Positions 1-64,000 of a stretch of DNA of 64,000 bases are shown here, piece by piece. The notes beneath the pieces are model-generated. The model made no database searches, was not told where the DNA came from, and saw nothing but the letters and a program-made list of their open reading frames with translations. Origin of the DNA: Pseudoclavibacter sp. AY1H1. Its GTDB lineage: Bacteria > Actinomycetota > Actinomycetes > Actinomycetales > Microbacteriaceae. Location of the stretch: the NCBI RefSeq assembly GCF_002931055.1, contig NZ_PSXX01000018.1, positions 1 through 64,000 on the forward strand. Reading direction: 5' to 3'. The translations under genes and the position numbers were made by a program. The first letter of the stretch is position 1. Each line of letters opens with the position of its first letter.

Positions 1-10
1 ACTCTGCGCC

Positions 11-90
11 GGGGGCGGGGCGGGGCGGGGCGGGGCGGAGGCAGACGGCGGAGGGCGGAGGGCAGACGGCAGAGCGCAGAGCGCAGACGA
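11..90. repeat. G-rich tandem repeats at window edge
   Basis: Five runs of at least four G separated by single C occupy about 11-36. They are followed by short GCAGACGGC / GGAGGGC / AGAGCGC repeats to about 90. The G-runs could fold as a G-quadruplex on the + strand. No convincing coding frame lies here. It is intergenic, between the end of the aldehyde dehydrogenase and whatever lies to the left. Confidence 0.7.
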
Positions 91-127
91 AGATCCCGCC
101 GCCAGCTCTGGGCTGGCGACGGGATCT
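91..127 (-). terminator. Hairpin terminator of the aldehyde dehydrogenase gene
   Basis: Arms 91-105 and 113-127 are complementary except for one mismatch, with a 7-nt loop. The hairpin lies about 30 bp past the stop codon of the leftward aldehyde dehydrogenase gene. There is no strong T-run, as is common in GC-rich actinobacteria. Confidence 0.55.
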
Positions 128-157
128 GCGTGCTGGGTGCTGGGTGCTGCGTGCTGC

Positions 158-1627
158 TTACGCGTAGGGGTTCGGCGTGAGCGTGTACTTCGTGTACAGG
201 TACTCCTCGATGCCCTCGAAACCGCCTTCGCGGCCGATGCCGGACATCTTCACGCCGCCGAACGGCGCCGCCGCGTTGGAGAGCACGCCGATGTTGAGGC
301 CCATCATGCCCGTCTCGATGCGGTCGATGAGGCGCTGGCCGCGCTTGAGGTCCTCCGTGAAGACGTACGAGACGAGGCCGTACTCGGTGTCGTTGGCGAG
401 GCGGATCGCCTCCTCCTCGTCGGCGAACGTCGTGATGGAGAGCACCGGTCCGAAGATCTCCTCGCGGAAGATGTCGCTCGACGATGGGGTGCGGTTGAGC
501 ACGGTCGGCTCGTAGAAGGAGCCGTCGCCCTCCACGCGCTTGCCTCCGTGCAGGAGCTCAGCCCCCGCCGCCACTGCGGAGTCGACCAGCGAGGCGACCT
601 TGTCGACGGCCTTGTCCTCGACCAGTGGGCCGATGATGACGCCGTCTTCGGTGCCGCGGCCGATCTTGAACGCGGCGACCTTCTCGGTGACCCGACGCGC
701 GAACTCGTCCGCGACATCCGTGTGCACGAGGATGCGGTTCGCAGCCGTGCAGGCCTGTCCGATGTTGCGGAACTTCGCCGCGATGACACCCTCGACGGCC
801 TTGTCGAGGTCAGCGTCCTCGAACACGACGAACGGGGCGTTTCCGCCGAGCTCCATGGATGTGCGGAGCACGTTCTTCGTGGCCTCCTTCATGAGGCCCT
901 GGCCGACGCCGGTCGACCCGGTGAACGAGATCTTGCGCAGGCGCGAGTCGGCGATGATCGGGGAGGAGACCGCGGCGGTGCTGCGGGTCGTGATGACGTT
1001 GACGACGCCCTTGGGCAGGCCAGCCTCTTCGAGGATCTTCACGAAGTAGAGGGTCGTGAGCGGCGTGAGCGACGCCGGCTTCACGACCGAGGTGCAGCCT
1101 GCGGCGATCGCGGGCGCGATCTTGCGAGTCGCCATGGCGAGGGGGAAGTTCCACGGCGTGATGAGGAACGCGGGACCGACGGGGTGCTTCGAGACGATCA
1201 TGCGTCCCGTTCCCTCTGGCTGCGTGCCGTAGCGGCCGTGCACACGGACGGCTTCCTCGCTGAACCAGCGCAGGAACTCGCCGCCGTAGGTGACCTCGCC
1301 CTGCGCCTCAGCAAGGGGCTTGCCCATCTCGAGGGTCATGATGAGCGCCATCTCGTCGCGGCGCTCCTGCAGGATGTCGAACGCGCGTCGGAGGATCTCC
1401 CCGCGCTCGCGCGGTGCCATCCGGGCGAAGTCCTCCTGCGCGGCGACGGCGGCGTCGAGCGCCTGGATGCCCTGCTCTGGGTTCGCGTTGGCGATGTGCT
1501 TGAGCGGCTTGCCCGTCGACGGGTCGTTGACCGCGAACGGCTCATCCGCGCCGTCGACCCACTCGCCGCCGATGAACAGCTGGCCGGGGACCTTCGCAAG
1601 CAGTTCCGCTTCGTTGGGGTACGTCAT
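158..1627 (-). CDS. gabD: NAD(P)-dependent succinate-semialdehyde dehydrogenase-type aldehyde dehydrogenase
   Basis: A complete 489-residue ALDH-superfamily enzyme. The family oxidises aldehydes to acids with NAD(P); the closest match by eye is succinate-semialdehyde dehydrogenase, which feeds succinate to the TCA cycle. Visible features are the TPWNFP substrate/cofactor segment, the FTGSTGVGQ nucleotide-binding loop, the general base Glu259 in MELGGNAP and the catalytic Cys293 in GQACTAAN. The 34-residue Glu-Cys spacing is standard for ALDHs. It lies 153 bp downstream of the flavin monooxygenase gene on the same strand, so the two may be co-transcribed. A luciferase-like oxygenase next to a semialdehyde dehydrogenase suggests catabolism of an unknown compound; the substrate cannot be fixed from sequence. 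Confidence 0.9.
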   Translation of the reverse strand: MTYPNEAELLAKVPGQLFIGGEWVDGADEPFAVNDPSTGKPLKHIANANPEQGIQALDAAVAAQEDFARMAPRERGEILRRAFDILQERRDEMALIMTLEMGKPLAEAQGEVTYGGEFLRWFSEEAVRVHGRYGTQPEGTGRMIVSKHPVGPAFLITPWNFPLAMATRKIAPAIAAGCTSVVKPASLTPLTTLYFVKILEEAGLPKGVVNVITTRSTAAVSSPIIADSRLRKISFTGSTGVGQGLMKEATKNVLRTSMELGGNAPFVVFEDADLDKAVEGVIAAKFRNIGQACTAANRILVHTDVADEFARRVTEKVAAFKIGRGTEDGVIIGPLVEDKAVDKVASLVDSAVAAGAELLHGGKRVEGDGSFYEPTVLNRTPSSSDIFREEIFGPVLSITTFADEEEAIRLANDTEYGLVSYVFTEDLKRGQRLIDRIETGMMGLNIGVLSNAAAPFGGVKMSGIGREGGFEGIEEYLYTKYTLTPNPYA

Positions 1628-1780
1628 TGTGCAAACTCCTCGGTTGTTGGCGAGCTCGCGCTTCCCGGGCCCCGAGTCTCGGGCGCGGTGGCGATGGATG
1701 ATCCAACGCTACTCGGGCGGGCTGGGCGCTTCACGAGCATTTCGCCCAGCCCGGGGAGCCGAGGTAGTGCATCCGCACAA

Positions 1781-2815
1781 TCAGGCCAGCAGGTCCCTGA
1801 CCATCGGGATGACCTTCGTGCCGTACAGCTCGATCGCCTTCATGCTGTGCTCGTGAGGCAGCGTGCCTGCGCTGTACTTGAGGTCGAAGCGCTGCAGGCC
1901 GAGCACCTTGACCGTGGCGGCGATCTTGCGCGCGACGGTCTCTGGCGAGCCGACGTAGAGCGCCCCGCGCTCGCCGGCTTCCTGCTCGTACTGCGCGTAC
2001 TGCATGGGCGACCAGCCGCGCTCCTTGCCGATGCGCATCATCATGGTGCGGTAGTTCAGCCAGTGCTCTTCACGCGCCTGCTCGTCGGTGTCCGCGATGT
2101 GGCCAGGCGAGTGCGCGCCGATCGGGCCGTTCGGGTGGCCGAACTGCTCGTTGGCCTGCCGGTAGAGCTTCGCGAACGGCGCGAAGCGCGCTGATTCGCC
2201 GCCGATGATCGCGAGCATGAGCGGCATCGAGTACTGAGCGGCCCGCACGACGGACTGGGGCGTGCCCCCGACGGCGGCCCACGTGCGCAGGCGGCCCTCC
2301 TCGAGCTGCGGATGCACGGTGACGTCGTTGAGCGCACCCCGGACGGTTCCGCTCCAGCTGACGGGCCCACCCGCCGCGATCTTCATGAAGAGGTCGAGCT
2401 TCTCGTCGAAGAGCACCTCGTAGTCCTGGAGGTTCAGCCCGAAGAGCGGGAACGACTCGGTGAACGAGCCCCGCCCGAGCATGACCTCTGCACGCCCGCT
2501 CGAGATGGCGTCGACGGTGGAGAACCGTTGGAAGACCCGTACGGGGTCATCGGAGCTGAGGACCGTGACCGCGCTGCCGAGACGGATGCGCTCGGTGCGG
2601 GCCGCGATCGCGGCGAGCACGGTCTCTGGCGTGGAGATCGCGAAGTCGTCTCGGTGGTGCTCGCCGACGGCGAAGGCGTCGATGCCGACGTGTTCAGCCA
2701 GGACGCCTTCCTCGACGACGTCGCGGATGACCTGCGCGTGCGAGCGCGGGGTGCCGTCGAGGTCGTTGGTCGCGTCTCCGAAGGTGTTGAGGCCGAACTC
2801 GATCGTGCCGGTCAT
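1781..2815 (-). CDS. LLM-class flavin-dependent oxidoreductase
   Basis: A 344-residue luciferase-like monooxygenase (bacterial luciferase / F420 or FMN TIM-barrel family). The N terminus ..IEFGLNTFGD and the central GEHHRDDF, LGSAVTVLSSDDPVRVFQ and MLGRGSF segments are typical of this family, which hydroxylates or cleaves small organic substrates using reduced flavin. I chose the ATG at 2815 because a GATGGAG ribosome-binding site lies just upstream; an in-frame ATG at 2830 would add five residues. A strong hairpin followed by five T lies only about 50 bp upstream on the coding strand and may attenuate transcription. The substrate is unknown. Confidence 0.85.
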   Translation of the reverse strand: MTGTIEFGLNTFGDATNDLDGTPRSHAQVIRDVVEEGVLAEHVGIDAFAVGEHHRDDFAISTPETVLAAIAARTERIRLGSAVTVLSSDDPVRVFQRFSTVDAISSGRAEVMLGRGSFTESFPLFGLNLQDYEVLFDEKLDLFMKIAAGGPVSWSGTVRGALNDVTVHPQLEEGRLRTWAAVGGTPQSVVRAAQYSMPLMLAIIGGESARFAPFAKLYRQANEQFGHPNGPIGAHSPGHIADTDEQAREEHWLNYRTMMMRIGKERGWSPMQYAQYEQEAGERGALYVGSPETVARKIAATVKVLGLQRFDLKYSAGTLPHEHSMKAIELYGTKVIPMVRDLLA

Positions 2816-2862
2816 GGCAGCTCCATCCATTTCAATGCGTTTACATGAACTCTAGTCGCAAG

Positions 2863-2906
2863 AAAAAGCGCCGCCCCGGGGGAACACGGCATCCCCGAGG
2901 CGGCGC
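2863..2906 (-). terminator. Intrinsic terminator/attenuator in the leader of the LLM oxidoreductase gene
   Basis: On the minus strand, arms at 2893-2906 and 2868-2881 form a 14-bp stem with one C/A mismatch and an 11-nt loop. It is followed directly by TTTTT (complement of 2863-2867). No gene on that strand ends upstream of it. It therefore sits inside the 5' leader of the flavin oxidoreductase gene, where a terminator would act as an attenuator. Confidence 0.6.
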
Positions 2907-2963
2907 AGCTTGTGGTCGAGTGCAACGACGGGCAACGCGGGGCCAAGGGCGGCGTTCCATGCA

Positions 2964-2980
2964 ATCGAATGAAGTTCGAT
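2964..2980. promoter_or_regulatory. Palindrome, candidate GntR operator
   Basis: ATCGAA and TTCGAT half-sites separated by 5 bp form a perfect inverted repeat at 2964-2980. It lies in the 332-bp gap between the divergent LLM oxidoreductase and GntR genes. Position and symmetry suit an operator for the adjacent GntR protein; this is inference only. Apart from this and the attenuator hairpin, nothing coding is seen in the gap. Confidence 0.35.
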
Positions 2981-3147
2981 GATCGTGCCAAAAATGCCAT
3001 GGCGCGTCAACTCAGGCACCCCTCCCCGCGCAGAATGATCACGTTTCGCGGTTCACTTGTCGGTGGCCAGCAGATGCACGCGAAACCGTATATCGTCGCC
3101 CGTATCCCCCACCCGAATAGCCCACCCGAGACACCGAGAGGCCGAGC

Positions 3148-3822
3148 ATGACAGGCGTGGCGGAGACCCTTGACCCGAGCCCCTCCGGCAAGACCCAATT
3201 GGCCTACGAGTTCATCGAGCAGCGGATCTCGGACGGCACCTTCGCCCCGGGCCACCGACTTGTCCTCGGCGCGATCGCAGGCAAGATCGGCGTCAGCACG
3301 CTCCCTGTGCGCGAGGCTCTCCGAATGCTGGAGGCGGAAGGCGCAGTCACCTACGAGCGCTACGTCGGCGCGCACGTGACCGGACTCGAGCCGGAGCGCT
3401 ACTGGCAGGCCCTGGAATCACTTGCCATCCTCGACGGCTACGCGACCGCGAGCGCCGCCCGTCACCTCACGGAGGACGTGCTCAGCGAGGCCCGCAGCGC
3501 GAACGCCGAGATGGGTCGGATGCTCGTCGATCCCGACGACCCGACGTGGCTGCATTCGAGATTCCACCACCTCCTCTTCCGACGGAGCCCGAACACGTAT
3601 CTCGTGGACCTCGTCGAGCGAACCTGGCGACACCTCGACCGCCTGAGATCCTCGGCGCCGGAATCCGACATCCGCATCACGCCCGCCACGATCGCCGAGC
3701 ACGACCACCTCCTCTCCCTCCTCGAGATCGGGGCGCCAAGCAGCGTGATCGAGCAGGCGGTCCGCGACCACCACCGGGGGACGTCGCGAGCTCACACGAG
3801 CGAGGTGCCCGAGACGGCCTAG
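3148..3822 (+). CDS. GntR-family transcriptional regulator (FadR/FCD type)
   Basis: A 224-residue regulator. Residues of about 12-80 form the GntR winged helix (ISDGTFAPG.RLVLGAIAGKIGVSTLPVREALRMLEAEGAV). The C-terminal half is an all-helical FCD-like effector domain, with HSRFHHLLFRRS and IAEHDHLLSLLE in the region of the usual metal/ligand-binding histidines. FCD-GntR proteins usually repress nearby catabolic genes and respond to small organic acids. It is divergent from the LLM oxidoreductase and aldehyde dehydrogenase genes, which it probably controls. Its stop codon shares a CTAG with the convergent flavoprotein gene. Confidence 0.85.
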   Translation: MTGVAETLDPSPSGKTQLAYEFIEQRISDGTFAPGHRLVLGAIAGKIGVSTLPVREALRMLEAEGAVTYERYVGAHVTGLEPERYWQALESLAILDGYATASAARHLTEDVLSEARSANAEMGRMLVDPDDPTWLHSRFHHLLFRRSPNTYLVDLVERTWRHLDRLRSSAPESDIRITPATIAEHDHLLSLLEIGAPSSVIEQAVRDHHRGTSRAHTSEVPETA

Positions 3823-4757
3823 ACCCTGCCTGCTCCTGCGATCTCGTCCATGAGCAGCGCGAGGGCGATGTCACCGCCGGCCGCTGCACCCTGGCCAATC
3901 GAGACCGGCACGTTGGCGCGAGGGTCCCCCGCGTTGCCGACGACCCAGACCCTGGACTCGGGATGCTCTGGGCCGCGGACATCCACACCGTCGAGCATCC
4001 CGGTCAGCGGCACGAAGCTCGGGTTCGTGAAGATCGCCTCGAGCTCGAGCTCTCTGCCGTCAGCGAGACGGACTCCGCGAAGCCGTCCGTCGACACCTGC
4101 GAGCACCTCGTCGACCCCGGAGCGCTCGATCCTCACTCCGCGGGCGACGAGTGAGCGCGCCTCCGCCTCACCGAGCGCGAAGGAGCCGTTCACGAGGAGC
4201 ACGAGGTCGCCGCTCCACTGCCGAAGCATGTGCGCCTTCAGATCCGAGTGCTCGCCGTTGGCAAGAACGGCGATGGGTCGATCGCGGTGCTCGTAGCCGT
4301 CGCAGAAGGGGCAGGCGTAGACGCCTCGCCCCCAGAGGGCGCGGAGTCCCGGCACGTTGGGCAGCTCGTCACGGAGGCCCGTCGCCACGACGACCGCTCG
4401 CGCCCGGAAGCCCCGTCCATCCTTGGTCATCACCTGCACGCGTGCGCCATCCTCGCCGGCGACAGAGGTGACGCTCGCCACTTCAGCCTCGGCGAAGACA
4501 CCCTCGTGGGCTTCGACCTCGGCGCGACCCAACCGCCGCAGCTCACCGGGCGCGAGACCCTCGTGGCCGAGGACGCCGTGCATGTGGTCGGTGAATCGAT
4601 TGCGGGGAACTCCGTGGTCCAGCACGAGCACCCGCCTGCGCCCCCGCGTGAGCATGAGCGCAGTGCTCAGACCGGCGGGGCCGGCGCCGATCACGATCGT
4701 GTCCCAGAGCAGGTTCTCGTTCTCTGCCGCGTGCTGCGGCACATCCAGTTGTGTCAT
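3819..4757 (-). CDS. NAD(P)/FAD-dependent oxidoreductase, thioredoxin-reductase-like
   Basis: A 312-residue class II pyridine-nucleotide-disulfide oxidoreductase-like protein. Visible are the FAD-binding IVIGAGPAGLS near the N terminus, CPFCDGYE (CxxC in the position of the thioredoxin-reductase redox pair), and the C-terminal GNAGDPRANVPVSIGQGAAAG FAD motif. The family includes thioredoxin reductases and TrxB-like proteins that lack a thioredoxin partner. The ATG at 4757 starts the aligned part of the family; an upstream start would add twelve unlikely residues. It is divergent from an XRE-cupin regulator across a 58-bp gap with repeated half-sites, so control by that regulator is likely. 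The stop is a CTAG shared with the GntR gene. Confidence 0.8.
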   Translation of the reverse strand: MTQLDVPQHAAENENLLWDTIVIGAGPAGLSTALMLTRGRRRVLVLDHGVPRNRFTDHMHGVLGHEGLAPGELRRLGRAEVEAHEGVFAEAEVASVTSVAGEDGARVQVMTKDGRGFRARAVVVATGLRDELPNVPGLRALWGRGVYACPFCDGYEHRDRPIAVLANGEHSDLKAHMLRQWSGDLVLLVNGSFALGEAEARSLVARGVRIERSGVDEVLAGVDGRLRGVRLADGRELELEAIFTNPSFVPLTGMLDGVDVRGPEHPESRVWVVGNAGDPRANVPVSIGQGAAAGGDIALALLMDEIAGAGRV

Positions 4758-4784
4758 GGGTCGAGTCTCCGGCGGGACTCTCGC

Positions 4785-4815
4785 GTTTCGCAACCGAGTT
4801 TGCTAGTTTCGCAAC
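4785..4815. promoter_or_regulatory. Direct repeat GTTTCGCAAC between divergent genes, candidate XRE operator
   Basis: GTTTCGCAAC occurs at 4785-4794 and 4806-4815, start to start 21 bp apart, or two helical turns. The second copy directly abuts the ATG of the XRE-cupin gene, which leaves little room for a leader and suggests leaderless transcription of that gene. The repeats fill the short gap to the flavoprotein gene, so one bound regulator could control both. Confidence 0.45.
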
Positions 4816-5457
4816 ATGACGGATGCAGCGACGACGGATGCGGCGACAAGCGATCCAGACAGCCTTGACGACCCGACCACCGGAATCACCGAGGCGCTCA
4901 GCCGCGTCGCGCCCCGACTCCGAGAGATCAGACAGGCCCGCGGCATGACGCTCAGCGAAGTCGCCGAGGAGACGAGCCTCAGCGTCAGCACCCTCTCGCG
5001 GCTCGAATCAGGCGGCAGACGCCCCTCCCTCGACGTGCTCCTGCCGCTCGCGCGCTGCTACCGCGTGCCGCTCGACGACCTCGTGGGCGCACCCTCGACC
5101 GGCGACCCGCGCATCCACCCCAAGCCCGTGAAGCGCGGCGATCGCGTCTACCTCGCGCTCTCCCGCGCCACGGACGGCATGCAGGCCTTCAAGGTGCTCG
5201 TCGCGCCGCAGAAGCCCTCAGAACGAGACAAGCCGGTCACCCTGCGCGTGCACGAAGGCACCGAATGGTGCTACGTCCTCGCCGGAAGACTGCGCCTGCA
5301 GCTCGACGACGACGTCACGATCCTCGAACCAGGCGAAGCCGCGGAATTCGACACGACGCGCCCCCACTCCATGACCAACGACGGCGACACGACGCTCGAG
5401 ATCCTCTCGCTCTTCAGCCGGCAGGCCGAGCGCAGCCACATCCACGAAACCGGCTGA
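4816..5457 (+). CDS. XRE-family regulator with C-terminal cupin domain
   Basis: A 213-residue protein. Residues of about 30-95 form a helix-turn-helix (LREIRQARGMTLSEVAEETSLSVSTLSRLESGGRRPSLDVLLPLA). Residues of about 140-205 form a cupin sensor domain with HEGTEWCYVLAGRLRLQL and a downstream ..RPHSM. segment. XRE-cupin proteins are one-component regulators that bind a small ligand in the cupin barrel. It is divergent from the thioredoxin-reductase-like gene, its likely target. No Shine-Dalgarno sequence is obvious before the ATG. Confidence 0.85.
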   Translation: MTDAATTDAATSDPDSLDDPTTGITEALSRVAPRLREIRQARGMTLSEVAEETSLSVSTLSRLESGGRRPSLDVLLPLARCYRVPLDDLVGAPSTGDPRIHPKPVKRGDRVYLALSRATDGMQAFKVLVAPQKPSERDKPVTLRVHEGTEWCYVLAGRLRLQLDDDVTILEPGEAAEFDTTRPHSMTNDGDTTLEILSLFSRQAERSHIHETG

Positions 5458-5623
5458 ACGGATCGTCCGAATATCGGCGCACCGAATACCCGGGAACCCC
5501 TACGATATTGAACATCGCGGTGGGGCTCTGCGGTGCGTATCGAGGGCGGAGCGCACCGGGGAATTCCGCCGTGCACCATAGAACGGCGTCACGGCGCCAC
5601 CCAACGATGCAAGGTTGGATGCA

Positions 5624-6400
5624 ATGATCGCTCCTCGTCTCCGAGACGTGACACAGCTCACCAGTTCAAAGGCCATACTCTTCGACCTCGACGGCGTCAT
5701 AACGCCAACCGCCGAGGTGCACATGCGCGCATGGGCGCGGCTCTTCACCGACTACCTCGCAGCCAAGGGCGCCGGTCCCGCCTACACCGACGACGACTAC
5801 CTCCGCTACGTCGACGGCAAGCCCCGCTACGACGGAGTCCGCTCGTTCCTCGCCTCCCGCGGCATCACGCTCGAGGACGGCACGCCCGAGGACTCCCCGG
5901 AGCTCGAGACCGTCTGCGGCCTCGGAAACCGCAAGAACGACACCTTCAACGCGGAACTCGCCGAGACCGGCGTGCAGGCCTACCCGGGGTCGCTCGAGTT
6001 CCTCGACGCCGCCGTCCGGCACGGCCTCCGCGTCGCCGTCGTCTCCAGCTCCCGCAACGCCGTCCCCGTGCTCACCGCGGCCGGGCTGCTCGACCGCTTC
6101 GAGACCGTCGTCGACGGCCTCGTCGCCGCCGAGAACGGCATCGCCGGCAAGCCGGCCCCAGACACCTACCTGTACGCAGCGCAGCTCCTCGGGCTCACCG
6201 CCGCCGAATGCGTGGTCGTCGAAGACGCCCACTCCGGCGTGCAAGCCGGCCGCGACGGCGACTTCGGCCTCGTCATCGGCGTCTCACGAGAAGCGAGCCA
6301 CGAAGAGCTCATGTCCTCAGGCGCGGACACCGTCGTCGACGACCTCGCCGAACTCGTGCCGGTGTTCCCGCACTCAGACCTCAAGGAAGATCACGCATGA
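5624..6400 (+). CDS. pgmB: HAD-superfamily hydrolase, beta-phosphoglucomutase type
   Basis: A 258-residue HAD phosphatase/mutase. Motif I is FDLDGVITPT (the nucleophile and acid/base Asp pair of DxD), followed by a helical cap, then SSSRNA (motif II), GKPAPDTYLYA (motif III Lys) and VVEDAHSGVQAG (motif IV acids). Beta-phosphoglucomutases turn beta-glucose 1-phosphate into glucose 6-phosphate. The gene overlaps the GH65 phosphorylase gene by ATGA and is translationally coupled to it; such phosphorylases release beta-glucose 1-phosphate, which strongly supports this role. I preferred the ATG at 5624, nine bases after AAGG, over a TTG at 5615. Confidence 0.85.
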   Translation: MIAPRLRDVTQLTSSKAILFDLDGVITPTAEVHMRAWARLFTDYLAAKGAGPAYTDDDYLRYVDGKPRYDGVRSFLASRGITLEDGTPEDSPELETVCGLGNRKNDTFNAELAETGVQAYPGSLEFLDAAVRHGLRVAVVSSSRNAVPVLTAAGLLDRFETVVDGLVAAENGIAGKPAPDTYLYAAQLLGLTAAECVVVEDAHSGVQAGRDGDFGLVIGVSREASHEELMSSGADTVVDDLAELVPVFPHSDLKEDHA

Positions 6401-8898
6401 ACCTCTCCACGGAAGACCCCCTGGACCGCCACCGGTTCCCCCTCGACGAGTGGGCGCTGGTCGAGCACGAATTCGACGCCAACTCGCAGGGCCTCGTCGA
6501 GACGCTCTTCGCGACCGGCAACGGCTACCTCGGCATGCGCGGCAATCTCGAGGAGAGCCGCGACGGGTACATGTACGGGACCTTCATCAACGGCTTCCAC
6601 GAGACGTGGCCCATCCGCCACGCGGAGGACGCGTTCGGGTTCGCCCAGGTCGGCCAGACGATCGTCAACGTGCCGGACGCGAAGATCATCCGCCTCTTCG
6701 TCGACGACGAGCCCCTCGTCATCAGCGAGGCAGACCTGCTCTCCTACTCGCGCGTCCTCAGCTTCAAGGACGGCATCCTGACGCGCGAGCTCGACTGGCG
6801 CACGCCCTCCGGCAAGCACGTGCGCATCCGCTCGCACCGCCTCGTCTCCTTCACGGACCGCCACTACGTCCTCCTCGACTACGAGGTCGAGATGGTCGAC
6901 CGCGGCGCATCCATCCTCCTCTCGAGCCAGATCATCAACCGCCAGGACGGCGGCGACGAGTTCCAGCGCGGCAAGAAGGAGACCGAGGTCGCCTTCGACC
7001 CGCGCAAGGCGGAGTCGTTCACTGACCGGGTGCTCCAGTCCCGCATCGCGCGCGAAGAGGGCCTGCGCTCGATGCTCGCCTACCGCACGACCCACTCGGG
7101 CATGACGATCGCCGTCGCGGCCGACCACGACATCATCACCGACAACGAGTGGGACGCCACCACGCGCGTCGACGCCGACTTCGCCGAGACCGCCTTCCGC
7201 GTTCGCGCCGAGCCCGGTGTCCCCGTGCGCATCATCAAGCACGTGGCCTACCACACGTCCAAGAGCGTCCCCACCCGCGAACTCGCGGACCGCGCCGACC
7301 GCACCCTCGACCGCATGCGCGAAGTGCCCGTCGAGGACGTGTACCGCTGGCAGCGCGAATGGCTCGACGACTTCTGGGACCGCAGCGACATCGTCATCCA
7401 CGGCCACCCCGTGTACCAGCAGGCGACGCGCTGGAACCTGTTCCAGCTCGCCCAGGCAACGGCCCGCACCGACGGCGGCGGTGTCGCAGCGAAGGGCGTC
7501 TCGGGCTCCGGATACGGCGGGCACTACTTCTGGGACACCGAGGTCTACGTCCTCCCGTTCCTGAGCTACACGGCGCCGAACGTCGCCCGCAACGCGCTCC
7601 GCTTCCGTCACCAGATGCTCGACGCGGCACGCCAGCGCGCGCACGAGATGAACCAGAAGGGCGCCCTCTTCCCGTGGCGCACCATCAACGGCCAGGAGTC
7701 CTCCGCCTACTACGCCGCAGGCACGGCGCAGTACCACATCGACGCGGACATCTCCCACGCGCTCGTGCAGTACGTGGCGGCCACCGGTGACGACGAGCTG
7801 CTCGCGCAGGGTGCCATCGACATCCTCGTCGAGACCGCGCGGCTCTGGGCCGACCTCGGCTTCTGGCGCACGGGAGGCGACGACCACTTCCACATCCACG
7901 GCGTCACCGGCCCAGACGAGTACACGACCGTCGTCAACGACAACCTGTACACGAACGTCATGGCCAAGGCGAACCTGCGAGCGGCGTACGACGCGTGCGA
8001 GCGTCTCCGCGAGACCGACCCCGCCTCGTTCGAGCGCCTCACGATGCGCCTCCACCTTGCAGAGGAGGAGCTCGTCGAGTGGGCTGCCGCCGCCGAGGCG
8101 ATGTTCCTCCCCTTCGACGAGAAGCTCGGCATCCACCCGCAGGACGCGCAGTTCCTCGAGAAGGAGCTGTGGGACCTCGAGAACACGCCCTCATCGCAGC
8201 GCCCGCTGCTGCTGCACTTCCACCCGCTCGTCATCTACCGCTTCCAGGTCCTCAAGCAGGCCGACGTGGTGCTGGCGCTGCTCCTGCAGGGCAACGAGTT
8301 CACGCCGGAGCAGAAGCGCAAGGACTTCGAGTACTACGACGCCCTCACCACGGGAGACTCGTCGCTCTCCGCGGTCGTCCAGTCGATCATCGCGGCCGAG
8401 GTCGGGTACGCGGACCTCGCCGAGCACTACTTCTCGACGGCGCTGTTCGTCGACATCGCGAACCTGCACCACAACACGAGCGACGGCATCCACATCGCGT
8501 CAACGGGCGGCATCTGGAGCGCGCTCGTCTACGGCTTCGGCGGCATGCGCGACCACGGGGGCAAGATCACCTTCGACCCGCGCCTCCCCGCCGACTGGCC
8601 GCACCTCGAGTTCCGCATCACCCTGCGGGATTCGCGCATCCGCGTCGATCTCGAGCAGGACTCCATGACGTTCACGGCGGAGACCGGCTCGGGCGCCGAG
8701 GTGTTCGTGCGCGGACGCCGCGTCGCGGTCGCCCCGGGTGAACCGACGACCGTCAAGCTGGGTGCCGTTGAGGAGCTCGCCGGCTACCCGACGCTGAGCG
8801 ACATCGAGGGCTCGATCCGCGAGGACGGGTCCGTCATCACAGCCTCGATCCCGACGATCTCCGTCGACCACGCAGTGCTCGACGCCGGTCTCGACTGA
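6397..8898 (+). CDS. Glycoside hydrolase family 65 phosphorylase (maltose/trehalose/kojibiose type)
   Basis: An 833-residue GH65 protein: an N-terminal beta-sandwich, then an (alpha/alpha)6 barrel. The hallmark VTGPDEYTTVVNDN puts the catalytic acid at about Glu508. GH65 enzymes split alpha-linked disaccharides such as maltose, trehalose, kojibiose or nigerose with phosphate, giving beta-glucose 1-phosphate and glucose; which disaccharide cannot be read from sequence alone. The ATG at 6397 overlaps the stop of the beta-phosphoglucomutase gene. The frame stays open upstream to about 5533, but that part is arginine-rich shadow translation. Together the two genes move an intracellular disaccharide into glycolysis with saving of ATP. 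Confidence 0.9.
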   Translation: MNLSTEDPLDRHRFPLDEWALVEHEFDANSQGLVETLFATGNGYLGMRGNLEESRDGYMYGTFINGFHETWPIRHAEDAFGFAQVGQTIVNVPDAKIIRLFVDDEPLVISEADLLSYSRVLSFKDGILTRELDWRTPSGKHVRIRSHRLVSFTDRHYVLLDYEVEMVDRGASILLSSQIINRQDGGDEFQRGKKETEVAFDPRKAESFTDRVLQSRIAREEGLRSMLAYRTTHSGMTIAVAADHDIITDNEWDATTRVDADFAETAFRVRAEPGVPVRIIKHVAYHTSKSVPTRELADRADRTLDRMREVPVEDVYRWQREWLDDFWDRSDIVIHGHPVYQQATRWNLFQLAQATARTDGGGVAAKGVSGSGYGGHYFWDTEVYVLPFLSYTAPNVARNALRFRHQMLDAARQRAHEMNQKGALFPWRTINGQESSAYYAAGTAQYHIDADISHALVQYVAATGDDELLAQGAIDILVETARLWADLGFWRTGGDDHFHIHGVTGPDEYTTVVNDNLYTNVMAKANLRAAYDACERLRETDPASFERLTMRLHLAEEELVEWAAAAEAMFLPFDEKLGIHPQDAQFLEKELWDLENTPSSQRPLLLHFHPLVIYRFQVLKQADVVLALLLQGNEFTPEQKRKDFEYYDALTTGDSSLSAVVQSIIAAEVGYADLAEHYFSTALFVDIANLHHNTSDGIHIASTGGIWSALVYGFGGMRDHGGKITFDPRLPADWPHLEFRITLRDSRIRVDLEQDSMTFTAETGSGAEVFVRGRRVAVAPGEPTTVKLGAVEELAGYPTLSDIEGSIREDGSVITASIPTISVDHAVLDAGLD

Positions 8899-8959
8899 CG
8901 CGAGCCTCGCATCCACGAACGCCGACGCCGTCTGCTCCTGCAGGCGGCGTCGTCGTTCT

Positions 8960-9597
8960 CTCAGCGGCCCGCACCCCGGCCCCGCCGATCGCTGCCCGGC
9001 GTTTCCCCCTCCGGTGCGTCCTCCAGAGGGGGATTCGGCTGGCAGCGATCACGGGCGAAGACCTCGCTCCGCGAGGGCGAGGCGGATGCAGGAGCTGCGT
9101 TTCCTTCGGGGACTCCGATCCTGACCTCGAAAGCTCGAGCGCGGAACGGAGAGTCGCCGCCCCGAGGCGACCCTTCCACTGTCGCGCGGTCATGGTGAGC
9201 TCCTCGAGCGTGTGCATCGGGACGAGCTGGCTTCGACCCGGGTAGTGCTCGAACGACGTGCGGAGTGCATCCGCGAACACCACCGCCTGCCTGAGGGTGA
9301 GGCGCGCGGCAAGCTGCGCCAGGAGGGGCGCGAGGGTCGGGATGCCCGACCGGCCTGCCAGCACGAACCGCTTCGGGTCCAGGCGATATCCGCGAATCAG
9401 CTTCCAGGGCAGCGGAAGCCCCCCCAGCAACGAGCACCCGAGGCTTCGGCAAGCACTTGGCCGGGCCCGAGGCGCGCTCGAACGAAGCTCAGATCGAGGT
9501 CACGTGGCGCGAGGGTCCGAGCCGATACCCGGACGCCGTGGTGCGTGGCGACGAGGTCGCTGGCTTCGAGCCGTTTCCTCGGCACAGTGAGCGCCAT
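8960..9597 (-). pseudogene. Decayed DUF559/AbiEi-like gene with several frameshifts
   Basis: Pieces of one protein family occur in three minus-strand frames. From 9597 one frame reads VPRKRLEASDLVATHHGVRV..; near 9430 the homology moves to a second frame with GLPLPWKLIRGYRL and, further on, ALELSRSGSESPKET; near 9090 it moves again to RLALAERGLRP, and then to NPPLED. By memory of the family this order (helix-turn-helix/AbiEi-like part, GLPLP, SxSPxET, then a Vsr/DUF559 nuclease fold) matches actinobacterial DUF559 proteins. Most of the C-terminal nuclease domain is missing. It therefore looks like a dead gene. The next 240 bp (9598-9839) show only a short CGGGCAA tandem repeat near 9650. Confidence 0.5.
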
Positions 9598-9839
9598 CGC
9601 GGCTGATACGGAGAGCCCCTCATCCCTCGTGAGGTCATCGGGCTACGGGCAACGGGCAACGGGCGAGGCAACGGCATGCCGAGAAGATAGAAGCGCACGG
9701 CGCTCCGACCGTCAGCTGCGTCTCCGACTGTGGACGAGCGTCTCTCCACAACCCCGCCGCCTCGGGAGTCGGTGGAGCCGTCCACCGCGCACCCGCAGAG
9801 GGCGAAACGCCGGGCAGCGATGAACGGGAGGGGCGGAGG

Positions 9840-10682
9840 CTAGTACAGGAAGATCGGGAGCCAGGCGGGGTGATGGGCGTGGACGATGACGAGGAACACG
9901 ACGAGGTCGAAGAGCAGGTGCACGCAGATGACGTACGTGAGCGACTTCGTCTTCGTGAAGATCCAGCCCTGGATGAGCGCGAACGGCAGCGTCAGGAGCG
10001 GACCCCATGACTGGTAGCCGAGCTCCCACAGGAACGACACGAACACGATCGACTGCAGCGCGTTGGCGACCCAGAACGGGAAGTGGCGGAGCAGGAGCGT
10101 GAAGACCGTGCAGATGAAGAAGAGCTCGTCCCAGATGCCGACGAACCCGACGCCGACGAAGAGCCGCCCGATCTCGGATGCCGTCGTGACGGCTGGCCAG
10201 TTCTGGTACACGCCGGAGGTGATGAAGTAGAACGGCAGGATGAGCCAGCCCAGGACCAGCACGAGGCAGAGCCAGATCTTCTCTGGTCGCGACCACGGAG
10301 TCCCTCGACGCAGCGGGAACCGCACAGCGTGGTCCTTGTAGACCCACCTCGAGATCGCGTAGGGGACGGCGACGGCGAGCGACAGCACGGTGCCCATGAC
10401 GAAGATGTTGCCCCACGAGATGTCGGCTTTCATCGAGTGGAGGCTGATGATGCCCATGCCGATTCCGACGAGCAGCAGATCGCGCCCGAGGCTCCGGTCC
10501 GCGACGAACCCGAGGGCCACCCCTGCGGCGAGCGGAAGGTAGCCGAGGTCGTTCTCCAGGGCGAAGAGGACGGTTGCGCTGCAGACCACCAGCAGGGCGG
10601 CGACGAGGTGCAGGAGTCGGGTGCGCGGGGGCGCTTGTTCGGGGGTGCCAGTGACGGGCGGATCCTGCGCTCGTTCGCTCAT
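9840..10682 (-). CDS. CPBP-like intramembrane protein lacking the canonical catalytic motif
   Basis: A 280-residue polytopic membrane protein with about eight hydrophobic segments. Its C-terminal half has the layout of CPBP (CaaX protease/bacteriocin-processing, Abi) proteins: an acidic pair on one helix, then FVSFLW, then a late HLLFD. In active CPBP proteases the motifs are EExxxR and FxxxH. Here Asp185-Glu186 replace the Glu pair, position 190 is Ile rather than Arg, and the FxxxH His is absent. It could be a non-catalytic paralogue. The start is the ATG at 10682; a 22-residue soluble N terminus with Pro and Thr precedes the first helix. Confidence 0.65.
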   Translation of the reverse strand: MSERAQDPPVTGTPEQAPPRTRLLHLVAALLVVCSATVLFALENDLGYLPLAAGVALGFVADRSLGRDLLLVGIGMGIISLHSMKADISWGNIFVMGTVLSLAVAVPYAISRWVYKDHAVRFPLRRGTPWSRPEKIWLCLVLVLGWLILPFYFITSGVYQNWPAVTTASEIGRLFVGVGFVGIWDELFFICTVFTLLLRHFPFWVANALQSIVFVSFLWELGYQSWGPLLTLPFALIQGWIFTKTKSLTYVICVHLLFDLVVFLVIVHAHHPAWLPIFLY

Positions 10683-11143
10683 TCACCCATCCTCGCAGGC
10701 CAACTTGGGCGGATGATTGGCCCAGATGGACCCAACGATGTAACGCTCCGGTAACTATCCCGGTTCGCGCCGCGATCCGCATGAGCGTAGGCGAGACGCC
10801 AGGTTGACACCCGGCGAATGCACCGACTTTGGCGGAAAATCAGGCCTCTCAGGCGATACCCGGGGAACCCACCTTGCTACCGTTGACTCTCGGAGCAATC
10901 GCCGCCACACCGGTTCGGCGCCGCGATTCCCCGCGAAAGACCAACCCAGAGCGCTTTATCCGCTGCCTCAGTTAGGCAATTTTGATCGGCAGCGCGCGCC
11001 TGGGGCGACATCCGCGCCCAATCGACATTCTGGCGCTGATCCGCCTGGTACTCCGCCGCCACCGCGACGACCTCCCCCATCGAGGCACCGTCGAGAAGTG
11101 CTGCGAGCTTTCGCGTCCGATCCATCTACCGCAGGGAGAACGC
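10683..11143. other. Non-coding gap before the betaine-transporter operon
   Basis: A 461-bp stretch with no believable gene. It holds TTGACA at 10804 and TTGACT near 10880 as possible -35 elements, and a small GCCT..AGGC stem followed by AATTTTG near 10970-10985. Divergent promoters for the CPBP-like gene and the transporter operon must lie here. I recognise no riboswitch class. Confidence 0.5.
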
Positions 11144-12412
11144 GTGAACGACACAGCTGTGTCTGTGAAAGGCCTCACCAAGGTCTTCGGGCGCAAGCCC
11201 AAGGAAGCCGCGAAGCGACTGAGCTCCGGAACGCCGAGATCTGAACTCGGCGCTGGAGTCACCGCGGCAGTCATCGACGCCACCTTCGACGTCAAGCAAG
11301 GCGAGATCTTCGTCGTCATGGGCCTCTCCGGCTCGGGCAAGTCCACCCTCATCCGGACCCTCAACGGACTGCTGGAGCCCACCGCCGGCAGCATCGTGAT
11401 CCACGGCACCGACCTCGCGACGGCCGACGCCGCCGAGGTCCGCAGCGTGCGACAGAACCACGTCTCCATGGTGTTCCAGCACTTCGCGCTCTTCCCGCAC
11501 CGCACGGTGCTCGAGAACGCCGCCTTCGGCCTCGAGGTCCAGGGTGTCCCCCGCGCAGAGCGGAACGAGCGAGCCCGCAAGGTGCTCGAGCGCGTGAGCC
11601 TCGGGCAGTGGGCCGACTCGCTGCCGTCCGAGCTGTCCGGCGGAATGCAGCAGCGCGTCGGCATCGCCCGCGCTCTGACGGCCGAGACCGACATCCTGCT
11701 CATGGACGAGGCGTTCAGCGCCCTCGACCCGCTCATCCGTCGCGAGATGCAGGAAGAGCTCGTCGAGCTGCAGGCCGAGCTCGGCAAGACCATCATCTTC
11801 ATCACGCACGACCTCAACGAGGCCATGTTCCTCGGCGACCGGATCGCAGTCATGCGGGACGGCGCGATCGTGCAGATCGGGACGCCGGAGGAGATCCTCA
11901 CGGACCCGGCCAACGACTACGTCGCGCAGTTCGTCCAGGATGTGGACCGGGCTCGTGTGCTCACGGCCGGCAGCGTCATGGAACCCGCGCGCGCCGTCGT
12001 CCCGCAGAGCGCGGGACCACGCGGTGCGCTTCGCGTCATGCGCGACACGCAGACCGGCGGAGCGTTCATCACGTCAACGGGCCGCAAGCTCGAGGGCGCC
12101 GTCATCGACCGCCACGTCATGCGCCTCGTGAAGGACGGCCAGCCCGACCTCGCGAGCGCCATCAAGCGCGACATCGCGATGGTCTCCCCCGAGACGCCGC
12201 TCTCCGACCTGTTCGAGCTGTCCGTCGACTCGACCCTGCCGATCGCGGTCGTCGACGAGAACCAGCGCCTCCTCGGTGTGGTTCCCCGCGTCACGATCCT
12301 CGCCTCGCTCGCCAACGTGCCGAGCACCACGGGCCTGCTCCCGATCATCGACCCCGTCACGAGCGTCAGCCCGGCGGACATCGCAGAGACTCTCGAAGGG
12401 AGCCACGCATGA
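11144..12412 (+). CDS. opuAA: Glycine betaine/proline betaine ABC transporter ATP-binding protein
   Basis: A 422-residue ATPase of the ProV/OpuAA type. Walker A GLSGSGKST, signature LSGGMQQR, Walker B ILLMDEAFSAL and the switch His in ITHDLNEA are all present. An approximately 140-residue C-terminal CBS-domain region follows, the part that senses ionic strength in OpuA. It energises uptake of compatible solutes during osmotic stress. The start is a GTG preceded by AGGGAGA; the frame is open further upstream but lacks family similarity. The gene overlaps the permease gene by ATGA. Confidence 0.92.
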   Translation: MNDTAVSVKGLTKVFGRKPKEAAKRLSSGTPRSELGAGVTAAVIDATFDVKQGEIFVVMGLSGSGKSTLIRTLNGLLEPTAGSIVIHGTDLATADAAEVRSVRQNHVSMVFQHFALFPHRTVLENAAFGLEVQGVPRAERNERARKVLERVSLGQWADSLPSELSGGMQQRVGIARALTAETDILLMDEAFSALDPLIRREMQEELVELQAELGKTIIFITHDLNEAMFLGDRIAVMRDGAIVQIGTPEEILTDPANDYVAQFVQDVDRARVLTAGSVMEPARAVVPQSAGPRGALRVMRDTQTGGAFITSTGRKLEGAVIDRHVMRLVKDGQPDLASAIKRDIAMVSPETPLSDLFELSVDSTLPIAVVDENQRLLGVVPRVTILASLANVPSTTGLLPIIDPVTSVSPADIAETLEGSHA

Positions 12413-13386
12413 TCGCGGCCACCGCACTCACGACCCTGCCGGCCACGTTCCGGCTTCCTCTCGGTGACGGGGCGGAGGCGGTCGTCGACTGGCTGACGAA
12501 CGCACTCTCCGGCGTCTTCACCGTCATCCGCTCGCTCTTCCAGGGCATGTACGAGGGCGTCTACTGGGTACTCGAGACGCCGCCGTTCTGGGCGATCCTC
12601 ATCCTGGTCGTCGCGATCGCGTACTTCGCGAAGGGCTGGAAGCTCGCTGTCGGCAGCCTGCTCGGCTTCCTCGTCATCGTCGGCGTCAACCAGTGGGAGA
12701 ACGCCATGGCGACGCTCGCGCTCGTGCTCGTCGCAAGTGCGCTCGCGATCCTCTTCAGCATCCCGCTCGGCATCTGGGCTGCGAAGTCGGATGCTGCATC
12801 GAGCGCCATCAAGCCGGTGCTCGACTTCATGCAGACCATGCCAGCCTTCGTGTACCTGATTCCCGCGCTCATCCTGTTCCGCGTTGGCGTCGTCCCCGGC
12901 ATCGTGGCGACGATCATCTTCGCCATGGCACCCGGCGTGCGCATGACCGAGCTGGGCATCCGCGGAGTCGACAAGGAAGTGGTCGAGGCCGGCCGCGCGT
13001 TCGGCGCGACCCCTGGCCGCATCCTGCGTCAGATCCAGCTGCCGCTCGCGATGCCGTCCATCATGGCCGGCGTCAACCAGGTCATCATGCTCGCCCTGTC
13101 GATGGTCGTCATCGCCGGAATGGTCGGCGCTGGCGGTCTCGGCGCGCAGGTCGTGCAGAGCCTCAACCGGATCGACGTGGCCCTCGGCTTCGAGGCGGGC
13201 ATCTCCGTCGTCATCCTCGCGATGTTCCTCGACCGGGTGACCGCCGCATTCGCCGGGCAGAAGCGTCGTGTGCCGTCGTTCCTCCGCTCCAAGCGCACCC
13301 AGAAGCGCGAGGCGGCCGGAGATCTCGAGCAGGTCGACACGAGCTCCACCCCGACTCAGGCGCCGGTCGCGGCCGGCACTGCCTGA
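12409..13386 (+). CDS. opuAB: Glycine betaine/proline betaine ABC transporter permease
   Basis: A 325-residue membrane protein of the ProW/OpuAB type. Several hydrophobic helices are followed by the MetI-like core (FMQTMPAFVYLIPALILFRVG..). The EAGRAFGATPGRILRQIQLPLAMP segment is the EAA loop that docks on the ATPase. The C-terminal tail is basic then acidic. It is translationally coupled to the ATPase gene by ATGA. The substrate-binding protein follows after 43 bp. Confidence 0.92.
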   Translation: MIAATALTTLPATFRLPLGDGAEAVVDWLTNALSGVFTVIRSLFQGMYEGVYWVLETPPFWAILILVVAIAYFAKGWKLAVGSLLGFLVIVGVNQWENAMATLALVLVASALAILFSIPLGIWAAKSDAASSAIKPVLDFMQTMPAFVYLIPALILFRVGVVPGIVATIIFAMAPGVRMTELGIRGVDKEVVEAGRAFGATPGRILRQIQLPLAMPSIMAGVNQVIMLALSMVVIAGMVGAGGLGAQVVQSLNRIDVALGFEAGISVVILAMFLDRVTAAFAGQKRRVPSFLRSKRTQKREAAGDLEQVDTSSTPTQAPVAAGTA

Positions 13387-13429
13387 CCCACAGACCTCAA
13401 CTCCCCCAACCAGAAACGAAAGGACGCGC

Positions 13430-14326
13430 ATGCGTACCAAGAAACGAATCATCACCGGGATCGCGGCGGCTTCCGCCGCGGCGCTCGCCCTCACCGCATG
13501 CTCCGGCGACACCGCCGCTGAGACGCTCGAGAACGGCGACCAGAAGGACATCACGATCGCCGTGTTCAACGGCTGGGACGAGGGCATCGCCGCGTCCGAG
13601 CTGTGGAAGGCGATCCTCACCGAGCAGGGCTACGACGTCGAGCTCGAGTACGCGGACCCGGCTCCGGTCTACTCCGGCCTCTCCACGGGCGACTACGACC
13701 TGACCCTCGACACGTGGCTGCCGGTCACGCACTCCGACTACGTCGCCGAGTACGGCGACGACATCGTCGACCTGGGCGCGTGGAACGACGAGGCGTCGCT
13801 GACCATCGCGGTCAACGAGGACTCCCCGATCACCTCGCTGGAGGAGCTCGCCGGCTCGGCCGACCAGTTCGGCAACACCATCATCGGCATCGAGCCGGGT
13901 GCTGGCCTCACGCGCGTCACGCAGGAGGACGTCATTCCCGGCTACGGCCTCGAGGGGATGAACTACCAGACCTCGTCCACCGCTGCGATGCTCACCGAGC
14001 TGCAGACGGCGACGAACAACGGCGAGAACATCGTCGTCACGCTGTGGCGCCCGCACTGGGCCTACGACGCGTTCCCCGTGCGTGACCTCGAGGACCCGAA
14101 GGGTCTCCTGGGCGACGCCGAGGGCATCCACTCGTACGGCAAGGCCGACATCGTGGAGACGCACCCGACCGCGGCTGCTTGGATCCAGAACTTCAAGATG
14201 GACTCCGAGCAGCTCTACTCGCTCGAGAACCTGATGTTCAACGAGAACGAGACGGACGACTACGCGCCGATCGTCGAGCAGTGGATCTCCGAGAACCAGG
14301 AGTACGTGGACTCGCTCACGGCGTAG
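13430..14326 (+). CDS. opuAC: Glycine betaine ABC transporter substrate-binding lipoprotein
   Basis: A 298-residue exported binding protein. The N terminus (MRTKKRIITG, then an Ala-rich core and LTACSGD) is a lipoprotein signal with lipobox Cys at about 25. The mature part belongs to the OpuAC/ProX family (IAVFNGWDEGIAASELWKAIL, DLTLDTWLPVTHSDY, GIEPGAGLTR). Trp and Tyr residues in these segments are those that usually cage the quaternary ammonium. It is the third gene of the operon; GAAAGGA precedes the ATG. A strong hairpin terminator follows. Confidence 0.92.
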   Translation: MRTKKRIITGIAAASAAALALTACSGDTAAETLENGDQKDITIAVFNGWDEGIAASELWKAILTEQGYDVELEYADPAPVYSGLSTGDYDLTLDTWLPVTHSDYVAEYGDDIVDLGAWNDEASLTIAVNEDSPITSLEELAGSADQFGNTIIGIEPGAGLTRVTQEDVIPGYGLEGMNYQTSSTAAMLTELQTATNNGENIVVTLWRPHWAYDAFPVRDLEDPKGLLGDAEGIHSYGKADIVETHPTAAAWIQNFKMDSEQLYSLENLMFNENETDDYAPIVEQWISENQEYVDSLTA

Positions 14327-14360
14327 CCCGCACTCCGGTCTCGCGGAGCCCGCGAACCAC

Positions 14361-14394
14361 ACGAGCCCACCCCGATCTGTCGGGGTGGGCTCGT
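14361..14394. terminator. Bidirectional hairpin terminator
   Basis: Perfect 15-bp arms at 14361-14375 and 14380-14394 with a 4-nt TCTG loop. It lies between the end of the betaine-transporter operon and the convergent HAD phosphatase gene, and can serve both. Confidence 0.75.
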
Positions 14395-14446
14395 CTGCGT
14401 TCTCGGCGATATGCAGGATGCTGGCTCGAAGCGGAGCCAGCACCCT

Positions 14447-15118
14447 TCACGGGCGCTGCTGGCGGTCCCGGATGAGCGCCGGGAGCTCGGCCATGCGCTC
14501 GAACGTCTGGGCACCGGCATCTTCGAGCCACGCTCGCGGCGTGAGGCCGCCCGCGAAGCCGTAGGCGTGCATCCCGGCTGCCACCGCTGCCTGCACGCCG
14601 TACGCGCTGTCCTCGACGACGACGCACGTGGCGGGGTCGACGCCCATGCGGTCGGCGGCGTGGAGGAACAGGTCGGGTGCCGGCTTCCCGTTCTCGACTT
14701 CGGTGGCGCTGTAGATGCGCCCCTCGAAGCGCGGGTGAAGCCCGGTGTGCCCCAGCGTCTTGCTGAGCTTCGCGTGGTCTCCGCTCGAGGCGACGCAGCT
14801 CGCGAGCCCCAGCTCATCCTGGATGACGGCAAGCGCCTCCGGCAGGCCGTCGACCGCCGTCAGCTCGGTATCGAAGGCACGGAAGAGCGTCTCGCGCTGC
14901 AGCGCGAACCACCCCTCCGGCACGGGGCGCCCCAGCCCTTCCTGCAGCTTCCGCTCGAAGGTCGCCTGCGACGTGCCGAGGAATCGGGCGACGTGCTCAT
15001 CCTGTGTGAGCTGCCAGCCGAGCTCGGCGAGCATCTCCCGCTCGATCCGCACCGCGAGCACCTCACTGTCGACGAGCACCCCGTCGCAGTCGAAGATGAC
15101 GAGTTCGACCGGGCTCAT
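14447..15118 (-). CDS. HAD-superfamily phosphatase/phosphoglucomutase-like hydrolase
   Basis: A 223-residue HAD hydrolase, subfamily IA. Motif I is VIFDCDGVLVDSE, motif II CVASSGDH, motif III Lys lies in ENGKPAPDLFLHA, and motif IV is VVEDSAYGVQAA. The family dephosphorylates or isomerises sugar phosphates. The ATG at 15118 overlaps the stop of the beta-glucosidase gene (ATGA), so it is coupled to sugar release by that enzyme. Its substrate is probably a sugar phosphate but cannot be named. Confidence 0.85.
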   Translation of the reverse strand: MSPVELVIFDCDGVLVDSEVLAVRIEREMLAELGWQLTQDEHVARFLGTSQATFERKLQEGLGRPVPEGWFALQRETLFRAFDTELTAVDGLPEALAVIQDELGLASCVASSGDHAKLSKTLGHTGLHPRFEGRIYSATEVENGKPAPDLFLHAADRMGVDPATCVVVEDSAYGVQAAVAAGMHAYGFAGGLTPRAWLEDAGAQTFERMAELPALIRDRQQRP

Positions 15119-16551
15119 GCACCTGCCCCTGGGAGGGTGCGCGTGGCGATGAGCTGCTGGTACCAGCGCCCCGAGTCCTTCCAGGTGCGCTCGAGCGTGT
15201 CGTAGTCGACGCGGAGGATGCCGAAGCGCATGTTGTAGCCGAACGCCCACTCGAAGTTGTCGAACAGCGACCAGGCGAAGTAGCCGCGGACGTCCGCCCC
15301 GGCGTCGATGGCGTCCGCGATGGCGGCGATGTGGTCACGGTAGTAGGCGACACGCTCCGGGTCGTGCACGAGCCCGTCCTCGCTGACGACGTCGGGGAAG
15401 GCCGCGCCGTTCTCGGTGACCATGAGCGCCTGCCCCGGGTAGCGCTCGCTGAGCGACATGAGGAGCTCGGTGAGGCCGTCAGGGAAGATGCTCCACCCCA
15501 TCGACGTGTACGGCGCCCCCTGGTCGACGAAGTCGATGTCGGTGACCCCCACCCAGGGGCTCGCCGCGGACTCTCCGTGGCCGTCGTTGCGCGAGCGCTC
15601 CCCCGTGCCCAGGTACTTCTTGACGCGGAACGTCGTGTAGTAGTTCACGCCGAGCACGTCGATGCGCTGGTGGATGAGCTGGGTGTCGCCCGGCAGCACG
15701 AACGCCCAGTCGGTCACGTGGCGGGTGTCGTGGATGAGGTCCTCGTCGTAGTGCCCCGAGAGCATGGGGCCGAGGAACACTCGGTTCGCAAGTGCGTCGA
15801 TCTGGCGGACGGCGTCTCGGTCGGCGGCGGACTCGGGGTCGTCCGGGCGGATGACGTGGAAGTTCAGGGTGACCGAGACCACGGCGTCTTCGCCGACCGC
15901 CGCGCGAATGGCCCGTGTGGCGAGGCCGTGCGCGAGGTTCAGGTGGTGGCAGGCTGCGAGGGCTGCGGCTGGCTCGGTGCGCCCAGGTGCGTGGACACCG
16001 GAGGCGTAGCCGAGGTAGGCCGTGCAGAACGGCTCGTTGAGGGTGGACCACGTGTGCACGCGGTCGCCGAACTCGGCCGCCATGCGGGCCGCGTACTCCG
16101 CGAAGGCGTACGCGGTGTTGCGGTTCGCCCATCCGCCCTCATCTTCGAGCTCCTGCGGCAGGTCCCAGTGGTAGAGGGTCGCCACGGGCTTCACACCGGC
16201 CGCCACGAGCGCGTCAAGGAGCTCGGAGTAGAAGCGGATGCCCTCCTCGTTGAACTCGCCGGAGCCGCCGGGCTGCACTCGCGACCAGGAGATCGAGAAG
16301 CGGTACGCGTCCAGACCCATCTCCCTGATGGTCTCGACGTCATCGCGCCACCGGTGGAAGTGGTCGATGGCCACGTCGCCGGTATCGCCGCCCTCGACCT
16401 TGCCAGGCGTGTGCGAGAACGTGTCCCAGATCGACGGGGTCCTCCCGCCTTCTGCCGCACCGCCTTCGATCTGGTAGGAGGCGGTCGCAGAGCCCCAGAC
16501 GAAATCGTCCGAGAAGACTCGAGGGGAAGATGCCGCGGTTGGTTCAGGCAC
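15115..16551 (-). CDS. bglA: GH1 beta-glucosidase
   Basis: A 478-residue glycoside hydrolase family 1 enzyme. It has the N-terminal signature FVWGSATASYQIEGG, the acid/base Glu in TLNEPF, the nucleophile Glu in MVTENGAAFPD, and the late EWAFGYNMRFG segment of the aglycone pocket. No signal peptide is visible, so it acts in the cytoplasm on imported beta-glucosides. The start is GTG with AAGGAG five bases upstream. The frame remains open for 47 codons upstream, but those lack family similarity. A HAD phosphatase is coupled downstream. Confidence 0.92.
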   Translation of the reverse strand: MPEPTAASSPRVFSDDFVWGSATASYQIEGGAAEGGRTPSIWDTFSHTPGKVEGGDTGDVAIDHFHRWRDDVETIREMGLDAYRFSISWSRVQPGGSGEFNEEGIRFYSELLDALVAAGVKPVATLYHWDLPQELEDEGGWANRNTAYAFAEYAARMAAEFGDRVHTWSTLNEPFCTAYLGYASGVHAPGRTEPAAALAACHHLNLAHGLATRAIRAAVGEDAVVSVTLNFHVIRPDDPESAADRDAVRQIDALANRVFLGPMLSGHYDEDLIHDTRHVTDWAFVLPGDTQLIHQRIDVLGVNYYTTFRVKKYLGTGERSRNDGHGESAASPWVGVTDIDFVDQGAPYTSMGWSIFPDGLTELLMSLSERYPGQALMVTENGAAFPDVVSEDGLVHDPERVAYYRDHIAAIADAIDAGADVRGYFAWSLFDNFEWAFGYNMRFGILRVDYDTLERTWKDSGRWYQQLIATRTLPGAGA

Positions 16552-16819
16552 GATACTCCTTGGCTGAGTGGGACGCGCGTCGTCGCGCACGCCAACTCTA
16601 GCGAAGCGGTGGACGGCGGCCGTGGCGTTCACCACTGCCCGCTGTTCACGGAGGAGACCACCCCCAAGCGACGGTGAGATGTCTGCAACCAACAGAACGA
16701 GCAGTCAACGGCAGGGAATGCTTGTTTACATGATCTCAATCCGTCGGCAGATTGGACCGGGCTATAGTCTGGTTCTTCGTGCTGCGCCAAGGGGCCAGCA
16801 GACGGGGGAAAGACGAGAA

Positions 16820-18856
16820 GTGAAACGCACATTCCGAGACACCGCGGGGGCGGCTCTCAAGACACTGCTCGTCGGAGCACTCGCAGTCGCAGGCCTGACG
16901 TTCGCAGCACAGAGCGCGGCGGCAGCAACCGTGCAGCCGACGACAAGCGGCGTCACGTTGACCAACGCAGCTGGCGAGGCCGTCGACACGGTTTCGCCGA
17001 ACCAGCCCTACAAACTGGGCTTCAGCTTCAACATGCCAACCGGCGTCGAACCGGGCGATTCGTTCGATGTGACGCTGCCAGACGGCTTCGCCGTGGCATC
17101 GACCGAAAGCGTGGCACTCGGCCAGATCGCCACTGCTGTCCCGAACGGCACCGGAAAGGTCACGGTGACCTTCACCGACGACGCTGCCGGTGCCGCCAGC
17201 CTCTCGGGTGGCTTCGAGTACGTCATCACCTACGTGAAGATCCCAGATGAGGGCACCCCCGTCGACAACCAGGTCATCATCGGTGGCGAGACGGTGTACT
17301 TCCCCGTCGTCAAGTTCGGAGCCGCTCCCGGCGAGAACCCCATGATGATCACCAAGTGGTCGGGGAACAGCAGCGACTCGGTCAACCTCCAGCAGAAGCT
17401 GAAGCTCGATTCCTTCGCGTACGACTTCGCGTGGATCCAGCCGGCGAACAGCGGCCAGATCTTCGCGCAGTGGTTCGTGGAGCTGAACAACTGGCAGTCT
17501 GGCGAGCCCACGGCCCTGGGCCAGAACATCATCCTGAAAGACAAGCTGCAGAACCTCGGTGGCTTCGCGCCCGAGATCAAGCAGGACCCGGACGACGGAC
17601 GACGGACGCTCACCGCGGCCGAGCTCGACGGCCTGCTCGCTGGCCCGTACCTGAAGGACTTCCTCACGCTCAACGTCCGCGACGGCGGCACAACGCAGTC
17701 GTTCTCCGGCCTTGCCGACAGTGAGTTCCTCACCTTCGCCGCTGACCCGGACGGTTCGACGACACTCGAGCTGCGCATCAGCGACTACCTCGCGTCGCAG
17801 GGTGTGAAGCCGAGCGACAAGGCCCAGTATGCGCTCTCCTACCGCACGGTGCTCCCGAAGATGAACGCCGAGATCAAGAACTCCGCGAGCATCACTTCCA
17901 CCGAGATCGAGGGCGAGGTCGTCGACGGCGGTTGGTTCAAGTTCGTGAACGCCTCAGGTTGGGGCGAGACCGAGTTCGCCGAGCAGCCCACGACCTCTCT
18001 CATGCTCAAAAAGGAGTGGGCGGGCAAGTCCGAGGCCGGCGTGAGCGCCGGAACAGGAACCTGCCCTGCGGCGCCGCCCGCGGGCCCGCTCGACGTGCCT
18101 GCCGCGACATTCAAGCTCCTAGCGAACGGCGCACCCGCCGTCGGCCTCGACGGTGCCCTCCTAGCGGACCAGACGGTGACTCTGGAGCCCGGTACTCAGC
18201 ACTACGTGTGGCGGAACCTGCCGACGCAGCTCACCCCGGGCGAGCCTGTCACGTACACGATCGAAGAGGAAGCCGTCGCCGGTTACACATCGGTTGTATC
18301 CGGGCCGTATTCGGTCGACCTCACGAAGTCGAACGCCTGCGGAGTGATCGCGGTCACGAACACGCCAACGCCGACCTCAACACCGGAACCGACGCCGACG
18401 CCAACCGTGACGCCCGAGCCCACAGCTACGCCGACATCGACGCCCGAGCCGACCGCAACACCGGAACCAACGCCGACGCCGACGCCAACCGCGACGCCAG
18501 GGCCCACCTCGACACCAACACCGACGCCCACGCCCACGCCAACGCCAACGCCAACGCCGACTCCGAAGCCCACGCCCACCGGAACGCCTGCGCCGACCCC
18601 GACGCCTGAACCGACCGCGACACCGACACCCACGCCCACCGCGACTGAGCCCGCAGTTCCTGCCCAGCCGCCGACGACCCCAGACACGCCGACGACGCAG
18701 CCGGGCAAGTCCGCGCCACCTACGCCGCAGAGCGGCGGAAGCCTCGCCACGACGGGAGGAGAGATGCCGACCTGGCTGATTCCGGCTGCGGCCCTCGTCA
18801 CCCTGTCCGGCGGCGCGCTCTTCCTGCTGAAGCGGCGGCGCACCGCGCGCGACTAG
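16820..18856 (+). CDS. Sortase-anchored (LATTG) surface protein with Thr-Pro stalk
   Basis: A 678-residue surface protein. A signal peptide of about 38 residues ends in AQSAAAA. Then come beta-rich adhesin-like domains (about 40-400), a Cna-B/DUF5979-like domain (about 400-510) ending GVIAVTNTPT, a Thr-Pro-rich stalk (about 515-635), and a wall-sorting signal: LATTG at 642-646, a hydrophobic helix and KRRRTARD. LAxTG signals are cut by class E sortases in actinobacteria. No sortase gene is in the window. The GTG start lies after GGGGGAAAGACGAGAA. It is likely a wall-anchored adhesin or structural protein; the ligand is unknown. Confidence 0.85.
   Translation: MKRTFRDTAGAALKTLLVGALAVAGLTFAAQSAAAATVQPTTSGVTLTNAAGEAVDTVSPNQPYKLGFSFNMPTGVEPGDSFDVTLPDGFAVASTESVALGQIATAVPNGTGKVTVTFTDDAAGAASLSGGFEYVITYVKIPDEGTPVDNQVIIGGETVYFPVVKFGAAPGENPMMITKWSGNSSDSVNLQQKLKLDSFAYDFAWIQPANSGQIFAQWFVELNNWQSGEPTALGQNIILKDKLQNLGGFAPEIKQDPDDGRRTLTAAELDGLLAGPYLKDFLTLNVRDGGTTQSFSGLADSEFLTFAADPDGSTTLELRISDYLASQGVKPSDKAQYALSYRTVLPKMNAEIKNSASITSTEIEGEVVDGGWFKFVNASGWGETEFAEQPTTSLMLKKEWAGKSEAGVSAGTGTCPAAPPAGPLDVPAATFKLLANGAPAVGLDGALLADQTVTLEPGTQHYVWRNLPTQLTPGEPVTYTIEEEAVAGYTSVVSGPYSVDLTKSNACGVIAVTNTPTPTSTPEPTPTPTVTPEPTATPTSTPEPTATPEPTPTPTPTATPGPTSTPTPTPTPTPTPTPTPTPKPTPTGTPAPTPTPEPTATPTPTPTATEPAVPAQPPTTPDTPTTQPGKSAPPTPQSGGSLATTGGEMPTWLIPAAALVTLSGGALFLLKRRRTARD
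18364..18655 (+). repeat. Degenerate CCGACGCC-type repeat coding for the Thr-Pro stalk
   Basis: Short repeats of ACN-CCN codons, mixed with occasional Glu, Ala, Ser, Gly and Lys, encode TPTP-type stalk sequence. Runs of near-identical CCAACGCCAACG units at about 18533-18560 are prone to slippage, so stalk length may vary between strains. Confidence 0.8.
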
Positions 18857-18880
18857 TCTCCGCTGAGGAGTCCAAGCAGG

Positions 18881-18915
18881 AAAGGCGGGTCACTCTCACG
18901 AGTGGCCCGCCTTTT
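18881..18915 (+). terminator. Rho-independent terminator of the LATTG surface protein gene
   Basis: Arms 18881-18895 and 18900-18914 pair over 15 bp with one G.U, and a T-run closes the hairpin (TTTT from 18912). It lies 25 bp after the stop. Confidence 0.8.
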
Positions 18916-18991
18916 CGCCTGCACAGAGACAGGGACCGCCAGAGGGGAAGCAAACACCTCGATACGAGCGAGCGACAACGTGGACGAAGCA

Positions 18992-19026
18992 GAGATGCCC
19001 CTCGCCGCATGGGCGAGGGGCATCTC
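18992..19026 (-). terminator. Hairpin terminator of the DEAD-box helicase gene
   Basis: Perfect 15-bp arms at 18992-19006 and 19012-19026 with a 5-nt loop, just past the stop codon of the leftward helicase gene. Confidence 0.7.
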
Positions 19027-19039
19027 ACGGAGTCGCGAC

Positions 19040-20860
19040 TCAGCTGTCGTAGCGCTTCTTGTAGGGGCGGTCGCCCGAGTCGCGCGACGGTCCGCGGTCT
19101 GGGGTCAGCTCGATGAGCTTGCCCGAGATGCGCGTGCCGGTCAGCTTGTCGAGCACGTCGTTCGACAGGTCGGCGGGCAGCTCGACGAGCGAGAAGCCGG
19201 GGCGGATGTCGATCGCACCGAAGTCGTCGCGGCTCAGGCCGCCCTCGTTCGCGAGCGCGCCAACGATCTGGCGGGGCTCGACCTTGTGGCGCTTGCCGAC
19301 GGCGAGGCGGTACATGGCCATGGGCTTGCCGTTCGAGCGCGGGCGGCGGGGTGCACGCTCTCCGCCGCTCTCACGACGGTCGCCACCGCGCGAGCCACGG
19401 CTGTCGCCGCCGCCTTCGCGGTCGCGGCGCTCCTTGCGCTCCGCCTGCTCGCGCTGGTTGCGTTCGAAGCGCTCCTTGCGCTCTGCTTCCGCGTCGAGGA
19501 GCAGGGGCGTCTCGCCCTGGGCCACGATCGCGAGGGCAGCAGCGACGTCGGCTTCCGGCACGTCGTGGTGGCGCACGTAGTGCTCGATGATGTCGCGGAA
19601 CTTCTCGACACGGTCGGACTGCGTGAGCGCCTCGCTGATGGCGTCGTCGAAGCGCGTGAGGCGCGTCGTGTTGACGTCGTCGACGCTGGGGAGCTGCATC
19701 TGCGTGAGCTCCTGCTTGGTCGCCTTCTCGATCTGGCCGAGCAGGTAGCGTTCGCGCGGCGTGATGAAGCTGATCGCGTCGCCGGTGCGACCGGCACGGC
19801 CCGTGCGGCCGATGCGGTGCACGTACGACTCGGTGTCGGTCGGGATGTCGAAGTTCACGACGTGGCTGATGCGCTCCACGTCGAGACCGCGGGCAGCGAC
19901 GTCGGTCGCGACGAGGATGTCGAGCTTGCCCGACTTCAGCTGGTTGACGGTGCGCTCGCGCTGCACCTGAGCGACGTCGCCGTTGATGGCGGCTGCCGAG
20001 TAGCCGCGTGCGCGGAGCTTCTCGGCGAGGCCCTCCGTCTCGTTCTTCGTGCGAACGAAGATGATCATGCCTTCGAAGTTCTCGACCTCGAGGATGCGAG
20101 TGAGCGCGTCGACCTTCTGCGCGTAGCTCACGATGAGGTAGCGCTGCGTGATGGTCGACGAGGTGGTGGTCTTCGTCTTGACCGTGATCTCGGCGGGGTC
20201 GTTGAGGTACTTCTTCGAGATGCGGCGGATCTGCGACGGCATGGTCGCCGAGAACAGCGCGACCTGCTTGGTGTCCGGGGTGTCGGCGAGGATCGTCTCG
20301 ACGTCTTCCGCGAAGCCCATCTTGAGCATCTCGTCGGCCTCGTCGAGGACGAGGAACTTGAGCTCGCTGAGGTCGAGCGTGCCCTTCGAGAGGTGGTCCA
20401 TGATGCGACCCGGGGTGCCGACGACGATGTGCACGCCGCGACGCAGCGCGGAGAGCTGGACGCCGTAGCCCTGGCCGCCGTAGATGGGCAGCACGTGGAC
20501 GCCGCGCATGCGGGCCGCGTACTTCTCGAACGCCTCGCACACCTGGAGTGCGAGTTCGCGGGTCGGTGCCAGCACGAGCGCCTGAGGCGTCTTCTGGTCG
20601 ACGTCGAGCTGGGAGAGGATGGGCAGCGCGAACGCGGCCGTCTTGCCGGTTCCCGTCTGCGCGAGGCCGACGACGTCGCGGCCTTCGAGGAGGGTGGGGA
20701 TGGTCGCGGCCTGAATGGCGGAGGGGGTCTCGTACCCGACGTCGCTGAGGACCTTGAGTACGGGCCCGTCAAGACCGAGATCGGCGAATGTAGGCAGGGC
20801 CTGGGCCTCTTCGGAGGGAGCCTCGGCCTCGGTCTGAACGGAAGAATTGCTAGAAGTCAC
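19040..20860 (-). CDS. deaD: DEAD-box ATP-dependent RNA helicase (DeaD/CsdA type)
   Basis: A 606-residue RNA helicase that unwinds structured RNA, for example during ribosome assembly or in the cold. The Q motif spans F25 to Q50. Motif I AQTGTGKT is at 67-74, followed by PTRELALQ, VLDEADEML, LFSATMP and HRIGRTGRAG. After the RecA-like core comes a charged linker rich in Arg, Glu and Gly, then a C-terminal DbpA-like RNA-binding domain (MAMYRLAVGKRHKVEPRQIV..). It starts inside the 3' end of the TetR gene upstream (11-bp overlap), which suggests read-through from that gene. A terminator hairpin follows. Confidence 0.93.
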   Translation of the reverse strand: MTSSNSSVQTEAEAPSEEAQALPTFADLGLDGPVLKVLSDVGYETPSAIQAATIPTLLEGRDVVGLAQTGTGKTAAFALPILSQLDVDQKTPQALVLAPTRELALQVCEAFEKYAARMRGVHVLPIYGGQGYGVQLSALRRGVHIVVGTPGRIMDHLSKGTLDLSELKFLVLDEADEMLKMGFAEDVETILADTPDTKQVALFSATMPSQIRRISKKYLNDPAEITVKTKTTTSSTITQRYLIVSYAQKVDALTRILEVENFEGMIIFVRTKNETEGLAEKLRARGYSAAAINGDVAQVQRERTVNQLKSGKLDILVATDVAARGLDVERISHVVNFDIPTDTESYVHRIGRTGRAGRTGDAISFITPRERYLLGQIEKATKQELTQMQLPSVDDVNTTRLTRFDDAISEALTQSDRVEKFRDIIEHYVRHHDVPEADVAAALAIVAQGETPLLLDAEAERKERFERNQREQAERKERRDREGGGDSRGSRGGDRRESGGERAPRRPRSNGKPMAMYRLAVGKRHKVEPRQIVGALANEGGLSRDDFGAIDIRPGFSLVELPADLSNDVLDKLTGTRISGKLIELTPDRGPSRDSGDRPYKKRYDS

Positions 20861-21485
20861 GCTTTAGACTAGTCGTTTCTGTAGGAATTTGGGCAGTTTC
20901 AGTTCTGAGTATCGCATCAAGCACTGAGCGAAGCAGATCAGCGCGGTCTGCATCGCGCCCCCAGCGCACGAGCGCGTGGGCGTTGAGGCCGTCGATCATG
21001 CCGAGGATCTGCCAGGCGACGGCGTCCGCCTCGCGCACCCGGAACTCCCCCGTCGCGCTTCCGTCGACGAGGATGCGCGTGATGGCGGCGTGCCATCTGT
21101 CCATCTCGGCACGCACCCCCTCGGCGAGGATCTCGTTGCGCCGCCCGAGCGACCATCCGTCGACCCACACGTGCGTCACGGCATCGCGGCTGCCGTCGAG
21201 GAGGGTGCTCACGAGCAGGTCCAGCTTCTTGGATGCCGACGAGACGGGCGCGAGCTGCACTTCGAGCTCGTCGAGCTCACCTCCCACGATGGCCCTGAAC
21301 GTGGAGGTGACGAGCTCGTCCATGTTGGGCTCGTAGTGGGCGACGAGGGCTGGGGCGACGCCGATTCGCGTGGCGACGGCGCGCATGGTGATACCGGCGA
21401 GCCCCTCTTCGAGGGCGAGGTCGATCGCGGCCGCGGTGATGTCGGCGCGGCGCTCTGCTGCTGGCTTCCTGATGGCTCTTGACAC
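20850..21485 (-). CDS. TetR-family regulator, BetI-like
   Basis: A 211-residue regulator. The N-terminal helix-turn-helix reads ADITAAAIDLALEEGLAGITMRAVATRIGVAPALVAHYEPNMDELV, close to BetI-type TetR proteins. The helical C-terminal domain is the ligand pocket. It is divergent from the agmatine deiminase/amidase genes, and a near-perfect long palindrome lies in the 82-bp gap. It probably represses both its own gene and the deiminase operon, and responds to a substrate of that pathway. Confidence 0.85.
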   Translation of the reverse strand: MSRAIRKPAAERRADITAAAIDLALEEGLAGITMRAVATRIGVAPALVAHYEPNMDELVTSTFRAIVGGELDELEVQLAPVSSASKKLDLLVSTLLDGSRDAVTHVWVDGWSLGRRNEILAEGVRAEMDRWHAAITRILVDGSATGEFRVREADAVAWQILGMIDGLNAHALVRWGRDADRADLLRSVLDAILRTETAQIPTETTSLKRDF

Positions 21486-21509
21486 GATGTCCCGAGTCTA
21501 CGTACTCTT

Positions 21510-21544
21510 CGAGCACTTGTTGATCACATGATCAACAATGCTCG
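21510..21544. promoter_or_regulatory. Long palindromic operator for the TetR regulator
   Basis: TTGTTGATCA (21517-21526) and its exact complement (21529-21538) are separated by CA. Outer arms CGAGCA (21510-21515) and TGCTCG (21539-21544) extend the symmetry, with one extra base on the left. It lies midway between the divergent TetR and deiminase start codons, as expected for an autoregulated TetR operator. Confidence 0.75.
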
Positions 21545-21567
21545 CTTCGAGTTCTGGAGGACCGGAT

Positions 21568-22608
21568 ATGGCCTGGAAGATGCCCGCCGAGACGGCACCG
21601 CACGATCGCACGTGGATGGCCTTCCCCCGCGAGGGGATCACGCTCGGCGACACGGCCGCGCAGCGCGAGGCCGGCTACGCGGCCTGGACCGCGGTCGCGC
21701 ACGCCGTCGCGCGCTTCGAACCCGTCACGATGGTCGTCGATCCCAGCGAGCTGCATCGCGCCCGCCGGATGCTCGGCGAGGAGATCGAGATCCTCGAGGC
21801 ACCCCTCGACGAGTTCTGGATGCGCGACATCGGCCCGACCTTCGTCACCGACGACGAACGGCCCGGCGTCCTCGGCGCCGTCGACTGGATCTTCAACGGC
21901 TGGGGCGCGCCGGCGTGGGCCGAGTGGCAGAAGTCGGCGGGGATCGGCCGCTTCGTCGCAGAGGCCAGCGGTGCTGAGCTCGTGAGCTCTCTGCTCGTCA
22001 ACGAGGGCGGCGGCATCCATGTCGACGGCAAGGGCACGCTGCTCGCGACGGAGACCGTGCAGCTCGATCCGCGACGCAACCCGCTCGCCGACAAGTCGCG
22101 CGTCGAGGCCGAGTTCGCGAGGACGCTCGGCGCGACGCACACCATCTGGCTGCCACGGGGGCTCACCCGCGACTACGACGAGTTCGGCACGAACGGGCAC
22201 GTCGACATCGTCGCGACCCTCACCGCACCTGGCACGCTCCTCCTGCACGAGCAGCTCGACCCCGAGCATCCGGACCACGAGGTCGTGGCCGGACTGCGCA
22301 CGCACCTCGCGGGCCAGCGGGATGCCGCCGGCCGAGAACTCGAGATCGTCGGCATCCCTGCGCCGAGCACGCTCCGCGATGAGGAGGGCTTCGTCGACTG
22401 GAGCTACGTCAACCACCTCGTCACGAACGATGGCGTCATCGCGTGCGGCTTCGACGACGAGGCGGCAGATGCGCGGGCGCGCGAGGTGCTCGAGTCGGTC
22501 TACCCCGGCCGCACGGTCGTGTCGGTGGATGCCCGTGAGCTGTTCGCGCGCGGGGGCGGCATCCACTGCATCACCCAGCAGCAGCCCACGCTCGGGGGTG
22601 CACGGTGA
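21568..22608 (+). CDS. Agmatine deiminase family protein (peptidyl-arginine deiminase type)
   Basis: A 346-residue member of the agmatine deiminase/PAD_porph family. It shows WMRDIGPTFV, NGWG, LLVNEGGGIHVDGKG, a GHVDI His-Asp segment and a C-terminal RGGGIHCITQQQP that carries the catalytic Cys. The family turns agmatine, or a related guanidino compound, into N-carbamoylputrescine and ammonia. The ATG at 21568 has CTGGAGG eight bases upstream. The amidase gene follows with a GTGA overlap; an amidase could act on the carbamoyl or amide product. TetR operator control is likely. Confidence 0.87.
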   Translation: MAWKMPAETAPHDRTWMAFPREGITLGDTAAQREAGYAAWTAVAHAVARFEPVTMVVDPSELHRARRMLGEEIEILEAPLDEFWMRDIGPTFVTDDERPGVLGAVDWIFNGWGAPAWAEWQKSAGIGRFVAEASGAELVSSLLVNEGGGIHVDGKGTLLATETVQLDPRRNPLADKSRVEAEFARTLGATHTIWLPRGLTRDYDEFGTNGHVDIVATLTAPGTLLLHEQLDPEHPDHEVVAGLRTHLAGQRDAAGRELEIVGIPAPSTLRDEEGFVDWSYVNHLVTNDGVIACGFDDEAADARAREVLESVYPGRTVVSVDARELFARGGGIHCITQQQPTLGGAR

Positions 22609-24320
22609 GCTTCGACGTGGTCGAGGCGCCGATCGCGCAGCTCCGGGCCGCGCTCGAGGACGGGCGCGCGACGAGCGCCGGCCTGGTCGAGGCCTACCTG
22701 GAGAGGATCGCGGCCTACGACGCGAGCGGTCCGAAGCTCAACGCGGTCGTCGTCCAGAACCCGGATGCGCTCGAAGAGGCTCGCGCCTCGGACCGGCGCC
22801 GCGCGGCGGGGCACCTGCTCGGCCCGCTCGACGGCATTCCCTACACGGCGAAGGACAGCTACCTCGTCGAGGGCCTGACCGCGGCGTCCGGGAGCCCCGC
22901 CTTCGCGGGCCTCGTCGCGCAGCGCGACGCGTTCACGATCGAACGCCTCCGCGCTGGGGGTGCGATCTGCCTCGGGCTCACGAACATGCCGCCGATGGCG
23001 AATGGCGGCATGCAGCGCGGCGAGTACGGCCGCGCCGAGAGCCCGTACAACGCCGCGTTCCTGACGAGCGCGTTCGGCTCCGGCTCCTCGAACGGCTCGG
23101 GAACCGCGACGGCGGCGAGCTTCGCGGCGTTCGGTCTCGGCGAGGAGACGTGGTCGAGCGGTCGGGCCCCGGCTTCGAACAACGCGCTCTGCGCGTACAC
23201 GCCATCACGGGGCGTGATCTCGGTGCGCGGCAACTGGCCGCTCGTCCCGACGATGGACGTCGTCGTCCCCCACGCCCGCTCCATGGCCGACCTCCTCGAG
23301 GTGCTCGACGTGGTGGTGGCCGACGATGCGCAGACGCGAGGCGACTTCTGGCGGGCGCAGCCGTGGGTGCGCATCCCTCCCGTCTCGGAGGTGCGTCCCG
23401 CCTCGTATGTCGCCCTCCTCCCGTCGAACCAGGCGGATGCGCGTGCCGGCCTCGCGAGCACCCGCATCGGCGTGCCCCGCATGTACATCAACGCCGACCC
23501 GGACGCGGGAACGTCGTCCGAGCCGGGTATCGGCGGTCCGACCGGCCAGAAGATCGACACGCGTCGATCCATCGTCGAGCTCTGGGAGGCGGCGCGGGCC
23601 GACCTCGAGGCGGCGGGCGCGACCGTCGTCGAGGTCGACTTTCCTGTCGTGTCGAACTACGAGGGCGACCGGCCGGGAGCTCCGAAGATCCACACGCGCG
23701 GGCTCGTCTCCCCCGAGTACCTCAAGCGCGAGATCGTCGACCTGTCGGCATGGGGATGGGAGGACTTCCTCTCGGCGAATGCCGACCCGCAGCTCAACTC
23801 CCTGACCCAGGTCGACGGCTCGCGCATCTTCCCGCACCCCGAGGGGGCACTCCCTGACCGCTACACGGGCTTCGACGACGACATCGCCACCTACCCGGAC
23901 CACGTGCGCGAGCATCCGGTCGCCTCGTTCGCCGACATCCCGGAGCTCGCCGCCGGCGTGCGCGGCCTCGAGGAGACTCGGCGGGTCGACCTCGAGGAGT
24001 GGATGCTCGCCCAGCGCCTCGACGCTGTAGCCTTCCCGGCGGTGGCCGACGTGGGCCCAGCCGACATGGACGTCGACGTGGCCTCAGCCGACCTGGGCTG
24101 GCGCAACGGCGTCTGGGTCGCGAACGGGAACCTCGCCATCCGCCACCTGGGCATCCCCACCGTGACCGTGCCGATGGGCACGATGGCGGACATCGGGATG
24201 CCCGTGGGGCTCACCTTCGCGGGGAGGGCCTACGACGACACGGCGCTCCTCCGCCTCGCCGCGGCCTTCGAGGCGACGGGAGAGCGCCGCACGGAGCCGC
24301 CGCGCACGCCGCGGCTCTGA
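22605..24320 (+). CDS. Amidase-signature family hydrolase
   Basis: A 571-residue amidase-signature protein. Visible are the catalytic Lys in DGIPYTAKDSY, the Gly/Ser-rich GSGSSNGSGTATA with the cis-Ser, and the presumed nucleophile Ser in WSSGRAPAS. These form the Ser-cisSer-Lys triad; the last segment differs from the usual GGSIRxPAS form. The family cleaves amides and carbamoyl compounds. It starts with GTG, overlapping the deiminase stop (GTGA), so the two enzymes are made together. No signal peptide is visible. Confidence 0.85.
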   Translation: MSFDVVEAPIAQLRAALEDGRATSAGLVEAYLERIAAYDASGPKLNAVVVQNPDALEEARASDRRRAAGHLLGPLDGIPYTAKDSYLVEGLTAASGSPAFAGLVAQRDAFTIERLRAGGAICLGLTNMPPMANGGMQRGEYGRAESPYNAAFLTSAFGSGSSNGSGTATAASFAAFGLGEETWSSGRAPASNNALCAYTPSRGVISVRGNWPLVPTMDVVVPHARSMADLLEVLDVVVADDAQTRGDFWRAQPWVRIPPVSEVRPASYVALLPSNQADARAGLASTRIGVPRMYINADPDAGTSSEPGIGGPTGQKIDTRRSIVELWEAARADLEAAGATVVEVDFPVVSNYEGDRPGAPKIHTRGLVSPEYLKREIVDLSAWGWEDFLSANADPQLNSLTQVDGSRIFPHPEGALPDRYTGFDDDIATYPDHVREHPVASFADIPELAAGVRGLEETRRVDLEEWMLAQRLDAVAFPAVADVGPADMDVDVASADLGWRNGVWVANGNLAIRHLGIPTVTVPMGTMADIGMPVGLTFAGRAYDDTALLRLAAAFEATGERRTEPPRTPRL

Positions 24321-24347
24321 CGTCTCGCCGCGCCTCGGTCCCGACAG

Positions 24348-24399
24348 AGTTGTGGCCCGGTGCGCCTCCCGAATCCGGGAAGCGCACCGGGCCACAACT
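24348..24399. terminator. Very long perfect hairpin between convergent genes
   Basis: Arms of 18 bp at 24348-24365 and 24382-24399 are fully complementary. Inside them TCCCG/CGGGA forms a second 5-bp stem around AATC. It sits between the amidase and the convergent symporter gene and could end transcription from both sides. There is no T-run on either side, so an extragenic palindromic repeat is the alternative. Confidence 0.6.
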
Positions 24400-24438
24400 T
24401 CGTGCGACTGGGTGGCGGCAGGGCGCGGCTCGCGGCCG

Positions 24439-25956
24439 CTACGCCTCGACCTTCTCGTCCTCGACGGCGTCGGCCTTCTTCACGACCAGCGTCTTGGCCT
24501 GATCGAACTCGGCATCGATCTCGGGGTCGCGCTTGTACGTGAGGAGGCTGACGACGACCGAGGCGATGAGGCTGACGACGACGCCAGGAACGATCTCGTA
24601 GAGGTCGGTCCCGAGGGCGGACCAGGCGAACACGGTGATCGTGCCCGCGACCATACCCGCGAGCGCTCCCCAGTTGGTGAGCTTGCGCCAGTAGAGGCTG
24701 AGGATGACGGCGGGGCCGAAGGCCGCGCCGAAGCCGGCCCAGGCGAAGCCGACGAGGCTGAGGATGGTGCCCGTCCGGTCGAAGGCCAGGACGCCCGCGA
24801 CGACCGCGACGGCGAACACGCACGTGCGACCGAGGATCACGAGCTTCTGAGCGGAGGGCTGCCTCTTCGCGATGACCATGTACAGGTCCTCGACGAGCGC
24901 CGACGAGCACACGATGAGCTGGCTCGACATCGTGCTCATGATGGCGGCGAGGACAGCGGCGAGGATGAAGCCGCTCACGATGGGGTGGAACATGACCTGC
25001 GCCATGACCAGCGTGACCGCCTCGGGGTCGCTCAGCTCGATGCCGTTGCGCTGGATGTAGGCGACGCCCACGATTCCTGCCGTGACGGCTCCGACCATGG
25101 AGAGCGTCATCCAGGACATGCCGATTCGGCGTCCCGCCTTGGCCGAGCCCGGGTCGCGCATCGCCATGAACCGGACGATGATGTGCGGCTGGCCGAAGTA
25201 GCCGAGGCCCCAGGCGAGTGCCGAGACGATGGCGAGCGTGGTCACCCAGTCGAGTCCGTCGCCGGGGATGAGCCCCGTGTGCTCGATGCCGGACGCGACG
25301 ATGGCCTCGGAGACGCCGCCGAAGCCCCCGAGCGTGAAGATGGCGACGACGGGGATCAGGACAAGCGCGAGCATCATCATGAGCCCCTGCACGACGTCGG
25401 TGAACGACGCCCCGAGGAACCCGCCGAAGAGAGTGTAGAGCAGCGTGACGCCCGTGACGAGGAGCATCCCGACCAGGTAGTCGCCGCCGAATGATCCCTC
25501 GAAGAACACGCCGCCGGCGACCATGCCGGACGAGATGTAGAAGGTGAAGAAGATGAGGATCACGACGCCGCTGACGATGCGGAGGAGGCGCGAGCGGTCG
25601 CGCAGGCGGTTCTCGAAGAAGCTGGGGATGGTGATGGAGTTCTTCGCCACCTCCGTGTAGGCGCGGAGGCGCGGGGCGACGAAGCGCCAGTTGAGGTAGG
25701 CGCCGATCGTGAGGCCGATGGCGATCCAGGCCTCGATGAGTCCGGAGATGTAGATGGCTCCGGGGAGTCCCATCATGAGCCAGCCGGACATGTCGGAGGC
25801 CCCGGCGCTGAGCGCTGCGGTGCCCGGGCTGAGGTTGCGGCCGCCGAGCATGTAATCCTCGTGATCCTTGGTCTTGCGGAACGCGTAGAGCCCAATGCCC
25901 ACCATCGCCGCGAAGTAGATCGCGAGGGCGATGAGCTGGAAGGTCAGATCGGACAT
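24439..25956 (-). CDS. putP: Sodium/proline symporter
   Basis: A 505-residue sodium:solute symporter of the PutP type with about thirteen membrane helices. Recognisable blocks are YMLGGRNLSP, LSAGASDMSGWLMMGLPGA (sodium/substrate region), GLGYFGQPHIIVRFMA and LAAIMSTMSSQL, all close to PutP. It imports proline or a related compound with sodium. The acidic C-terminal tail is typical of actinobacterial members. The ATG at 25956 is nine bases after AAGGAG; an ATG two codons upstream is only three bases from it. It is divergent from a LysR gene. Confidence 0.92.
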   Translation of the reverse strand: MSDLTFQLIALAIYFAAMVGIGLYAFRKTKDHEDYMLGGRNLSPGTAALSAGASDMSGWLMMGLPGAIYISGLIEAWIAIGLTIGAYLNWRFVAPRLRAYTEVAKNSITIPSFFENRLRDRSRLLRIVSGVVILIFFTFYISSGMVAGGVFFEGSFGGDYLVGMLLVTGVTLLYTLFGGFLGASFTDVVQGLMMMLALVLIPVVAIFTLGGFGGVSEAIVASGIEHTGLIPGDGLDWVTTLAIVSALAWGLGYFGQPHIIVRFMAMRDPGSAKAGRRIGMSWMTLSMVGAVTAGIVGVAYIQRNGIELSDPEAVTLVMAQVMFHPIVSGFILAAVLAAIMSTMSSQLIVCSSALVEDLYMVIAKRQPSAQKLVILGRTCVFAVAVVAGVLAFDRTGTILSLVGFAWAGFGAAFGPAVILSLYWRKLTNWGALAGMVAGTITVFAWSALGTDLYEIVPGVVVSLIASVVVSLLTYKRDPEIDAEFDQAKTLVVKKADAVEDEKVEA

Positions 25957-26092
25957 CGGCATTGACTCCTTCTGGAAGCGACGCGTCGACCCCGGTGGAT
26001 ACGCGCCCTTTCCAGTGTTGCTGGCGTGATTGCGGACGAATAGCGAAGATAGTCGAAACGAACTCATCGATGAAATCGAAAGGTGGCGCAAG

Positions 26093-27013
26093 ATGTGGGA
26101 CCTCCGCCGCCTCCGCCTGCTGCGAGAGCTGCAGCTGCGAGGCACCATCACTGCCGTCGCGGCCTCGCTCAACTTCAGCGCGTCGACCGTCTCGCACCAG
26201 CTGGCGCAGCTGCAGCGCGAGGTGGGCGTTCCCCTGCTCGTGCAGGATGGCAGGCGCGTGCGGCTGACGCCGCAGGGGGTGACACTCGCCGAGCACGCCG
26301 CGCGTGTGCTCGACCTGGAGACCCGCGCTCGCGATGAGCTCGGCGCGATGCGCACGGGCACCGAGCGGGTGCGGGTGGCCGCGCTCGAATCCGTCGTCCG
26401 CGCGCTGCTCCCCCGGGCCCTGACGCTCCTGGAGCAGACCCGTCCGGACATCCGGGTCGAAGTGGACGCCGTCTCACCTGAGGAGGGGCTCTTCGAACTC
26501 GAGGCGCACCGGTACGACCTCGTGGTCGCCGAGGAGTATCCAGGCCACACCAGGCCCCACGCGGAGGGCATCGAGCGTGAGGTCCTCGGGTTCGACGCGA
26601 TCTCGCTCGCGACCGCCGGAACGTCTGGAGCCACCTCGATCGCCGACTTCCGCGGCAGCCCCTGGGTGATGGAGCCCCCGGGCACCGCCGCGCGTGACTG
26701 GGCGGAGCAGCAGTGCAGGGCGGCGGGATTCGAACCGGAAGTGCGGTACGTGGCCAGTGACCTGCACACGCACCTGCGCCTCATCGCCGCGGGTCACGCG
26801 GTTGGCCTCGTCTCCGAGCTCGTGGGCGCCGCATCTGGCGGCGGGCTGCGCTTCCTGGACCTCCCGGGGCGGCCCCACCGGGACATCTTCACGGCGACGC
26901 GTGGGGCGCTCCGCGATCGAGACAGCGTGCGTCTCGTCAGGGATGCGCTTGGCACCGCGTTCTCGGAGCTCGTCGCGGCAGGCGCCTCGACGGAACCCGG
27001 CGTGCCGGACTGA
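26093..27013 (+). CDS. LysR-family transcriptional regulator
   Basis: A 306-residue LysR-type regulator. The N-terminal winged helix has RLRLLRELQLRGTITAVAASLNFSASTVSHQLAQLQREVGVPLLVQ; the rest is a periplasmic-binding-protein-like effector domain (about 90-300). The ATG at 26093 follows AAAGGTGG and starts just before the first HTH helix; an upstream start would add 21 residues. It is divergent from putP and probably controls it. A TCATCGATGA palindrome lies at 26064-26073 between the two genes. Confidence 0.85.
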   Translation: MWDLRRLRLLRELQLRGTITAVAASLNFSASTVSHQLAQLQREVGVPLLVQDGRRVRLTPQGVTLAEHAARVLDLETRARDELGAMRTGTERVRVAALESVVRALLPRALTLLEQTRPDIRVEVDAVSPEEGLFELEAHRYDLVVAEEYPGHTRPHAEGIEREVLGFDAISLATAGTSGATSIADFRGSPWVMEPPGTAARDWAEQQCRAAGFEPEVRYVASDLHTHLRLIAAGHAVGLVSELVGAASGGGLRFLDLPGRPHRDIFTATRGALRDRDSVRLVRDALGTAFSELVAAGASTEPGVPD

Positions 27014-27041
27014 GCCGACCATCCGGCCCCGCAATGCGTCG

Positions 27042-27959
27042 TTAGTGCTTCTCGACGCCGGGAGCTTCTGCGGTCGCGGCCGCCTTGGGCTTCTTCGGCA
27101 GGATGCGTCCGACGAGCAGCGTGATGCCGACGACGACCAGGCCGACGACGAGACCGACGATGGCGGAGATGAGCGTGTCGACGAGCCAGACGACGACGGC
27201 ACCGGCGTTCATGAGGGCGTGCTCGATCTCGTGCAGCAGGTCTGCAGGCGCGTGCCAGCCGACCTCGCCGACGTTGATGATGACGAGGTGGCCGCCCACC
27301 CAGAGCATCGCGACGGTTCCGACGATGCTGATGACCCGGAAGACGGCGGGCATGGAGCGCACGATGCGCACGCCGAGGTGGCGGGTGCGGCGGTCGCGGC
27401 GGGTCGCCATGTGCAGGCCGACGTCGTCGATCTTGACGAGCAGCGCCACGGCGCCGTAGACGAGGGCCGTCATGGCGAGCGCGATGACGACGAGGGCCGC
27501 CAAGCGCATCCAGAACCCCAGCTCGGGGTCGAGGTTCGACAGCGAGATGAGCATGATCTCGGTCGAGAGGATCAGGTCGGTGCGCACCGCTCCCGAGACG
27601 AGCTTCTTCTCGTCACGCGGATGGTCCTCGTCGAGCGCGTGATGGTGGCCGAACCACTCGGTGACCTTCTCCGCGCCCTCGAAGCACAGGTACACGCCGC
27701 CCACGATGAGGAGGTAGGGCAGCACCCAGGGCGCGAAGGCCGTCAGCAGCAGCGCGATCGGGATGATGATCACGAACTTGTTGAAGAGGCTGCCCTTGGC
27801 GATGTTCCACACCACCGGCAGCTCCCGTGCTGGCGTGATGCCCTGCACGTACTGCGGAGTGACGGCGGCGTCGTCGATGACGACTCCCGCCGACTTCGCC
27901 GAGGCCTTCAGCGCAGCGGTGAGGATGTCGTCGACGACGGCGAGCAGGCCAACGGGCAC
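27042..27959 (-). CDS. DUF808-family membrane protein
   Basis: A 305-residue membrane protein of the DUF808 (YedI-like) family: MPVGLLAVVDDILTAALKASAKSAG at the N terminus, WNIAKGSLFNK, YLCFEGAEKV and IDDVGLHMA are family hallmarks. It has six or so hydrophobic stretches. The function of the family is not established. It stands alone between the LysR gene and the peptide-transporter operon; the C-terminal KKPKAAATAEAPGVEKH tail is lineage-specific. Confidence 0.85.
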   Translation of the reverse strand: MPVGLLAVVDDILTAALKASAKSAGVVIDDAAVTPQYVQGITPARELPVVWNIAKGSLFNKFVIIIPIALLLTAFAPWVLPYLLIVGGVYLCFEGAEKVTEWFGHHHALDEDHPRDEKKLVSGAVRTDLILSTEIMLISLSNLDPELGFWMRLAALVVIALAMTALVYGAVALLVKIDDVGLHMATRRDRRTRHLGVRIVRSMPAVFRVISIVGTVAMLWVGGHLVIINVGEVGWHAPADLLHEIEHALMNAGAVVVWLVDTLISAIVGLVVGLVVVGITLLVGRILPKKPKAAATAEAPGVEKH

Positions 27960-28036
27960 GGTGTTCTCCTTGGTGTTCTGGTGCAGCGCGGAACGCGGCA
28001 GACAGAGCTTACCCGCGGTGTGCGAGAGCAGGGAGG

Positions 28037-29653
28037 TCAGGACGGATGCGCGTTCAGGCTTCTCGGGAGCTCCGGCGGGATCGCCGCGAGCAGCTGCTTC
28101 GTGTACTCCTCCTTCGGGGCGCCGAAGATCTCGTCGGCAGGGGCATGCTCGACGATTCGCCCGCGCTGCATGACGAGCACATCGTGACTCATCTCCTCGA
28201 CGATCGCGAGGTCGTGCGCGATGAAGAGGTAGCTGAGCGAGAGCTCGTCCTGCAGCCTACGCAGCAGCTCGAGGACGCGGGACTGGATGGACACATCCAG
28301 AGACGCCGTCGACTCGTCGAGGATGACGATGTCGGGCTCGAGCGCGAGTGCCCTGGCGATCGAGACCCGCTGCCGCTGCCCGCCGGAGAGCTCGTGCGGA
28401 TACCGGCCGATGAAGTCCCGCGGCAGCTCGACGAGGTCGAAGAGCTCGTCGATGCGCACGGAACGCGAACCGCCAGCGGGGAGGCGGTGGACGCGCAACG
28501 GCTCGGCGACCGACTGGCCGACGGACATGCGGGGGTCGAGCGAGGAGAACGGGTCCTGGAAGACCATCGCGATGCGGCGCCGCAGCTGGTTGTCGGCCTT
28601 GAGCACATCGAGGCCCTCGAGCGTCGCTGTGCCGCCCGTCGGCTTGACGAGGCCGGTGAGCGCGTTCGCGATGGTCGACTTCCCGGAGCCAGACTCGCCG
28701 ACGATGCCGAGCGTCGTCCCCTGGCGCAGCTCGAACGAGACGCCGTCGACGGCGTGCACGTGGCTGCGGCCCTTGGGGGTCTGGATGGGGAAGCGCACGT
28801 CGAGCTCGGAGACCCGGAGGATCGTCGTCGCGTCCGGCCTCGCTGGGGTGGGCTTCGCCTTGCCGAGCCGGGGCCTCGCTGCGAGCAGCTCCCTGGTGTA
28901 CGGATGCCGTGGCGCCGTGACGAGGTCGATGGCGCTGCGCCGTTCGACGGCCTCGCCGTGACGCATCACGAGCACCTCGTCCGCGACCTGCGAGATGACG
29001 CCCATGTCGTGGCTGATCCAGATGACGGCGGTGCCGTGCTCATGCTGGAGCGTGCGGACGAGATCGATGATCTGCGCCTGCGTGGTCACGTCGAGGGCGG
29101 TGGTCGGCTCGTCGGCGACGAGCAGGCCGGGGTCGCAGGAGAGCGCGATGGCGATCATGACGCGCTGCCGCTGCCCGCCGGAGAGCTCGTGCGGGTAGGC
29201 GTCGAAGCGAGCTTCGGGCTCTGGGATGCCGACGGATTCGAGGAGCTCGATGGCCTTCGTGCGCGCGGCGCGGCGCGAGAGGCGTCGGTGCGTCTCGAGC
29301 GACTCGGTCAGCTGCCGGCCGAGGGTGAGCAGCGGGTTGAGCGAGGTGCTCGGGTCCTGGAAGACGAAGCCGATCCCGTTGCCGTGCACGCTCCGCAGGG
29401 TTCGAGCGGATGCGCCGATCAGCTCGACCTGCCCGAGCTTCTGGTCGTTGAGCGTGCTGGTGCCCGTGACGCGGGCGCCTGGCGCGTCGAGGAGTCCGGT
29501 GGCGGCGAGGACGGTCATCGACTTCCCCGATCCGGACTCCCCCACGATGCCGAGCGTTCCGCCCGGCTCGATCGAGAAGTCCAGACCCCTGACGATGTCC
29601 TTGCGGCCGATGGAGACCCGCAGGTCGGCGACGCGGAGCGCTGGAGCGGTCAT
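28037..29653 (-). CDS. Dipeptide/oligopeptide ABC transporter, fused double ATPase (DppD-DppF)
   Basis: A 538-residue protein with two complete ABC ATPase domains in tandem. Each half has GIVGESGSGKS (Walker A), LSGGQRQRV (signature), a Walker B (LLVADEPTTALD; IVILDESTASLD) and a switch His (WISHDMG; FIAHDLA). Most Dpp/Opp systems have two separate ATPase genes; fusion is common in actinobacteria. It is the last gene of the operon and starts with ATG at 29653 overlapping the stop of the preceding permease gene by ATGA. It energises peptide uptake. Confidence 0.9.
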   Translation of the reverse strand: MTAPALRVADLRVSIGRKDIVRGLDFSIEPGGTLGIVGESGSGKSMTVLAATGLLDAPGARVTGTSTLNDQKLGQVELIGASARTLRSVHGNGIGFVFQDPSTSLNPLLTLGRQLTESLETHRRLSRRAARTKAIELLESVGIPEPEARFDAYPHELSGGQRQRVMIAIALSCDPGLLVADEPTTALDVTTQAQIIDLVRTLQHEHGTAVIWISHDMGVISQVADEVLVMRHGEAVERRSAIDLVTAPRHPYTRELLAARPRLGKAKPTPARPDATTILRVSELDVRFPIQTPKGRSHVHAVDGVSFELRQGTTLGIVGESGSGKSTIANALTGLVKPTGGTATLEGLDVLKADNQLRRRIAMVFQDPFSSLDPRMSVGQSVAEPLRVHRLPAGGSRSVRIDELFDLVELPRDFIGRYPHELSGGQRQRVSIARALALEPDIVILDESTASLDVSIQSRVLELLRRLQDELSLSYLFIAHDLAIVEEMSHDVLVMQRGRIVEHAPADEIFGAPKEEYTKQLLAAIPPELPRSLNAHPS

Positions 29654-30573
29654 CGCTTCCTCCTTGACTCGATGAGGGTGCGCTGCTTGGGGTCGAGGAC
29701 GTCTCGCATCCCGTCGCCGAGCAGGTTGAAGGAGAGCGCCGTGATGAAGATCGCGACGCCGGGGAAGAGGCTCATCCACCAGGCCTGGCTGATGAAGCCC
29801 TGCGCGGCGAAGAGCATGCCGCCCCAGGAGGGGGCCGGCGGCTGGATGCCGAGGCCGAGGAAGGAGAGGGCCGATTCGGCGAGGATCGCGAAGGCCAGGG
29901 AGAGCGAGGTCTGCACGATGATCGGGCCGGTGATGTTGGGCAGCACGTGGCGGCCGAGGATGCTCGCCCATGGCGTGCCCATCGTGCGGGAGACCTGGAC
30001 GTACGGCTCGACGCGGACCGAGAGCGTGCTCGCTCGGGCGACCCTCGCGAAGATGGGCGTGTAGACGATGCCGATCGCGAGCATGGTCGTCGCGAGGCCT
30101 GGCGCGAGGATCGCGACGATGGCGAGCGCGAGCAGCAGCACGGGGAACGCGAACATGACGTCGACGAGGCGCATGAGCACCGTGTCGAGGAGTCCGCCCG
30201 CGTAGCCGGAGATGACGCCGACCAGCACGCCGACGACGAACGCGAACGCGACGGACACGAACGCCACCTGCAGGGAGACGCCAGATGCGATCATCACGCG
30301 GCTCAGCACGTCCCGTCCGAGGTCGTCGGTGCCGAACCAGTGCGCGGCGCTCGGCGGCTGGAGCTGGTTCGCGACGTCGACGTCGTTGACGCCGTATGGC
30401 GCGATCCAGGGGCCGAGCAGGGCGACGAACACGACGATGAAGAGGAGCACCGCGCTGACGACCGTCACGGGGTTGCTGAGGAGGAGGCGCCAGGCGGCGA
30501 CGCGGGTGCGTTCCTCCGGTGCGGGCGGGCCGGTTTCCGCCTGCCGCGTGGCTTCTGGGTTCTGTGCGGTCAT
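29650..30573 (-). CDS. Dipeptide ABC transporter permease, DppC type
   Basis: A 307-residue permease. An N-terminal soluble stretch (TRQAETGPPAPEERTRV) precedes the first helix, as in DppC/OppC. Later come HWFGTDDLGRDVLSRV and the EAA-like ARASTLSVRVEPYVQVSRTMG region. It starts with ATG at 30573, overlapping the DppB-type stop (ATGA), and overlaps the ATPase gene by ATGA, so three genes are translationally linked. The product pairs with the DppB-type subunit to form the channel. Confidence 0.9.
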   Translation of the reverse strand: MTAQNPEATRQAETGPPAPEERTRVAAWRLLLSNPVTVVSAVLLFIVVFVALLGPWIAPYGVNDVDVANQLQPPSAAHWFGTDDLGRDVLSRVMIASGVSLQVAFVSVAFAFVVGVLVGVISGYAGGLLDTVLMRLVDVMFAFPVLLLALAIVAILAPGLATTMLAIGIVYTPIFARVARASTLSVRVEPYVQVSRTMGTPWASILGRHVLPNITGPIIVQTSLSLAFAILAESALSFLGLGIQPPAPSWGGMLFAAQGFISQAWWMSLFPGVAIFITALSFNLLGDGMRDVLDPKQRTLIESRRKR

Positions 30574-31535
30574 GAGAGCCGGATCCTCGGGTCGACGAGC
30601 GCGTAGAGCACATCCACGATGAAGTTCACGGCGAGGAACATCACGGCGATGAGCAACACGGAGCCCTGGATGAGCGGGTAGTCGCGGGAGGAGACGGCGT
30701 CGTAGACGAGGCGTCCGAGCCCTGGCCAGGCGAAGACGACCTCGACGACGATGACGCCGCCGAGGATCGTGGCGAGCTGGATGCCGGCGATCGTGAGGAC
30801 GGGCACGAGCGCGTTCCGGACGATGTGGCGCATCGTCACCGTCCACGCCGAGAGTCCCTTGGACTTCGCGGTGCGGACGTACCCCATGGACGCCACCTCG
30901 AGCACGGCCGAGCGGATGTAGCGGGTCATGATGGCGCCAGCGACGAGGCCGACGGTGAGGCCGGGCAGGAGCACGTGCCTGGCCCAGTCGCCAGGGTCAT
31001 CGCTGATCGACGAGTAGCCGCTCGAGGGGAGCCAGCCCAGCGTCGACGAGAACAGCCCGATGAGCAGCATGCCCATCCAGAAGTCCGGAATCGAGACGCC
31101 GAACTGGCTCGTGACGCGGATGACGCCGTCGCTCACGCGCCCTTCCCGCAGCGCCGACCAGATGCCGGCGGGCACGGAGATGAGGAGCGCGATCACGAGA
31201 CCGACGCCGGCCAGCGAGAGCGTCGCCGGCAGGCGCTCGAGCAGCGTCGTCGTCACGGCGTCGCCGTTGCGGAAGCTCACGCCGAGGTTGCCCGTGAGGG
31301 CGTTGCCGACGTAGGAGAAGAACTGCTCGAGGATGGGCCGGTCGAGCCCGGACGCCGCCCGGAGCGCGTCGTACGCCTCCTGCGTGTACCTCGTGCCGAG
31401 CGCCAGCCGAACTGGGTCGCCCGGCACGAAGTGCACGAGGGAGAAGACGACGACGAGCACTCCGAGCAGCACGATCGCCGAGTAGAGCAGGCGCCAGCCG
31501 AGGAACGCGGCGATGGAGCCGAACGACATTCTCAT
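30570..31535 (-). CDS. Dipeptide ABC transporter permease, DppB type
   Basis: A 321-residue permease with six helices. VVFSLVHFVPGDPVRLALG, the large first external loop and EVASMGYVRTAKSKGLSAWTV (EAA loop) are diagnostic for DppB/OppB. ATG is at 31535. The 82-bp gap to the binding-protein gene holds a GC-rich stem (CGCCC..GGGCG) that may reduce read-through into the permeases. Confidence 0.9.
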   Translation of the reverse strand: MRMSFGSIAAFLGWRLLYSAIVLLGVLVVVFSLVHFVPGDPVRLALGTRYTQEAYDALRAASGLDRPILEQFFSYVGNALTGNLGVSFRNGDAVTTTLLERLPATLSLAGVGLVIALLISVPAGIWSALREGRVSDGVIRVTSQFGVSIPDFWMGMLLIGLFSSTLGWLPSSGYSSISDDPGDWARHVLLPGLTVGLVAGAIMTRYIRSAVLEVASMGYVRTAKSKGLSAWTVTMRHIVRNALVPVLTIAGIQLATILGGVIVVEVVFAWPGLGRLVYDAVSSRDYPLIQGSVLLIAVMFLAVNFIVDVLYALVDPRIRLS

Positions 31536-31617
31536 TGGGTTTTCCCCTCGTGGACCCTGTGTCCTGGGTTGTTGTCTTGCTGTATTGCCGTCTCGCCCGG
31601 TTGCTGGGCGGGGCGGG

Positions 31618-33147
31618 CTACGGGGTCAGCGTGGCGTCGCGGAACCGCGTCGCCCGGTCAGCGCGCGCCTCGTAGTCGCCGAGGGTCGGGCTCCACACCT
31701 GGATCACCGACGGGTTGTACAGGTAGATGTAGCTGGCGTCGTCGGCGATGATCGTCGCGGCCTGCGCGTACAGCTCCTTGCGCGCAGCCTGGTCGGTCTC
31801 CGTGCGGGCCGAGTCGAGCAGCGCGTCGACCTCCGGGTTGGAGTACTTCTGGGCGTTGCTGCCGCCGTCGCTGTGGTGCTGCGAGTAGTAGAAGTCGTCC
31901 GGGTCGATGTTGCCGAGCCAGCCCATCATGAGCATGTCGAAGTTGCCGGAGTTCTGCTCGTCGAGCCAGGTCGAGAAGTCGGGCTGCCTGATCTCGACGG
32001 TGATGCCGAGCGGCTCGAGGTTGGATGCGATGATCTGCGCGGCCGTGACGGTCTCGGGGTACTCGCTCGTCGCGAGCAGGTCGAGCGTTCCGCCGGTGAA
32101 GCCGGCCTCGCTGAGGAGCCGCTTCGACTCCTCGATGTCGGTCGAGTACTTGTCGTATTCCGTGTACCAGATGCTGTCCTGCGGGATGGCGAGCTGGTTG
32201 GCCTCGGCGGTGCCGTAGCTGACCGCCTGCACGATGGCGTCGCGGTCGATGGCGTAGGCGATGGCCTGGCGGACGCGTGGGTCCTGCCACTGCTCCTTGC
32301 CCTCGTTGAGCGCCAGGTACCAGTAGTCGCTCGACGGGTTCTGCCCCAGCTCGATGGACTCGTCGCCGCTGAGTTCCTCGACCTGCTGGGCGGGGACGAC
32401 GTCGGTCCACTGGATCTCACCGCTCTTGAGCGCCGCGAGCGCCGTCGAGGGCTCCGAGATGAACTGGAACTCGACGCCGCCGATGCTCGGGGCGCCGTCC
32501 CAGTAGTCGGGGTTGGCGGCGAGTTCGATGCGGTCGCCGCTCGTGTAGCTCGCGAGCGAGAAGGGGCCGGTGCCGACAGGCGCGTTCGCGATCTCGCCGG
32601 ATTCGACGTTGGACTGCTCGACGATCGCCATGCCCTTGAACCCACCGAGGTTGGAAAGCAGGTTCGGGGTCGGCTGCGAGACGGTGATGACGACCGTCGA
32701 GTCGTCGGGCGCCTCGACGTTCGTGACGGCGTCGAACTTCCACGCGTTGGCGAGCTCTTCGTCGATGATGCGGTTGTACGAGTAGACGACGTCCTCGCTC
32801 GTGAAGTCGGAGCCGTCGTGGAAGGTGACGCCGTCGCGCAGCGTGAAGGTCCAGGTCAGCTGGTCGTCGCTGGTCTCCCAGGACTCCGCGAGCGCGGGCT
32901 GCATCTCGAGGTTCTCGTCGGGTTCGACGAGGGTGTCGTAGACGTTCTCGAGCACCTGGAACGAGAAGTAGGAGGACGTCTTGTGGGGGTCGAGCTGGTC
33001 GGGTTCCCCGCCGATGGCCGCGTGGAGCACTTCGCCTTCGACGGCGTCTCCGCCACCGAGGTCGACGCTCTCGCCGGCCGAGCATCCGCTCAAGACGAGG
33101 AGCGCGCCGATGGCCGCGGCTCCGATCCCTGCACTTCGTCGTTGCAT
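31618..33147 (-). CDS. Peptide ABC transporter substrate-binding lipoprotein
   Basis: A 509-residue SBP of family 5 (DppA/OppA/NikA). The N terminus MQRRSAGIGAAAIGALLVLSGCSAG is a lipoprotein signal with the lipobox Cys in LSGC. The mature part has DPHKTSSYFSFQVLENVYDTL, WTFTLRDGVTFHDGSDFTSEDVVYSYNR and WLGNIDPDDF. It captures a peptide or similar amino compound outside the cell. It is the first gene of the operon. The neighbouring DUF1028 gene, divergent from it, often occurs with peptide transporters. Confidence 0.9.
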   Translation of the reverse strand: MQRRSAGIGAAAIGALLVLSGCSAGESVDLGGGDAVEGEVLHAAIGGEPDQLDPHKTSSYFSFQVLENVYDTLVEPDENLEMQPALAESWETSDDQLTWTFTLRDGVTFHDGSDFTSEDVVYSYNRIIDEELANAWKFDAVTNVEAPDDSTVVITVSQPTPNLLSNLGGFKGMAIVEQSNVESGEIANAPVGTGPFSLASYTSGDRIELAANPDYWDGAPSIGGVEFQFISEPSTALAALKSGEIQWTDVVPAQQVEELSGDESIELGQNPSSDYWYLALNEGKEQWQDPRVRQAIAYAIDRDAIVQAVSYGTAEANQLAIPQDSIWYTEYDKYSTDIEESKRLLSEAGFTGGTLDLLATSEYPETVTAAQIIASNLEPLGITVEIRQPDFSTWLDEQNSGNFDMLMMGWLGNIDPDDFYYSQHHSDGGSNAQKYSNPEVDALLDSARTETDQAARKELYAQAATIIADDASYIYLYNPSVIQVWSPTLGDYEARADRATRFRDATLTP

Positions 33148-33304
33148 GATGCACTCCACTTCGTTCATTTTCGTGAATGTTTCATCAGTATGTGGCACGC
33201 TTGGGCGAGGTACAAGGCCGCAGGGCGGCCGAAACAGGATCGTCACAAACGATTCCAGTGCCCGGGGTTCCCCCTCGAGGCGCGCTGCTGAGACGAGGAC
33301 GAGC

Positions 33305-34048
33305 ATGACCTTCACACTGCTGGCACGCGATCGCACGGCGGGCCTCCTCGGCGCCGTGACCGCAAGCCGATCCCTCGCGGTGGGCAACGCCGTGCTCGCC
33401 ATCGATCCGACCGTGGGGGTCGTCGCCAGCCAGGCGTGGACCAACAGAGCCCTGCGCGGCCGCATGCTCGACGCCCTGGCGGCCGGCGAATCGCCCGACG
33501 CCGTCGTCGGCCGCATCGCCGAATGGGACGAGGCTCCCCAATACCGACAGACGGCGGCACTCGACCTGAGCGGACGCACGGGCGCGTGGGTGGGCGACCT
33601 CACGAGCCCCTGGACGGGGCAGCGCCACGGCGCAGGCTACGTGACCGTCGGCAACCTGCTCACCGGGCCAGAAGTGCTCGACGCCATCGCCGACTCCTTC
33701 GAGCGCAGCGCCCCGGAACCCGGGTCCCCCGAGCTCGAGCAGACGACCGCGATCGCCGTGTTCGCGAGACGACTGCTCGTCGCGCTGCACGCCGGCCAGA
33801 GCGCGGGCGGGGACGCGCGAGGCCGGCAGAGCGCGGCGATCCTCGTCGCCACCAGTCAGGAACGTCGCATCCACCCGCCGGAGCTCGCGGTCGACCTGCG
33901 CGTCGACGACCACACCCACCCGGTCGACGAGCTCGACCGCCTGCTCGAGCTGCGCATCCACGACCTCCACGAGGCGCTGGTCTCGAGCTCGTCCGTCGAC
34001 GCCGAGCCGGAGAGCTCCCGCAGGGGCGAGGGCTCGACGCAGGCCTAG
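33305..34048 (+). CDS. DUF1028-family protein (Ntn-hydrolase-like)
   Basis: A 247-residue DUF1028 protein. MTFTLLARDRTAGLLGAVTASRSLAVGN and VVASQAWTNRALRGRML match the family core, which is thought to have an Ntn-hydrolase fold; a function has not been shown. The family is often found beside peptide transporters and gamma-glutamyltransferase genes, which fits its place divergent from the Dpp-type operon. The ATG at 33305 is the family start; the frame is open upstream without similarity. It ends on a CTAG shared with the convergent regulator. Confidence 0.82.
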   Translation: MTFTLLARDRTAGLLGAVTASRSLAVGNAVLAIDPTVGVVASQAWTNRALRGRMLDALAAGESPDAVVGRIAEWDEAPQYRQTAALDLSGRTGAWVGDLTSPWTGQRHGAGYVTVGNLLTGPEVLDAIADSFERSAPEPGSPELEQTTAIAVFARRLLVALHAGQSAGGDARGRQSAAILVATSQERRIHPPELAVDLRVDDHTHPVDELDRLLELRIHDLHEALVSSSSVDAEPESSRRGEGSTQA

Positions 34049-34644
34049 CGCTCGAAGGGGCTCACGGCTCCGATCACGACCGTCTCGCCCTCGTGCTCGT
34101 TCGACCACCAGTGGGCGGTCGAGCAGGCGTAGGTCGCGGTGTCCCCCGCCTCGAGGACAACCCGCTCCTCGCCGTGCACCACCATGAGGCGACCCGAGAG
34201 CACGGTGACGCTCTCCGTTCCGATATGCCGGAACGGGCGGCCCGCGTTCGTGAAGCGCGGCGGCAGCACGGACCGGATGAGCTGCAGCGTCGACTCGCTG
34301 CGGGGCGTCAGCAGCTCACGGACCGCGCGCTCGTCCTCCGGGACATCGGTGGGAGTCGGCAATCGCAGCCGTCGGTCGTGGGTGACGACGGCGAAGTCGG
34401 GTGCCGGCGGTTCCAGGAGCTGCGTGATGGGCACGCCGAGCGCGGTCGCCAGTCGCTGGATCGAGCCGAGCGACGGATTGCCGATGCCGCGCTCGAGCTG
34501 GCTGATGAGCCCGAGGCTCACCCCCGCCTGCTTCGCGAGCGCGTGCACGGAGAGGTCGAGGCGCTTGCGGCCGGCACGGACCGCGAGCCCGAGCGAGGTG
34601 ACCGCGAACTGCTCTTCGTCCTCGGATCCTCGCGGGTCTGCCAT
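34045..34644 (-). CDS. XRE-family regulator with cupin sensor domain
   Basis: A 199-residue regulator. The helix-turn-helix (residues about 18-75) reads GLAVRAGRKRLDLSVHALAKQAGVSLGLISQLERGIGNPSLGSIQRLATALG. A cupin domain follows (about 120-195), with HIGTESVTVLSGRLMVV and STAHWWSN. It resembles PuuR-like regulators of amine and peptide catabolism. It is convergent with DUF1028, sharing a CTAG stop, and likely controls that gene and the Dpp-type operon. Confidence 0.85.
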   Translation of the reverse strand: MADPRGSEDEEQFAVTSLGLAVRAGRKRLDLSVHALAKQAGVSLGLISQLERGIGNPSLGSIQRLATALGVPITQLLEPPAPDFAVVTHDRRLRLPTPTDVPEDERAVRELLTPRSESTLQLIRSVLPPRFTNAGRPFRHIGTESVTVLSGRLMVVHGEERVVLEAGDTATYACSTAHWWSNEHEGETVVIGAVSPFER

Positions 34645-34757
34645 GCCGCGAGTCTACCGACGCAGCTTGCCTAGGCTGGGTGCATGCGTGATCGTGCGGT
34701 TCCCAATCTCCCCTCGAGGCATCTCGACGGCACGCAGCTGAACCTCATCGGAGCATC

Positions 34758-35120
34758 ATGAGCAACCGCCCCATCGCCCAACTGCCAGGTGCCGCCCGGA
34801 TGCTCTGCCTCAGCCGCCGCAGCGGCGAGATCTGCACGCGTCGCGCGGGCCACGCCGGCCTCCACAACCGGACGGGGTCGAGCATCCTCTGGGGCGACAT
34901 CGACGCGGACGCGCCCCGCTGCCCGGCGAGCGGGTCGCCCGCGGTTCCGGCGCCGAAGCTCCCGGACGGCTACCCCCACGGCCGAGCCCTGTGCAGTGCC
35001 TGCTTCGCGTTCGTCACGCTCGACGACGGTGAACTGTCAGCACACGACTCGTGGCGCGGCGATGAGTCCCGCGAGGAGGCCGACCGGCGTCGAGAGTGGA
35101 TGAACACACACGGCTGGTGA
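34758..35120 (+). CDS. Small hypothetical Cys/His protein
   Basis: A 120-residue protein I do not recognise. CLSRRSGEICTRRAGHAGLH is a Cys..GHxGxH pattern seen in many small actinobacterial proteins. RALCSACFAFVTLDDGELSAHD has CxxC and a later His, which could form a zinc site. The C terminus is charged (DESREEADRRREWMNTHGW). It stands alone between the XRE regulator and a CPBP gene. The coding frame has the strong third-position GC of its neighbours. Confidence 0.6.
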   Translation: MSNRPIAQLPGAARMLCLSRRSGEICTRRAGHAGLHNRTGSSILWGDIDADAPRCPASGSPAVPAPKLPDGYPHGRALCSACFAFVTLDDGELSAHDSWRGDESREEADRRREWMNTHGW

Positions 35121-35260
35121 GCCTCGCACGGTGCGGGCGCGCAGTCCCCTCGCCTCCATCGCGGACCCACCGACTGGCTAGGATCTCGTGACGGGCCGAG
35201 CAACACCCAGAGGCGGCCCCGCCCCGACTCCCCTGATCCCCGACGACTTGGAGCGCGCCC

Positions 35261-36109
35261 ATGAGCGGCCGAAGCGAAGACCCCTCAACGTCGACGTCGA
35301 TCTCCCCCTGGAAGCGCTTCTGGGAGCGCGGCGGCTGGTGGAAGGCGACGCTGCTCGTCGTCGTGTACTACGCGCTCTACCAGCTCGGGGGCTTCCTCTT
35401 CGTGCCCTTCAGGGGCGACCCGGCACCCGGTTCCGCCTCCGCGCTGCTCTTCGACTACATCCTGCCGATCGCGTTCGGCGGTGCGCTGCTCGTCGCCTTC
35501 GCGCTCTCACTCGGCTGGCTGCGCGAGCTGTTCGCGCGGCAGCCGATCAACGGCAGGGGGTGGATGTGGATCGGCGTCGCCGTCGTCCTCGTCTTCAACG
35601 TGCTCCGCTTCGCGTCGCTCGACTACGCGGCGGCCGGGCTCGATGTCGTCGCGGCCTGGCTGGTCGCCGGCCTCTGCATCGGCTTCGCCGAGGAGGTGCT
35701 GACACGCGGCTACGTCGTGAATCTCATGCGCAAGGCCGGCCACTCGGAGTTCGCGACCGCGCTCGTCTCGGCCGCACTGTTCGCGGGACTGCACTCGGGG
35801 AACCTGCTCGGCGGGCAGAGCCTCTTGGCAACGGGCATCCAGGTCATCTACACGTTCGCGTTCGGCATCTGCATGTACCTCACGCTGCGGGTCACGGGTC
35901 ACCTCATCTGGCCGATCCTCCTGCACGCGAGCACCGACCCGAGCATCTTCCTGCTGACCACGCACCCGGGAGACGGGCCCCTGGCGACGTTCGCCGGATT
36001 CGGGAACATCCCGGTCATCCTCTTCGGCCTCGTGGCGATCATCTTCATCCGCGGACGAGTCACTCCGCCCGCGGTTCCGGGACTGCCTGAAGGCGCGCCA
36101 CGCGACTGA
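35261..36109 (+). CDS. CPBP-family intramembrane glutamic endopeptidase
   Basis: A 282-residue membrane protein with about eight helices and the complete CPBP active-site motifs: Glu144-Glu145 and Arg149 (EExxxR in FAEEVLTRG), Phe174 and His178 (FxxxH in LFAGLH) and a late HASTD. The family includes CaaX-type proteases and immunity proteins for self-made peptides. No bacteriocin-like gene is seen beside it. It contrasts with the CPBP-like protein at 9840, which lacks these residues. Confidence 0.87.
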   Translation: MSGRSEDPSTSTSISPWKRFWERGGWWKATLLVVVYYALYQLGGFLFVPFRGDPAPGSASALLFDYILPIAFGGALLVAFALSLGWLRELFARQPINGRGWMWIGVAVVLVFNVLRFASLDYAAAGLDVVAAWLVAGLCIGFAEEVLTRGYVVNLMRKAGHSEFATALVSAALFAGLHSGNLLGGQSLLATGIQVIYTFAFGICMYLTLRVTGHLIWPILLHASTDPSIFLLTTHPGDGPLATFAGFGNIPVILFGLVAIIFIRGRVTPPAVPGLPEGAPRD

Positions 36110-36200
36110 CGGCGCGCACCCTCGTCGCGAGCTGAAGTCAAGGGGTCTGGAAACTCCAGGGGCACCTGCGACGCTCAACCGGATCACACCGGGAGCCCAC

Positions 36201-37703
36201 ATGACCTCGATCTGGCACGACACCACCGCTCGCCCCATCACGGACCCCTCCGACGAGTTGCCGAGCAGAAGCGACGTCATCGTCGCGGGTGCTGGCATCG
36301 CGGGACTGACCGCGGCGGTCCTCCTCAGCGAGGCCGGGCTGAAGGTCACCCTCGTCGAGGCGCGCACCATCGCAGCGCTCGCGACGGGCAACACCACCGC
36401 GAAGTTCTCGCTGCTGCAGGGATCGCAGCTCTCCAGCGTTCGAGCGCAGCGCGGCCACGAGATCGCGGCGGCCTACGTCGAGGCGAACAGGCTCGGACTC
36501 GACTGGGCGGCAGCGTTCTGCGCCGAGGAGGGTGTGGGCTGGCAGACGAGGCCGGCCGTGAACTTCGCCACGACGAGGTCCGGGGCGAGAAAGGTGGACG
36601 AGGAGCGTGCGGTCGCCGAGGAGCTCGGGCTGCGCGTCGAGACCGGCGGACACCACGGGCTGCCCTTCACGGTCGAAAACTTCTTCGCGGTCCCCGGCAA
36701 CGGGCAGCTCGACCCGTACGAGCTGTCGATCGCGCTGGTCGCCAGGGCTCGCCGGGCAGGCGCGAAGGTCGTGGAGGGGCTGACCATCACCGCCGCGTCC
36801 CAGCACAAGGCGCACGTCGAGGTGCAGGCGACGAAGGCACCGAACGCCGACCTCGTCTCGTTCTCCGCGTCGCACCTCATCCTCGCCACCGGCTTCCCCG
36901 CGCTCGACCGCGGCCTGCACTTCGCGCGCCTCACCGCCCACCGCTCGCACCTCGTGTCGTTCAGATCGGAACGCGAGGTGCCGACGGGCATGTACCTGTC
37001 GATGGACTCGGGCGGCCACTCGTACCGACAGTTCCGTCGCGGCGACGACGACTACCTGCTCGTCGGTGGGGCCGGACACCAGGTCGGGGCCGCCGTCTCG
37101 TCCCGAGCGCTCGTCGACGCCCTCATCACCGAGGCGCACGAGCGCTTCCCCGGCCTCAACGAGACCCACCGTTGGGCTGCCCAGGACTACACGAACGTCG
37201 ACGCGACGCCGCTGTCCGGCCCCATCGACCCGCGCGACGACCGCATCCTCGCCATGACCGGGTTCGCGAAGTGGGGCATGACCAACGGCGTCGCGGCCGC
37301 CCACGACCTCGCTGCACGCATCCTCGGCGGGCGGGCCGAGTGGATGAAGACCCTCTTCGATCGTGCCCCCAGCGCGAAGGGCGCCCTGGGGCTCGCTGAG
37401 CGCGGCGCACACACCGCGGCCAGACTCACGAGCGAATGGGGCAAAGCGCTGAGCCACGCCGACGACGCGGCACCCGCGGAGGGCGAGGGACGCGTCGGTC
37501 GGGACGGAGTGCATCCGGTCGCGACGAGCACCCTCGGCGGAACGACACGCACCGTCTCGGCAGTGTGCCCGCACCTGGGAGGTGTCGTCGTGTGGAACGA
37601 CGAGTCCTGCTCGTGGGACTGCCCCCTGCACGCTTCACGCTTCGAGGCGGACGGGACCCGGATCGAGGGGCCCGCCACGACGGGCCTGCCCCGTGTTCCC
37701 TAG
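36201..37703 (+). CDS. FAD-dependent oxidoreductase with C-terminal Rieske domain
   Basis: A 500-residue fusion. The DAO-type flavoprotein part (about 1-390) starts with the FAD site VIVAGAGIAGLTAAVLLSEAG. It includes GNTTAKFSLLQGS and ends with MTGFAKWGMTNGVAAA. A Rieske [2Fe-2S] domain fills the C terminus, with the two ligand pairs in CPHLGG (CxH) and CPLHASRF (CxxH). Such fusions pass electrons from a flavin to an iron-sulfur centre; the substrate is not known. It stops on a CTAG shared with the convergent symporter gene. Confidence 0.88.
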   Translation: MTSIWHDTTARPITDPSDELPSRSDVIVAGAGIAGLTAAVLLSEAGLKVTLVEARTIAALATGNTTAKFSLLQGSQLSSVRAQRGHEIAAAYVEANRLGLDWAAAFCAEEGVGWQTRPAVNFATTRSGARKVDEERAVAEELGLRVETGGHHGLPFTVENFFAVPGNGQLDPYELSIALVARARRAGAKVVEGLTITAASQHKAHVEVQATKAPNADLVSFSASHLILATGFPALDRGLHFARLTAHRSHLVSFRSEREVPTGMYLSMDSGGHSYRQFRRGDDDYLLVGGAGHQVGAAVSSRALVDALITEAHERFPGLNETHRWAAQDYTNVDATPLSGPIDPRDDRILAMTGFAKWGMTNGVAAAHDLAARILGGRAEWMKTLFDRAPSAKGALGLAERGAHTAARLTSEWGKALSHADDAAPAEGEGRVGRDGVHPVATSTLGGTTRTVSAVCPHLGGVVVWNDESCSWDCPLHASRFEADGTRIEGPATTGLPRVP

Positions 37704-39001
37704 TCGACGGCGTCAGCCTTCTCGAACTTCCCCCTGAGCTCATCGAGCTCCAGAGCGTCCGTGGTGACCTGCTTCTTGTCGTCGTAGACGTCCCGGTCGA
37801 TCTCGTTGGTGGCGTTGGCGACGAGCATGGCGACGAACGTGTCGCCGTTCACGTTGAGGAACGTGCGGAAGATGCCCGCGAACCAGTCGACGGCGATGAG
37901 GAGGCCGACCGCCTCGAACGGGAGGCCGAGCGAGGTGGCCAGGAACATGGCGACGACGGGGAAGCCGCCCGGCACGGTGATGGTGCCCATGTTCAGCAGG
38001 ATGGCGAGGGCCATGCCGAGCACGATCGTGCCGAAGTCGAGGGTGATGCCGCCCGACTGCGCGAGGAACATGACGACGATCATGTAGTTGAGCACGGCGC
38101 CGTACGACCCCATCGTCAGGCCGACGGAGAGCGTGAAGTTGGCGACGGGCTGGCTGACGCCGACCTTCTCGATCGCCGTCTTCAGCACCGTCGGGTAGGT
38201 GACGGCCGAGCTGGTCGTCGTGATGGCGATCATCGTCTGGTCGCTGAGCTTGGCGGGAAGACGCGCGGGGTTGAGCCCCGTTCGCAGCCACACGACGACC
38301 ACGAAGAGCACGAGCAGGATGAGCACCCCGATGAGTGTCGAGCCCAGGTACTTGAGTCCGCTCGTCACGACGGCGAACCCGACGGTGCCCGCGAGGTTCG
38401 CGAGGAGGCAGAAGACGCCGATCGGCGCGATGATCATGACGAAGCGGATCATCGTGAGGACGATCTGCTGGATCTGGTCGAAGAAGTCCAGCACGAGGCG
38501 GTTGCCGGTCTTGGCGATGAAGGCGTTGAGCGCGACGCCGAACAGCAGCGAGAAGATGATGATCGGCACCATCGTGGCCGTCGACATGGCCGCGAAGATG
38601 TTCGTGGAGACGAAGTTCACGACCGTCTCCTGCCAGCCCGTCGCCTCGGCCACTGACTCCTGCAGCGCTGGGTCGACCGCAGCGGAGAAGTCGATGCCGG
38701 CTCCGGGCTGGACCGCGGCGCTGATGCACCAGGCGAGGATCGCGGCGACGACGGAGAAGCCGATCATCCACGTGAAGGTGCGGGCGGCCATCCGCCCCAT
38801 GCCCGAGCCGCTCATGGCTCCGGTCGCGACGATGACCGAGGTCATGACGAGCGGCACGATGGCCATCTGTATGAGACGGATGAAGAGGTCGCCGACGAAC
38901 TTGAGGTTCGCCGCCCACTCGCCCACGAGCAGACCGAACACGATGCCGAGGATGGCAGCGGACCCGATCTGGAGGGCGGGATTCTTCAGAGTTCTCTTCA
39001 C
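37700..39001 (-). CDS. Dicarboxylate/amino acid:cation symporter (DAACS family)
   Basis: A 433-residue symporter of the GltP/SstT/DctA superfamily with eight helices and two re-entrant loops. Diagnostic parts are the Ser/Thr-rich TTTSSAVTYPTVLKTA hairpin HP1, MGTITVPGG in helix 7, and the second hairpin with LLIAVDWFAGIFRTFLNVNGD. It imports glutamate, serine or C4-dicarboxylates with sodium or protons. It is divergent from a FadR-type gene across a 245-bp gap containing a GTGGTGAC palindrome, so control by that regulator is likely. Confidence 0.9.
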   Translation of the reverse strand: MKRTLKNPALQIGSAAILGIVFGLLVGEWAANLKFVGDLFIRLIQMAIVPLVMTSVIVATGAMSGSGMGRMAARTFTWMIGFSVVAAILAWCISAAVQPGAGIDFSAAVDPALQESVAEATGWQETVVNFVSTNIFAAMSTATMVPIIIFSLLFGVALNAFIAKTGNRLVLDFFDQIQQIVLTMIRFVMIIAPIGVFCLLANLAGTVGFAVVTSGLKYLGSTLIGVLILLVLFVVVVWLRTGLNPARLPAKLSDQTMIAITTTSSAVTYPTVLKTAIEKVGVSQPVANFTLSVGLTMGSYGAVLNYMIVVMFLAQSGGITLDFGTIVLGMALAILLNMGTITVPGGFPVVAMFLATSLGLPFEAVGLLIAVDWFAGIFRTFLNVNGDTFVAMLVANATNEIDRDVYDDKKQVTTDALELDELRGKFEKADAVD

Positions 39002-39202
39002 GGTGTCCTCCGGGCGACTGACGGTGAGCGGCGCAGAGCTGCGTCGATGCGACCCAAGCTAGGGCCGTCAGAAGCCGCATCTCAGCGAATTGGTAGGACC
39101 GTTACATGCTGTTCACGTGGCGCCTCAGGCCGTAACACGCTCTTTACAGGAGCGGGCATCTCCCGCCGCAAATGGGCCTCCAGTGCGTGCCACACTGAGG
39201 AT

Positions 39203-39219
39203 GTGGTGACGGTCGCCAC
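39203..39219. promoter_or_regulatory. Imperfect palindrome, candidate FadR-type operator
   Basis: GTGGTGAC, one central G, then GTCGCCAC form a 17-bp palindrome with a single mismatched pair. It lies 28 bp before the GTG of the FadR/GntR gene, in the gap shared with the symporter gene. Confidence 0.5.
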
Positions 39220-39246
39220 ACCGCTCACGCGAGAACAGGTGGCCCC

Positions 39247-39987
39247 GTGACTGACACGACCGACCGAACCCTCGGTCCGCTTCCGCGCACGCGGGCTCTC
39301 ATCGCGGACGACATCGTGCTCCACCTGGAACGCCTCATCGTCGGGGGCGACCTCGAGCCAGGAGCCCCCCTGCCCCCGGAGCGCACTCTGGCGCTCGAGC
39401 TCGGCGTCTCGCGCAACGCACTCAGGGAAGCCCTGACGCGACTCGAGGGCCTGGGCCTCCTCGAGCGCCGCCACGGGAGCGCCAATCGCGTCAGCCGTGC
39501 CATCCCCCTCACCGCCACGCTTGCCGGCAGGCTCCAGGCGGTGCAGGCGGACTACGACCATTCGGCGGAGTTCCGAGCCCTCGTGGAACCGCGCATCGCG
39601 CGGCTCGCGGCCGAGCGCATCGACCGGGAGCAGCTGACGACGCTCGGAGAGCTGCTCGCGCACTCGGCCGACGAGACCGATGCCGACCTCTCCGCCAGAC
39701 TGGACATCGCCTTCCACACGGCCATCGCCCAGGCCACAGCGAACCCCCTGCTCGCGACGCTCGGCGAGCTCACGGCGTCCTGGACCGTCGAGGCACGCGT
39801 GCTCTCGCACCTCGAGGGGGAAGGACGCAGGGTCTCCCACGAGGGCCACTCGCGCATCTTCGCCGCCCTCTCCGCTCGCGACTCGGAAGCGGCCGAGTAC
39901 GCCATGCGCATCCACCTCTCGGAGATCCGGGACGTGATCGAGCAGGCTCGGAGCGAGGATGCCCACAGCACACACCCGCAGCGGTAG
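39247..39987 (+). CDS. FadR-type GntR-family transcriptional regulator
   Basis: A 246-residue regulator. The winged helix (about 15-80) contains DLEPGAPLPPERTLALELGVSRNALREALTRLEGLGLLERRHGS. The FCD effector domain has DIAFHTAIAQATANPLLATL and HSRIFAALSARDSEAAEYAMRIHL, with the usual metal-binding His/Asp positions. Such proteins often sense organic acids (lactate, pyruvate, malonate), consistent with control of the divergent dicarboxylate symporter. It starts with GTG. Confidence 0.87.
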   Translation: MTDTTDRTLGPLPRTRALIADDIVLHLERLIVGGDLEPGAPLPPERTLALELGVSRNALREALTRLEGLGLLERRHGSANRVSRAIPLTATLAGRLQAVQADYDHSAEFRALVEPRIARLAAERIDREQLTTLGELLAHSADETDADLSARLDIAFHTAIAQATANPLLATLGELTASWTVEARVLSHLEGEGRRVSHEGHSRIFAALSARDSEAAEYAMRIHLSEIRDVIEQARSEDAHSTHPQR

Positions 39988-40071
39988 GGGGCCTCGAGGA
40001 CCGTGTTGGTCCAACCAATCTCAGGCCGTCGAAGAGCTGAGCCAGCCGAGGCGACGCTGCCCTGAACAGCA

Positions 40072-40146
40072 GAAAGGCCCCGGCTTCACTGCGATTGCAG
40101 GGAAGTCAGGGCCTTTCGAGTGGCGGTGACGGTGGGATGTGAACCC
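40072..40146. repeat. Left island boundary: displaced tRNA-Ser 3' end and terminator (att repeat)
   Basis: This 75-bp stretch repeats 51043-51116 with only a few differences. It contains the terminator-like hairpin (GAAAGGCCC..GGGCCTTTC) and, at 40121-40146, the last 26 bp of tRNA-Ser including the CCA end. No complete tRNA follows. It is the expected scar of integration into a tRNA 3' end and marks the left end of an 11-kb island. About 100 bp of nothing recognisable follows before the integrase remnant. Confidence 0.8.
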
Positions 40147-40245
40147 CTATCGCATCCCAATGGCGGGCGGCTCGGATGCCGACTTGCCAGCAAATTAGGC
40201 ACATCTGCGCACAGCTATTCGCAGTGCGAAACACCTGCCAACAAC

Positions 40246-40682
40246 TCAACCTTTGTCAGATTCTTGTCGGATGAGGCTTTCGGCACGCTGCCGGTCCAAG
40301 GCCTCCGCGACGTCGTTCAAGTCGTCCTCAAACAGGTCGGCATAGCGGTCGAGTGCCATTGCCGCGCTGGCGTGCCCCACGCATGCGCTGCACCGCCTTC
40401 ACGTTCGCTCCTGCGCTGATCGCAAGTGATGCCGCCGCGTGGCGGAGATCGTGAGGTGTCACCCTTGGCATGATCAACGGCTCAGGCCTCTTCGCCTCCT
40501 TCGCTGCGGCAGCTGCCGTCTCGTCCTCGGCCCGGATGCGCTTGACCGCGCTGGTGAACCAGCCGGACACAGCGTTGCCAGGACGCAGGTAACCGCCCAT
40601 ACCGGCGGCCCAGAGGATCGCGTCGCCGGTCTTACCCTCGGTTGCCTGCCCTATGGCCTCATCGAGAAATGCTGGGTACGTT
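40246..40682 (-). pseudogene. int: Tyrosine recombinase (phage-type integrase), C-terminal part, frameshifted
   Basis: Starting near 40682, one minus-strand frame reads YPAFLDEAIGQ.. and later TPHDLRHAAASLAISAGANVKAVQRM, with the HxLRH motif. At about 40378-40384 a single extra G (ATGCGTGGGG for ATGCTGGGG) shifts the frame. The next frame continues LGHASAAMALDRYADLFEDD, carrying the LGH and the nucleophile Tyr, and ends ..IRQESDKG. The N-terminal half is missing, replaced by the end of a lipoprotein gene. It is therefore inactive. Its position beside the tRNA repeat identifies it as the integrase of this island. Confidence 0.85.
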
Positions 40683-40926
40683 CGAGCCCCGGGAGCACCC
40701 CGTCGACAAGGGTGTCAGGCTCGTGGCCGCAGAGACTCGGCACGTCGGCGGTGAGGAGTTGCTCGAGAGTGACCGCCGGCCCAGCGATCGGCGTACTCGA
40801 GGCTGTCTCTGCCGGAGCGGGCGGCCAATCCACCACGGTTTCCGTCGTGCACCCGACGAATGCCACGGTCAGCGCGAGAAGGCCAGTGAGCACTCCTGCC
40901 CGGTGCGAGATTCGCTGCATCGTCAC
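40651..40926 (-). pseudogene. Small lipoprotein gene, 3'-truncated at the integrase junction
   Basis: A 91-residue frame. The N terminus has a signal peptide of about 26 residues ending AFVGC, a plausible lipobox, then a Pro/Ala/Thr-rich linker and VPSLCGHEPDTLVDGVLPGLE. That block looks like the beginning of a folded domain. From about 40682 onward the frame runs into DNA that codes for the integrase remnant in another frame, so the last seven residues are not its own. It may still be expressed as a short lipoprotein. Confidence 0.5.
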
Positions 40927-41179
40927 GTGGCGGCCTAACGTCGATTGGGAGCAAGCCGAGCCATCCTGAAGAGAGCATCCAGAACGACCTCATGCGGCTC
41001 AGCCTATTGGTGCAGCCCTCTGCGTTTGCGCTGACCAAGGAGCATCTGAAGCGCATCCCGGAGCTCACAAAGTGAGCCGAGTGTGCATTTGCTGAACTCG
41101 CCTGCACCCGGATGGGAGCATCGCCCTACGGACGGCCGAGTCACCTTGGAATGTCGGTGATACCTCCAACACTGCACGT

Positions 41180-41539
41180 ATGTTCGAAGCACACGACCCA
41201 GGCGGCGAGATCAGCGTTGCCGAACTGGTTCCCTCCACCGAGGCCCTCGAGGCACTCACCCTGCGATGCGCCGAGGTGCGGTATCGCGGCATGCATGACC
41301 AAGAGCTGACCCGCGAGGTCACGTGGATGCCGCTCGTGACAGCACCTCGAGATGCTGCGTCATGGCTCCTGTGGTCGAGAGTCCCGCCGTGCTATCCGGA
41401 CGAGAGCCCGATCTTGCCGGTCCGGGGGTTGGGTGAGATGCGCGTCGTCGTCGATGGTGTCGCTTACCGATCTCGGCGCTACAACTATCTGACTGCGCGA
41501 TGGGATGAGCTCCCACAGGGCGGGTGGATGGCGTCGTGA
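41180..41539 (+). CDS. Hypothetical protein of the island
   Basis: A 119-residue protein without recognised domains. Codons show the high third-position GC of real genes (for example the first thirty codons). The sequence is mixed alpha/beta with a C-terminal basic/aromatic stretch (VAYRSRRYNYLTARWDELPQGGW). A small membrane protein gene overlaps its last 35 bp in another frame. No clear Shine-Dalgarno sequence is visible. The 250 bp before it (40927-41179) hold nothing I can identify. Confidence 0.45.
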   Translation: MFEAHDPGGEISVAELVPSTEALEALTLRCAEVRYRGMHDQELTREVTWMPLVTAPRDAASWLLWSRVPPCYPDESPILPVRGLGEMRVVVDGVAYRSRRYNYLTARWDELPQGGWMAS

Positions 41540-41684
41540 AGGGAAGTGCGTCCGCAAGACCAACCGAGGGCTGCGGTTGCTCGGCGCTGTTTGTCTCCTG
41601 GCCCTCTCTCTGGTCGTCACGATCCTTGTGAGTGCCGTTCTCTCGACGGGACGAGTCAGGACTGGCATCGACGCCGAGATCTGA
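41505..41684 (+). CDS. Small single-pass membrane protein (59 residues)
   Basis: ATG at 41505 opens a 59-codon frame in the +1 frame relative to the gene it overlaps. It has a basic N terminus (SHRAGGWRREGKCVRKTNRG), a strongly hydrophobic helix of about 24 residues (LRLLGAVCLLALSLVVTILV) and a short tail (STGRVRTGIDAEI). The positive-inside charge pattern supports a real membrane protein with the N terminus inside. The overlap with the preceding gene suggests translational coupling. No homologue is known to me. Confidence 0.4.
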   Translation: MSSHRAGGWRREGKCVRKTNRGLRLLGAVCLLALSLVVTILVSAVLSTGRVRTGIDAEI

Positions 41685-41747
41685 TGCATGCTGACGGTCC
41701 TCGTGATAACCGCGCGTGCGCGGGAGGCAGCTGGCTTCAGCGCCCTG

Positions 41748-42683
41748 TCATGGCGTGGTCTCCTGGTCGGCGGTCTCGGCAGCGATGGCGCGCCTCATGG
41801 TGACGGGGCTTGCGAAACCGCTGCGCAGTGCGACTTCGCTCAAGGGCAGACCAGGCATCTCGCGCTTCAACTCCAGTGCCTTCTGCACGCGTCGGGTACG
41901 AAGCATTCGGCCAGGAGTCGCCCCGGAACCGCGCAGTCGGCGTTCGAGGGCCCTGCGAGAGAGACCGGCTTCACGTGCGATTGCGTCGACGGAGAAGCTC
42001 GGGTCATGGAACCGGTTCTCGACGATCAGGTGAACGAGAGCGAATGTGTCTGTGTCTTCCTGGTTGGAAGAGTCTCTCGACTCGACGACCAAGGCAGTGG
42101 CTGCGGTCCTGAGGAGGGCGCGTAGAGAACTCGATGACTGCGGATTCGATGGTTGTGGTCTCTTCGCGGCAGCTTCCAGAAGGCCGAGCACGCTCTGCCG
42201 TACGATGCCGCCAGCGGAGTGGTGCCAGCTCAAGTGCGTGGAGTCCACTTCGCTCACGTCGAACGAGAAGAGCGTGACTTCGAACCCTCGATCCGCGTGC
42301 ATGACGACGCGTTCGGTGCCGGGCGGCACGATCGCCAGCTGCTTCGCCTCAAGCTCGATGCTGCGGTCTCCGGAGGTGATCACTAGCGACCCACGCTCGA
42401 GGAAGACGGCCAACCCCCGCCCGTGGGACCAGGAACGCTCACGCTTCCAAATGAAGTCGACAGGCGAGCACCTCCAATGCGCGACAACGTACTGGTCGAA
42501 GCGGAGGATCGTCACCTCCGTTGTGACGGATCCGGTCGGAGCGAACAGGTCAACGCCCGCTCTGAGCACCGAGTCGATAGAAGGAGGCAGCGGTCCTTTG
42601 TGCCGGAAGGAGTGTGCCTGATAGCCCGGAAACGAGCCCCAACCTCGGTCTTCGTCGTACTTGACGTTCGCGTTCTGCTCCAT
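41748..42683 (-). CDS. AraC-family regulator, island module 1
   Basis: A 311-residue AraC/XylS-type regulator. The N-terminal sensing half (GWGSFPGYQAHSFRHKGPLPP.., IVPPGTERVVMHADRGFEVTLFSFD) resembles an AraC-binding-like/cupin fold. The C-terminal DNA-binding half has two helix-turn-helices (FSVDAIAREAGLSRRALERRL; LSEVALRSGFASPVTMRRAI). It is clearly paralogous to the protein at 44183. The ATG at 42683 has AGGAG upstream. It is divergent from exported protein 1 across a 494-bp gap with three CTTCTCA-type sites. Confidence 0.85.
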   Translation of the reverse strand: MEQNANVKYDEDRGWGSFPGYQAHSFRHKGPLPPSIDSVLRAGVDLFAPTGSVTTEVTILRFDQYVVAHWRCSPVDFIWKRERSWSHGRGLAVFLERGSLVITSGDRSIELEAKQLAIVPPGTERVVMHADRGFEVTLFSFDVSEVDSTHLSWHHSAGGIVRQSVLGLLEAAAKRPQPSNPQSSSSLRALLRTAATALVVESRDSSNQEDTDTFALVHLIVENRFHDPSFSVDAIAREAGLSRRALERRLRGSGATPGRMLRTRRVQKALELKREMPGLPLSEVALRSGFASPVTMRRAIAAETADQETTP

Positions 42684-42912
42684 TGACTCTCCTGGCACAA
42701 TCGAATCCCGCGCACGGGGACAGCTCAACACCTGAGCATGCTCGCGCCCCCGCTTGGCGGGCAATGTTCGCGGGTGCTCAGCCGAAGAGTTGCACAGATA
42801 TCGGCCGAGCGCGGACCTGGTTCCAAGCGCGTACGCGCCGAGTCGTCATCGACAGCGCCTAACACCCGTGATGGCTTGCGCTCATCCTCCCTGGTCAGGC
42901 GCATCATCGCGT

Positions 42913-43021
42913 CCAGTCCGCTTCTCACTCGCTGATTCACTCGTGCTGCGCTTCCTTCTCACCAGTTCTTCTCACGGCCTCTCCCAGTCGCGCTGCGCTT
43001 CCTTCTCGCCAGTTCTTCTCA
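42913..43021 (+). repeat. Three tandem ~47-bp repeats with CCAGTTCTTCTCA, candidate AraC sites
   Basis: CCAGTCCGCTTCTCA (42913-42927), CCAGTTCTTCTCA (42962-42974) and CCAGTTCTTCTCA (43009-43021) are in one orientation. The CTTCTCA cores at 42921, 42968 and 43015 are exactly 47 bp apart. A 30-bp block GCTGCGCTTCCTTCTC(A/G)CC.. is repeated at 42945-42974 and 42992-43021. The array lies 157-265 bp before the start of exported protein 1. Spacing and place fit regulator-binding iterons. Confidence 0.65.
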
Positions 43022-43177
43022 AGAGCCCATTCGCATGTTCCTGGCTTCCTACGATTCATTGCGGACCTAAATTTCGACGTGCAGCGCCAAGCGCTGGCAC
43101 GGGCATCGATCTCCCCTCCCTCATCCCACGCGAGTGCGCCCGAAGCGGCGCTCGTTCTCGTCCTCGAAAGGACTCCG

Positions 43178-44023
43178 ATGTCAGACCCCACCCAAGACCC
43201 GACACCACGCACCTCCCCGGCCATCGTCGGGCGGCGCACACTCGTCGCCGGAGCCGCCTGGTCAATCCCCGTGATGGCCGTGGCCACCGCCGTGCCGCTC
43301 GCAGCAGCCTCAACCTGCCCGACAGCCGTCTTTGACGCTGCGTTCGTGACGAACTCGGACACTGGGTCGGTGAAGGTGCTGAACGCGACGAGCCCCGACA
43401 CAGCTGACACGTACACCGTGCGGATCACGTCAACGCTCGCCCCCGGAACGACGACCACGCAGAATGGCCAGTCCTACAACTTCAGTCAGAACGGCTCCGG
43501 CTGGAACGGCGACAATCCGGAAGACGGCAGCGGCGACTACACCTACTCCGGGTTCGGCCCGGCCGGCGCGATCGTGCTGAACCAGCGCAAGGAAGGCACC
43601 ACCGCGCCCATCGGCCCGGGCACGGACAGCCAGACGTTGACCTTCGAGTTCTTCGACGCAGCCGGTGCGCCAATCTCCGCCACGAACGTCGCGATCGACG
43701 TCTTCGACATCACCTCAGTTGTAGGGCAGATCTGGCGCGCGTCTTACTGGGACGCAGTTGGTTTCAGCGTCACGCCTGCGTCGATCGTTTCGGAGCCGAC
43801 GCTCGATCAGGGCGCAGGAACCGGTACGCTCGCCGACCCGTTCCGGAGAAGCGGCGGGCTCTTCCCCACCAACCCGATGGGGCAGGCGCAGTACCAGGAC
43901 GAGTTCCGCTTCGACTCGTTCCCGAACGGCAGCACCATGGACTACACGTCGTACAACGGTTACCAGGGATGGCATTTCATCGCCGTCAGCTCGATCAGGT
44001 TCACCGCGCAGATCGCCTGCTAA
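43178..44023 (+). CDS. Exported protein 1 with twin-arginine GAAWS signal
   Basis: A 281-residue secreted protein. The N terminus is a twin-arginine-like signal: GRRTLVAGAAWSIPVMAVAT then PLAAAS, with cleavage likely after AAA/AAS near residue 46. The mature part is Thr/Ser/Asn/Gly-rich and beta-strand-like, with no repeats, no LPxTG and no membrane anchor. One Cys follows the signal (STCP) and the last residue is Cys, which could link both ends by a disulfide. The function is unknown. It shares the signal type with proteins at 45715, 46491 and 51266, and is divergent from AraC module 1. Confidence 0.75.
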   Translation: MSDPTQDPTPRTSPAIVGRRTLVAGAAWSIPVMAVATAVPLAAASTCPTAVFDAAFVTNSDTGSVKVLNATSPDTADTYTVRITSTLAPGTTTTQNGQSYNFSQNGSGWNGDNPEDGSGDYTYSGFGPAGAIVLNQRKEGTTAPIGPGTDSQTLTFEFFDAAGAPISATNVAIDVFDITSVVGQIWRASYWDAVGFSVTPASIVSEPTLDQGAGTGTLADPFRRSGGLFPTNPMGQAQYQDEFRFDSFPNGSTMDYTSYNGYQGWHFIAVSSIRFTAQIAC

Positions 44024-44073
44024 GCCTTGGCTCCAGCGCTGAGCACCTCCCCCGGGTATCCCGTGCCGTAATG

Positions 44074-44110
44074 CAAGAGCCGCCCCGACGCATCGTCGGG
44101 GCGGCTCTTG
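44074..44110. terminator. Hairpin terminator between exported protein 1 and AraC module 2
   Basis: Perfect 17-bp arms at 44074-44090 and 44094-44110 with a 3-nt loop. It lies between convergent genes and can stop transcription from both sides. Confidence 0.8.
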
Positions 44111-44182
44111 GTACATGTGGGGCTTCTGGCACGACATCTGAGAACAACTGTCCCCGCATCCCGCCAGGGCGGTGAGCAACGG

Positions 44183-45112
44183 TCAGGACTCGAGGCTGGT
44201 GCGCTGCGAAGCGAGCGCTCGCCGCAGGGTCACAGGCGAGGAGAATCCGCTTCGCAGCGCGACCTCTCGAGCAGGTAGTCCCGGCTGTTCTCGCATCAGG
44301 GCTTCGGCGTTCTGGACGCGTCGCTCGCGGAGGATCGCGGCGGCGCTCGCGCCACCTGCCTGGAGGCGGCGCTCGAGGACTCTGCGTGTGAGGCCAGCTT
44401 CGCGGGCGATGCCGTCGACGGAGAAGCCCGGGACTTGGAATCGGTTCTCGACGATGAGCCTGACCAGAGCGAGCGTGTCGGTGTCTCGCAGGTTGGCGAC
44501 ATGCGTGGATTCGACCAGCAGCGAGTGAGCTGCAGCGCGCAGCAACGACCGCAGTGAGGTCGCGGCTTGCGGGTCCGAAACCGGCGTTGTTTTCGCGACT
44601 GCATCCAGAAGCGCGAGCACGCCCTGGCGAACCACGCCTCCGTCGGAGTGGTACCACCGGGTCTGCAGCGGCGCGAGCTCTGCAGCTGTGAAGGAGAAGA
44701 TGACGCCGGCGATCTTCTCGTCGGCGTGGAGGACGACGGGGCCGGCACCCGGTGGCACGATCGCGATCTGCGACGCCTCGAGCCGAAGCCTTCGCTGGTC
44801 GGAAGCCACCTCCAGCGACCCTTGCTCCAGGAACAGCACCAGAGCTCGCTCCTGGGCTGAGGCGCGCTCTCGCTTCCAGACAAGGTCGATCGCCGAGCTC
44901 TCGCCACGCACGACCAGGTACCGGTCGAAGCGCAGCAGCGAGGCCTCGATCGTCGCGGTGCCCGCGGGCGCACGCAGGTCCACGCCGGCCTTGAGCTCCT
45001 TGTCGACGCCAGGGGGCAGCGGGCCCCGGATTCTGAACTGCTGCGTCCGGTATCCAGGAAAGGGACTCCAGCCGGTGGCTTCGTTGTAGTGGGCACGAGC
45101 GACGCGCTCCAT
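44183..45112 (-). CDS. AraC-family regulator, island module 2
   Basis: A 309-residue paralogue of the module 1 regulator; the two align along their whole length (GW.PFPGYR..FRIRGPLPPGVD..LKAGVDLRAPAGTATIEA..LRFDRYLVVRG..). The C-terminal half has FSVDGIAREAGLTRRVLERRLQAGGASA and AREVALRSGFSSPVTLRRALA. It is divergent from exported protein 2 across a 602-bp gap. A 13-bp palindrome GTGTCAGTGACAC lies 38 bp upstream of its ATG (45150-45162), a possible operator. Confidence 0.85.
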   Translation of the reverse strand: MERVARAHYNEATGWSPFPGYRTQQFRIRGPLPPGVDKELKAGVDLRAPAGTATIEASLLRFDRYLVVRGESSAIDLVWKRERASAQERALVLFLEQGSLEVASDQRRLRLEASQIAIVPPGAGPVVLHADEKIAGVIFSFTAAELAPLQTRWYHSDGGVVRQGVLALLDAVAKTTPVSDPQAATSLRSLLRAAAHSLLVESTHVANLRDTDTLALVRLIVENRFQVPGFSVDGIAREAGLTRRVLERRLQAGGASAAAILRERRVQNAEALMREQPGLPAREVALRSGFSSPVTLRRALASQRTSLES

Positions 45113-45425
45113 GGGTCCTCCAGATCGATTCGAACGATGTGTCCCAGCGGTGTCAGTGACACTGGTCCCGCATTCACGCGGGAGTGATGGCGACAGGACT
45201 CAGCCGCGACGCGCGGCTCGAGCTGACCTGAGTCTCGGCTGCGTCAGAGAGAGGGACTCCCGCGGGCCAGCGAAGGGGTCCGTCGACCCGCAGGAGTCCA
45301 GCACGGATGGGTGGTGCGCGGATCTCCCCCGAGATCCCCGCGCGGACGCGGCTCCCCAGAGCACACCACCGACCGGCGGTAGTCAGAATGCCGCACGAAT
45401 TGTTGCTCTCATTTCACAAAGGCCC

Positions 45426-45630
45426 GATTGACGCAAAATGAGCGCAATTCGCCGCAAAAGGATCGCGCGAGATTTCTCGCACCCGCACCTCTCCAAACCC
45501 CCGTGCAATTCGAGCGGAGCCGTCGCGAATGCTCGCGTACCATTTCTTCCGCCGTTCTTTCTCTGAGCGCACGCGGAGCGCGTGAAGTAGATACCGTTCG
45601 GATTGACGCCTGATTCTCGGCGTGCAATTC
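45426..45630 (+). promoter_or_regulatory. Repeated elements before exported protein 2
   Basis: GATTGACGC occurs at 45426-45434 and 45601-45609. G(C/T)GCAATTC occurs at 45442-45450, 45503-45511 and 45622-45630. CGCAAAA also occurs twice near 45433-45459. These lie in the otherwise non-coding 602-bp gap between AraC module 2 and exported protein 2. The CTTCTCA motif of modules 1 and 3 is absent here. They are probably binding sites; the binding protein is unknown. Confidence 0.4.
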
Positions 45631-45714
45631 ATAGAGCCACCTCGCGTGCATCGTGATCGGTATCCGCAGGAAGTTCCCGTTGGAATGCCGGGGCTCAACA
45701 ACGAAAGGAAACTC

Positions 45715-46371
45715 ATGTCGGATTCTCTCGACAGCTCGAGCCAGGCCGACGCGCCAGGATCGATGAAGCGGCGCACGATCGTGGCCGGCGCTGCCTGGTC
45801 CATCCCCGTGATCGCCGTCGCGGCCGCAGCCCCGATGGCAGCGGCGTCCCCACCGTGCCCGCAGTTTGCGTCGGCGGCGAGCTGGACGGCAAGCACAACC
45901 GGTCAGTTGCGAGTGCACTCCGATCCGACCTACAACAACCGAGTTGGTGGGACATACCTCGCGCTGCCCGAGAACAACGCGAACTCGTTCCTGTCCGTGC
46001 AGGACAGGAACCTGCAGGGCGGCACCACGACCGTGCAGTGGTCGACGGTGTTCGTCCCGGTCAGCGGGACGGCCTACACCTTCACGTTCGTCACGAGCAC
46101 GAACACCGCGCTGACCGACTCGCAGACCCTGAACCTGCGCATCAACAGCACAACCCAGTGGGCAGGCATCACGAAGCCGACCGCCGGCGGCCCGACGAAC
46201 AACCTCAGCGGCCTGCAGACCCACTCATTCACCTGGACGGCCCCCAGCAACGCCGCCGTGACGTTCGCGATCGCTTTCCTCGTGCCAGGGGTGACCAACA
46301 ACCCCAACCGTACGAACGACGACATCCGGATCGGACTCCCCCGTATCTCCGCGGCCGGCTGCCGCTCGTAG
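45715..46371 (+). CDS. Exported protein 2 with twin-arginine GAAWS signal
   Basis: A 218-residue secreted protein. SMKRRTIVAGAAWSIPVIAV then AAAAPMAAAS is a twin-arginine-like signal nearly identical to that of exported protein 1. The mature domain (about 175 residues) is Thr/Asn-rich and beta-strand-like. As in protein 1, a Cys follows the signal (PPCP) and another lies three residues from the end (GCRS). GAAAGGA precedes the ATG at 45715; the frame is open upstream without signal-peptide logic. The function is unknown. Confidence 0.75.
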   Translation: MSDSLDSSSQADAPGSMKRRTIVAGAAWSIPVIAVAAAAPMAAASPPCPQFASAASWTASTTGQLRVHSDPTYNNRVGGTYLALPENNANSFLSVQDRNLQGGTTTVQWSTVFVPVSGTAYTFTFVTSTNTALTDSQTLNLRINSTTQWAGITKPTAGGPTNNLSGLQTHSFTWTAPSNAAVTFAIAFLVPGVTNNPNRTNDDIRIGLPRISAAGCRS

Positions 46372-46396
46372 CCTCGCAACGGGCATCTCGGGAACC

Positions 46397-46437
46397 GAGA
46401 AAGGGGGCCAAGACTGCTGCAGTCTTGGCCCCCTCTC
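46397..46437. terminator. Bidirectional terminator between exported proteins 2 and 3
   Basis: Arms 46403-46416 and 46420-46433 are perfectly complementary (14 bp) with a CTG loop, and flanking GAGA/TCTC extends the symmetry. It serves two convergent genes. Confidence 0.8.
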
Positions 46438-46490
46438 TGGTCTCACTGGTCCGGGATCTGCTCGAGCGCTCTGGCTGTTGACGCCAGGAG

Positions 46491-47120
46491 TCACGGCGTG
46501 GGGTACGTCGTGGTGTTCGTGTTGTTGATCGGGGTTGGGTTCCTGAATACCTGGACTGGGGTGGTGTTGACCGTCACGTAGCGGCGCGTGATCACGGTCT
46601 GACCGCTGTAGTACGGGCTTGGTGAGCGGAAGAAGAAGTCGACCGGGATGTTGGTCGTCGCCCCTGTCGCGGTCACGGTGCCGGTGTAGCTCGAGCGATA
46701 GACGCGGTAGGTGACGCCACCGACGACGGTCGTCGTGCCCGTGTTGGCGAGTGTCGACCACGCGGTGTTCGAGCCAGGGATCGGCGCGAAGGTCGGGGCT
46801 GGCCACCCGGTGGAGATGAGCACCTCGTAGTAGATGTTCGAGAGCACGTCTCCGGGCTGTGTTCCTGCCACCCGCAGATACTGCCCCGGGCTCTTCGCGT
46901 CGTACTGGAGCGCGCCGTTGGTCGACGACCCCTGCGTCGCTGGATACCAACCCACGCCGAAGCCGGACTGGATCTCGAACGTTCGCGGCGGCGATGCCGC
47001 GAATGCTGGAGCTGCGGTGGTCATCGCGATCACCGGCACCGTCCAGGCCGCCGTCTGCAAGACCCGACGACGCGTCGTGTCCCCGGCCGCGCCGTGGTTC
47101 TCAGAGGTGTTCTTTGTCAA
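46491..47120 (-). CDS. Exported protein 3 with twin-arginine signal
   Basis: A 209-residue secreted protein. DTTRRRVLQTAAWTVPVIAM then TTAAPAFAAS gives a twin-arginine signal with an AFA-A cleavage site, a variant of the signal in the other exported proteins (AAW.VPV.A). The mature part is Thr/Tyr/Pro-rich, with no Cys; it ends in a Thr/Asn-rich tail (NPTPINNTNTTTYPTP). The function is unknown. AraC module 3 lies upstream on the same strand, 348 bp away, and two CTTCTC-type sites lie about 230-270 bp before the ATG. Confidence 0.72.
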   Translation of the reverse strand: MTKNTSENHGAAGDTTRRRVLQTAAWTVPVIAMTTAAPAFAASPPRTFEIQSGFGVGWYPATQGSSTNGALQYDAKSPGQYLRVAGTQPGDVLSNIYYEVLISTGWPAPTFAPIPGSNTAWSTLANTGTTTVVGGVTYRVYRSSYTGTVTATGATTNIPVDFFFRSPSPYYSGQTVITRRYVTVNTTPVQVFRNPTPINNTNTTTYPTP

Positions 47121-47351
47121 TGTGTGCTCTTTCTCTGTCGCTGAAACGAGGTCGCGAATAGACCACGGCGGTCCACTTGAACGAGACCGTGAGGGATTAT
47201 TGGCAAACTGCCATCGGTCGGAGATCCCAGGTCATTACTGCATTGCATCTCGGCACGAACGCAAGTTCGCTACCACCAAGCGCGAGGTCTGCTTTTGATG
47301 AAACCGCAACCCCTCCTGCAAGCTATCCGACCAGTCATCGAGCTTCAATCT

Positions 47352-47389
47352 GGGAGAAGAATCAGCACTCAGATTGAGAAGCACTGACC
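47352..47389 (-). promoter_or_regulatory. Two CTTCTC direct repeats upstream of exported protein 3
   Basis: On the minus strand GGTCAGTGCTTCTCA (47375-47389) and TGATTCTTCTCCC (47352-47364) are direct repeats with CTTCTC cores 22 bp apart, two helical turns. This matches the usual AraC-family site geometry and the motif found before module 1. Confidence 0.55.
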
Positions 47390-47468
47390 ACATGAGCGGT
47401 TCGCTTTCTGATAACGACCGACTTTCCGGTCGGTCTTTCTCAGCGAGTGGGAATGTGAGCGTCAGCGC

Positions 47469-48494
47469 TCAGATCCGAGCGATGCCAGACTCGCCTGCAG
47501 AGATGTCCGACTGGGCTTCGCTCTCGCTGTCCGAGAGCCCATCGAGGGCGCGACGCATGGCACGCACCGAGCCGAAACCGGCAGCCGCAGCGATGCGCTT
47601 CAGATCTTGGGTGTCGACGTCACCGAACTCCCCCGGTGCCTCCAACAGGTCTCGCGCGAGCCGAGTTCGAACCCGTCGAAGCTGAGAGGCCGGCGTCAGG
47701 TTTGTGTCTTCGTAAGCCCGATACAGACTCGCCGTGGAGACTCCGAGGTCGCGTGCGAGCCTGCCAGCGTCGAAGGTGACGTCGCTAGCGGAGGCTTCGA
47801 TGCGCTGCGACGCCCGCCGCAGCAACGATGTCGTGACCCCAGGACTGCTGCGCCCTGTTCCCGAGGAGCCAGCTCGACGGCTTCGCGTGGCGCGAGCCGG
47901 GACATCATCCGCCAGCACGCCGGCGAAGAGATGATCCAACCCCGCTCGGACGCGATGGAACCCGGCTCCGTCCACGGCCGTCAGAGAGTTCAACGCAGAG
48001 TGCGCCGCACTGGTGAAGATCTCCTTGTGGGCATTCGAGGACCCGAAGAGTCCCGACTTCGGCAGGGGTGCGTGCCCCTCAGCGTCGCGGAGGTCCGTCC
48101 ACTTCGACACGAAGAGCAGACGAGCGGCTGGCTCGTGCGCGGTGATCCCCAGGGGCTCATTGAACGACTGCACGTGCATTTGACCTGGGCTGAGCTGCAC
48201 CTGGGCTGCGTCCGACGTCACCGTCTGCGTCCCTTCGATACCCACCACAGCGTGGAACATGGAGTTCGGTGCGCTGCTGGTTGCAGTGAAGGAGAAGGCA
48301 GCCGGAGTGTGCCAGATCCTTCCGATCGCGAAGGTATCCGTCCGGATGAGGTCGGCGACCAACTGGAAGCGCGAACTCAGCGGCGCAACCTCCCACCCGA
48401 GGGACCCGATCCACTGGATTGCCGCGTCCCCGTCCAGGATGAGCTCCCGCGTGACGGTGCCTGTCGGGGGGACGAGACGGCTCGCATCGTGCAC
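47469..48494 (-). CDS. AraC-family regulator, island module 3
   Basis: A 341-residue AraC-like regulator, more distant from the other two. The N-terminal half has an AraC-binding-like beta-rich part (SAPNSMFHAVVGIEGTQTVTSDAAQVQLSPGQMHVQ). The C-terminal helix-turn-helix region reads FDAGRLARDLGVSTASLYRAYEDTNLTPASQLRRVRTRLA, and a second HTH includes RIAAAAGFGSVRAMRRAL. It starts with GTG after GGAGG. A CCAGAACTTCTCA site lies directly before its ribosome-binding site. Confidence 0.8.
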   Translation of the reverse strand: MHDASRLVPPTGTVTRELILDGDAAIQWIGSLGWEVAPLSSRFQLVADLIRTDTFAIGRIWHTPAAFSFTATSSAPNSMFHAVVGIEGTQTVTSDAAQVQLSPGQMHVQSFNEPLGITAHEPAARLLFVSKWTDLRDAEGHAPLPKSGLFGSSNAHKEIFTSAAHSALNSLTAVDGAGFHRVRAGLDHLFAGVLADDVPARATRSRRAGSSGTGRSSPGVTTSLLRRASQRIEASASDVTFDAGRLARDLGVSTASLYRAYEDTNLTPASQLRRVRTRLARDLLEAPGEFGDVDTQDLKRIAAAAGFGSVRAMRRALDGLSDSESEAQSDISAGESGIARI

Positions 48495-48507
48495 CTTTCA
48501 CCTCCAG

Positions 48508-48688
48508 TGAGAAGTTCTGGCAAGCGTAAGTGTCGGAAAACGCATGTTTCGGGTCCGAATGCGAGCGCTGACACGGAATCCGTCACGTGCGGGTCTGTTT
48601 TGCGTCACATGTGCGTCCGATGTGGCGCAAAATGGCTGGTCGTGCATGACTCGACCAGTCCTTCTCAATTTTGTGACAGTTCTTCTCA
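48508..48688. promoter_or_regulatory. CTTCTCA sites upstream of AraC module 3
   Basis: On the minus strand CCAGAACTTCTCA is at 48508-48520. On the plus strand CCAGTCCTTCTCA (48655-48667) and ACAGTTCTTCTCA (48676-48688) have CTTCTCA cores 21 bp apart. Between them TTTTGCG (48598-48604) and CGCAAAA (48626-48632) form a spaced inverted repeat. The 397-bp gap holds no gene. It divides the regulator from the rightward HEPN-like gene. Confidence 0.55.
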
Positions 48689-48891
48689 AGCGCCACATAC
48701 ACAGTCCAACAATCCCCGAGATCGCTTGACGAGGTGGCGGCGACGCAGGTAATGGATCCGCCGCTCAGGGGACGCCCCTGGCACGTCCTGGCGACGATCC
48801 ACGTCGTGCCGCGCAGTGGGCCGCCCTTGAAGAGCGTCACAGACCGAGCCACAGACTCACACCCCTGGAGCAGGCCCAATAAGGTGTCGCT

Positions 48892-50007
48892 ATGTCTGAC
48901 GCAAGGAAGCCGACGCCCCGATGGTCCGACCCGGTGTGGACGAAGGACATGAGCTATCGCTTCGTCAACGTTGGGGATGCGCCTGCGTTCGATGTCGTCA
49001 TTCTGGGCGAAGCGCGCGTTGACCCGTTCTCGGGCTTCCCTCCGAGCCACGTCCCGAAGACACACATCGGCATGGTCCCGCCGGGTAAGTCCATAGATGT
49101 CACCGCGCAGGTGGCCGACAACACCTGGGGCGATCGACCAGCGGAAGCGAGCAAGGGATCTGTGGGCTGGCCGCCGATAGCACCCCTCCTGACACTCGCA
49201 TGGAACACCGACCGTGGCTGGAAACCCGACCGAACTGAGGATGAGCCCCTACTTCCATACGGGCTGCCGGATGACCCGCGACAGTGCTACCGGCAAATGA
49301 TCATGCCGATGAATCAAATGCCGGCGAAGCAATCGCGCGTCCGGCGAACGAGGGCATCAGCGCGACGGGACGCGGCGGAGGAGCAGTTCGTGCAGTTCGA
49401 ACGAGTGCTCAACGTCTTTCTTTCGAGCGCGGACGCGTTGAGCCGTGCCCTCGAGGACTGGTCGGCCAACACCCCGCACGGTCGTGCACTCCTGGGCGAC
49501 GACGCCGAGGCGCAGTCTCGAGCTCGGGCCAAGCTGCGCCAGGACCTTGACGGCCCGACGCTCGCGATGTTCACCTCGTTGGCAATGCTGCGCGATCATG
49601 CCAAGGCGCTGCGCGCGTACTGCGATGAGGATGCTCGAGCGGAGATCCAGAGCACCCATGACAAGGCGCGACGCGAGCATCCGTTCAGCCACCACGCCGA
49701 GACCGTTCGGAACTTTCTGGCCCACAAGGCGCTGTTGGATTGGGTTATCAGCTACGCGTACAGCACGCAGCAGCTCGAGATAGAGGTCGACTTGCAACCG
49801 ATCCTCGACTGGGCGAGAACCCGCGACCGGAATCGCACGGAGGCTGCAAACGTGATGTTCGCGGAGTTCATCAAGGACTACGGCGATTCTGGCTGGGGTC
49901 CGAACGTCTCGTTCCAGGAGTGGATCGATCAGACTCTTGGCGGAAACAAGCACGCCATGCTGCTCACGTATCGACGCGCTTGGGAAGCGGTTGCACAGAT
50001 GCCCTGA
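48892..50007 (+). CDS. Hypothetical protein with HEPN-like RNxxxH motif
   Basis: A 371-residue protein of unknown family. Residues 1-130 are beta-rich (YRFVNVGDAPAFDV.., PPSHVPKTHIGMVPPGKSIDV, LAWNTDRGWKP). A basic linker follows (about 145-160), then a wholly alpha-helical C-terminal half. There AETVRNFLAHKALLDW shows Arg273-Asn274-x3-His278, the RNxxxH form of the HEPN ribonuclease motif, in a helix as expected. HEPN proteins act as RNA-cutting toxins or defence effectors. AAGGTG precedes the ATG. It is island cargo next to a broken methylase-like gene. Confidence 0.55.
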   Translation: MSDARKPTPRWSDPVWTKDMSYRFVNVGDAPAFDVVILGEARVDPFSGFPPSHVPKTHIGMVPPGKSIDVTAQVADNTWGDRPAEASKGSVGWPPIAPLLTLAWNTDRGWKPDRTEDEPLLPYGLPDDPRQCYRQMIMPMNQMPAKQSRVRRTRASARRDAAEEQFVQFERVLNVFLSSADALSRALEDWSANTPHGRALLGDDAEAQSRARAKLRQDLDGPTLAMFTSLAMLRDHAKALRAYCDEDARAEIQSTHDKARREHPFSHHAETVRNFLAHKALLDWVISYAYSTQQLEIEVDLQPILDWARTRDRNRTEAANVMFAEFIKDYGDSGWGPNVSFQEWIDQTLGGNKHAMLLTYRRAWEAVAQMP

Positions 50008-50046
50008 AGCTAGCCCCCGAGGCGCGCTCGCTCCGTGCGAGCGCGG

Positions 50047-50725
50047 TCAGCGTGTGCGCCGGCGGCGAGTTTCCTTGGCACCGCGAATACCGTGCTGCTT
50101 TCGCTCGCGCTTCGTGCGCCCGAGGTTCGCGTACGGCAATGCGAGGGCACTGTCGATCAGTGCAGCCCTCACGTCAGCGCGTAGCCCGGAGGTGAATGCG
50201 TCGAGCATGTCCAACTCCGCTGTTTGGGGGTCGGGTGTCGCAGCGTAGTGCGCCCAGAGCTGGTCCGGATCGAGGAGCTTGATCGGCCACCCTCCGCCGT
50301 GCGGTGTTCGCGCGCGGAGCCGGTGATCGTAGAACGGCATGGGACTCAGCGACGTACTGGGCCTTCTCCATGCCGGCCCACGGCAGGAAGAAGGTGAAGT
50401 GCTGGTCGATCTCTCGGATCGGGAAGCCGATCGTCTCCTTCGTCTTCGTGTCATGCGCGATCAGATCGGCGTAGTCGGTAACGATGACGAAGCGAGTACT
50501 GAAGCGCACGACGGCGGGTGTGGCCTTGAGATCCTCAATGAGAGTCAATGGGTCGTTGCCGGTTTTTTTGAAGTACACGATGCTCTTCTGCGCAACCTCC
50601 TGAGCCGAATCGACAGCCACGTTGAGCGACCCGTTGCGAAGCCTCGTGACGCTACTTTGCGACCTTCCGTAGGCGAGCAGCAGATCGAACATGAACTCAC
50701 GATCGTAGCTTTCCCGGCCAGCCAA
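50047..50725 (-). pseudogene. Frameshifted remnant resembling the N terminus of a restriction methylase
   Basis: The minus strand from a TTG at 50725 reads MAGRESYDREFMFDLLLAYG.. and TRFVIVTDYADLIAHDTKTK..FTFFLPWAGMEKAQY. The VxTDy..L..yD.kt and FFLPWAGME pattern is like the N-terminal part of large MmeI/type IIL-like DNA methylase-endonucleases. Near 50340 the coding sense passes to a second frame (MPFYDHRLRARTPHGGGWPI.. to 50047). The methylase motifs (GxG, NPPY) and the catalytic centre are not present, so most of the gene is lost. The family assignment is tentative. Confidence 0.5.
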
Positions 50726-51006
50726 CGGGGCGACTCGCTCCTCTCCTCATCTCTGAGGCACACCAGCTCTCGCGAGCAACCATCAACACCCACTGGGGCA
50801 TGTCTTGATCTGCGGCACTGTACCGCCCCCTCGCGGCGACCTGACGTCACAACGAGGACTGGGCGAGTGACTGCCAAGCCTGCGGCACATGCGCAGACTG
50901 CGCCGGCGCTCGACAGCCATCACGGCACTACTCTCGTCAAACCGACGAGGCACAACCAAAGCTCCTTGCGGCCCCTGCGCCTCCCAACCGAGCTCACATA
51001 GGTCTT

Positions 51007-51026
51007 GCCAGATTCTTGTCGGACGA
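51007..51026 (-). pseudogene. Second integrase 3'-end fragment at the right island boundary
   Basis: These 20 bp match 40255-40274, the last codons of the integrase remnant (..IRQESDK), at 18 of 20 positions and in the same orientation. Only this scrap is left; the tRNA-side repeat begins 17 bp further on. The 280 bp to its left (50726-51006) contain no recognisable gene. Confidence 0.5.
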
Positions 51027-51042
51027 CCGTTCGCGACAAAGC

Positions 51043-51116
51043 GAAAGGCCCCGACTCCACTGCGATGCAGGGAAGTCAGGGCCTTTCAGATGGCGGTGAC
51101 GGTGGGATTTGAACCC
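51043..51116. repeat. Right island boundary: att repeat overlapping tRNA-Ser 3' end
   Basis: The partner of 40072-40146. GAAAGGCCC (51043-51051) and GGGCCTTTC (51079-51087) form the stem of the terminator that follows the leftward tRNA gene, and the rest is the tRNA 3' end. The pair of repeats encloses the island. Confidence 0.8.
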
Positions 51117-51180
51117 ACGGTAGAGTCGCCCCTACACAACATTTCGAGTGTTGCACCTTCGGCCGCTCGGACACGTCACC
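51091..51180 (-). tRNA. serU: tRNA-Ser (anticodon CGA)
   Basis: The minus strand folds as a 90-nt class II tRNA. The acceptor stem is GGTGACG/CGTCACC with G discriminator and encoded CCA; the anticodon stem is CAACA/TGTTG with loop CTCGAAA (anticodon CGA, reading UCG); a long variable arm (GTAG..CTAC) and a T arm with GTTCAAATC complete it. It is the integration target of the island on its left. Confidence 0.93.
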
Positions 51181-51265
51181 GTGAGGAATCTTATACCGAG
51201 ACCAGGGGTGCGCCGCAAATCGAGCCGCCCAGGCGTGTTCTCGAGAGGCCAGCCGGAGCGGACTC

Positions 51266-51724
51266 TTAGACGATCGGGATCTGGAACGTCTCGGTGAAGG
51301 GCGGCAGCGCCACCGTCGACACGTAGGAGACGTTGGCCCCTGACGGTCCGGTGACCCGGAAGTTCGCGACCAGTGTGGTGACGCCGGAGTCGACGGTGGC
51401 GGTGAAGCTGCCATCTCCGTTGTCCGTGAGGACACCGCCCGTGATGGCCGTGTTCACGATCGTGACGCCGGCATCCGGCGTGATGACCACCTTGGAGTTG
51501 TCGGGGAGTACGGAGTCGTTGCCGTCTCCGTCATCGCCCGTGAGCGTGAACCGGGCGACGTTCCCGCTCACGACGCTCGTCGACCCACCCGTGTACCAGG
51601 TGTTCGCGAGAGGAACGGGCGTCGAGGCCACGGCGATGGGCGCGGCGACCGTGATGGCCACGGCCGGGACGGACCAGGCTGCGCCGGCCAGAAGGGTACG
51701 ACGGGAAGTGCTGTCAGCAGACAC
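51266..51724 (-). CDS. Exported protein 4 with twin-arginine GAAWS signal
   Basis: A 152-residue secreted protein from a GTG start. TSRRTLLAGAAWSVPAVAIT then VAAPIAVAS is the same type of signal as in the island proteins. The mature part is one beta-rich Ig-like domain (ARFTLTGDDGDGNDSVLPDN.., FTATVDSGVTTLVANFRVTG), similar in style to bacterial Ig-like/invasin domains. It lies outside the island, 85 bp from the tRNA, so the family is native to this genome and not limited to island cargo. The function is unknown. Confidence 0.65.
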   Translation of the reverse strand: MSADSTSRRTLLAGAAWSVPAVAITVAAPIAVASTPVPLANTWYTGGSTSVVSGNVARFTLTGDDGDGNDSVLPDNSKVVITPDAGVTIVNTAITGGVLTDNGDGSFTATVDSGVTTLVANFRVTGPSGANVSYVSTVALPPFTETFQIPIV

Positions 51725-51876
51725 GAGGATCCTGTTCGAGAGGGGGAAGCACGCAGGGGGCTGGACGAGTCGGCAGATGGGGAATCGGCTCGGCCAGGTG
51801 GATAATCGCACGCGCGAGAGGGTTCGCGTTACCCCTTGCATTTCGACGTCACAAAACGTATGCGGCCTCGACCGGT

Positions 51877-52848
51877 CTACCGACGCGTTTCGGTCTCGAT
51901 CAGGCGCACAGCTCCCGCGTCGATGCGGAGATCAAGCGTGCAGGCGGCCCGGCCCGGGCCGCGGAGCTCCTCGCCGTCGGCGTAGACGAGCACGCCCTTC
52001 GGCACCAGCACGCGGATGCCCGTCAGGCGCTCGAAGGTGACGGCCGGGAGGCGCGTGTGCAGGCCGGCCATGGCGAGTGGGAAGAGCGTGAGCAGGCCGA
52101 TCCTCGGGAGCCCGCCGACGACGAACAGGTCGAGGAGCCCGTCGTCGATGACCGCGTGCGGCGCGACTGCGATGCCGCCGCCGATCGACGAGCCGTTCAG
52201 CACCGTGAGCATCTCGGCGGTGACCGACTCGGCAGGGCCGCCATCGATCCGAACACCGAACTCGAGCGGCTCGAAGTGCCGCACGGACTCCAGCAGGGCG
52301 GCGATGTAGCGGGCCGTTCCCGGCAGACGCCGCAGCTCGTTGGCGCGCCGATTCACGACGGCGTCGAAGCCGACGTTGACCGAGTTGATGGCCACATGCT
52401 CGGCGCCGTCGAGCACCAGTCGCATCGCGTCGACGCTCCGGGTGCTCGCGGTGCCGGTGCGCAGCGCGGTGAGCATCCGCTCGATGCCGACTGCTGGCAC
52501 GCCGCGTTCGATCCCGGCGGCTCGAGCGAAGTCATTGCCTGTGCCAGATGGCACGACCCCGAGAGGGACCTCGGTGCCCGCGACGAGGCCGGCCCCCATC
52601 GACACCATGCCGTCCCCGCCCTGCACGATGAGCGCATCGGGGCGACGCTCCCCACCGAGCTCGGCCGCGGCCTGGCGTCGCAGCTCCTCGAACGAGTCGG
52701 CCGCCACGAGCACGACCTCGAGATCCGGCGAGGAGGCGGCGCCAGCTCCCCCGGCGAGGCGCCTGCCGAGGTGCGCGGATGCGCCCAGCCCAGCCGCCGG
52801 GTTCACCACGTACAGGACTCTCTGCGCTCGCACGAGCCCATTCTGCAC
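51877..52848 (-). CDS. Diacylglycerol/lipid kinase family protein (YegS/DagK type)
   Basis: A 323-residue lipid kinase. VLYVVNPAAGLG at the N terminus, LIVQGGDGMVSM (GGDG nucleotide motif), GVVPSGTGNDFARAAG and the later SIGGGIAVAPHAVIDDGLLDLFVV are hallmarks. The family phosphorylates diacylglycerol or similar lipids. GTG starts at 52848 or 52833 are both possible. It is divergent from radA. Confidence 0.88.
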   Translation of the reverse strand: MQNGLVRAQRVLYVVNPAAGLGASAHLGRRLAGGAGAASSPDLEVVLVAADSFEELRRQAAAELGGERRPDALIVQGGDGMVSMGAGLVAGTEVPLGVVPSGTGNDFARAAGIERGVPAVGIERMLTALRTGTASTRSVDAMRLVLDGAEHVAINSVNVGFDAVVNRRANELRRLPGTARYIAALLESVRHFEPLEFGVRIDGGPAESVTAEMLTVLNGSSIGGGIAVAPHAVIDDGLLDLFVVGGLPRIGLLTLFPLAMAGLHTRLPAVTFERLTGIRVLVPKGVLVYADGEELRGPGRAACTLDLRIDAGAVRLIETETRR

Positions 52849-52954
52849 GCTCCCGGTCCCCGCGCGACCTCACCCCGCAGTTCAGCGCCCGGGAATCGCG
52901 CCGCCACGGGCCCGCTGACGCGCCAGTGTCGGTGGTGCCGCCTAGCCTTGGCAC

Positions 52955-54283
52955 ATGCCTCCCAAGACCAAGCAGCAACCAGCGTTCAAGTGCACCGAAT
53001 GCGGCGCAGCGTCGCTGAAGTGGTTCGGGCAATGCCCCGAGTGCCAGGCCTGGGGCACCCTCGTCGACCGCTTCGAATCGCAGACCGCTGGCCGCATCCA
53101 GGCGGCCACGATCAGCGAGTCACGCGCCGCACGACCGATCACCGAGGCGCCTATCGACAACGTCGCCCACCGCCCGACGGGCATCGGCGAGTTCGACCGC
53201 GTGCTCGGCGGTGGACTGGTGCCTGGCGCCGCCATCCTGCTGAGCGGCGAGCCCGGCGTTGGCAAGTCCACGATCCTCCTCGAGCTCGCGTCACGCGTCG
53301 CCGCGAAGGGCACGACCGTGCTGTACGCATCGGCAGAGGAGTCCGTGAACCAGGTGCGGATGCGCGCCCAGCGCACCAACGCGCTCCACGACACCCTGTA
53401 CCTCGCGAGCGAGACCGACCTCTCGACCGTCCTCGGCCAGATCGAGCGCCTCGACCCTGGCCTCATCATCGTCGACTCCGTGCAGACCGTCGCGAGCGAT
53501 ACCGTCGACTCGCTCGCCGGCCAGCCCAGCCAGGTGCGCGAGGTCGCATCCGCCCTCATCCGAGTCGCGAAGACCAGGGGCGTGCCCGTCATCATCGTCG
53601 GCCACGTCACGAAAGACGGCACGATCGCGGGGCCCCGACTGCTCGAGCACCTGGTCGACGTCGTCGCCCACATCGAGGGCGACCGCCACACGGCGCTTCG
53701 CTTCGTGCGCACCATCAAGAACCGCTTCGGCCCCACGGACGAGGTCGGCTGCTTCGAGATGACCGGCGAGGGAATGACGGAGGTGCCAGACCCCTCAGGA
53801 CTCTTCCTCAGCGAACGCCCCGAGCCGGTCAGCGGCACGTGCGTGACCGTCGCGCTCGAGGGGCGACGCGCCCTCCCCGTCGAGATCCAGGCGCTCGTGC
53901 AGAAGACCAACGCCCCGAACCCTCGCCGCGTCACCAACGGCGTCGACACGAGCCGCGTCGCCATGCTGCTCGCCGTGCTCGAACGACGCACCAAGCACAA
54001 GCTCTCCGAGTACGACGTCTACGTGTCGACCGTCGGCGGGGTCAAGCTGCAAGAACCCGCGGCCGACCTCGCCATCGCCATCGCCATCGCCTCCTCCATC
54101 CGCAACCGGCCCGTGCGCGACGGCACCGTCGTCTTCGGCGAGGTGAGCCTCGCCGGAGAGATCCGCCGTGTCGCATCCGCCAACCTCCGAGCGGCCGAGG
54201 CCAAGCGCATGGGCCTCGCCCACGTCGTCGACCCTTCCATCGGCAGCATCGACCGCGCCCTCACGGCCGCGCTCGGCAACTGA
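52955..54283 (+). CDS. radA: DNA repair protein RadA
   Basis: A 442-residue RadA (Sms), a RecA-like helicase that drives branch migration in homologous recombination. The N-terminal zinc finger uses Cys13, Cys16, Cys27 and Cys30. Walker A GEPGVGKST is at 98-106. The RadA-specific KNRFG motif is present, and a Lon-type domain (YDVYVSTVGGVKLQEPAADLAIA) forms the C terminus. Length and motifs are standard and complete. Confidence 0.96.
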   Translation: MPPKTKQQPAFKCTECGAASLKWFGQCPECQAWGTLVDRFESQTAGRIQAATISESRAARPITEAPIDNVAHRPTGIGEFDRVLGGGLVPGAAILLSGEPGVGKSTILLELASRVAAKGTTVLYASAEESVNQVRMRAQRTNALHDTLYLASETDLSTVLGQIERLDPGLIIVDSVQTVASDTVDSLAGQPSQVREVASALIRVAKTRGVPVIIVGHVTKDGTIAGPRLLEHLVDVVAHIEGDRHTALRFVRTIKNRFGPTDEVGCFEMTGEGMTEVPDPSGLFLSERPEPVSGTCVTVALEGRRALPVEIQALVQKTNAPNPRRVTNGVDTSRVAMLLAVLERRTKHKLSEYDVYVSTVGGVKLQEPAADLAIAIAIASSIRNRPVRDGTVVFGEVSLAGEIRRVASANLRAAEAKRMGLAHVVDPSIGSIDRALTAALGN

Positions 54284-54413
54284 CCGCAGACCTCTCACTC
54301 GGAACGCGAGCCACCCGAAGGCTCGAGGAGTCCAGAAACGCGAGTAGGCCCGGAGCGATGCTCCGGGCCTACTGCTCATCGACCGCTGGCCGAATCAGTG
54401 CTGCGTGCGCGTG

Positions 54414-56720
54414 CTACGCGTCGCTGCCCGCGCGTCGGCGGAGCAGGATCGCGGCGCCACCGGCGACGAGGAGCGCAAGCGCGCCCGCGATAGCCGCGAA
54501 CATGGCGTTCTCGTCAGCTCCGGTCGTGGCGAGGGCACCGTCTCCGGCGTCCGCCGTCGGAACCGGCGCAGCCGTGGCGCTTGCCGTCGGCTCGACGGTC
54601 GCGGTCGGGGTGACGGAGACCGTCGGTCCCGGCGTCGCGGTCGGCGTCTCAGCGGCCGCCTGAACCGAGACCGGCACGGCGACGGATGCCGCAGACAGGT
54701 CCGCGAGGAACGTCAGCGTGCCATCCCCCACCGTCGAGTCGACGGGAACGGTGAAGCTCACATCGACGAGGTTCGCGTCAGCAGCGACGTCGACAGACCC
54801 GATGCCGATCTGCTCATCGCCGAGCCACACCGTGACCGAAGAGCTCTGGATGAATCCCACCGACTGCAGGTTGAACTTCGCGACCTTCAGCGAGTAGCTC
54901 TCACCTGCCTGGAACTTGTTGTCCGTGGGCAGGCCGACGACCTCGAAGCCGTTGCGCTGAACATCCGGGACGACACCAGTCGATCCCGCGGCAGTCTTCG
55001 CGCGAACCCAGTTGACGAACGCGTCGAGATCGATGAGGCCCGTGTCCTTGACGCTCTCGGCGTTGTTCAGCGAGTGGAAGTTGTCGCCACCCGCGGCGAG
55101 GAACGTCGGCATCGCCACGTTGTAGACCTGGCCGCTCGAGACGGGCTCACCGTTGATGGAGAGCGACACGATGCGCTCCATGCGCGGCCGCGAGCTGTCG
55201 AACGCGTACGTGAAGTTGTCGCTCAGCCCGAGCTGCAGGTAGTCGCGCGACGGCACCTCGCCGCCAGCGGTGAGCTGCCACTGCTCCTCGAGCACGTTCT
55301 TCAGCTCCGCGCCGGAGATGCTGACGACCGACAGGTTGTTCGCGAAGGGAAGGACCGTCGCGGCTTCCTTGTACGTGATCTGACCGTCGTTGTCCAGCAG
55401 GTCAGCACGGAGACCACCCGGGTTGATGATCGCCGCGTCGACGTCGAAGCGGCCCGTGTCACTGATCGACTCGAGCATCGACTGCGCGACGATGCCACCC
55501 AGCGACGACTCCTCCGCACGGTTGTCCTGTCCGCCCTCGGCGACCACACCGGTGGTGGAGCCATCCTCGGCCATCTCGATGGAGTCGGGGACGAACGTCT
55601 TCGCCCTGGAGATGTCACCCTGCTGGGTGCCGATGACCTCAGCCCCAAGCACGTCGGCCGTCGCGATGGCTGCGTCGAGCTTCGCCTTGATGTCGATGAT
55701 GCGCTTGTCGTTGACGTACTCGATGGGCGCCGGGTTCTTCGGCGGGGCAGCGTCGGGCTTCAGCGTCGCTGGGTCAATCGAGTCGTAGACGGGCACGATG
55801 GAGCTGTCCGAGGCGGTCACGTTGCCCGCGGCGTCGACCGTGAGCACGACCTGCGCGAGGTTCTCCGCGTACTGCCCGGCCTGCACGATGGGACGGGTCG
55901 ATGCACCGTTCGGGGCGTCGTAGGCGTAGGTCTGGTGCGTGTGCGCGTTGAAGATCGCGTCGACCTCGGGGGCCGTGTCCTCGGCGATGGAACGGAAGGT
56001 GCTGCTCTCCTGGTTCTCATCGAGAGGAGCGTCGGACTTCGGCGCGCCCTCGTGGTAGGAGGCGATGATGACGTCGGCCGACTTCGCCGCCGTGATCTCG
56101 GCAGCCACCTCGTTGACCGCCTCGACGGGGTCGCCGAAGGTGACGCCCGTGATGCCGTCGGGCGAGACGAGTGCCGAGGTCTCCTCCGTCACGGCCCCGA
56201 TGACGGCGACCCTGACGCCGTCGACATCGAAGATGGCGTGCGTGTCGAAGGGGTGGCTGCCGTCCGCGAGCGTGACGTTCGCGGCGAGATCGGGGCCGTT
56301 GGTCGCCGAGGCGAGCCGGCCGGTGGCGTCGTCGATGCCCTTGTCGAACTCGTGGTTGCCCTGCGTCCACGCGTCCACGCCGATCGCGTTGAGCAGGTCG
56401 ATCGTCGGCTGGTCCTGCTGGATCGAGGACTCGAAGAGGCTCGCGCCGACAGCATCGCCGTTGGAGATGACGAGGCTGCTGTCCTCGCCGAACTCCTTCT
56501 GCGCCTCGAAGACGGAGGCGGCGAACTTCTCGCCGTTGAGGATCCGACCGTGGAAGTCGTTGAAGCCGATGAGGTTGATCTGCTTCGCGCCGTCGGTGGG
56601 CGTGATGAAGCTCGGCGAGAGGACGGCTGCTTGAGCTGGTGCCGCGAAGGCAGACACAAGAGCTGCCGTGCCGAGAACGGCAGCGGCAGCGGTGGCGCGC
56701 TTGCGAGTGGGCGTCGTCAT
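54414..56720 (-). CDS. Sortase-anchored bifunctional metallophosphatase/5'-nucleotidase
   Basis: A 768-residue surface enzyme. The signal peptide ends APAQAA near residue 32. The metallophosphatase domain shows NDFHGR (Asp55, His57), SNGDAVG, GNHEFDKG and HTHQTY metal ligands. The 5'-nucleotidase C-terminal domain follows, including INPGGLRADL and FLAAGGDNF. Next come a beta domain, a Thr/Pro-rich stretch, LATTG, a hydrophobic helix and RRRAGSDA. It removes phosphate from nucleotides outside the cell for nucleoside and phosphate uptake. It uses the same LATTG signal as the protein at 16820. Confidence 0.9.
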   Translation of the reverse strand: MTTPTRKRATAAAAVLGTAALVSAFAAPAQAAVLSPSFITPTDGAKQINLIGFNDFHGRILNGEKFAASVFEAQKEFGEDSSLVISNGDAVGASLFESSIQQDQPTIDLLNAIGVDAWTQGNHEFDKGIDDATGRLASATNGPDLAANVTLADGSHPFDTHAIFDVDGVRVAVIGAVTEETSALVSPDGITGVTFGDPVEAVNEVAAEITAAKSADVIIASYHEGAPKSDAPLDENQESSTFRSIAEDTAPEVDAIFNAHTHQTYAYDAPNGASTRPIVQAGQYAENLAQVVLTVDAAGNVTASDSSIVPVYDSIDPATLKPDAAPPKNPAPIEYVNDKRIIDIKAKLDAAIATADVLGAEVIGTQQGDISRAKTFVPDSIEMAEDGSTTGVVAEGGQDNRAEESSLGGIVAQSMLESISDTGRFDVDAAIINPGGLRADLLDNDGQITYKEAATVLPFANNLSVVSISGAELKNVLEEQWQLTAGGEVPSRDYLQLGLSDNFTYAFDSSRPRMERIVSLSINGEPVSSGQVYNVAMPTFLAAGGDNFHSLNNAESVKDTGLIDLDAFVNWVRAKTAAGSTGVVPDVQRNGFEVVGLPTDNKFQAGESYSLKVAKFNLQSVGFIQSSSVTVWLGDEQIGIGSVDVAADANLVDVSFTVPVDSTVGDGTLTFLADLSAASVAVPVSVQAAAETPTATPGPTVSVTPTATVEPTASATAAPVPTADAGDGALATTGADENAMFAAIAGALALLVAGGAAILLRRRAGSDA

Positions 56721-56844
56721 GAGTCTCCTGGCGATCGACGAACGGACGGAATCGTGCGGAACGTGAGGATGCTCTCAGCTCACACTGTCTTCAAGGTTAA
56801 CGTTCAGGAGATTTTCGCGAAAGCCCCCGGGCACCCCGCGCGAG

Positions 56845-57492
56845 TCAGTCGAGAACGAACGTCGCCGGCTGCGACGCGATGCCGTTGACGCTCACGACGA
56901 GCTGGTAGTAGGCACCCCCGGCCACCGCATCCGCCCGGTCGGTCCCGCACGTGTCGAGCGAGGAACGCTCGCGCACCCAGGTGATGGGAGGGGCTGTCAC
57001 CGACTGCCCGGCACCGATCGTGACGATCTCGTCAGCTGGGTCGGTCTGGCAGTGCGACGACACCCAGATCACGTCGGCGCCGCTCGAGATCGTGTAGACC
57101 TGCACGGCCGTGCCGACGTTCATGACACACGCTTCGCCGCCCGTGTTGGCGATCGAGAGCGACAGCTGAGGCTGCGCGTCGGGCGCGTAGCTCGTCGCAT
57201 CGAGCATCGCCGAGACGACAAGCTCAGGGGCTGCGCACTCGGCGGGCCCCGTCGGAGTCGGAGTGGGCGTCGGTGTCGCCTCGGCCGCCCCACCACCGTC
57301 GCTTGACGCCGTCGCGGCGGACGACGCCGTCGGCGCACCGGATGCGGAGGCTTCGCCGGGCTCGCCGGAACCCGCCCCGAAGAGGCTCGCGATTCCCCAG
57401 ATGAGCGCCCCGATGACAAGCACGCAGACGATGAGGAGCGCCAGCCGCCGACGGCGGTAGACGGCCTTGCTTGGTCTGCGGGTCGAACTCAC
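56845..57492 (-). CDS. Membrane-anchored extracytoplasmic protein, unknown function
   Basis: A 215-residue type II membrane protein. A basic start (STRRPSKAVYRRRR) precedes one hydrophobic helix (LALLIVCVLVIGALIWGIA), then a Ser/Ala/Gly and TPTPTPT linker, and an outer beta-sandwich domain of about 120 residues with four Cys (about 100-205). The domain resembles DUF4232-like folds, but that is a guess. GTG at 57492 starts just before the basic stretch; an earlier start would add 15 residues. Confidence 0.7.
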   Translation of the reverse strand: MSSTRRPSKAVYRRRRLALLIVCVLVIGALIWGIASLFGAGSGEPGEASASGAPTASSAATASSDGGGAAEATPTPTPTPTGPAECAAPELVVSAMLDATSYAPDAQPQLSLSIANTGGEACVMNVGTAVQVYTISSGADVIWVSSHCQTDPADEIVTIGAGQSVTAPPITWVRERSSLDTCGTDRADAVAGGAYYQLVVSVNGIASQPATFVLD

Positions 57493-57592
57493 TCGCCAAG
57501 GGTACGGACCCGTCCTTGGGACTCCCGTGAGGCGCACCGTGCGACCACTGCGACGCGCCCGAAGAGCCCGTCGCGGCGGCGGAGACTGGCTC

Positions 57593-58096
57593 TTAGAGCA
57601 CCTTCAGCATGCGCGTGTTGCCAAGCGTGTTGGGCTTGACGTGGGCGAGGTCGAGGAACTCCGCAACGCCCTCGTCCGGCGAGCGGCGCATCATCTCGTA
57701 GGTCTCCGCATCCACGATCTGCTCGCCGACCGAGACGAAACCGTGCCGCTCGAAGAACCCCGTCTCAAAGGTGAGGCAGAAGAGGCGCTCGAGGCCCAGC
57801 TGGCGGGCGTCCGCCATCAGCCGGTCGAGGATCACGTGACCGACACCGGTGCCGCGAACCGAGTCCGCCGTCGCGATGGTGCGCACCTCGCCGAGGTCGC
57901 GCCAGAGCACATGCAACGCGCCGCAGCCGACCAGCTGCCCGCGCTCATCGACCGCCACCCGGAACTCCTGCACCGCCTCGTAGAGCGTCACGAGCTCCTT
58001 TCGCAGGAGCACGTTTCGGTCGACGAGCGGCTGGATGAGCTCGCTGATGCCCACGATGTCGTGCGTGGTGGCCCGTCTGATGGTGATCTCCTGCAT
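57593..58096 (-). CDS. argA: Amino-acid N-acetyltransferase (NAGS-like GNAT)
   Basis: A 167-residue GNAT protein like the short mycobacterial N-acetylglutamate synthase. ITIRRATTHDIVGISELIQPLVDRNVLLRK, GCGALHVLWRDLGEVRTIATADSVRGTGVGHVILDRLM (acetyl-CoA loop V-R-G-T-G-V-G) and FYERHGF-like FFERHGF are typical. It would acetylate glutamate, the first step to arginine. No other arg genes are here. Divergent from the Ppx/GppA gene. Confidence 0.85.
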   Translation of the reverse strand: MQEITIRRATTHDIVGISELIQPLVDRNVLLRKELVTLYEAVQEFRVAVDERGQLVGCGALHVLWRDLGEVRTIATADSVRGTGVGHVILDRLMADARQLGLERLFCLTFETGFFERHGFVSVGEQIVDAETYEMMRRSPDEGVAEFLDLAHVKPNTLGNTRMLKVL

Positions 58097-58163
58097 CCGA
58101 CCAGCGTACGCGCGGGCACGAGAGCAGGACGCTCAGGACGACAGCACGGGTAACATCACGGTC

Positions 58164-59093
58164 ATGCGCCTTGGAGTTCTCGACGTCGGATCCAACACCG
58201 TCCACCTCATCGTGGTCGACGCCCACCCCGGCGCGAAACCCGTCCCCGAGACGTCCCAGAAGAGCGTGCTGCGCCTCATGCGCTACCTGCAGGCCGACCG
58301 CTCCATCTCCGACGAAGGTGTCGCGAAGATCATGGAAGCCATGCACCGCGCCGCCGATGCGGTGAAGAAGAGCAAGCTCGACCACTTCATGCCCCTCGCC
58401 ACCAGCGCCATCCGCGAAGCCAAGAACGGGCCGGAGCTGCTGAAGCGCATCCACCGCGAGACCGGCATCGACCTGCAGGTCATGAGCGGCGAAGAGGAGG
58501 CGCGCACGACGTTCCTTGCGGTCCGCCGCTGGTTCGGCTGGGCCGCCGGGCGCATCATGCTCGTCGACATCGGCGGCGGCTCCCTCGAGCTGGCGGTCGG
58601 CGACGACGAGCTCTCCGAGCACGCCATCTCGGTGCCGCTCGGAGCGGGTCGCAGCACCGTCAACTTCCTGCACAACGACCCGCCGACCGACGATCAGGTC
58701 GAGGAGCTGCGCAAGTACGCACGAAAGCTCATCAAGGAAGCAGCGGAGACCTTCGAGGGCGGGGCGCGACCCGACCAGTTCGTGGGCTCGTCCAAGACCA
58801 TCCGCTCCCTCGCCCGCCTCGCCGGCTCGTCCATCGACGGCATCGGCGCGGGGCAGCGCACGACCCTGCAGAAGTGGCAGCTCGACGACTGGGTGCCCCG
58901 CCTCGCGAAGCTGCGCTCCGAGGCGCGCCCCGCGCTCCCTGGCATCACCACCGACCGGGCCCTGCAGATCGTCGCCGGCGGCGTCGTCCTCTCCGAGGTC
59001 ATGCACGTCTTCGACATCAAGCAGCTCGACGTGTCCCCGTGGGCCATGCGCGAGGGGGTCCTCCTCGACTACCTGGACCGCCTCCCGCACTGA
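58164..59093 (+). CDS. ppx: Ppx/GppA-family exopolyphosphatase
   Basis: A 309-residue phosphatase of the ASKHA fold. MRLGVLDVGSNTVHLIVVDA is the phosphate-1 loop; SAIREAKNG, SGEEEARTTF and MLVDIGGGSLELAVG form the remaining active-site motifs. Actinobacterial short Ppx proteins hydrolyse polyphosphate or pppGpp. The ATG at 58164 begins directly at the phosphate loop. Confidence 0.9.
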   Translation: MRLGVLDVGSNTVHLIVVDAHPGAKPVPETSQKSVLRLMRYLQADRSISDEGVAKIMEAMHRAADAVKKSKLDHFMPLATSAIREAKNGPELLKRIHRETGIDLQVMSGEEEARTTFLAVRRWFGWAAGRIMLVDIGGGSLELAVGDDELSEHAISVPLGAGRSTVNFLHNDPPTDDQVEELRKYARKLIKEAAETFEGGARPDQFVGSSKTIRSLARLAGSSIDGIGAGQRTTLQKWQLDDWVPRLAKLRSEARPALPGITTDRALQIVAGGVVLSEVMHVFDIKQLDVSPWAMREGVLLDYLDRLPH

Positions 59094-59103
59094 GCGCCCG
59101 GCG

Positions 59104-60393
59104 TCACCGCCGCTGTCGCGGGACGTGCTTCGGGATCTGCCACCCCATGAGGGCCGCCCCCACGAACCCAAGCACCCCGAGCATCCCGGACGTGAACGAG
59201 ATCGACACGACCGCCGTCGCCACCGCCACGATGACGGGCACGGATGCTGCCGACGAGTCGGTGATGAGCCTCCAGGCCCCGAGGAACGGGGCCGGATCCT
59301 GGCGCGGCGCGAGGTCGGCGCCGAGCGTCATGAGGATGCCGGAGCCGATGCCGTTCGCGAAGCCCAGCCAGATCGCGAGCACCGTGAACCACTGCTGAGC
59401 GGCGTCCCCGACGAGGTCGTGGGTGAAGGCGAGTGTCAGGAAGCCCGCGCCGAGGCCGAGCAGCGCCGGCACGGCGCCCCACACTCGACCGAAGCGGTCC
59501 ATGACCCAGCCGGACACGAAGAAGAGCGCGAAGTCGACGCCGGCGCTCACGCCGATGACAAGCACCGCCGTGGCGGTGTCCATGCCGATCGACAGCGCCC
59601 ACAGCGGCAGCATCACGTTGCGCGCCGCCCGCAGCGCTGCCATGATTCCCGCACCGGTCCCGAGCCGGACCAGCACGCCGGCGTTGGCGCGGATCGTCGC
59701 GAACACGCCGAGGCGTTCGGGCACGCCAGCCCCCGCACCCTCATCCCCCGCTGAGACCGGCGCCTTCGCGGAATGCGACGGGCGTGCGACCGTCTCGGGG
59801 TCCGGCGCGAACAGCAGGATGAGCGCGGCCACCGCGCCGCACACGACGAAGACCCAGAACCCGTACTTGGGAGCATCGAACAGGACGAGGAGTCCCGCGA
59901 TGATGAACGGCCCGACGAAGAAGCCGGCGCGGAACACCCCGCCGAGCGTCGAGAGCACTCGCGCCCGGTAGCGCAGCGGCACGTAGGTCGTGAGGAACGC
60001 GTGCCTCGCGAGGTTGAAGTTGGCGGCGGAGATGCCGATGATGACGACCCCGACGAGCAGCATCCACGGCGCGACGGCGAACGAGCAGAGCAGGATGCCG
60101 ATGAGGCTCACCCCGAGGGCCGCGAGCATGGCCCGCTTCTCCCCCAGGCGCTGCACGACGGCACCGGCGGGAAGATCGCCGATCATCTGGCCGATCATGA
60201 GCGACCCGGCGATGAACCCGGCCAGCTCGATGCCGGCTCCCAGCGAGACCGCCACGGTCGGGATGATCGGGATGATCGCTCCCTCGCCGATCGCGAACAC
60301 GAACGACGGCAGGAGCGCCAGCAGAGTCACCTGCGCGAGCGTGGCTTCCTTCTTCGGCTTGCCGTGTGACGAGGGTGACGGGGATGCAGGCAC
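59104..60393 (-). CDS. Major facilitator superfamily transporter
   Basis: A 429-residue MFS permease with twelve helices. The first cytoplasmic loop has GDLPAGAVVQRLGEKRAML, a form of the MFS loop motif GxLxDRxGRR. A charged middle loop includes DPETVARPSHSAK. The substrate cannot be told. I favour the GTG at 60393, giving a short polar N terminus; an ATG at 60444 would add 17 residues. It ends 10 bp from the end of the convergent ppx gene. Confidence 0.82.
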   Translation of the reverse strand: MPASPSPSSHGKPKKEATLAQVTLLALLPSFVFAIGEGAIIPIIPTVAVSLGAGIELAGFIAGSLMIGQMIGDLPAGAVVQRLGEKRAMLAALGVSLIGILLCSFAVAPWMLLVGVVIIGISAANFNLARHAFLTTYVPLRYRARVLSTLGGVFRAGFFVGPFIIAGLLVLFDAPKYGFWVFVVCGAVAALILLFAPDPETVARPSHSAKAPVSAGDEGAGAGVPERLGVFATIRANAGVLVRLGTGAGIMAALRAARNVMLPLWALSIGMDTATAVLVIGVSAGVDFALFFVSGWVMDRFGRVWGAVPALLGLGAGFLTLAFTHDLVGDAAQQWFTVLAIWLGFANGIGSGILMTLGADLAPRQDPAPFLGAWRLITDSSAASVPVIVAVATAVVSISFTSGMLGVLGFVGAALMGWQIPKHVPRQRR

Positions 60394-60468
60394 GCGTTCC
60401 AGCGTAAGCCCGTCCGGTCGCGCACCGGACAGGGCCGCCGGCACTGCACGCTCGCTGCGCGCTCTTGC

Positions 60469-60505
60469 AGTGTCATTGACGACACTGTGTGACGCACACT
60501 ATGGT
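60469..60505 (+). promoter_or_regulatory. PadR promoter with overlapping inverted repeats
   Basis: AGTGTC-N6-GACACT (60469-60486) is followed at once by GTGTG-ACG-CACAC (60487-60499). They cover a possible promoter, TTGACG at 60476 and TATGGT at 60500, 18 bp apart. Transcription would start only a few bases before the PadR ATG. This arrangement suits PadR autorepression. Confidence 0.6.
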
Positions 60506-60512
60506 GTGAGTC

Positions 60513-60848
60513 ATGGGCCCAGAAGAGACGCACGACATCCACCTGCAGGAGCTCCGCAGGGGCACCGTCGTGCTCGCATGCCTTCGCCTCCTCGCCGAGC
60601 CGGGCTACGGCTACGGACTCCTCGAGGCACTGCAATCCCGAGGCTTCGACACCGACGCCAACACCCTCTACCCGCTCCTTCGCCGCTTGGAGAAGCAGGG
60701 TCACCTCACGAGCGAGTGGAACACCGACGAGGCGCGACCTCGCAAGTTCTACCGCGCCAGCCCATCCGGTGCCGCACTCGCCGCCGCGATGACCACCGAC
60801 TTCCGCTCCCTCGCCCAGGCGATTGAGCACCTCCCAGAAGGGGCCTGA
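60513..60848 (+). CDS. PadR-family transcriptional regulator
   Basis: A 111-residue PadR protein: LRRGTVVLACLRLLAEPGYGYGLLEALQ..GFDTDANTLYPLLRRLEKQGHLTSEW..RPRKFYRAS is the winged helix with the typical TLYPLLRRLE recognition region. PadR proteins repress and respond to small molecules or envelope stress. It is followed after one base by a HAAS-domain membrane protein, the common PadR-partner arrangement. Confidence 0.9.
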   Translation: MGPEETHDIHLQELRRGTVVLACLRLLAEPGYGYGLLEALQSRGFDTDANTLYPLLRRLEKQGHLTSEWNTDEARPRKFYRASPSGAALAAAMTTDFRSLAQAIEHLPEGA

Positions 60849-60849
60849 C

Positions 60850-61800
60850 ATGACGACCATCACCGACACCCTGACCGAGCGCTACGTGAGCGCCGCCATG
60901 CGCACGGTTCCCGACGACCAGCGCGCCGACCTCGAAGCAGAGCTGCGCGCCTCCATCCGCGACCTCGTCGATGCGCGAGTCGAATCCGGCGAGGCGGGCG
61001 ATGCCGCCGAGGTGGCCGTGCTCACCGAGCTCGGCGACCCTGAGCTGCTCGCCGCCAGCTACACCGACCGCCGACTGTTCCTCGTGGGGCCTCGCTACTA
61101 CCTCATGTGGTGGCGGCTCCTGAAGACCCTGCTGTGGATCGTGCCGGTGTGCGCGGCCTTCGGTGTCGCGATCGCGCAGACGCTCATCGGCAGCACCATC
61201 GGCGAGATCATCGGCGAGGTCGCGGCAGTCACCTTCAGCGTCATCATCCACGTCACGTTCTGGACGACCCTGGTGTTCGTGATGCTCGAGCGCTCCGGTG
61301 GCCAGTCCAAGCAGGAGCAGTGGAGCGTCGCCGACCTGCCGGAGATCCGCCAGACCGGTGCGGGCAGATCCGAGCTCATCGCCTCGCTCGTGTTCCTCGC
61401 ACTCGGGACCGGCGCCGTCGTCTGGGACCGCTTCATCGGCTTCGTGCCGACGCAGCCGAGCCTGTCGTTCTTCGGCCACGACCTCTGGCCGTGGTGGGCC
61501 CTCGCGCTTCTGGTGCTCTTCGTGCTCGAAGCGGCCTACAGCGTGGCGCTCTACCGGACGGGCCGCGTCACGCTGCCCCTCGCCTGGGCCAACGCGGTGC
61601 TCGCGGTCCTGTTCATGTCGCTGCTCCTGACCACCCTGGGTCGCGGCCTGCTGCTCAACCCGGACTTCTTCGCCACCGTCATCCCAAGCGCCGACAGCGC
61701 GGCGACGGTGACCACCATCGTGACCGTGATGATCGCCTTCGGAGTCCTCGCCACCAGCGTCTGGGACATCTGGGACGGTTTCCGCAAGGCAACCCGCTAG
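60850..61800 (+). CDS. HAAS-domain membrane protein, PadR partner
   Basis: A 316-residue protein. The N-terminal cytoplasmic part (about 1-75: TERYVSAAMRTVPDDQRADLEAELRASIRDLVDAR.., LTELGDPELLAASYTDR) is a HAAS/DUF1700-like signalling domain. About six to seven membrane helices follow. HAAS proteins occur with PadR regulators and are thought to link the membrane to gene control. It starts one base after the PadR stop. Confidence 0.82.
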   Translation: MTTITDTLTERYVSAAMRTVPDDQRADLEAELRASIRDLVDARVESGEAGDAAEVAVLTELGDPELLAASYTDRRLFLVGPRYYLMWWRLLKTLLWIVPVCAAFGVAIAQTLIGSTIGEIIGEVAAVTFSVIIHVTFWTTLVFVMLERSGGQSKQEQWSVADLPEIRQTGAGRSELIASLVFLALGTGAVVWDRFIGFVPTQPSLSFFGHDLWPWWALALLVLFVLEAAYSVALYRTGRVTLPLAWANAVLAVLFMSLLLTTLGRGLLLNPDFFATVIPSADSAATVTTIVTVMIAFGVLATSVWDIWDGFRKATR

Positions 61801-61818
61801 CGGGCGACGGGGCGCGCA

Positions 61819-61859
61819 CGACGAAGCCCCCGCATCACGTGGATGCGGGGGCTTCGTCG
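61819..61859. terminator. Bidirectional terminator
   Basis: Arms 61819-61836 and 61842-61859 are perfectly complementary over 18 bp, with a 5-nt ACGTG loop. It lies between the HAAS gene and the convergent clpC. Confidence 0.8.
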
Positions 61860-61875
61860 GATGCGCGTGCGGAGG

Positions 61876-64000
<2,125 letters not shown>

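What the first reader, a model, noticed from the sequence alone, without database searches (positions are those of the whole stretch)
41748..48494. Three AraC regulator / exported-protein modules in series: candidate undescribed system
AraC-1 with exported protein 1 and AraC-2 with exported protein 2 are divergent pairs with paralogous members in both positions; a third exported protein and a more distant AraC follow. All exported proteins share an RRxxxxxAAWxxPV signal but have unlike mature domains. This looks like a duplicated, diversifying set of regulated secreted proteins, with one output per sensor. I know of no named system with this make-up.
Basis: partly seen in the sequence, partly recalled or inferred. 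Interest (0 to 1): 0.85.

Follow-up and report, generated by a model that had tools for sequence, protein, structure and literature searches.

The report
Candidate regulated secretome with own peptidase
In this actinobacterium (a Pseudoclavibacter relative) about 35 mostly unrelated secreted proteins share one unusual export tag and many sit beside their own regulator gene; in its bacterial family the tag tends to occur together with an extra signal-cutting enzyme, which points to an undescribed protein-sorting system.

Summary
The three AraC/exported-protein modules are real and part of something larger. The genome (a Pseudoclavibacter relative) has 35 places with the same Tat-type signal, RR-x7-W-xx-P-x8-P-xxxx-S, on mature domains of about 20 families. 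Of its 25 HTH_18 AraC places, 12 lie within 2 kb of such a signal; 0.7 are expected.

The signal is conserved as protein, not DNA. A distinct Cys-insert type I signal peptidase is associated with it: in 199 Microbacteriaceae genomes all 13 with this peptidase have the signal, against 9 of 186 without; in 396 order-level genomes, 17 of 24 against 64 of 372. Both genes lie within 10 kb in 14 of 38 peptidase-positive genomes, in three families. In Pseudoclavibacter the peptidase sits in an exopolysaccharide locus.

Best explanation: Tat-exported surface or matrix proteins, matured by a dedicated peptidase and switched singly by local AraC (or large LuxR-type) regulators. It works like PEP-CTERM/exosortase or SipW/TasA but belongs to neither. 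Export, cleavage, regulation and polysaccharide association are inferred. The pairing is not exclusive: six order-level genomes with 6-11 signals lack the peptidase. AraC pairing looks densest in this genus.

The parts
41748..42683 (-).
   Evidence: HTH_18 51.2 bits, AraC_binding 22.0 bits; 55% identical to AraC-2; sequence
42684..43177 (.). 494-bp divergent intergenic region AraC-1/Exp1 (candidate operator region). It holds a 47-bp tandem duplication, one copy of which lies in an insertion that the G007 orthologue lacks
43178..44023 (+). Exp1: AAW-signal exported protein (281 aa); mature all-beta domain (237 aa) of the C10_43178/C1_518743/C1_503640 family
   Evidence: signal; paralogues; model pLDDT 78, pTM 0.83
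44183..45112 (-). AraC-2, group A
   Evidence: HTH_18 43.7 bits; orthologue 90% identical in Pseudoclavibacter sp. AY1F1
45113..45714 (.). 602-bp divergent intergenic region AraC-2/Exp2
45715..46371 (+). Exp2: AAW-signal exported protein (218 aa); among the 139 mature rows compared, its domain matched only the G007 orthologue
   Evidence: weak sub-cut-off similarity to TIGR04362 choice_anch_C
46491..47120 (-). Exp3: AAW-signal exported protein (209 aa, TTG start); mature domain all-beta, weakly CBM3/TTHA1873-like, of a family seen in G000, G001, G002, G005 and G007
47469..48494 (-). AraC-3, group B, same direction as Exp3 and upstream of it
   Evidence: HTH_18 34.4 bits; group-B paralogues
51266..51841 (-). 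Fourth AAW-signal gene of the window (signal at 51623-51712; short mature domain of 119 aa; nearest AraC hit 2.8 kb away). The real start is probably near the signal, not at 51841

Best explanation
The window holds part of a genome-wide, many-to-one protein-sorting system. (1) About 35 secreted proteins with unlike mature domains (the two modelled are all-beta) carry one constrained Tat-type signal peptide, the 'AAW signal' (shown by sequence). (2) They are exported by Tat (inferred from the twin arginines) and cut before a near-invariant Ser by a dedicated type I signal peptidase. That enzyme forms a clade separate from the presumed housekeeping one, with a class-specific Cys insert (inferred from co-distribution and linkage). 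(3) The peptidase gene lies in an exopolysaccharide locus in Pseudoclavibacter, so the products most likely end up in or on the polysaccharide layer as matrix or surface proteins (inferred). (4) Many substrates sit beside their own cytosolic regulator, usually an AraC of two paralogous groups, in some cases a large LuxR-type (MalT-like) protein. The regulator most likely senses a small molecule or state and switches its neighbour, so that the cell chooses which surface protein to put out (inferred from adjacency). Regulators and outputs have been re-paired during evolution: the same output family occurs with different AraC groups.
For: Own-genome census: 25 HTH_18 places and 35 signal places at E<=4.9e-4; 12 of 25 AraCs within 2 kb of a signal against 0.71 expected, binomial p~1e-12, and 8 of 19 AraC clusters against 0.7.

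Signal: over 139 rows from eight genomes (one gene counted twice at a locus end) R4 100%, R5 99%, W13 99%, P16 100%, P25 100%, +1 S30 100% of the 137-139 rows aligned there (rows were found by a profile, so partly by construction). Identical residues use the same codon at 0.31 against 0.332 expected, and S30 is TCN in 26 and AGY in 6 of 33 own-genome rows: constraint at protein level, old. The 35 mature parts of the own genome fall into 20 families.

Peptidase: orthologue (E<=1.2e-63) in exactly the 7 of 40 relatives with 3 or more signals. Family set: 13 of 13 with it have signals, 9 of 186 without; Fisher p 6e-15. Order set: 17 of 24 against 64 of 372; p 5e-8. Of the 8 order-level genomes whose best signal has E<=1e-11 (a threshold chosen after seeing the list), 7 have it; G377 does not. 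Separate clade from four presumed housekeeping enzymes, 100/100. Cys insert matched by pattern in 16 of 16 family-level rows (one a broken copy) and 0 of 4 presumed housekeeping rows. A signal lies within 10 kb of it in 14 of 38 peptidase-positive genomes, from families f1, f6 and f7.

Exopolysaccharide locus in the own genome: sugar transferase TIGR03025, tyrosine autokinase TIGR01007, LCP, Wzy_C, phosphatase, GH114 over their cut-offs. In genus g59 the peptidase is not in such a locus, yet signals are many (15, 15, 7), so the tie looks closer to the peptidase than to the locus. Modules 1-3 are conserved in G007.
Against: The pairing is not exclusive. Signals at E<=1e-5 occur without the peptidase in 9 of 22 (family) and 64 of 81 (order) signal-positive genomes, and 7 of 24 order-level peptidase genomes show no signal. 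At order level, of the 8 genomes with more than 5 signals only two (G000, G427) have it; G257 (6), G276 (11), G315 (8), G333 (8), G518 (9) and G547 (8) do not, though their best signal scores are weaker (best E 8e-10 to 6e-9). So number of signals and peptidase go together in the family, not in the order. The Fisher values ignore shared ancestry. In the own genome the only signal place on the peptidase's contig is a 48-aa ORF about 25 kb away. 18 of 35 own-genome signal genes have no AraC within 2 kb. Outside the genus AraC pairing looks less common: 1 of 22 best-scoring signal loci with up to 1.5-kb flanks (L248-L269); in longer regions pairs within 2 kb were seen in G020, G090, G108, G111 and G209. 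No conserved operator was found. The Cys insert is missing by pattern in 2 of the 8 order-search loci scanned, and a third gave no readable peptidase ORF. No cleavage, export or binding data exist.
Confidence: 0.5

Rival explanations
1. Ordinary Tat secretome: the AAW signal is just the common Tat signal style of these actinobacteria, cut by the housekeeping peptidase. The extra peptidase is an exopolysaccharide-locus gene that merely travels with surface-rich species.
For: AAW-like signals occur in many order-level genomes without the peptidase (64 of 81), six of them with 6 to 11 signals. In fetched own-genome sequence (433 kb summed over regions, overlaps included, and chosen around AraC and AAW genes, so biased; 347 called genes) a crude scan found 13 AAW and 6 other RR-start N-termini; by inspection only two of the six look like plain Tat signals and one is a near-AAW variant.
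Against: W13, P16, P25 and +1 Ser at fixed spacing go beyond what Tat is recalled to need. All 13 family-level peptidase genomes have signals, and all 9 family-level genomes with more than 5 signals have the peptidase. Linkage within 10 kb in three families. In g59 the peptidase is outside the exopolysaccharide locus and signals are still many.
Confidence: 0.32
2. Dedicated peptidase and signal are real, but the AraC/LuxR neighbours are not per-gene switches: AraC genes and exported genes merely accumulate in the same variable, lower-GC islands.
For: GC of 40001-52000 is 62.6-65.8% per 2 kb against 64.5-71.6% in the rest of the window. Two of the three AraC genes were missed by a coding-score gene caller. 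Pairing looks less common outside the genus.
Against: 12 of 25 AraCs within 2 kb in 8 separate clusters. Divergent or co-directional spacing of a few hundred bp recurs in G000, G001, G002, G005, G007 and G130. The three intergenic regions with short coding flanks are 83-90% identical to G007 where aligned, but that also fits close relatedness of the two genomes.
Confidence: 0.3
3. Secreted antagonists or recognition factors (toxin-like or kin-recognition outputs) in diversifying loci, not matrix proteins.
For: High diversity of mature domains, 20 families among 35; no Pfam hit over the cut-off in the four exported proteins of the window.
Against: No immunity-gene-like partner was noticed among the recurrent neighbours listed (60 clusters, many of them out-of-frame ORFs; seven inspected). 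PADLOC finds no hit in Exp1, Exp2 and Exp3. The two modelled folds are all-beta without a confident enzymatic match.
Confidence: 0.1

Closest known systems
PEP-CTERM / exosortase (EpsH) system (Haft et al. 2006, PMC1569441; passages read)
   Same: Many unlike secreted proteins marked by one short signal; a sorting enzyme usually encoded among exopolysaccharide genes; single-gene substrates preceded by large intergenic regions; substrates scattered over the genome; the evidence is a phylogenetic profile.
   Different: There the signal is C-terminal and the enzyme a multi-spanning exosortase in bacteria with an outer membrane, and one sigma-54 regulator set serves many substrates in Proteobacteria. 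Here the signal is an N-terminal Tat-type signal, the enzyme a type I signal peptidase in a monoderm, and regulators are local and numerous.
GlyGly-CTERM / rhombosortase (Haft and Varghese 2011, PMC3237569; abstract and outline read)
   Same: Many-to-one pairing of a short signal with a distinct protease subfamily; protease and target often adjacent when targets are few, far apart otherwise.
   Different: C-terminal anchor signal and a rhomboid protease.
SipW / TasA-TapA of Bacillus (recalled; search listing only)
   Same: A dedicated signal peptidase for biofilm-matrix proteins (recalled).
   Different: SipW is recalled to be an ER-type peptidase acting on Sec-type signals and encoded with its substrates. 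The enzyme here matches the bacterial model TIGR02227 (95.8 bits, cut-off 47) and the substrates are Tat-like and scattered.
AraC/XylS regulators with HTH_18 (PF12833)
   Same: C-terminal HTH_18 domain over the cut-off in all three.
   Different: Weak N-terminal sensor-domain matches (two of three under the cut-off) and HTH_18 matches that stop at profile position 65-70 of 80; expanded and paired with exported genes.

Membership tests
AraC/XylS regulators | C-terminal HTH_18 (PF12833) over the gathering score | tested here: met
   51.2, 43.7 and 34.4 bits against 33.6
AraC/XylS regulators | N-terminal AraC_binding (cupin-like) domain over the gathering score | tested here: inconclusive
   AraC-1 22.0 against 21.1 met; AraC-2 14.6 under 21.1; AraC-3 20.3 under 27 for AraC_binding_2
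Tat substrates | Twin-arginine n-region, hydrophobic h-region, AxA-type cleavage region | tested here: met
   R4 100%, R5 99%, A29 93% over 139 rows
Tat substrates | Export depends on TatC | not testable with these tools
   needs a mutant
Type I signal peptidase (S26, TIGR02227/PF10502) | Model score over the cut-off; Ser and Lys motifs present | tested here: met
   95.8 bits against 47 and 95.0 against 22.9; PSASM and VKRVIA stretches in the sequence (their role as catalytic motifs is recalled)
PEP-CTERM/exosortase system | C-terminal PEP motif, TM helix and basic tail on substrates | tested here: not met
   the four window exported proteins end without such a tail (sequences, by inspection); the shared signal is N-terminal
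PEP-CTERM/exosortase system | Exosortase (EpsH) gene in the genome | not tested
   no exosortase search was run; none matched among the locus proteins scanned
PEP-CTERM/exosortase system | Sorting enzyme gene among exopolysaccharide genes | tested here: met
   own genome annotated; homologues of these genes recur beside it in g1, g8, g12 and g82, not in g59
SipW/TasA system | Substrates match TasA/camelysin or SipW-dependent signal models | tested here: not met
   no NCBIfam hit over the cut-off for the four exported proteins of the window
SipW/TasA system | Peptidase of the archaeal/ER type (defining feature recalled) | tested here: not met
   best NCBIfam model is bacterial TIGR02227
LPXTG/sortase surface proteins | LPXTG-type tripartite C-terminus | tested here: not met
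   absent from the four window proteins by inspection

The most novel reading that the evidence does not exclude
A previously undescribed protein-sorting system of Micrococcales: a Tat-type N-terminal sorting signal (RR-x7-W-xx-P-x8-P-xxxx|S) recognised by its own type I signal peptidase with a two-cysteine insert. It delivers a large, exchangeable set of polysaccharide-associated surface proteins, many under their own local sensor-regulator, so that the cell can swap its coat protein by protein.
Probability: 0.4. Interest if true: 0.85.

Novelty: new variant of a known kind. Interest (0 to 1): 0.7.

Why it matters
No dedicated processing enzyme for a class of Tat substrates came up in the listings of the nine full-text searches made here (open-licence PMC papers only). 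If true, it would give monoderm actinobacteria a counterpart of PEP-CTERM/exosortase, explain dozens of unannotated secreted proteins in some genomes, and make the question of how one genome chooses among many surface proteins directly testable in a regular set of regulator-output pairs.

Tried and rejected
Mature domains of Exp1 and Exp2 as paralogues: rejected, no similarity. The 47-bp tandem repeat upstream of Exp1 as an AraC operator: rejected as a conserved site, because the G007 orthologue lacks the insertion that holds one copy; no direct repeat was found upstream of Exp2 or Exp3. Recent duplication of a signal cassette as the general cause of signal similarity: not supported by the codon test. 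Defence system: no PADLOC hit beyond HTH-level similarity of AraC-1 and AraC-3 to mads_1 and a type IIG remnant nearby. Fold identification: Exp1 gave no PDB match with E<=0.001; Exp3 gave two, both TTHA1873 of unknown function, with TM-scores about 0.4, then weak CBM3 matches, so 'CBM-like' is a lead only. Alignment A3 mixed strands and was discarded; peptidases were re-extracted. The search for related loci in genome contigs found a single relative.

Limits of counts: the family-level search scored at most 41 and the order-level search at most 20 signal candidates per genome, and both match lists were cut, so counts and linkage there are lower bounds. Adjacency outside the own genome uses regions picked around AraC, signal or peptidase hits, so only the own-genome count is free of that choice. 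The 16 rows of A2 were chosen by sequence similarity, but after the census had been seen; the statistic used therefore rests on the family-independent HTH_18 census. Some of the 35 own-genome signal places are short or doubtful: C3:9056 (48 aa), C12:270301 (87 aa), C22:111165 and C1:503640 (incomplete motif). Only the four exported proteins of the window were scanned against Pfam and NCBIfam.


Full report
Where this is. The window is G000:C10:1-64000 of a 4.20-Mb genome in 25 contigs. A 90% identical AraC-2 orthologue lies in Pseudoclavibacter sp. AY1F1 (NZ_PSTQ01000001.1), so the source is a Pseudoclavibacter relative (Microbacteriaceae). G007 is probably that strain: its contig C1 has the same length, 908,092 bases.

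The observation. Three AraC genes and three exported-protein genes lie at the stated place. Modules 1 and 2 are divergent (494 and 602 bp between the genes). Module 3 is co-directional (AraC-3 then Exp3). Start codons of Exp1 (43178), Exp2 (45715), AraC-1 (42683) and AraC-2 (45112) follow Shine-Dalgarno-like stretches. All three AraCs pass HTH_18. AraC-1 and AraC-2 are paralogues (55%), but mature Exp1 and Exp2 are not. A fourth signal gene at 51266-51841 is not in the finding.

Genome-wide census. HTH_18 finds 25 AraC-type places. A profile of 14 signals finds 39 places at E<=10, of which 35 at E<=4.9e-4. Of the 25 AraCs, 12 lie within 2 kb of one of the 35 signals (between listed match positions) against 0.71 expected; in 19 AraC clusters, 8 have a pair against 0.7. 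Sixteen of the AraCs were grouped by sequence. By gene-to-gene gap, 13 of these 16 are within 2 kb of a signal gene, two more within 2.3 and 3.1 kb, and the last (C3:40839-41837) lies about 6 kb from the extra peptidase gene. Seen from the other side, 17 of 35 signal genes are within 2 kb of an AraC-profile hit and 18 are not.

Outputs and regulators are mixed. The Exp1 family occurs beside a group-A AraC (C10) and within 1.2 kb of a group-B AraC (C1:516540). The Exp3 family occurs beside group B (C10:47469, C12:278214) and group A (C23:97667). A third output family occurs beside an AraC (C23:127665) and beside large LuxR-type proteins (C10:64606 and C23:19552). Both of the latter pass the GerE cut-off. 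The C10 one resembles MalT with sub-cut-off STAND/AAA matches; the C23 one shows no such match. A comparison of ORFs near signals, of which seven clusters were inspected, showed AraC and LuxR-type proteins as recurrent regulators.

The signal. Over 139 rows of eight genomes (one gene twice) the pattern R4-R5-x7-W13-xx-P16-x8-P25-xxxx-S30 is almost without exception, with A29 at 93%. The rows were collected with a profile, so part of this is by construction. However, the 14 seed rows were picked by a pattern that did not ask for P25, A29 or S30, and P25 and S30 were invariant in them at fixed distance. Codon choice at identical residues is random (0.31 against 0.332 expected), and S30 uses TCN in 26 and AGY in 6 of 33 own-genome rows, so the signal has been held by selection on the protein for long (two of the 35 lacked the full motif and were left out, and one of the 33 is out of register). 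The 35 own-genome mature parts form 20 families by single linkage at 1e-5, and all 139 rows form 50.

The extra peptidase. A type I signal peptidase gene recurs beside signal genes in G001, G005, G007 and G020. The own genome has it at C3:33857-34591, besides another, presumably housekeeping one at C19. Among 40 relatives, orthologues (E<=1.2e-63) occur in G000, G001, G002, G005, G007, G016 and G020, exactly the genomes with 3 or more signals (31, 24, 15, 11, 39, 3, 9). Apart from a broken G007 copy the next best match is 7.6e-30. Of the other 33 one (G035) has a single marginal signal. Among 199 Microbacteriaceae genomes, 13 have it (E<=1e-35) and all 13 have signals; of 186 without it, 9 have one to five signals; all 9 genomes with more than five signals have it (Fisher p 6e-15). 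Among 396 order-level genomes, 24 have it (E<=1e-40, query from G209), 17 of them with signals; of 372 without it, 64 have signals (p 5e-8). These p-values ignore ancestry.

Against this, at order level number and peptidase do not go together. Of 8 genomes with more than five signals only G000 and G427 have it; G257, G276, G315, G333, G518 and G547 (6, 11, 8, 8, 9, 8 signals, with weaker best scores) do not. With the best-score threshold tightened to 1e-11 after seeing the list, 7 of 8 genomes have it (G377 lacks it). The signal class is therefore wider than the peptidase. When I checked the report I had not weighed these signal-rich exceptions; for them I lowered the best explanation from 0.55 to 0.50 and the novel case from 0.45 to 0.40, and raised the 'ordinary Tat' rival from 0.27 to 0.32.

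Linkage. By the coordinates, a signal lies within 10 kb of the peptidase in 14 of the 38 distinct peptidase-positive genomes: G001, G002, G005, G007, G020, G090, G111, G209, G283, G295, G398, G437, G446 and G511, in families f1, f6 and f7. 31 of the 38 have any signal at the threshold. The own genome is not among the 14.

Nature of the enzyme. It scores 95.8 bits to TIGR02227, keeps the PSxSM and KR stretches recalled as the Ser and Lys motifs, and forms a clade apart from four presumed housekeeping enzymes (100/100, branch length 1.2; the tool warned that long branches meet). An insert with the pattern DCxxxPxxxRC is in all 16 family-level rows (one of them a broken G007 copy) and in none of the 4 others. 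Among eight order-search loci (one of them the own gene again), five match, two do not, and one gave no readable ORF.

Context. In the own genome the enzyme sits among a polyprenyl sugar transferase, tyrosine autokinase, Wzy_C, phosphatase, LCP, GH114 and PqqD proteins, all over their cut-offs, and a kinase-like protein without a hit over its cut-off. Homologues of parts of this set recur beside it in other g1 genomes and in g8, g12 and g82. In g59 it stands instead beside genes that I recognise from sequence as ribosomal-protein and rpoA genes (recalled, no family search), yet these genomes have 15, 15 and 7 signals. The signal thus seems to follow the enzyme rather than the polysaccharide locus.

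Pairing outside the genus. Among 22 best-scoring signal loci with up to 1.5-kb flanks one (G130) has an AraC hit. In longer regions pairs within 2 kb were seen in G020, G090, G108, G111 and G209; G108 has no extra peptidase at the threshold.

Mature domains. Models of Exp1 (pLDDT 78, pTM 0.83) and Exp3 (81.5, 0.79) are all-beta. Exp1 has no PDB match with E<=0.001. Exp3 matches TTHA1873 (unknown function) with E 1e-4 and TM about 0.4, then weakly CBM3. This fits surface or carbohydrate-binding proteins but does not show it.

Most likely mechanism. Shown: the shared signal, the pairing statistics, the separate peptidase clade, the co-distribution and linkage. Inferred: Tat export, cutting before S30 by the extra peptidase, a place in the polysaccharide layer, and control of each output by its neighbour. 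The main weakness is non-exclusivity at order level.

What is known. The nearest systems are PEP-CTERM/exosortase (PMC1569441, passages) and GlyGly-CTERM/rhombosortase (PMC3237569, abstract and outline), with the same logic but C-terminal signals and other enzymes, and SipW/TasA (recalled). The listings of nine full-text searches showed nothing on this signal, on a dedicated peptidase for Tat substrates, or on AraC pairing in this genus (no other paper was opened).

Verdict. A real pattern, larger than described; if the reading is right, a new variant of the known kind 'sorting signal with dedicated processing enzyme', with an unusual regulator-per-substrate layer that is densest in this genus.

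Noticed in passing
window 50174-50725 (-): ORF of 183 aa matching only the MmeI N-terminal domain / type IIG restriction enzymes, apparently a remnant.
   Followed up: no
G000:C10:64606-65322 and 65581-68154 (just past the window end): Another AAW-signal gene directly beside a large LuxR-type (MalT-like) regulator; similar pairs in G001, G002, G005 and G007.
   Followed up: partly
window about 42830-42970: An insertion holding one copy of a 47-bp tandem duplication upstream of Exp1, absent from the G007 orthologue.
   Followed up: partly
G007:C28:105517-105780 (L131, L283): A broken second copy of the extra signal peptidase in the same polysaccharide/AAW island.
   Followed up: no
G002:C5:254421-256453 (L137): Three AraC-profile hits in tandem without any AAW signal in the fetched 15 kb.
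   Followed up: no
G000:C12:279628-280305 and 334511-335182: Two closely similar AAW proteins (mature parts E about 1e-103) about 54 kb apart, one within 0.5 kb of an AraC and one not near any.
   Followed up: no
G000:C1:408942, C1:515145, C12:267808, C21:68487, C21:70399: Five AAW proteins with glycine-rich mature domains; two lie in tandem at C21 without an AraC within 2 kb.
   Followed up: no
window 48892-50007 (+): ORF of 371 aa between AraC-3 and the restriction remnant with no Pfam hit over the cut-off.
   Followed up: no
G276, G518, G547, G315, G333, G257 (order level): Genomes with 6 to 11 AAW-like signals but no extra peptidase at E<=1e-40; worth checking for another processing enzyme.
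   Followed up: no
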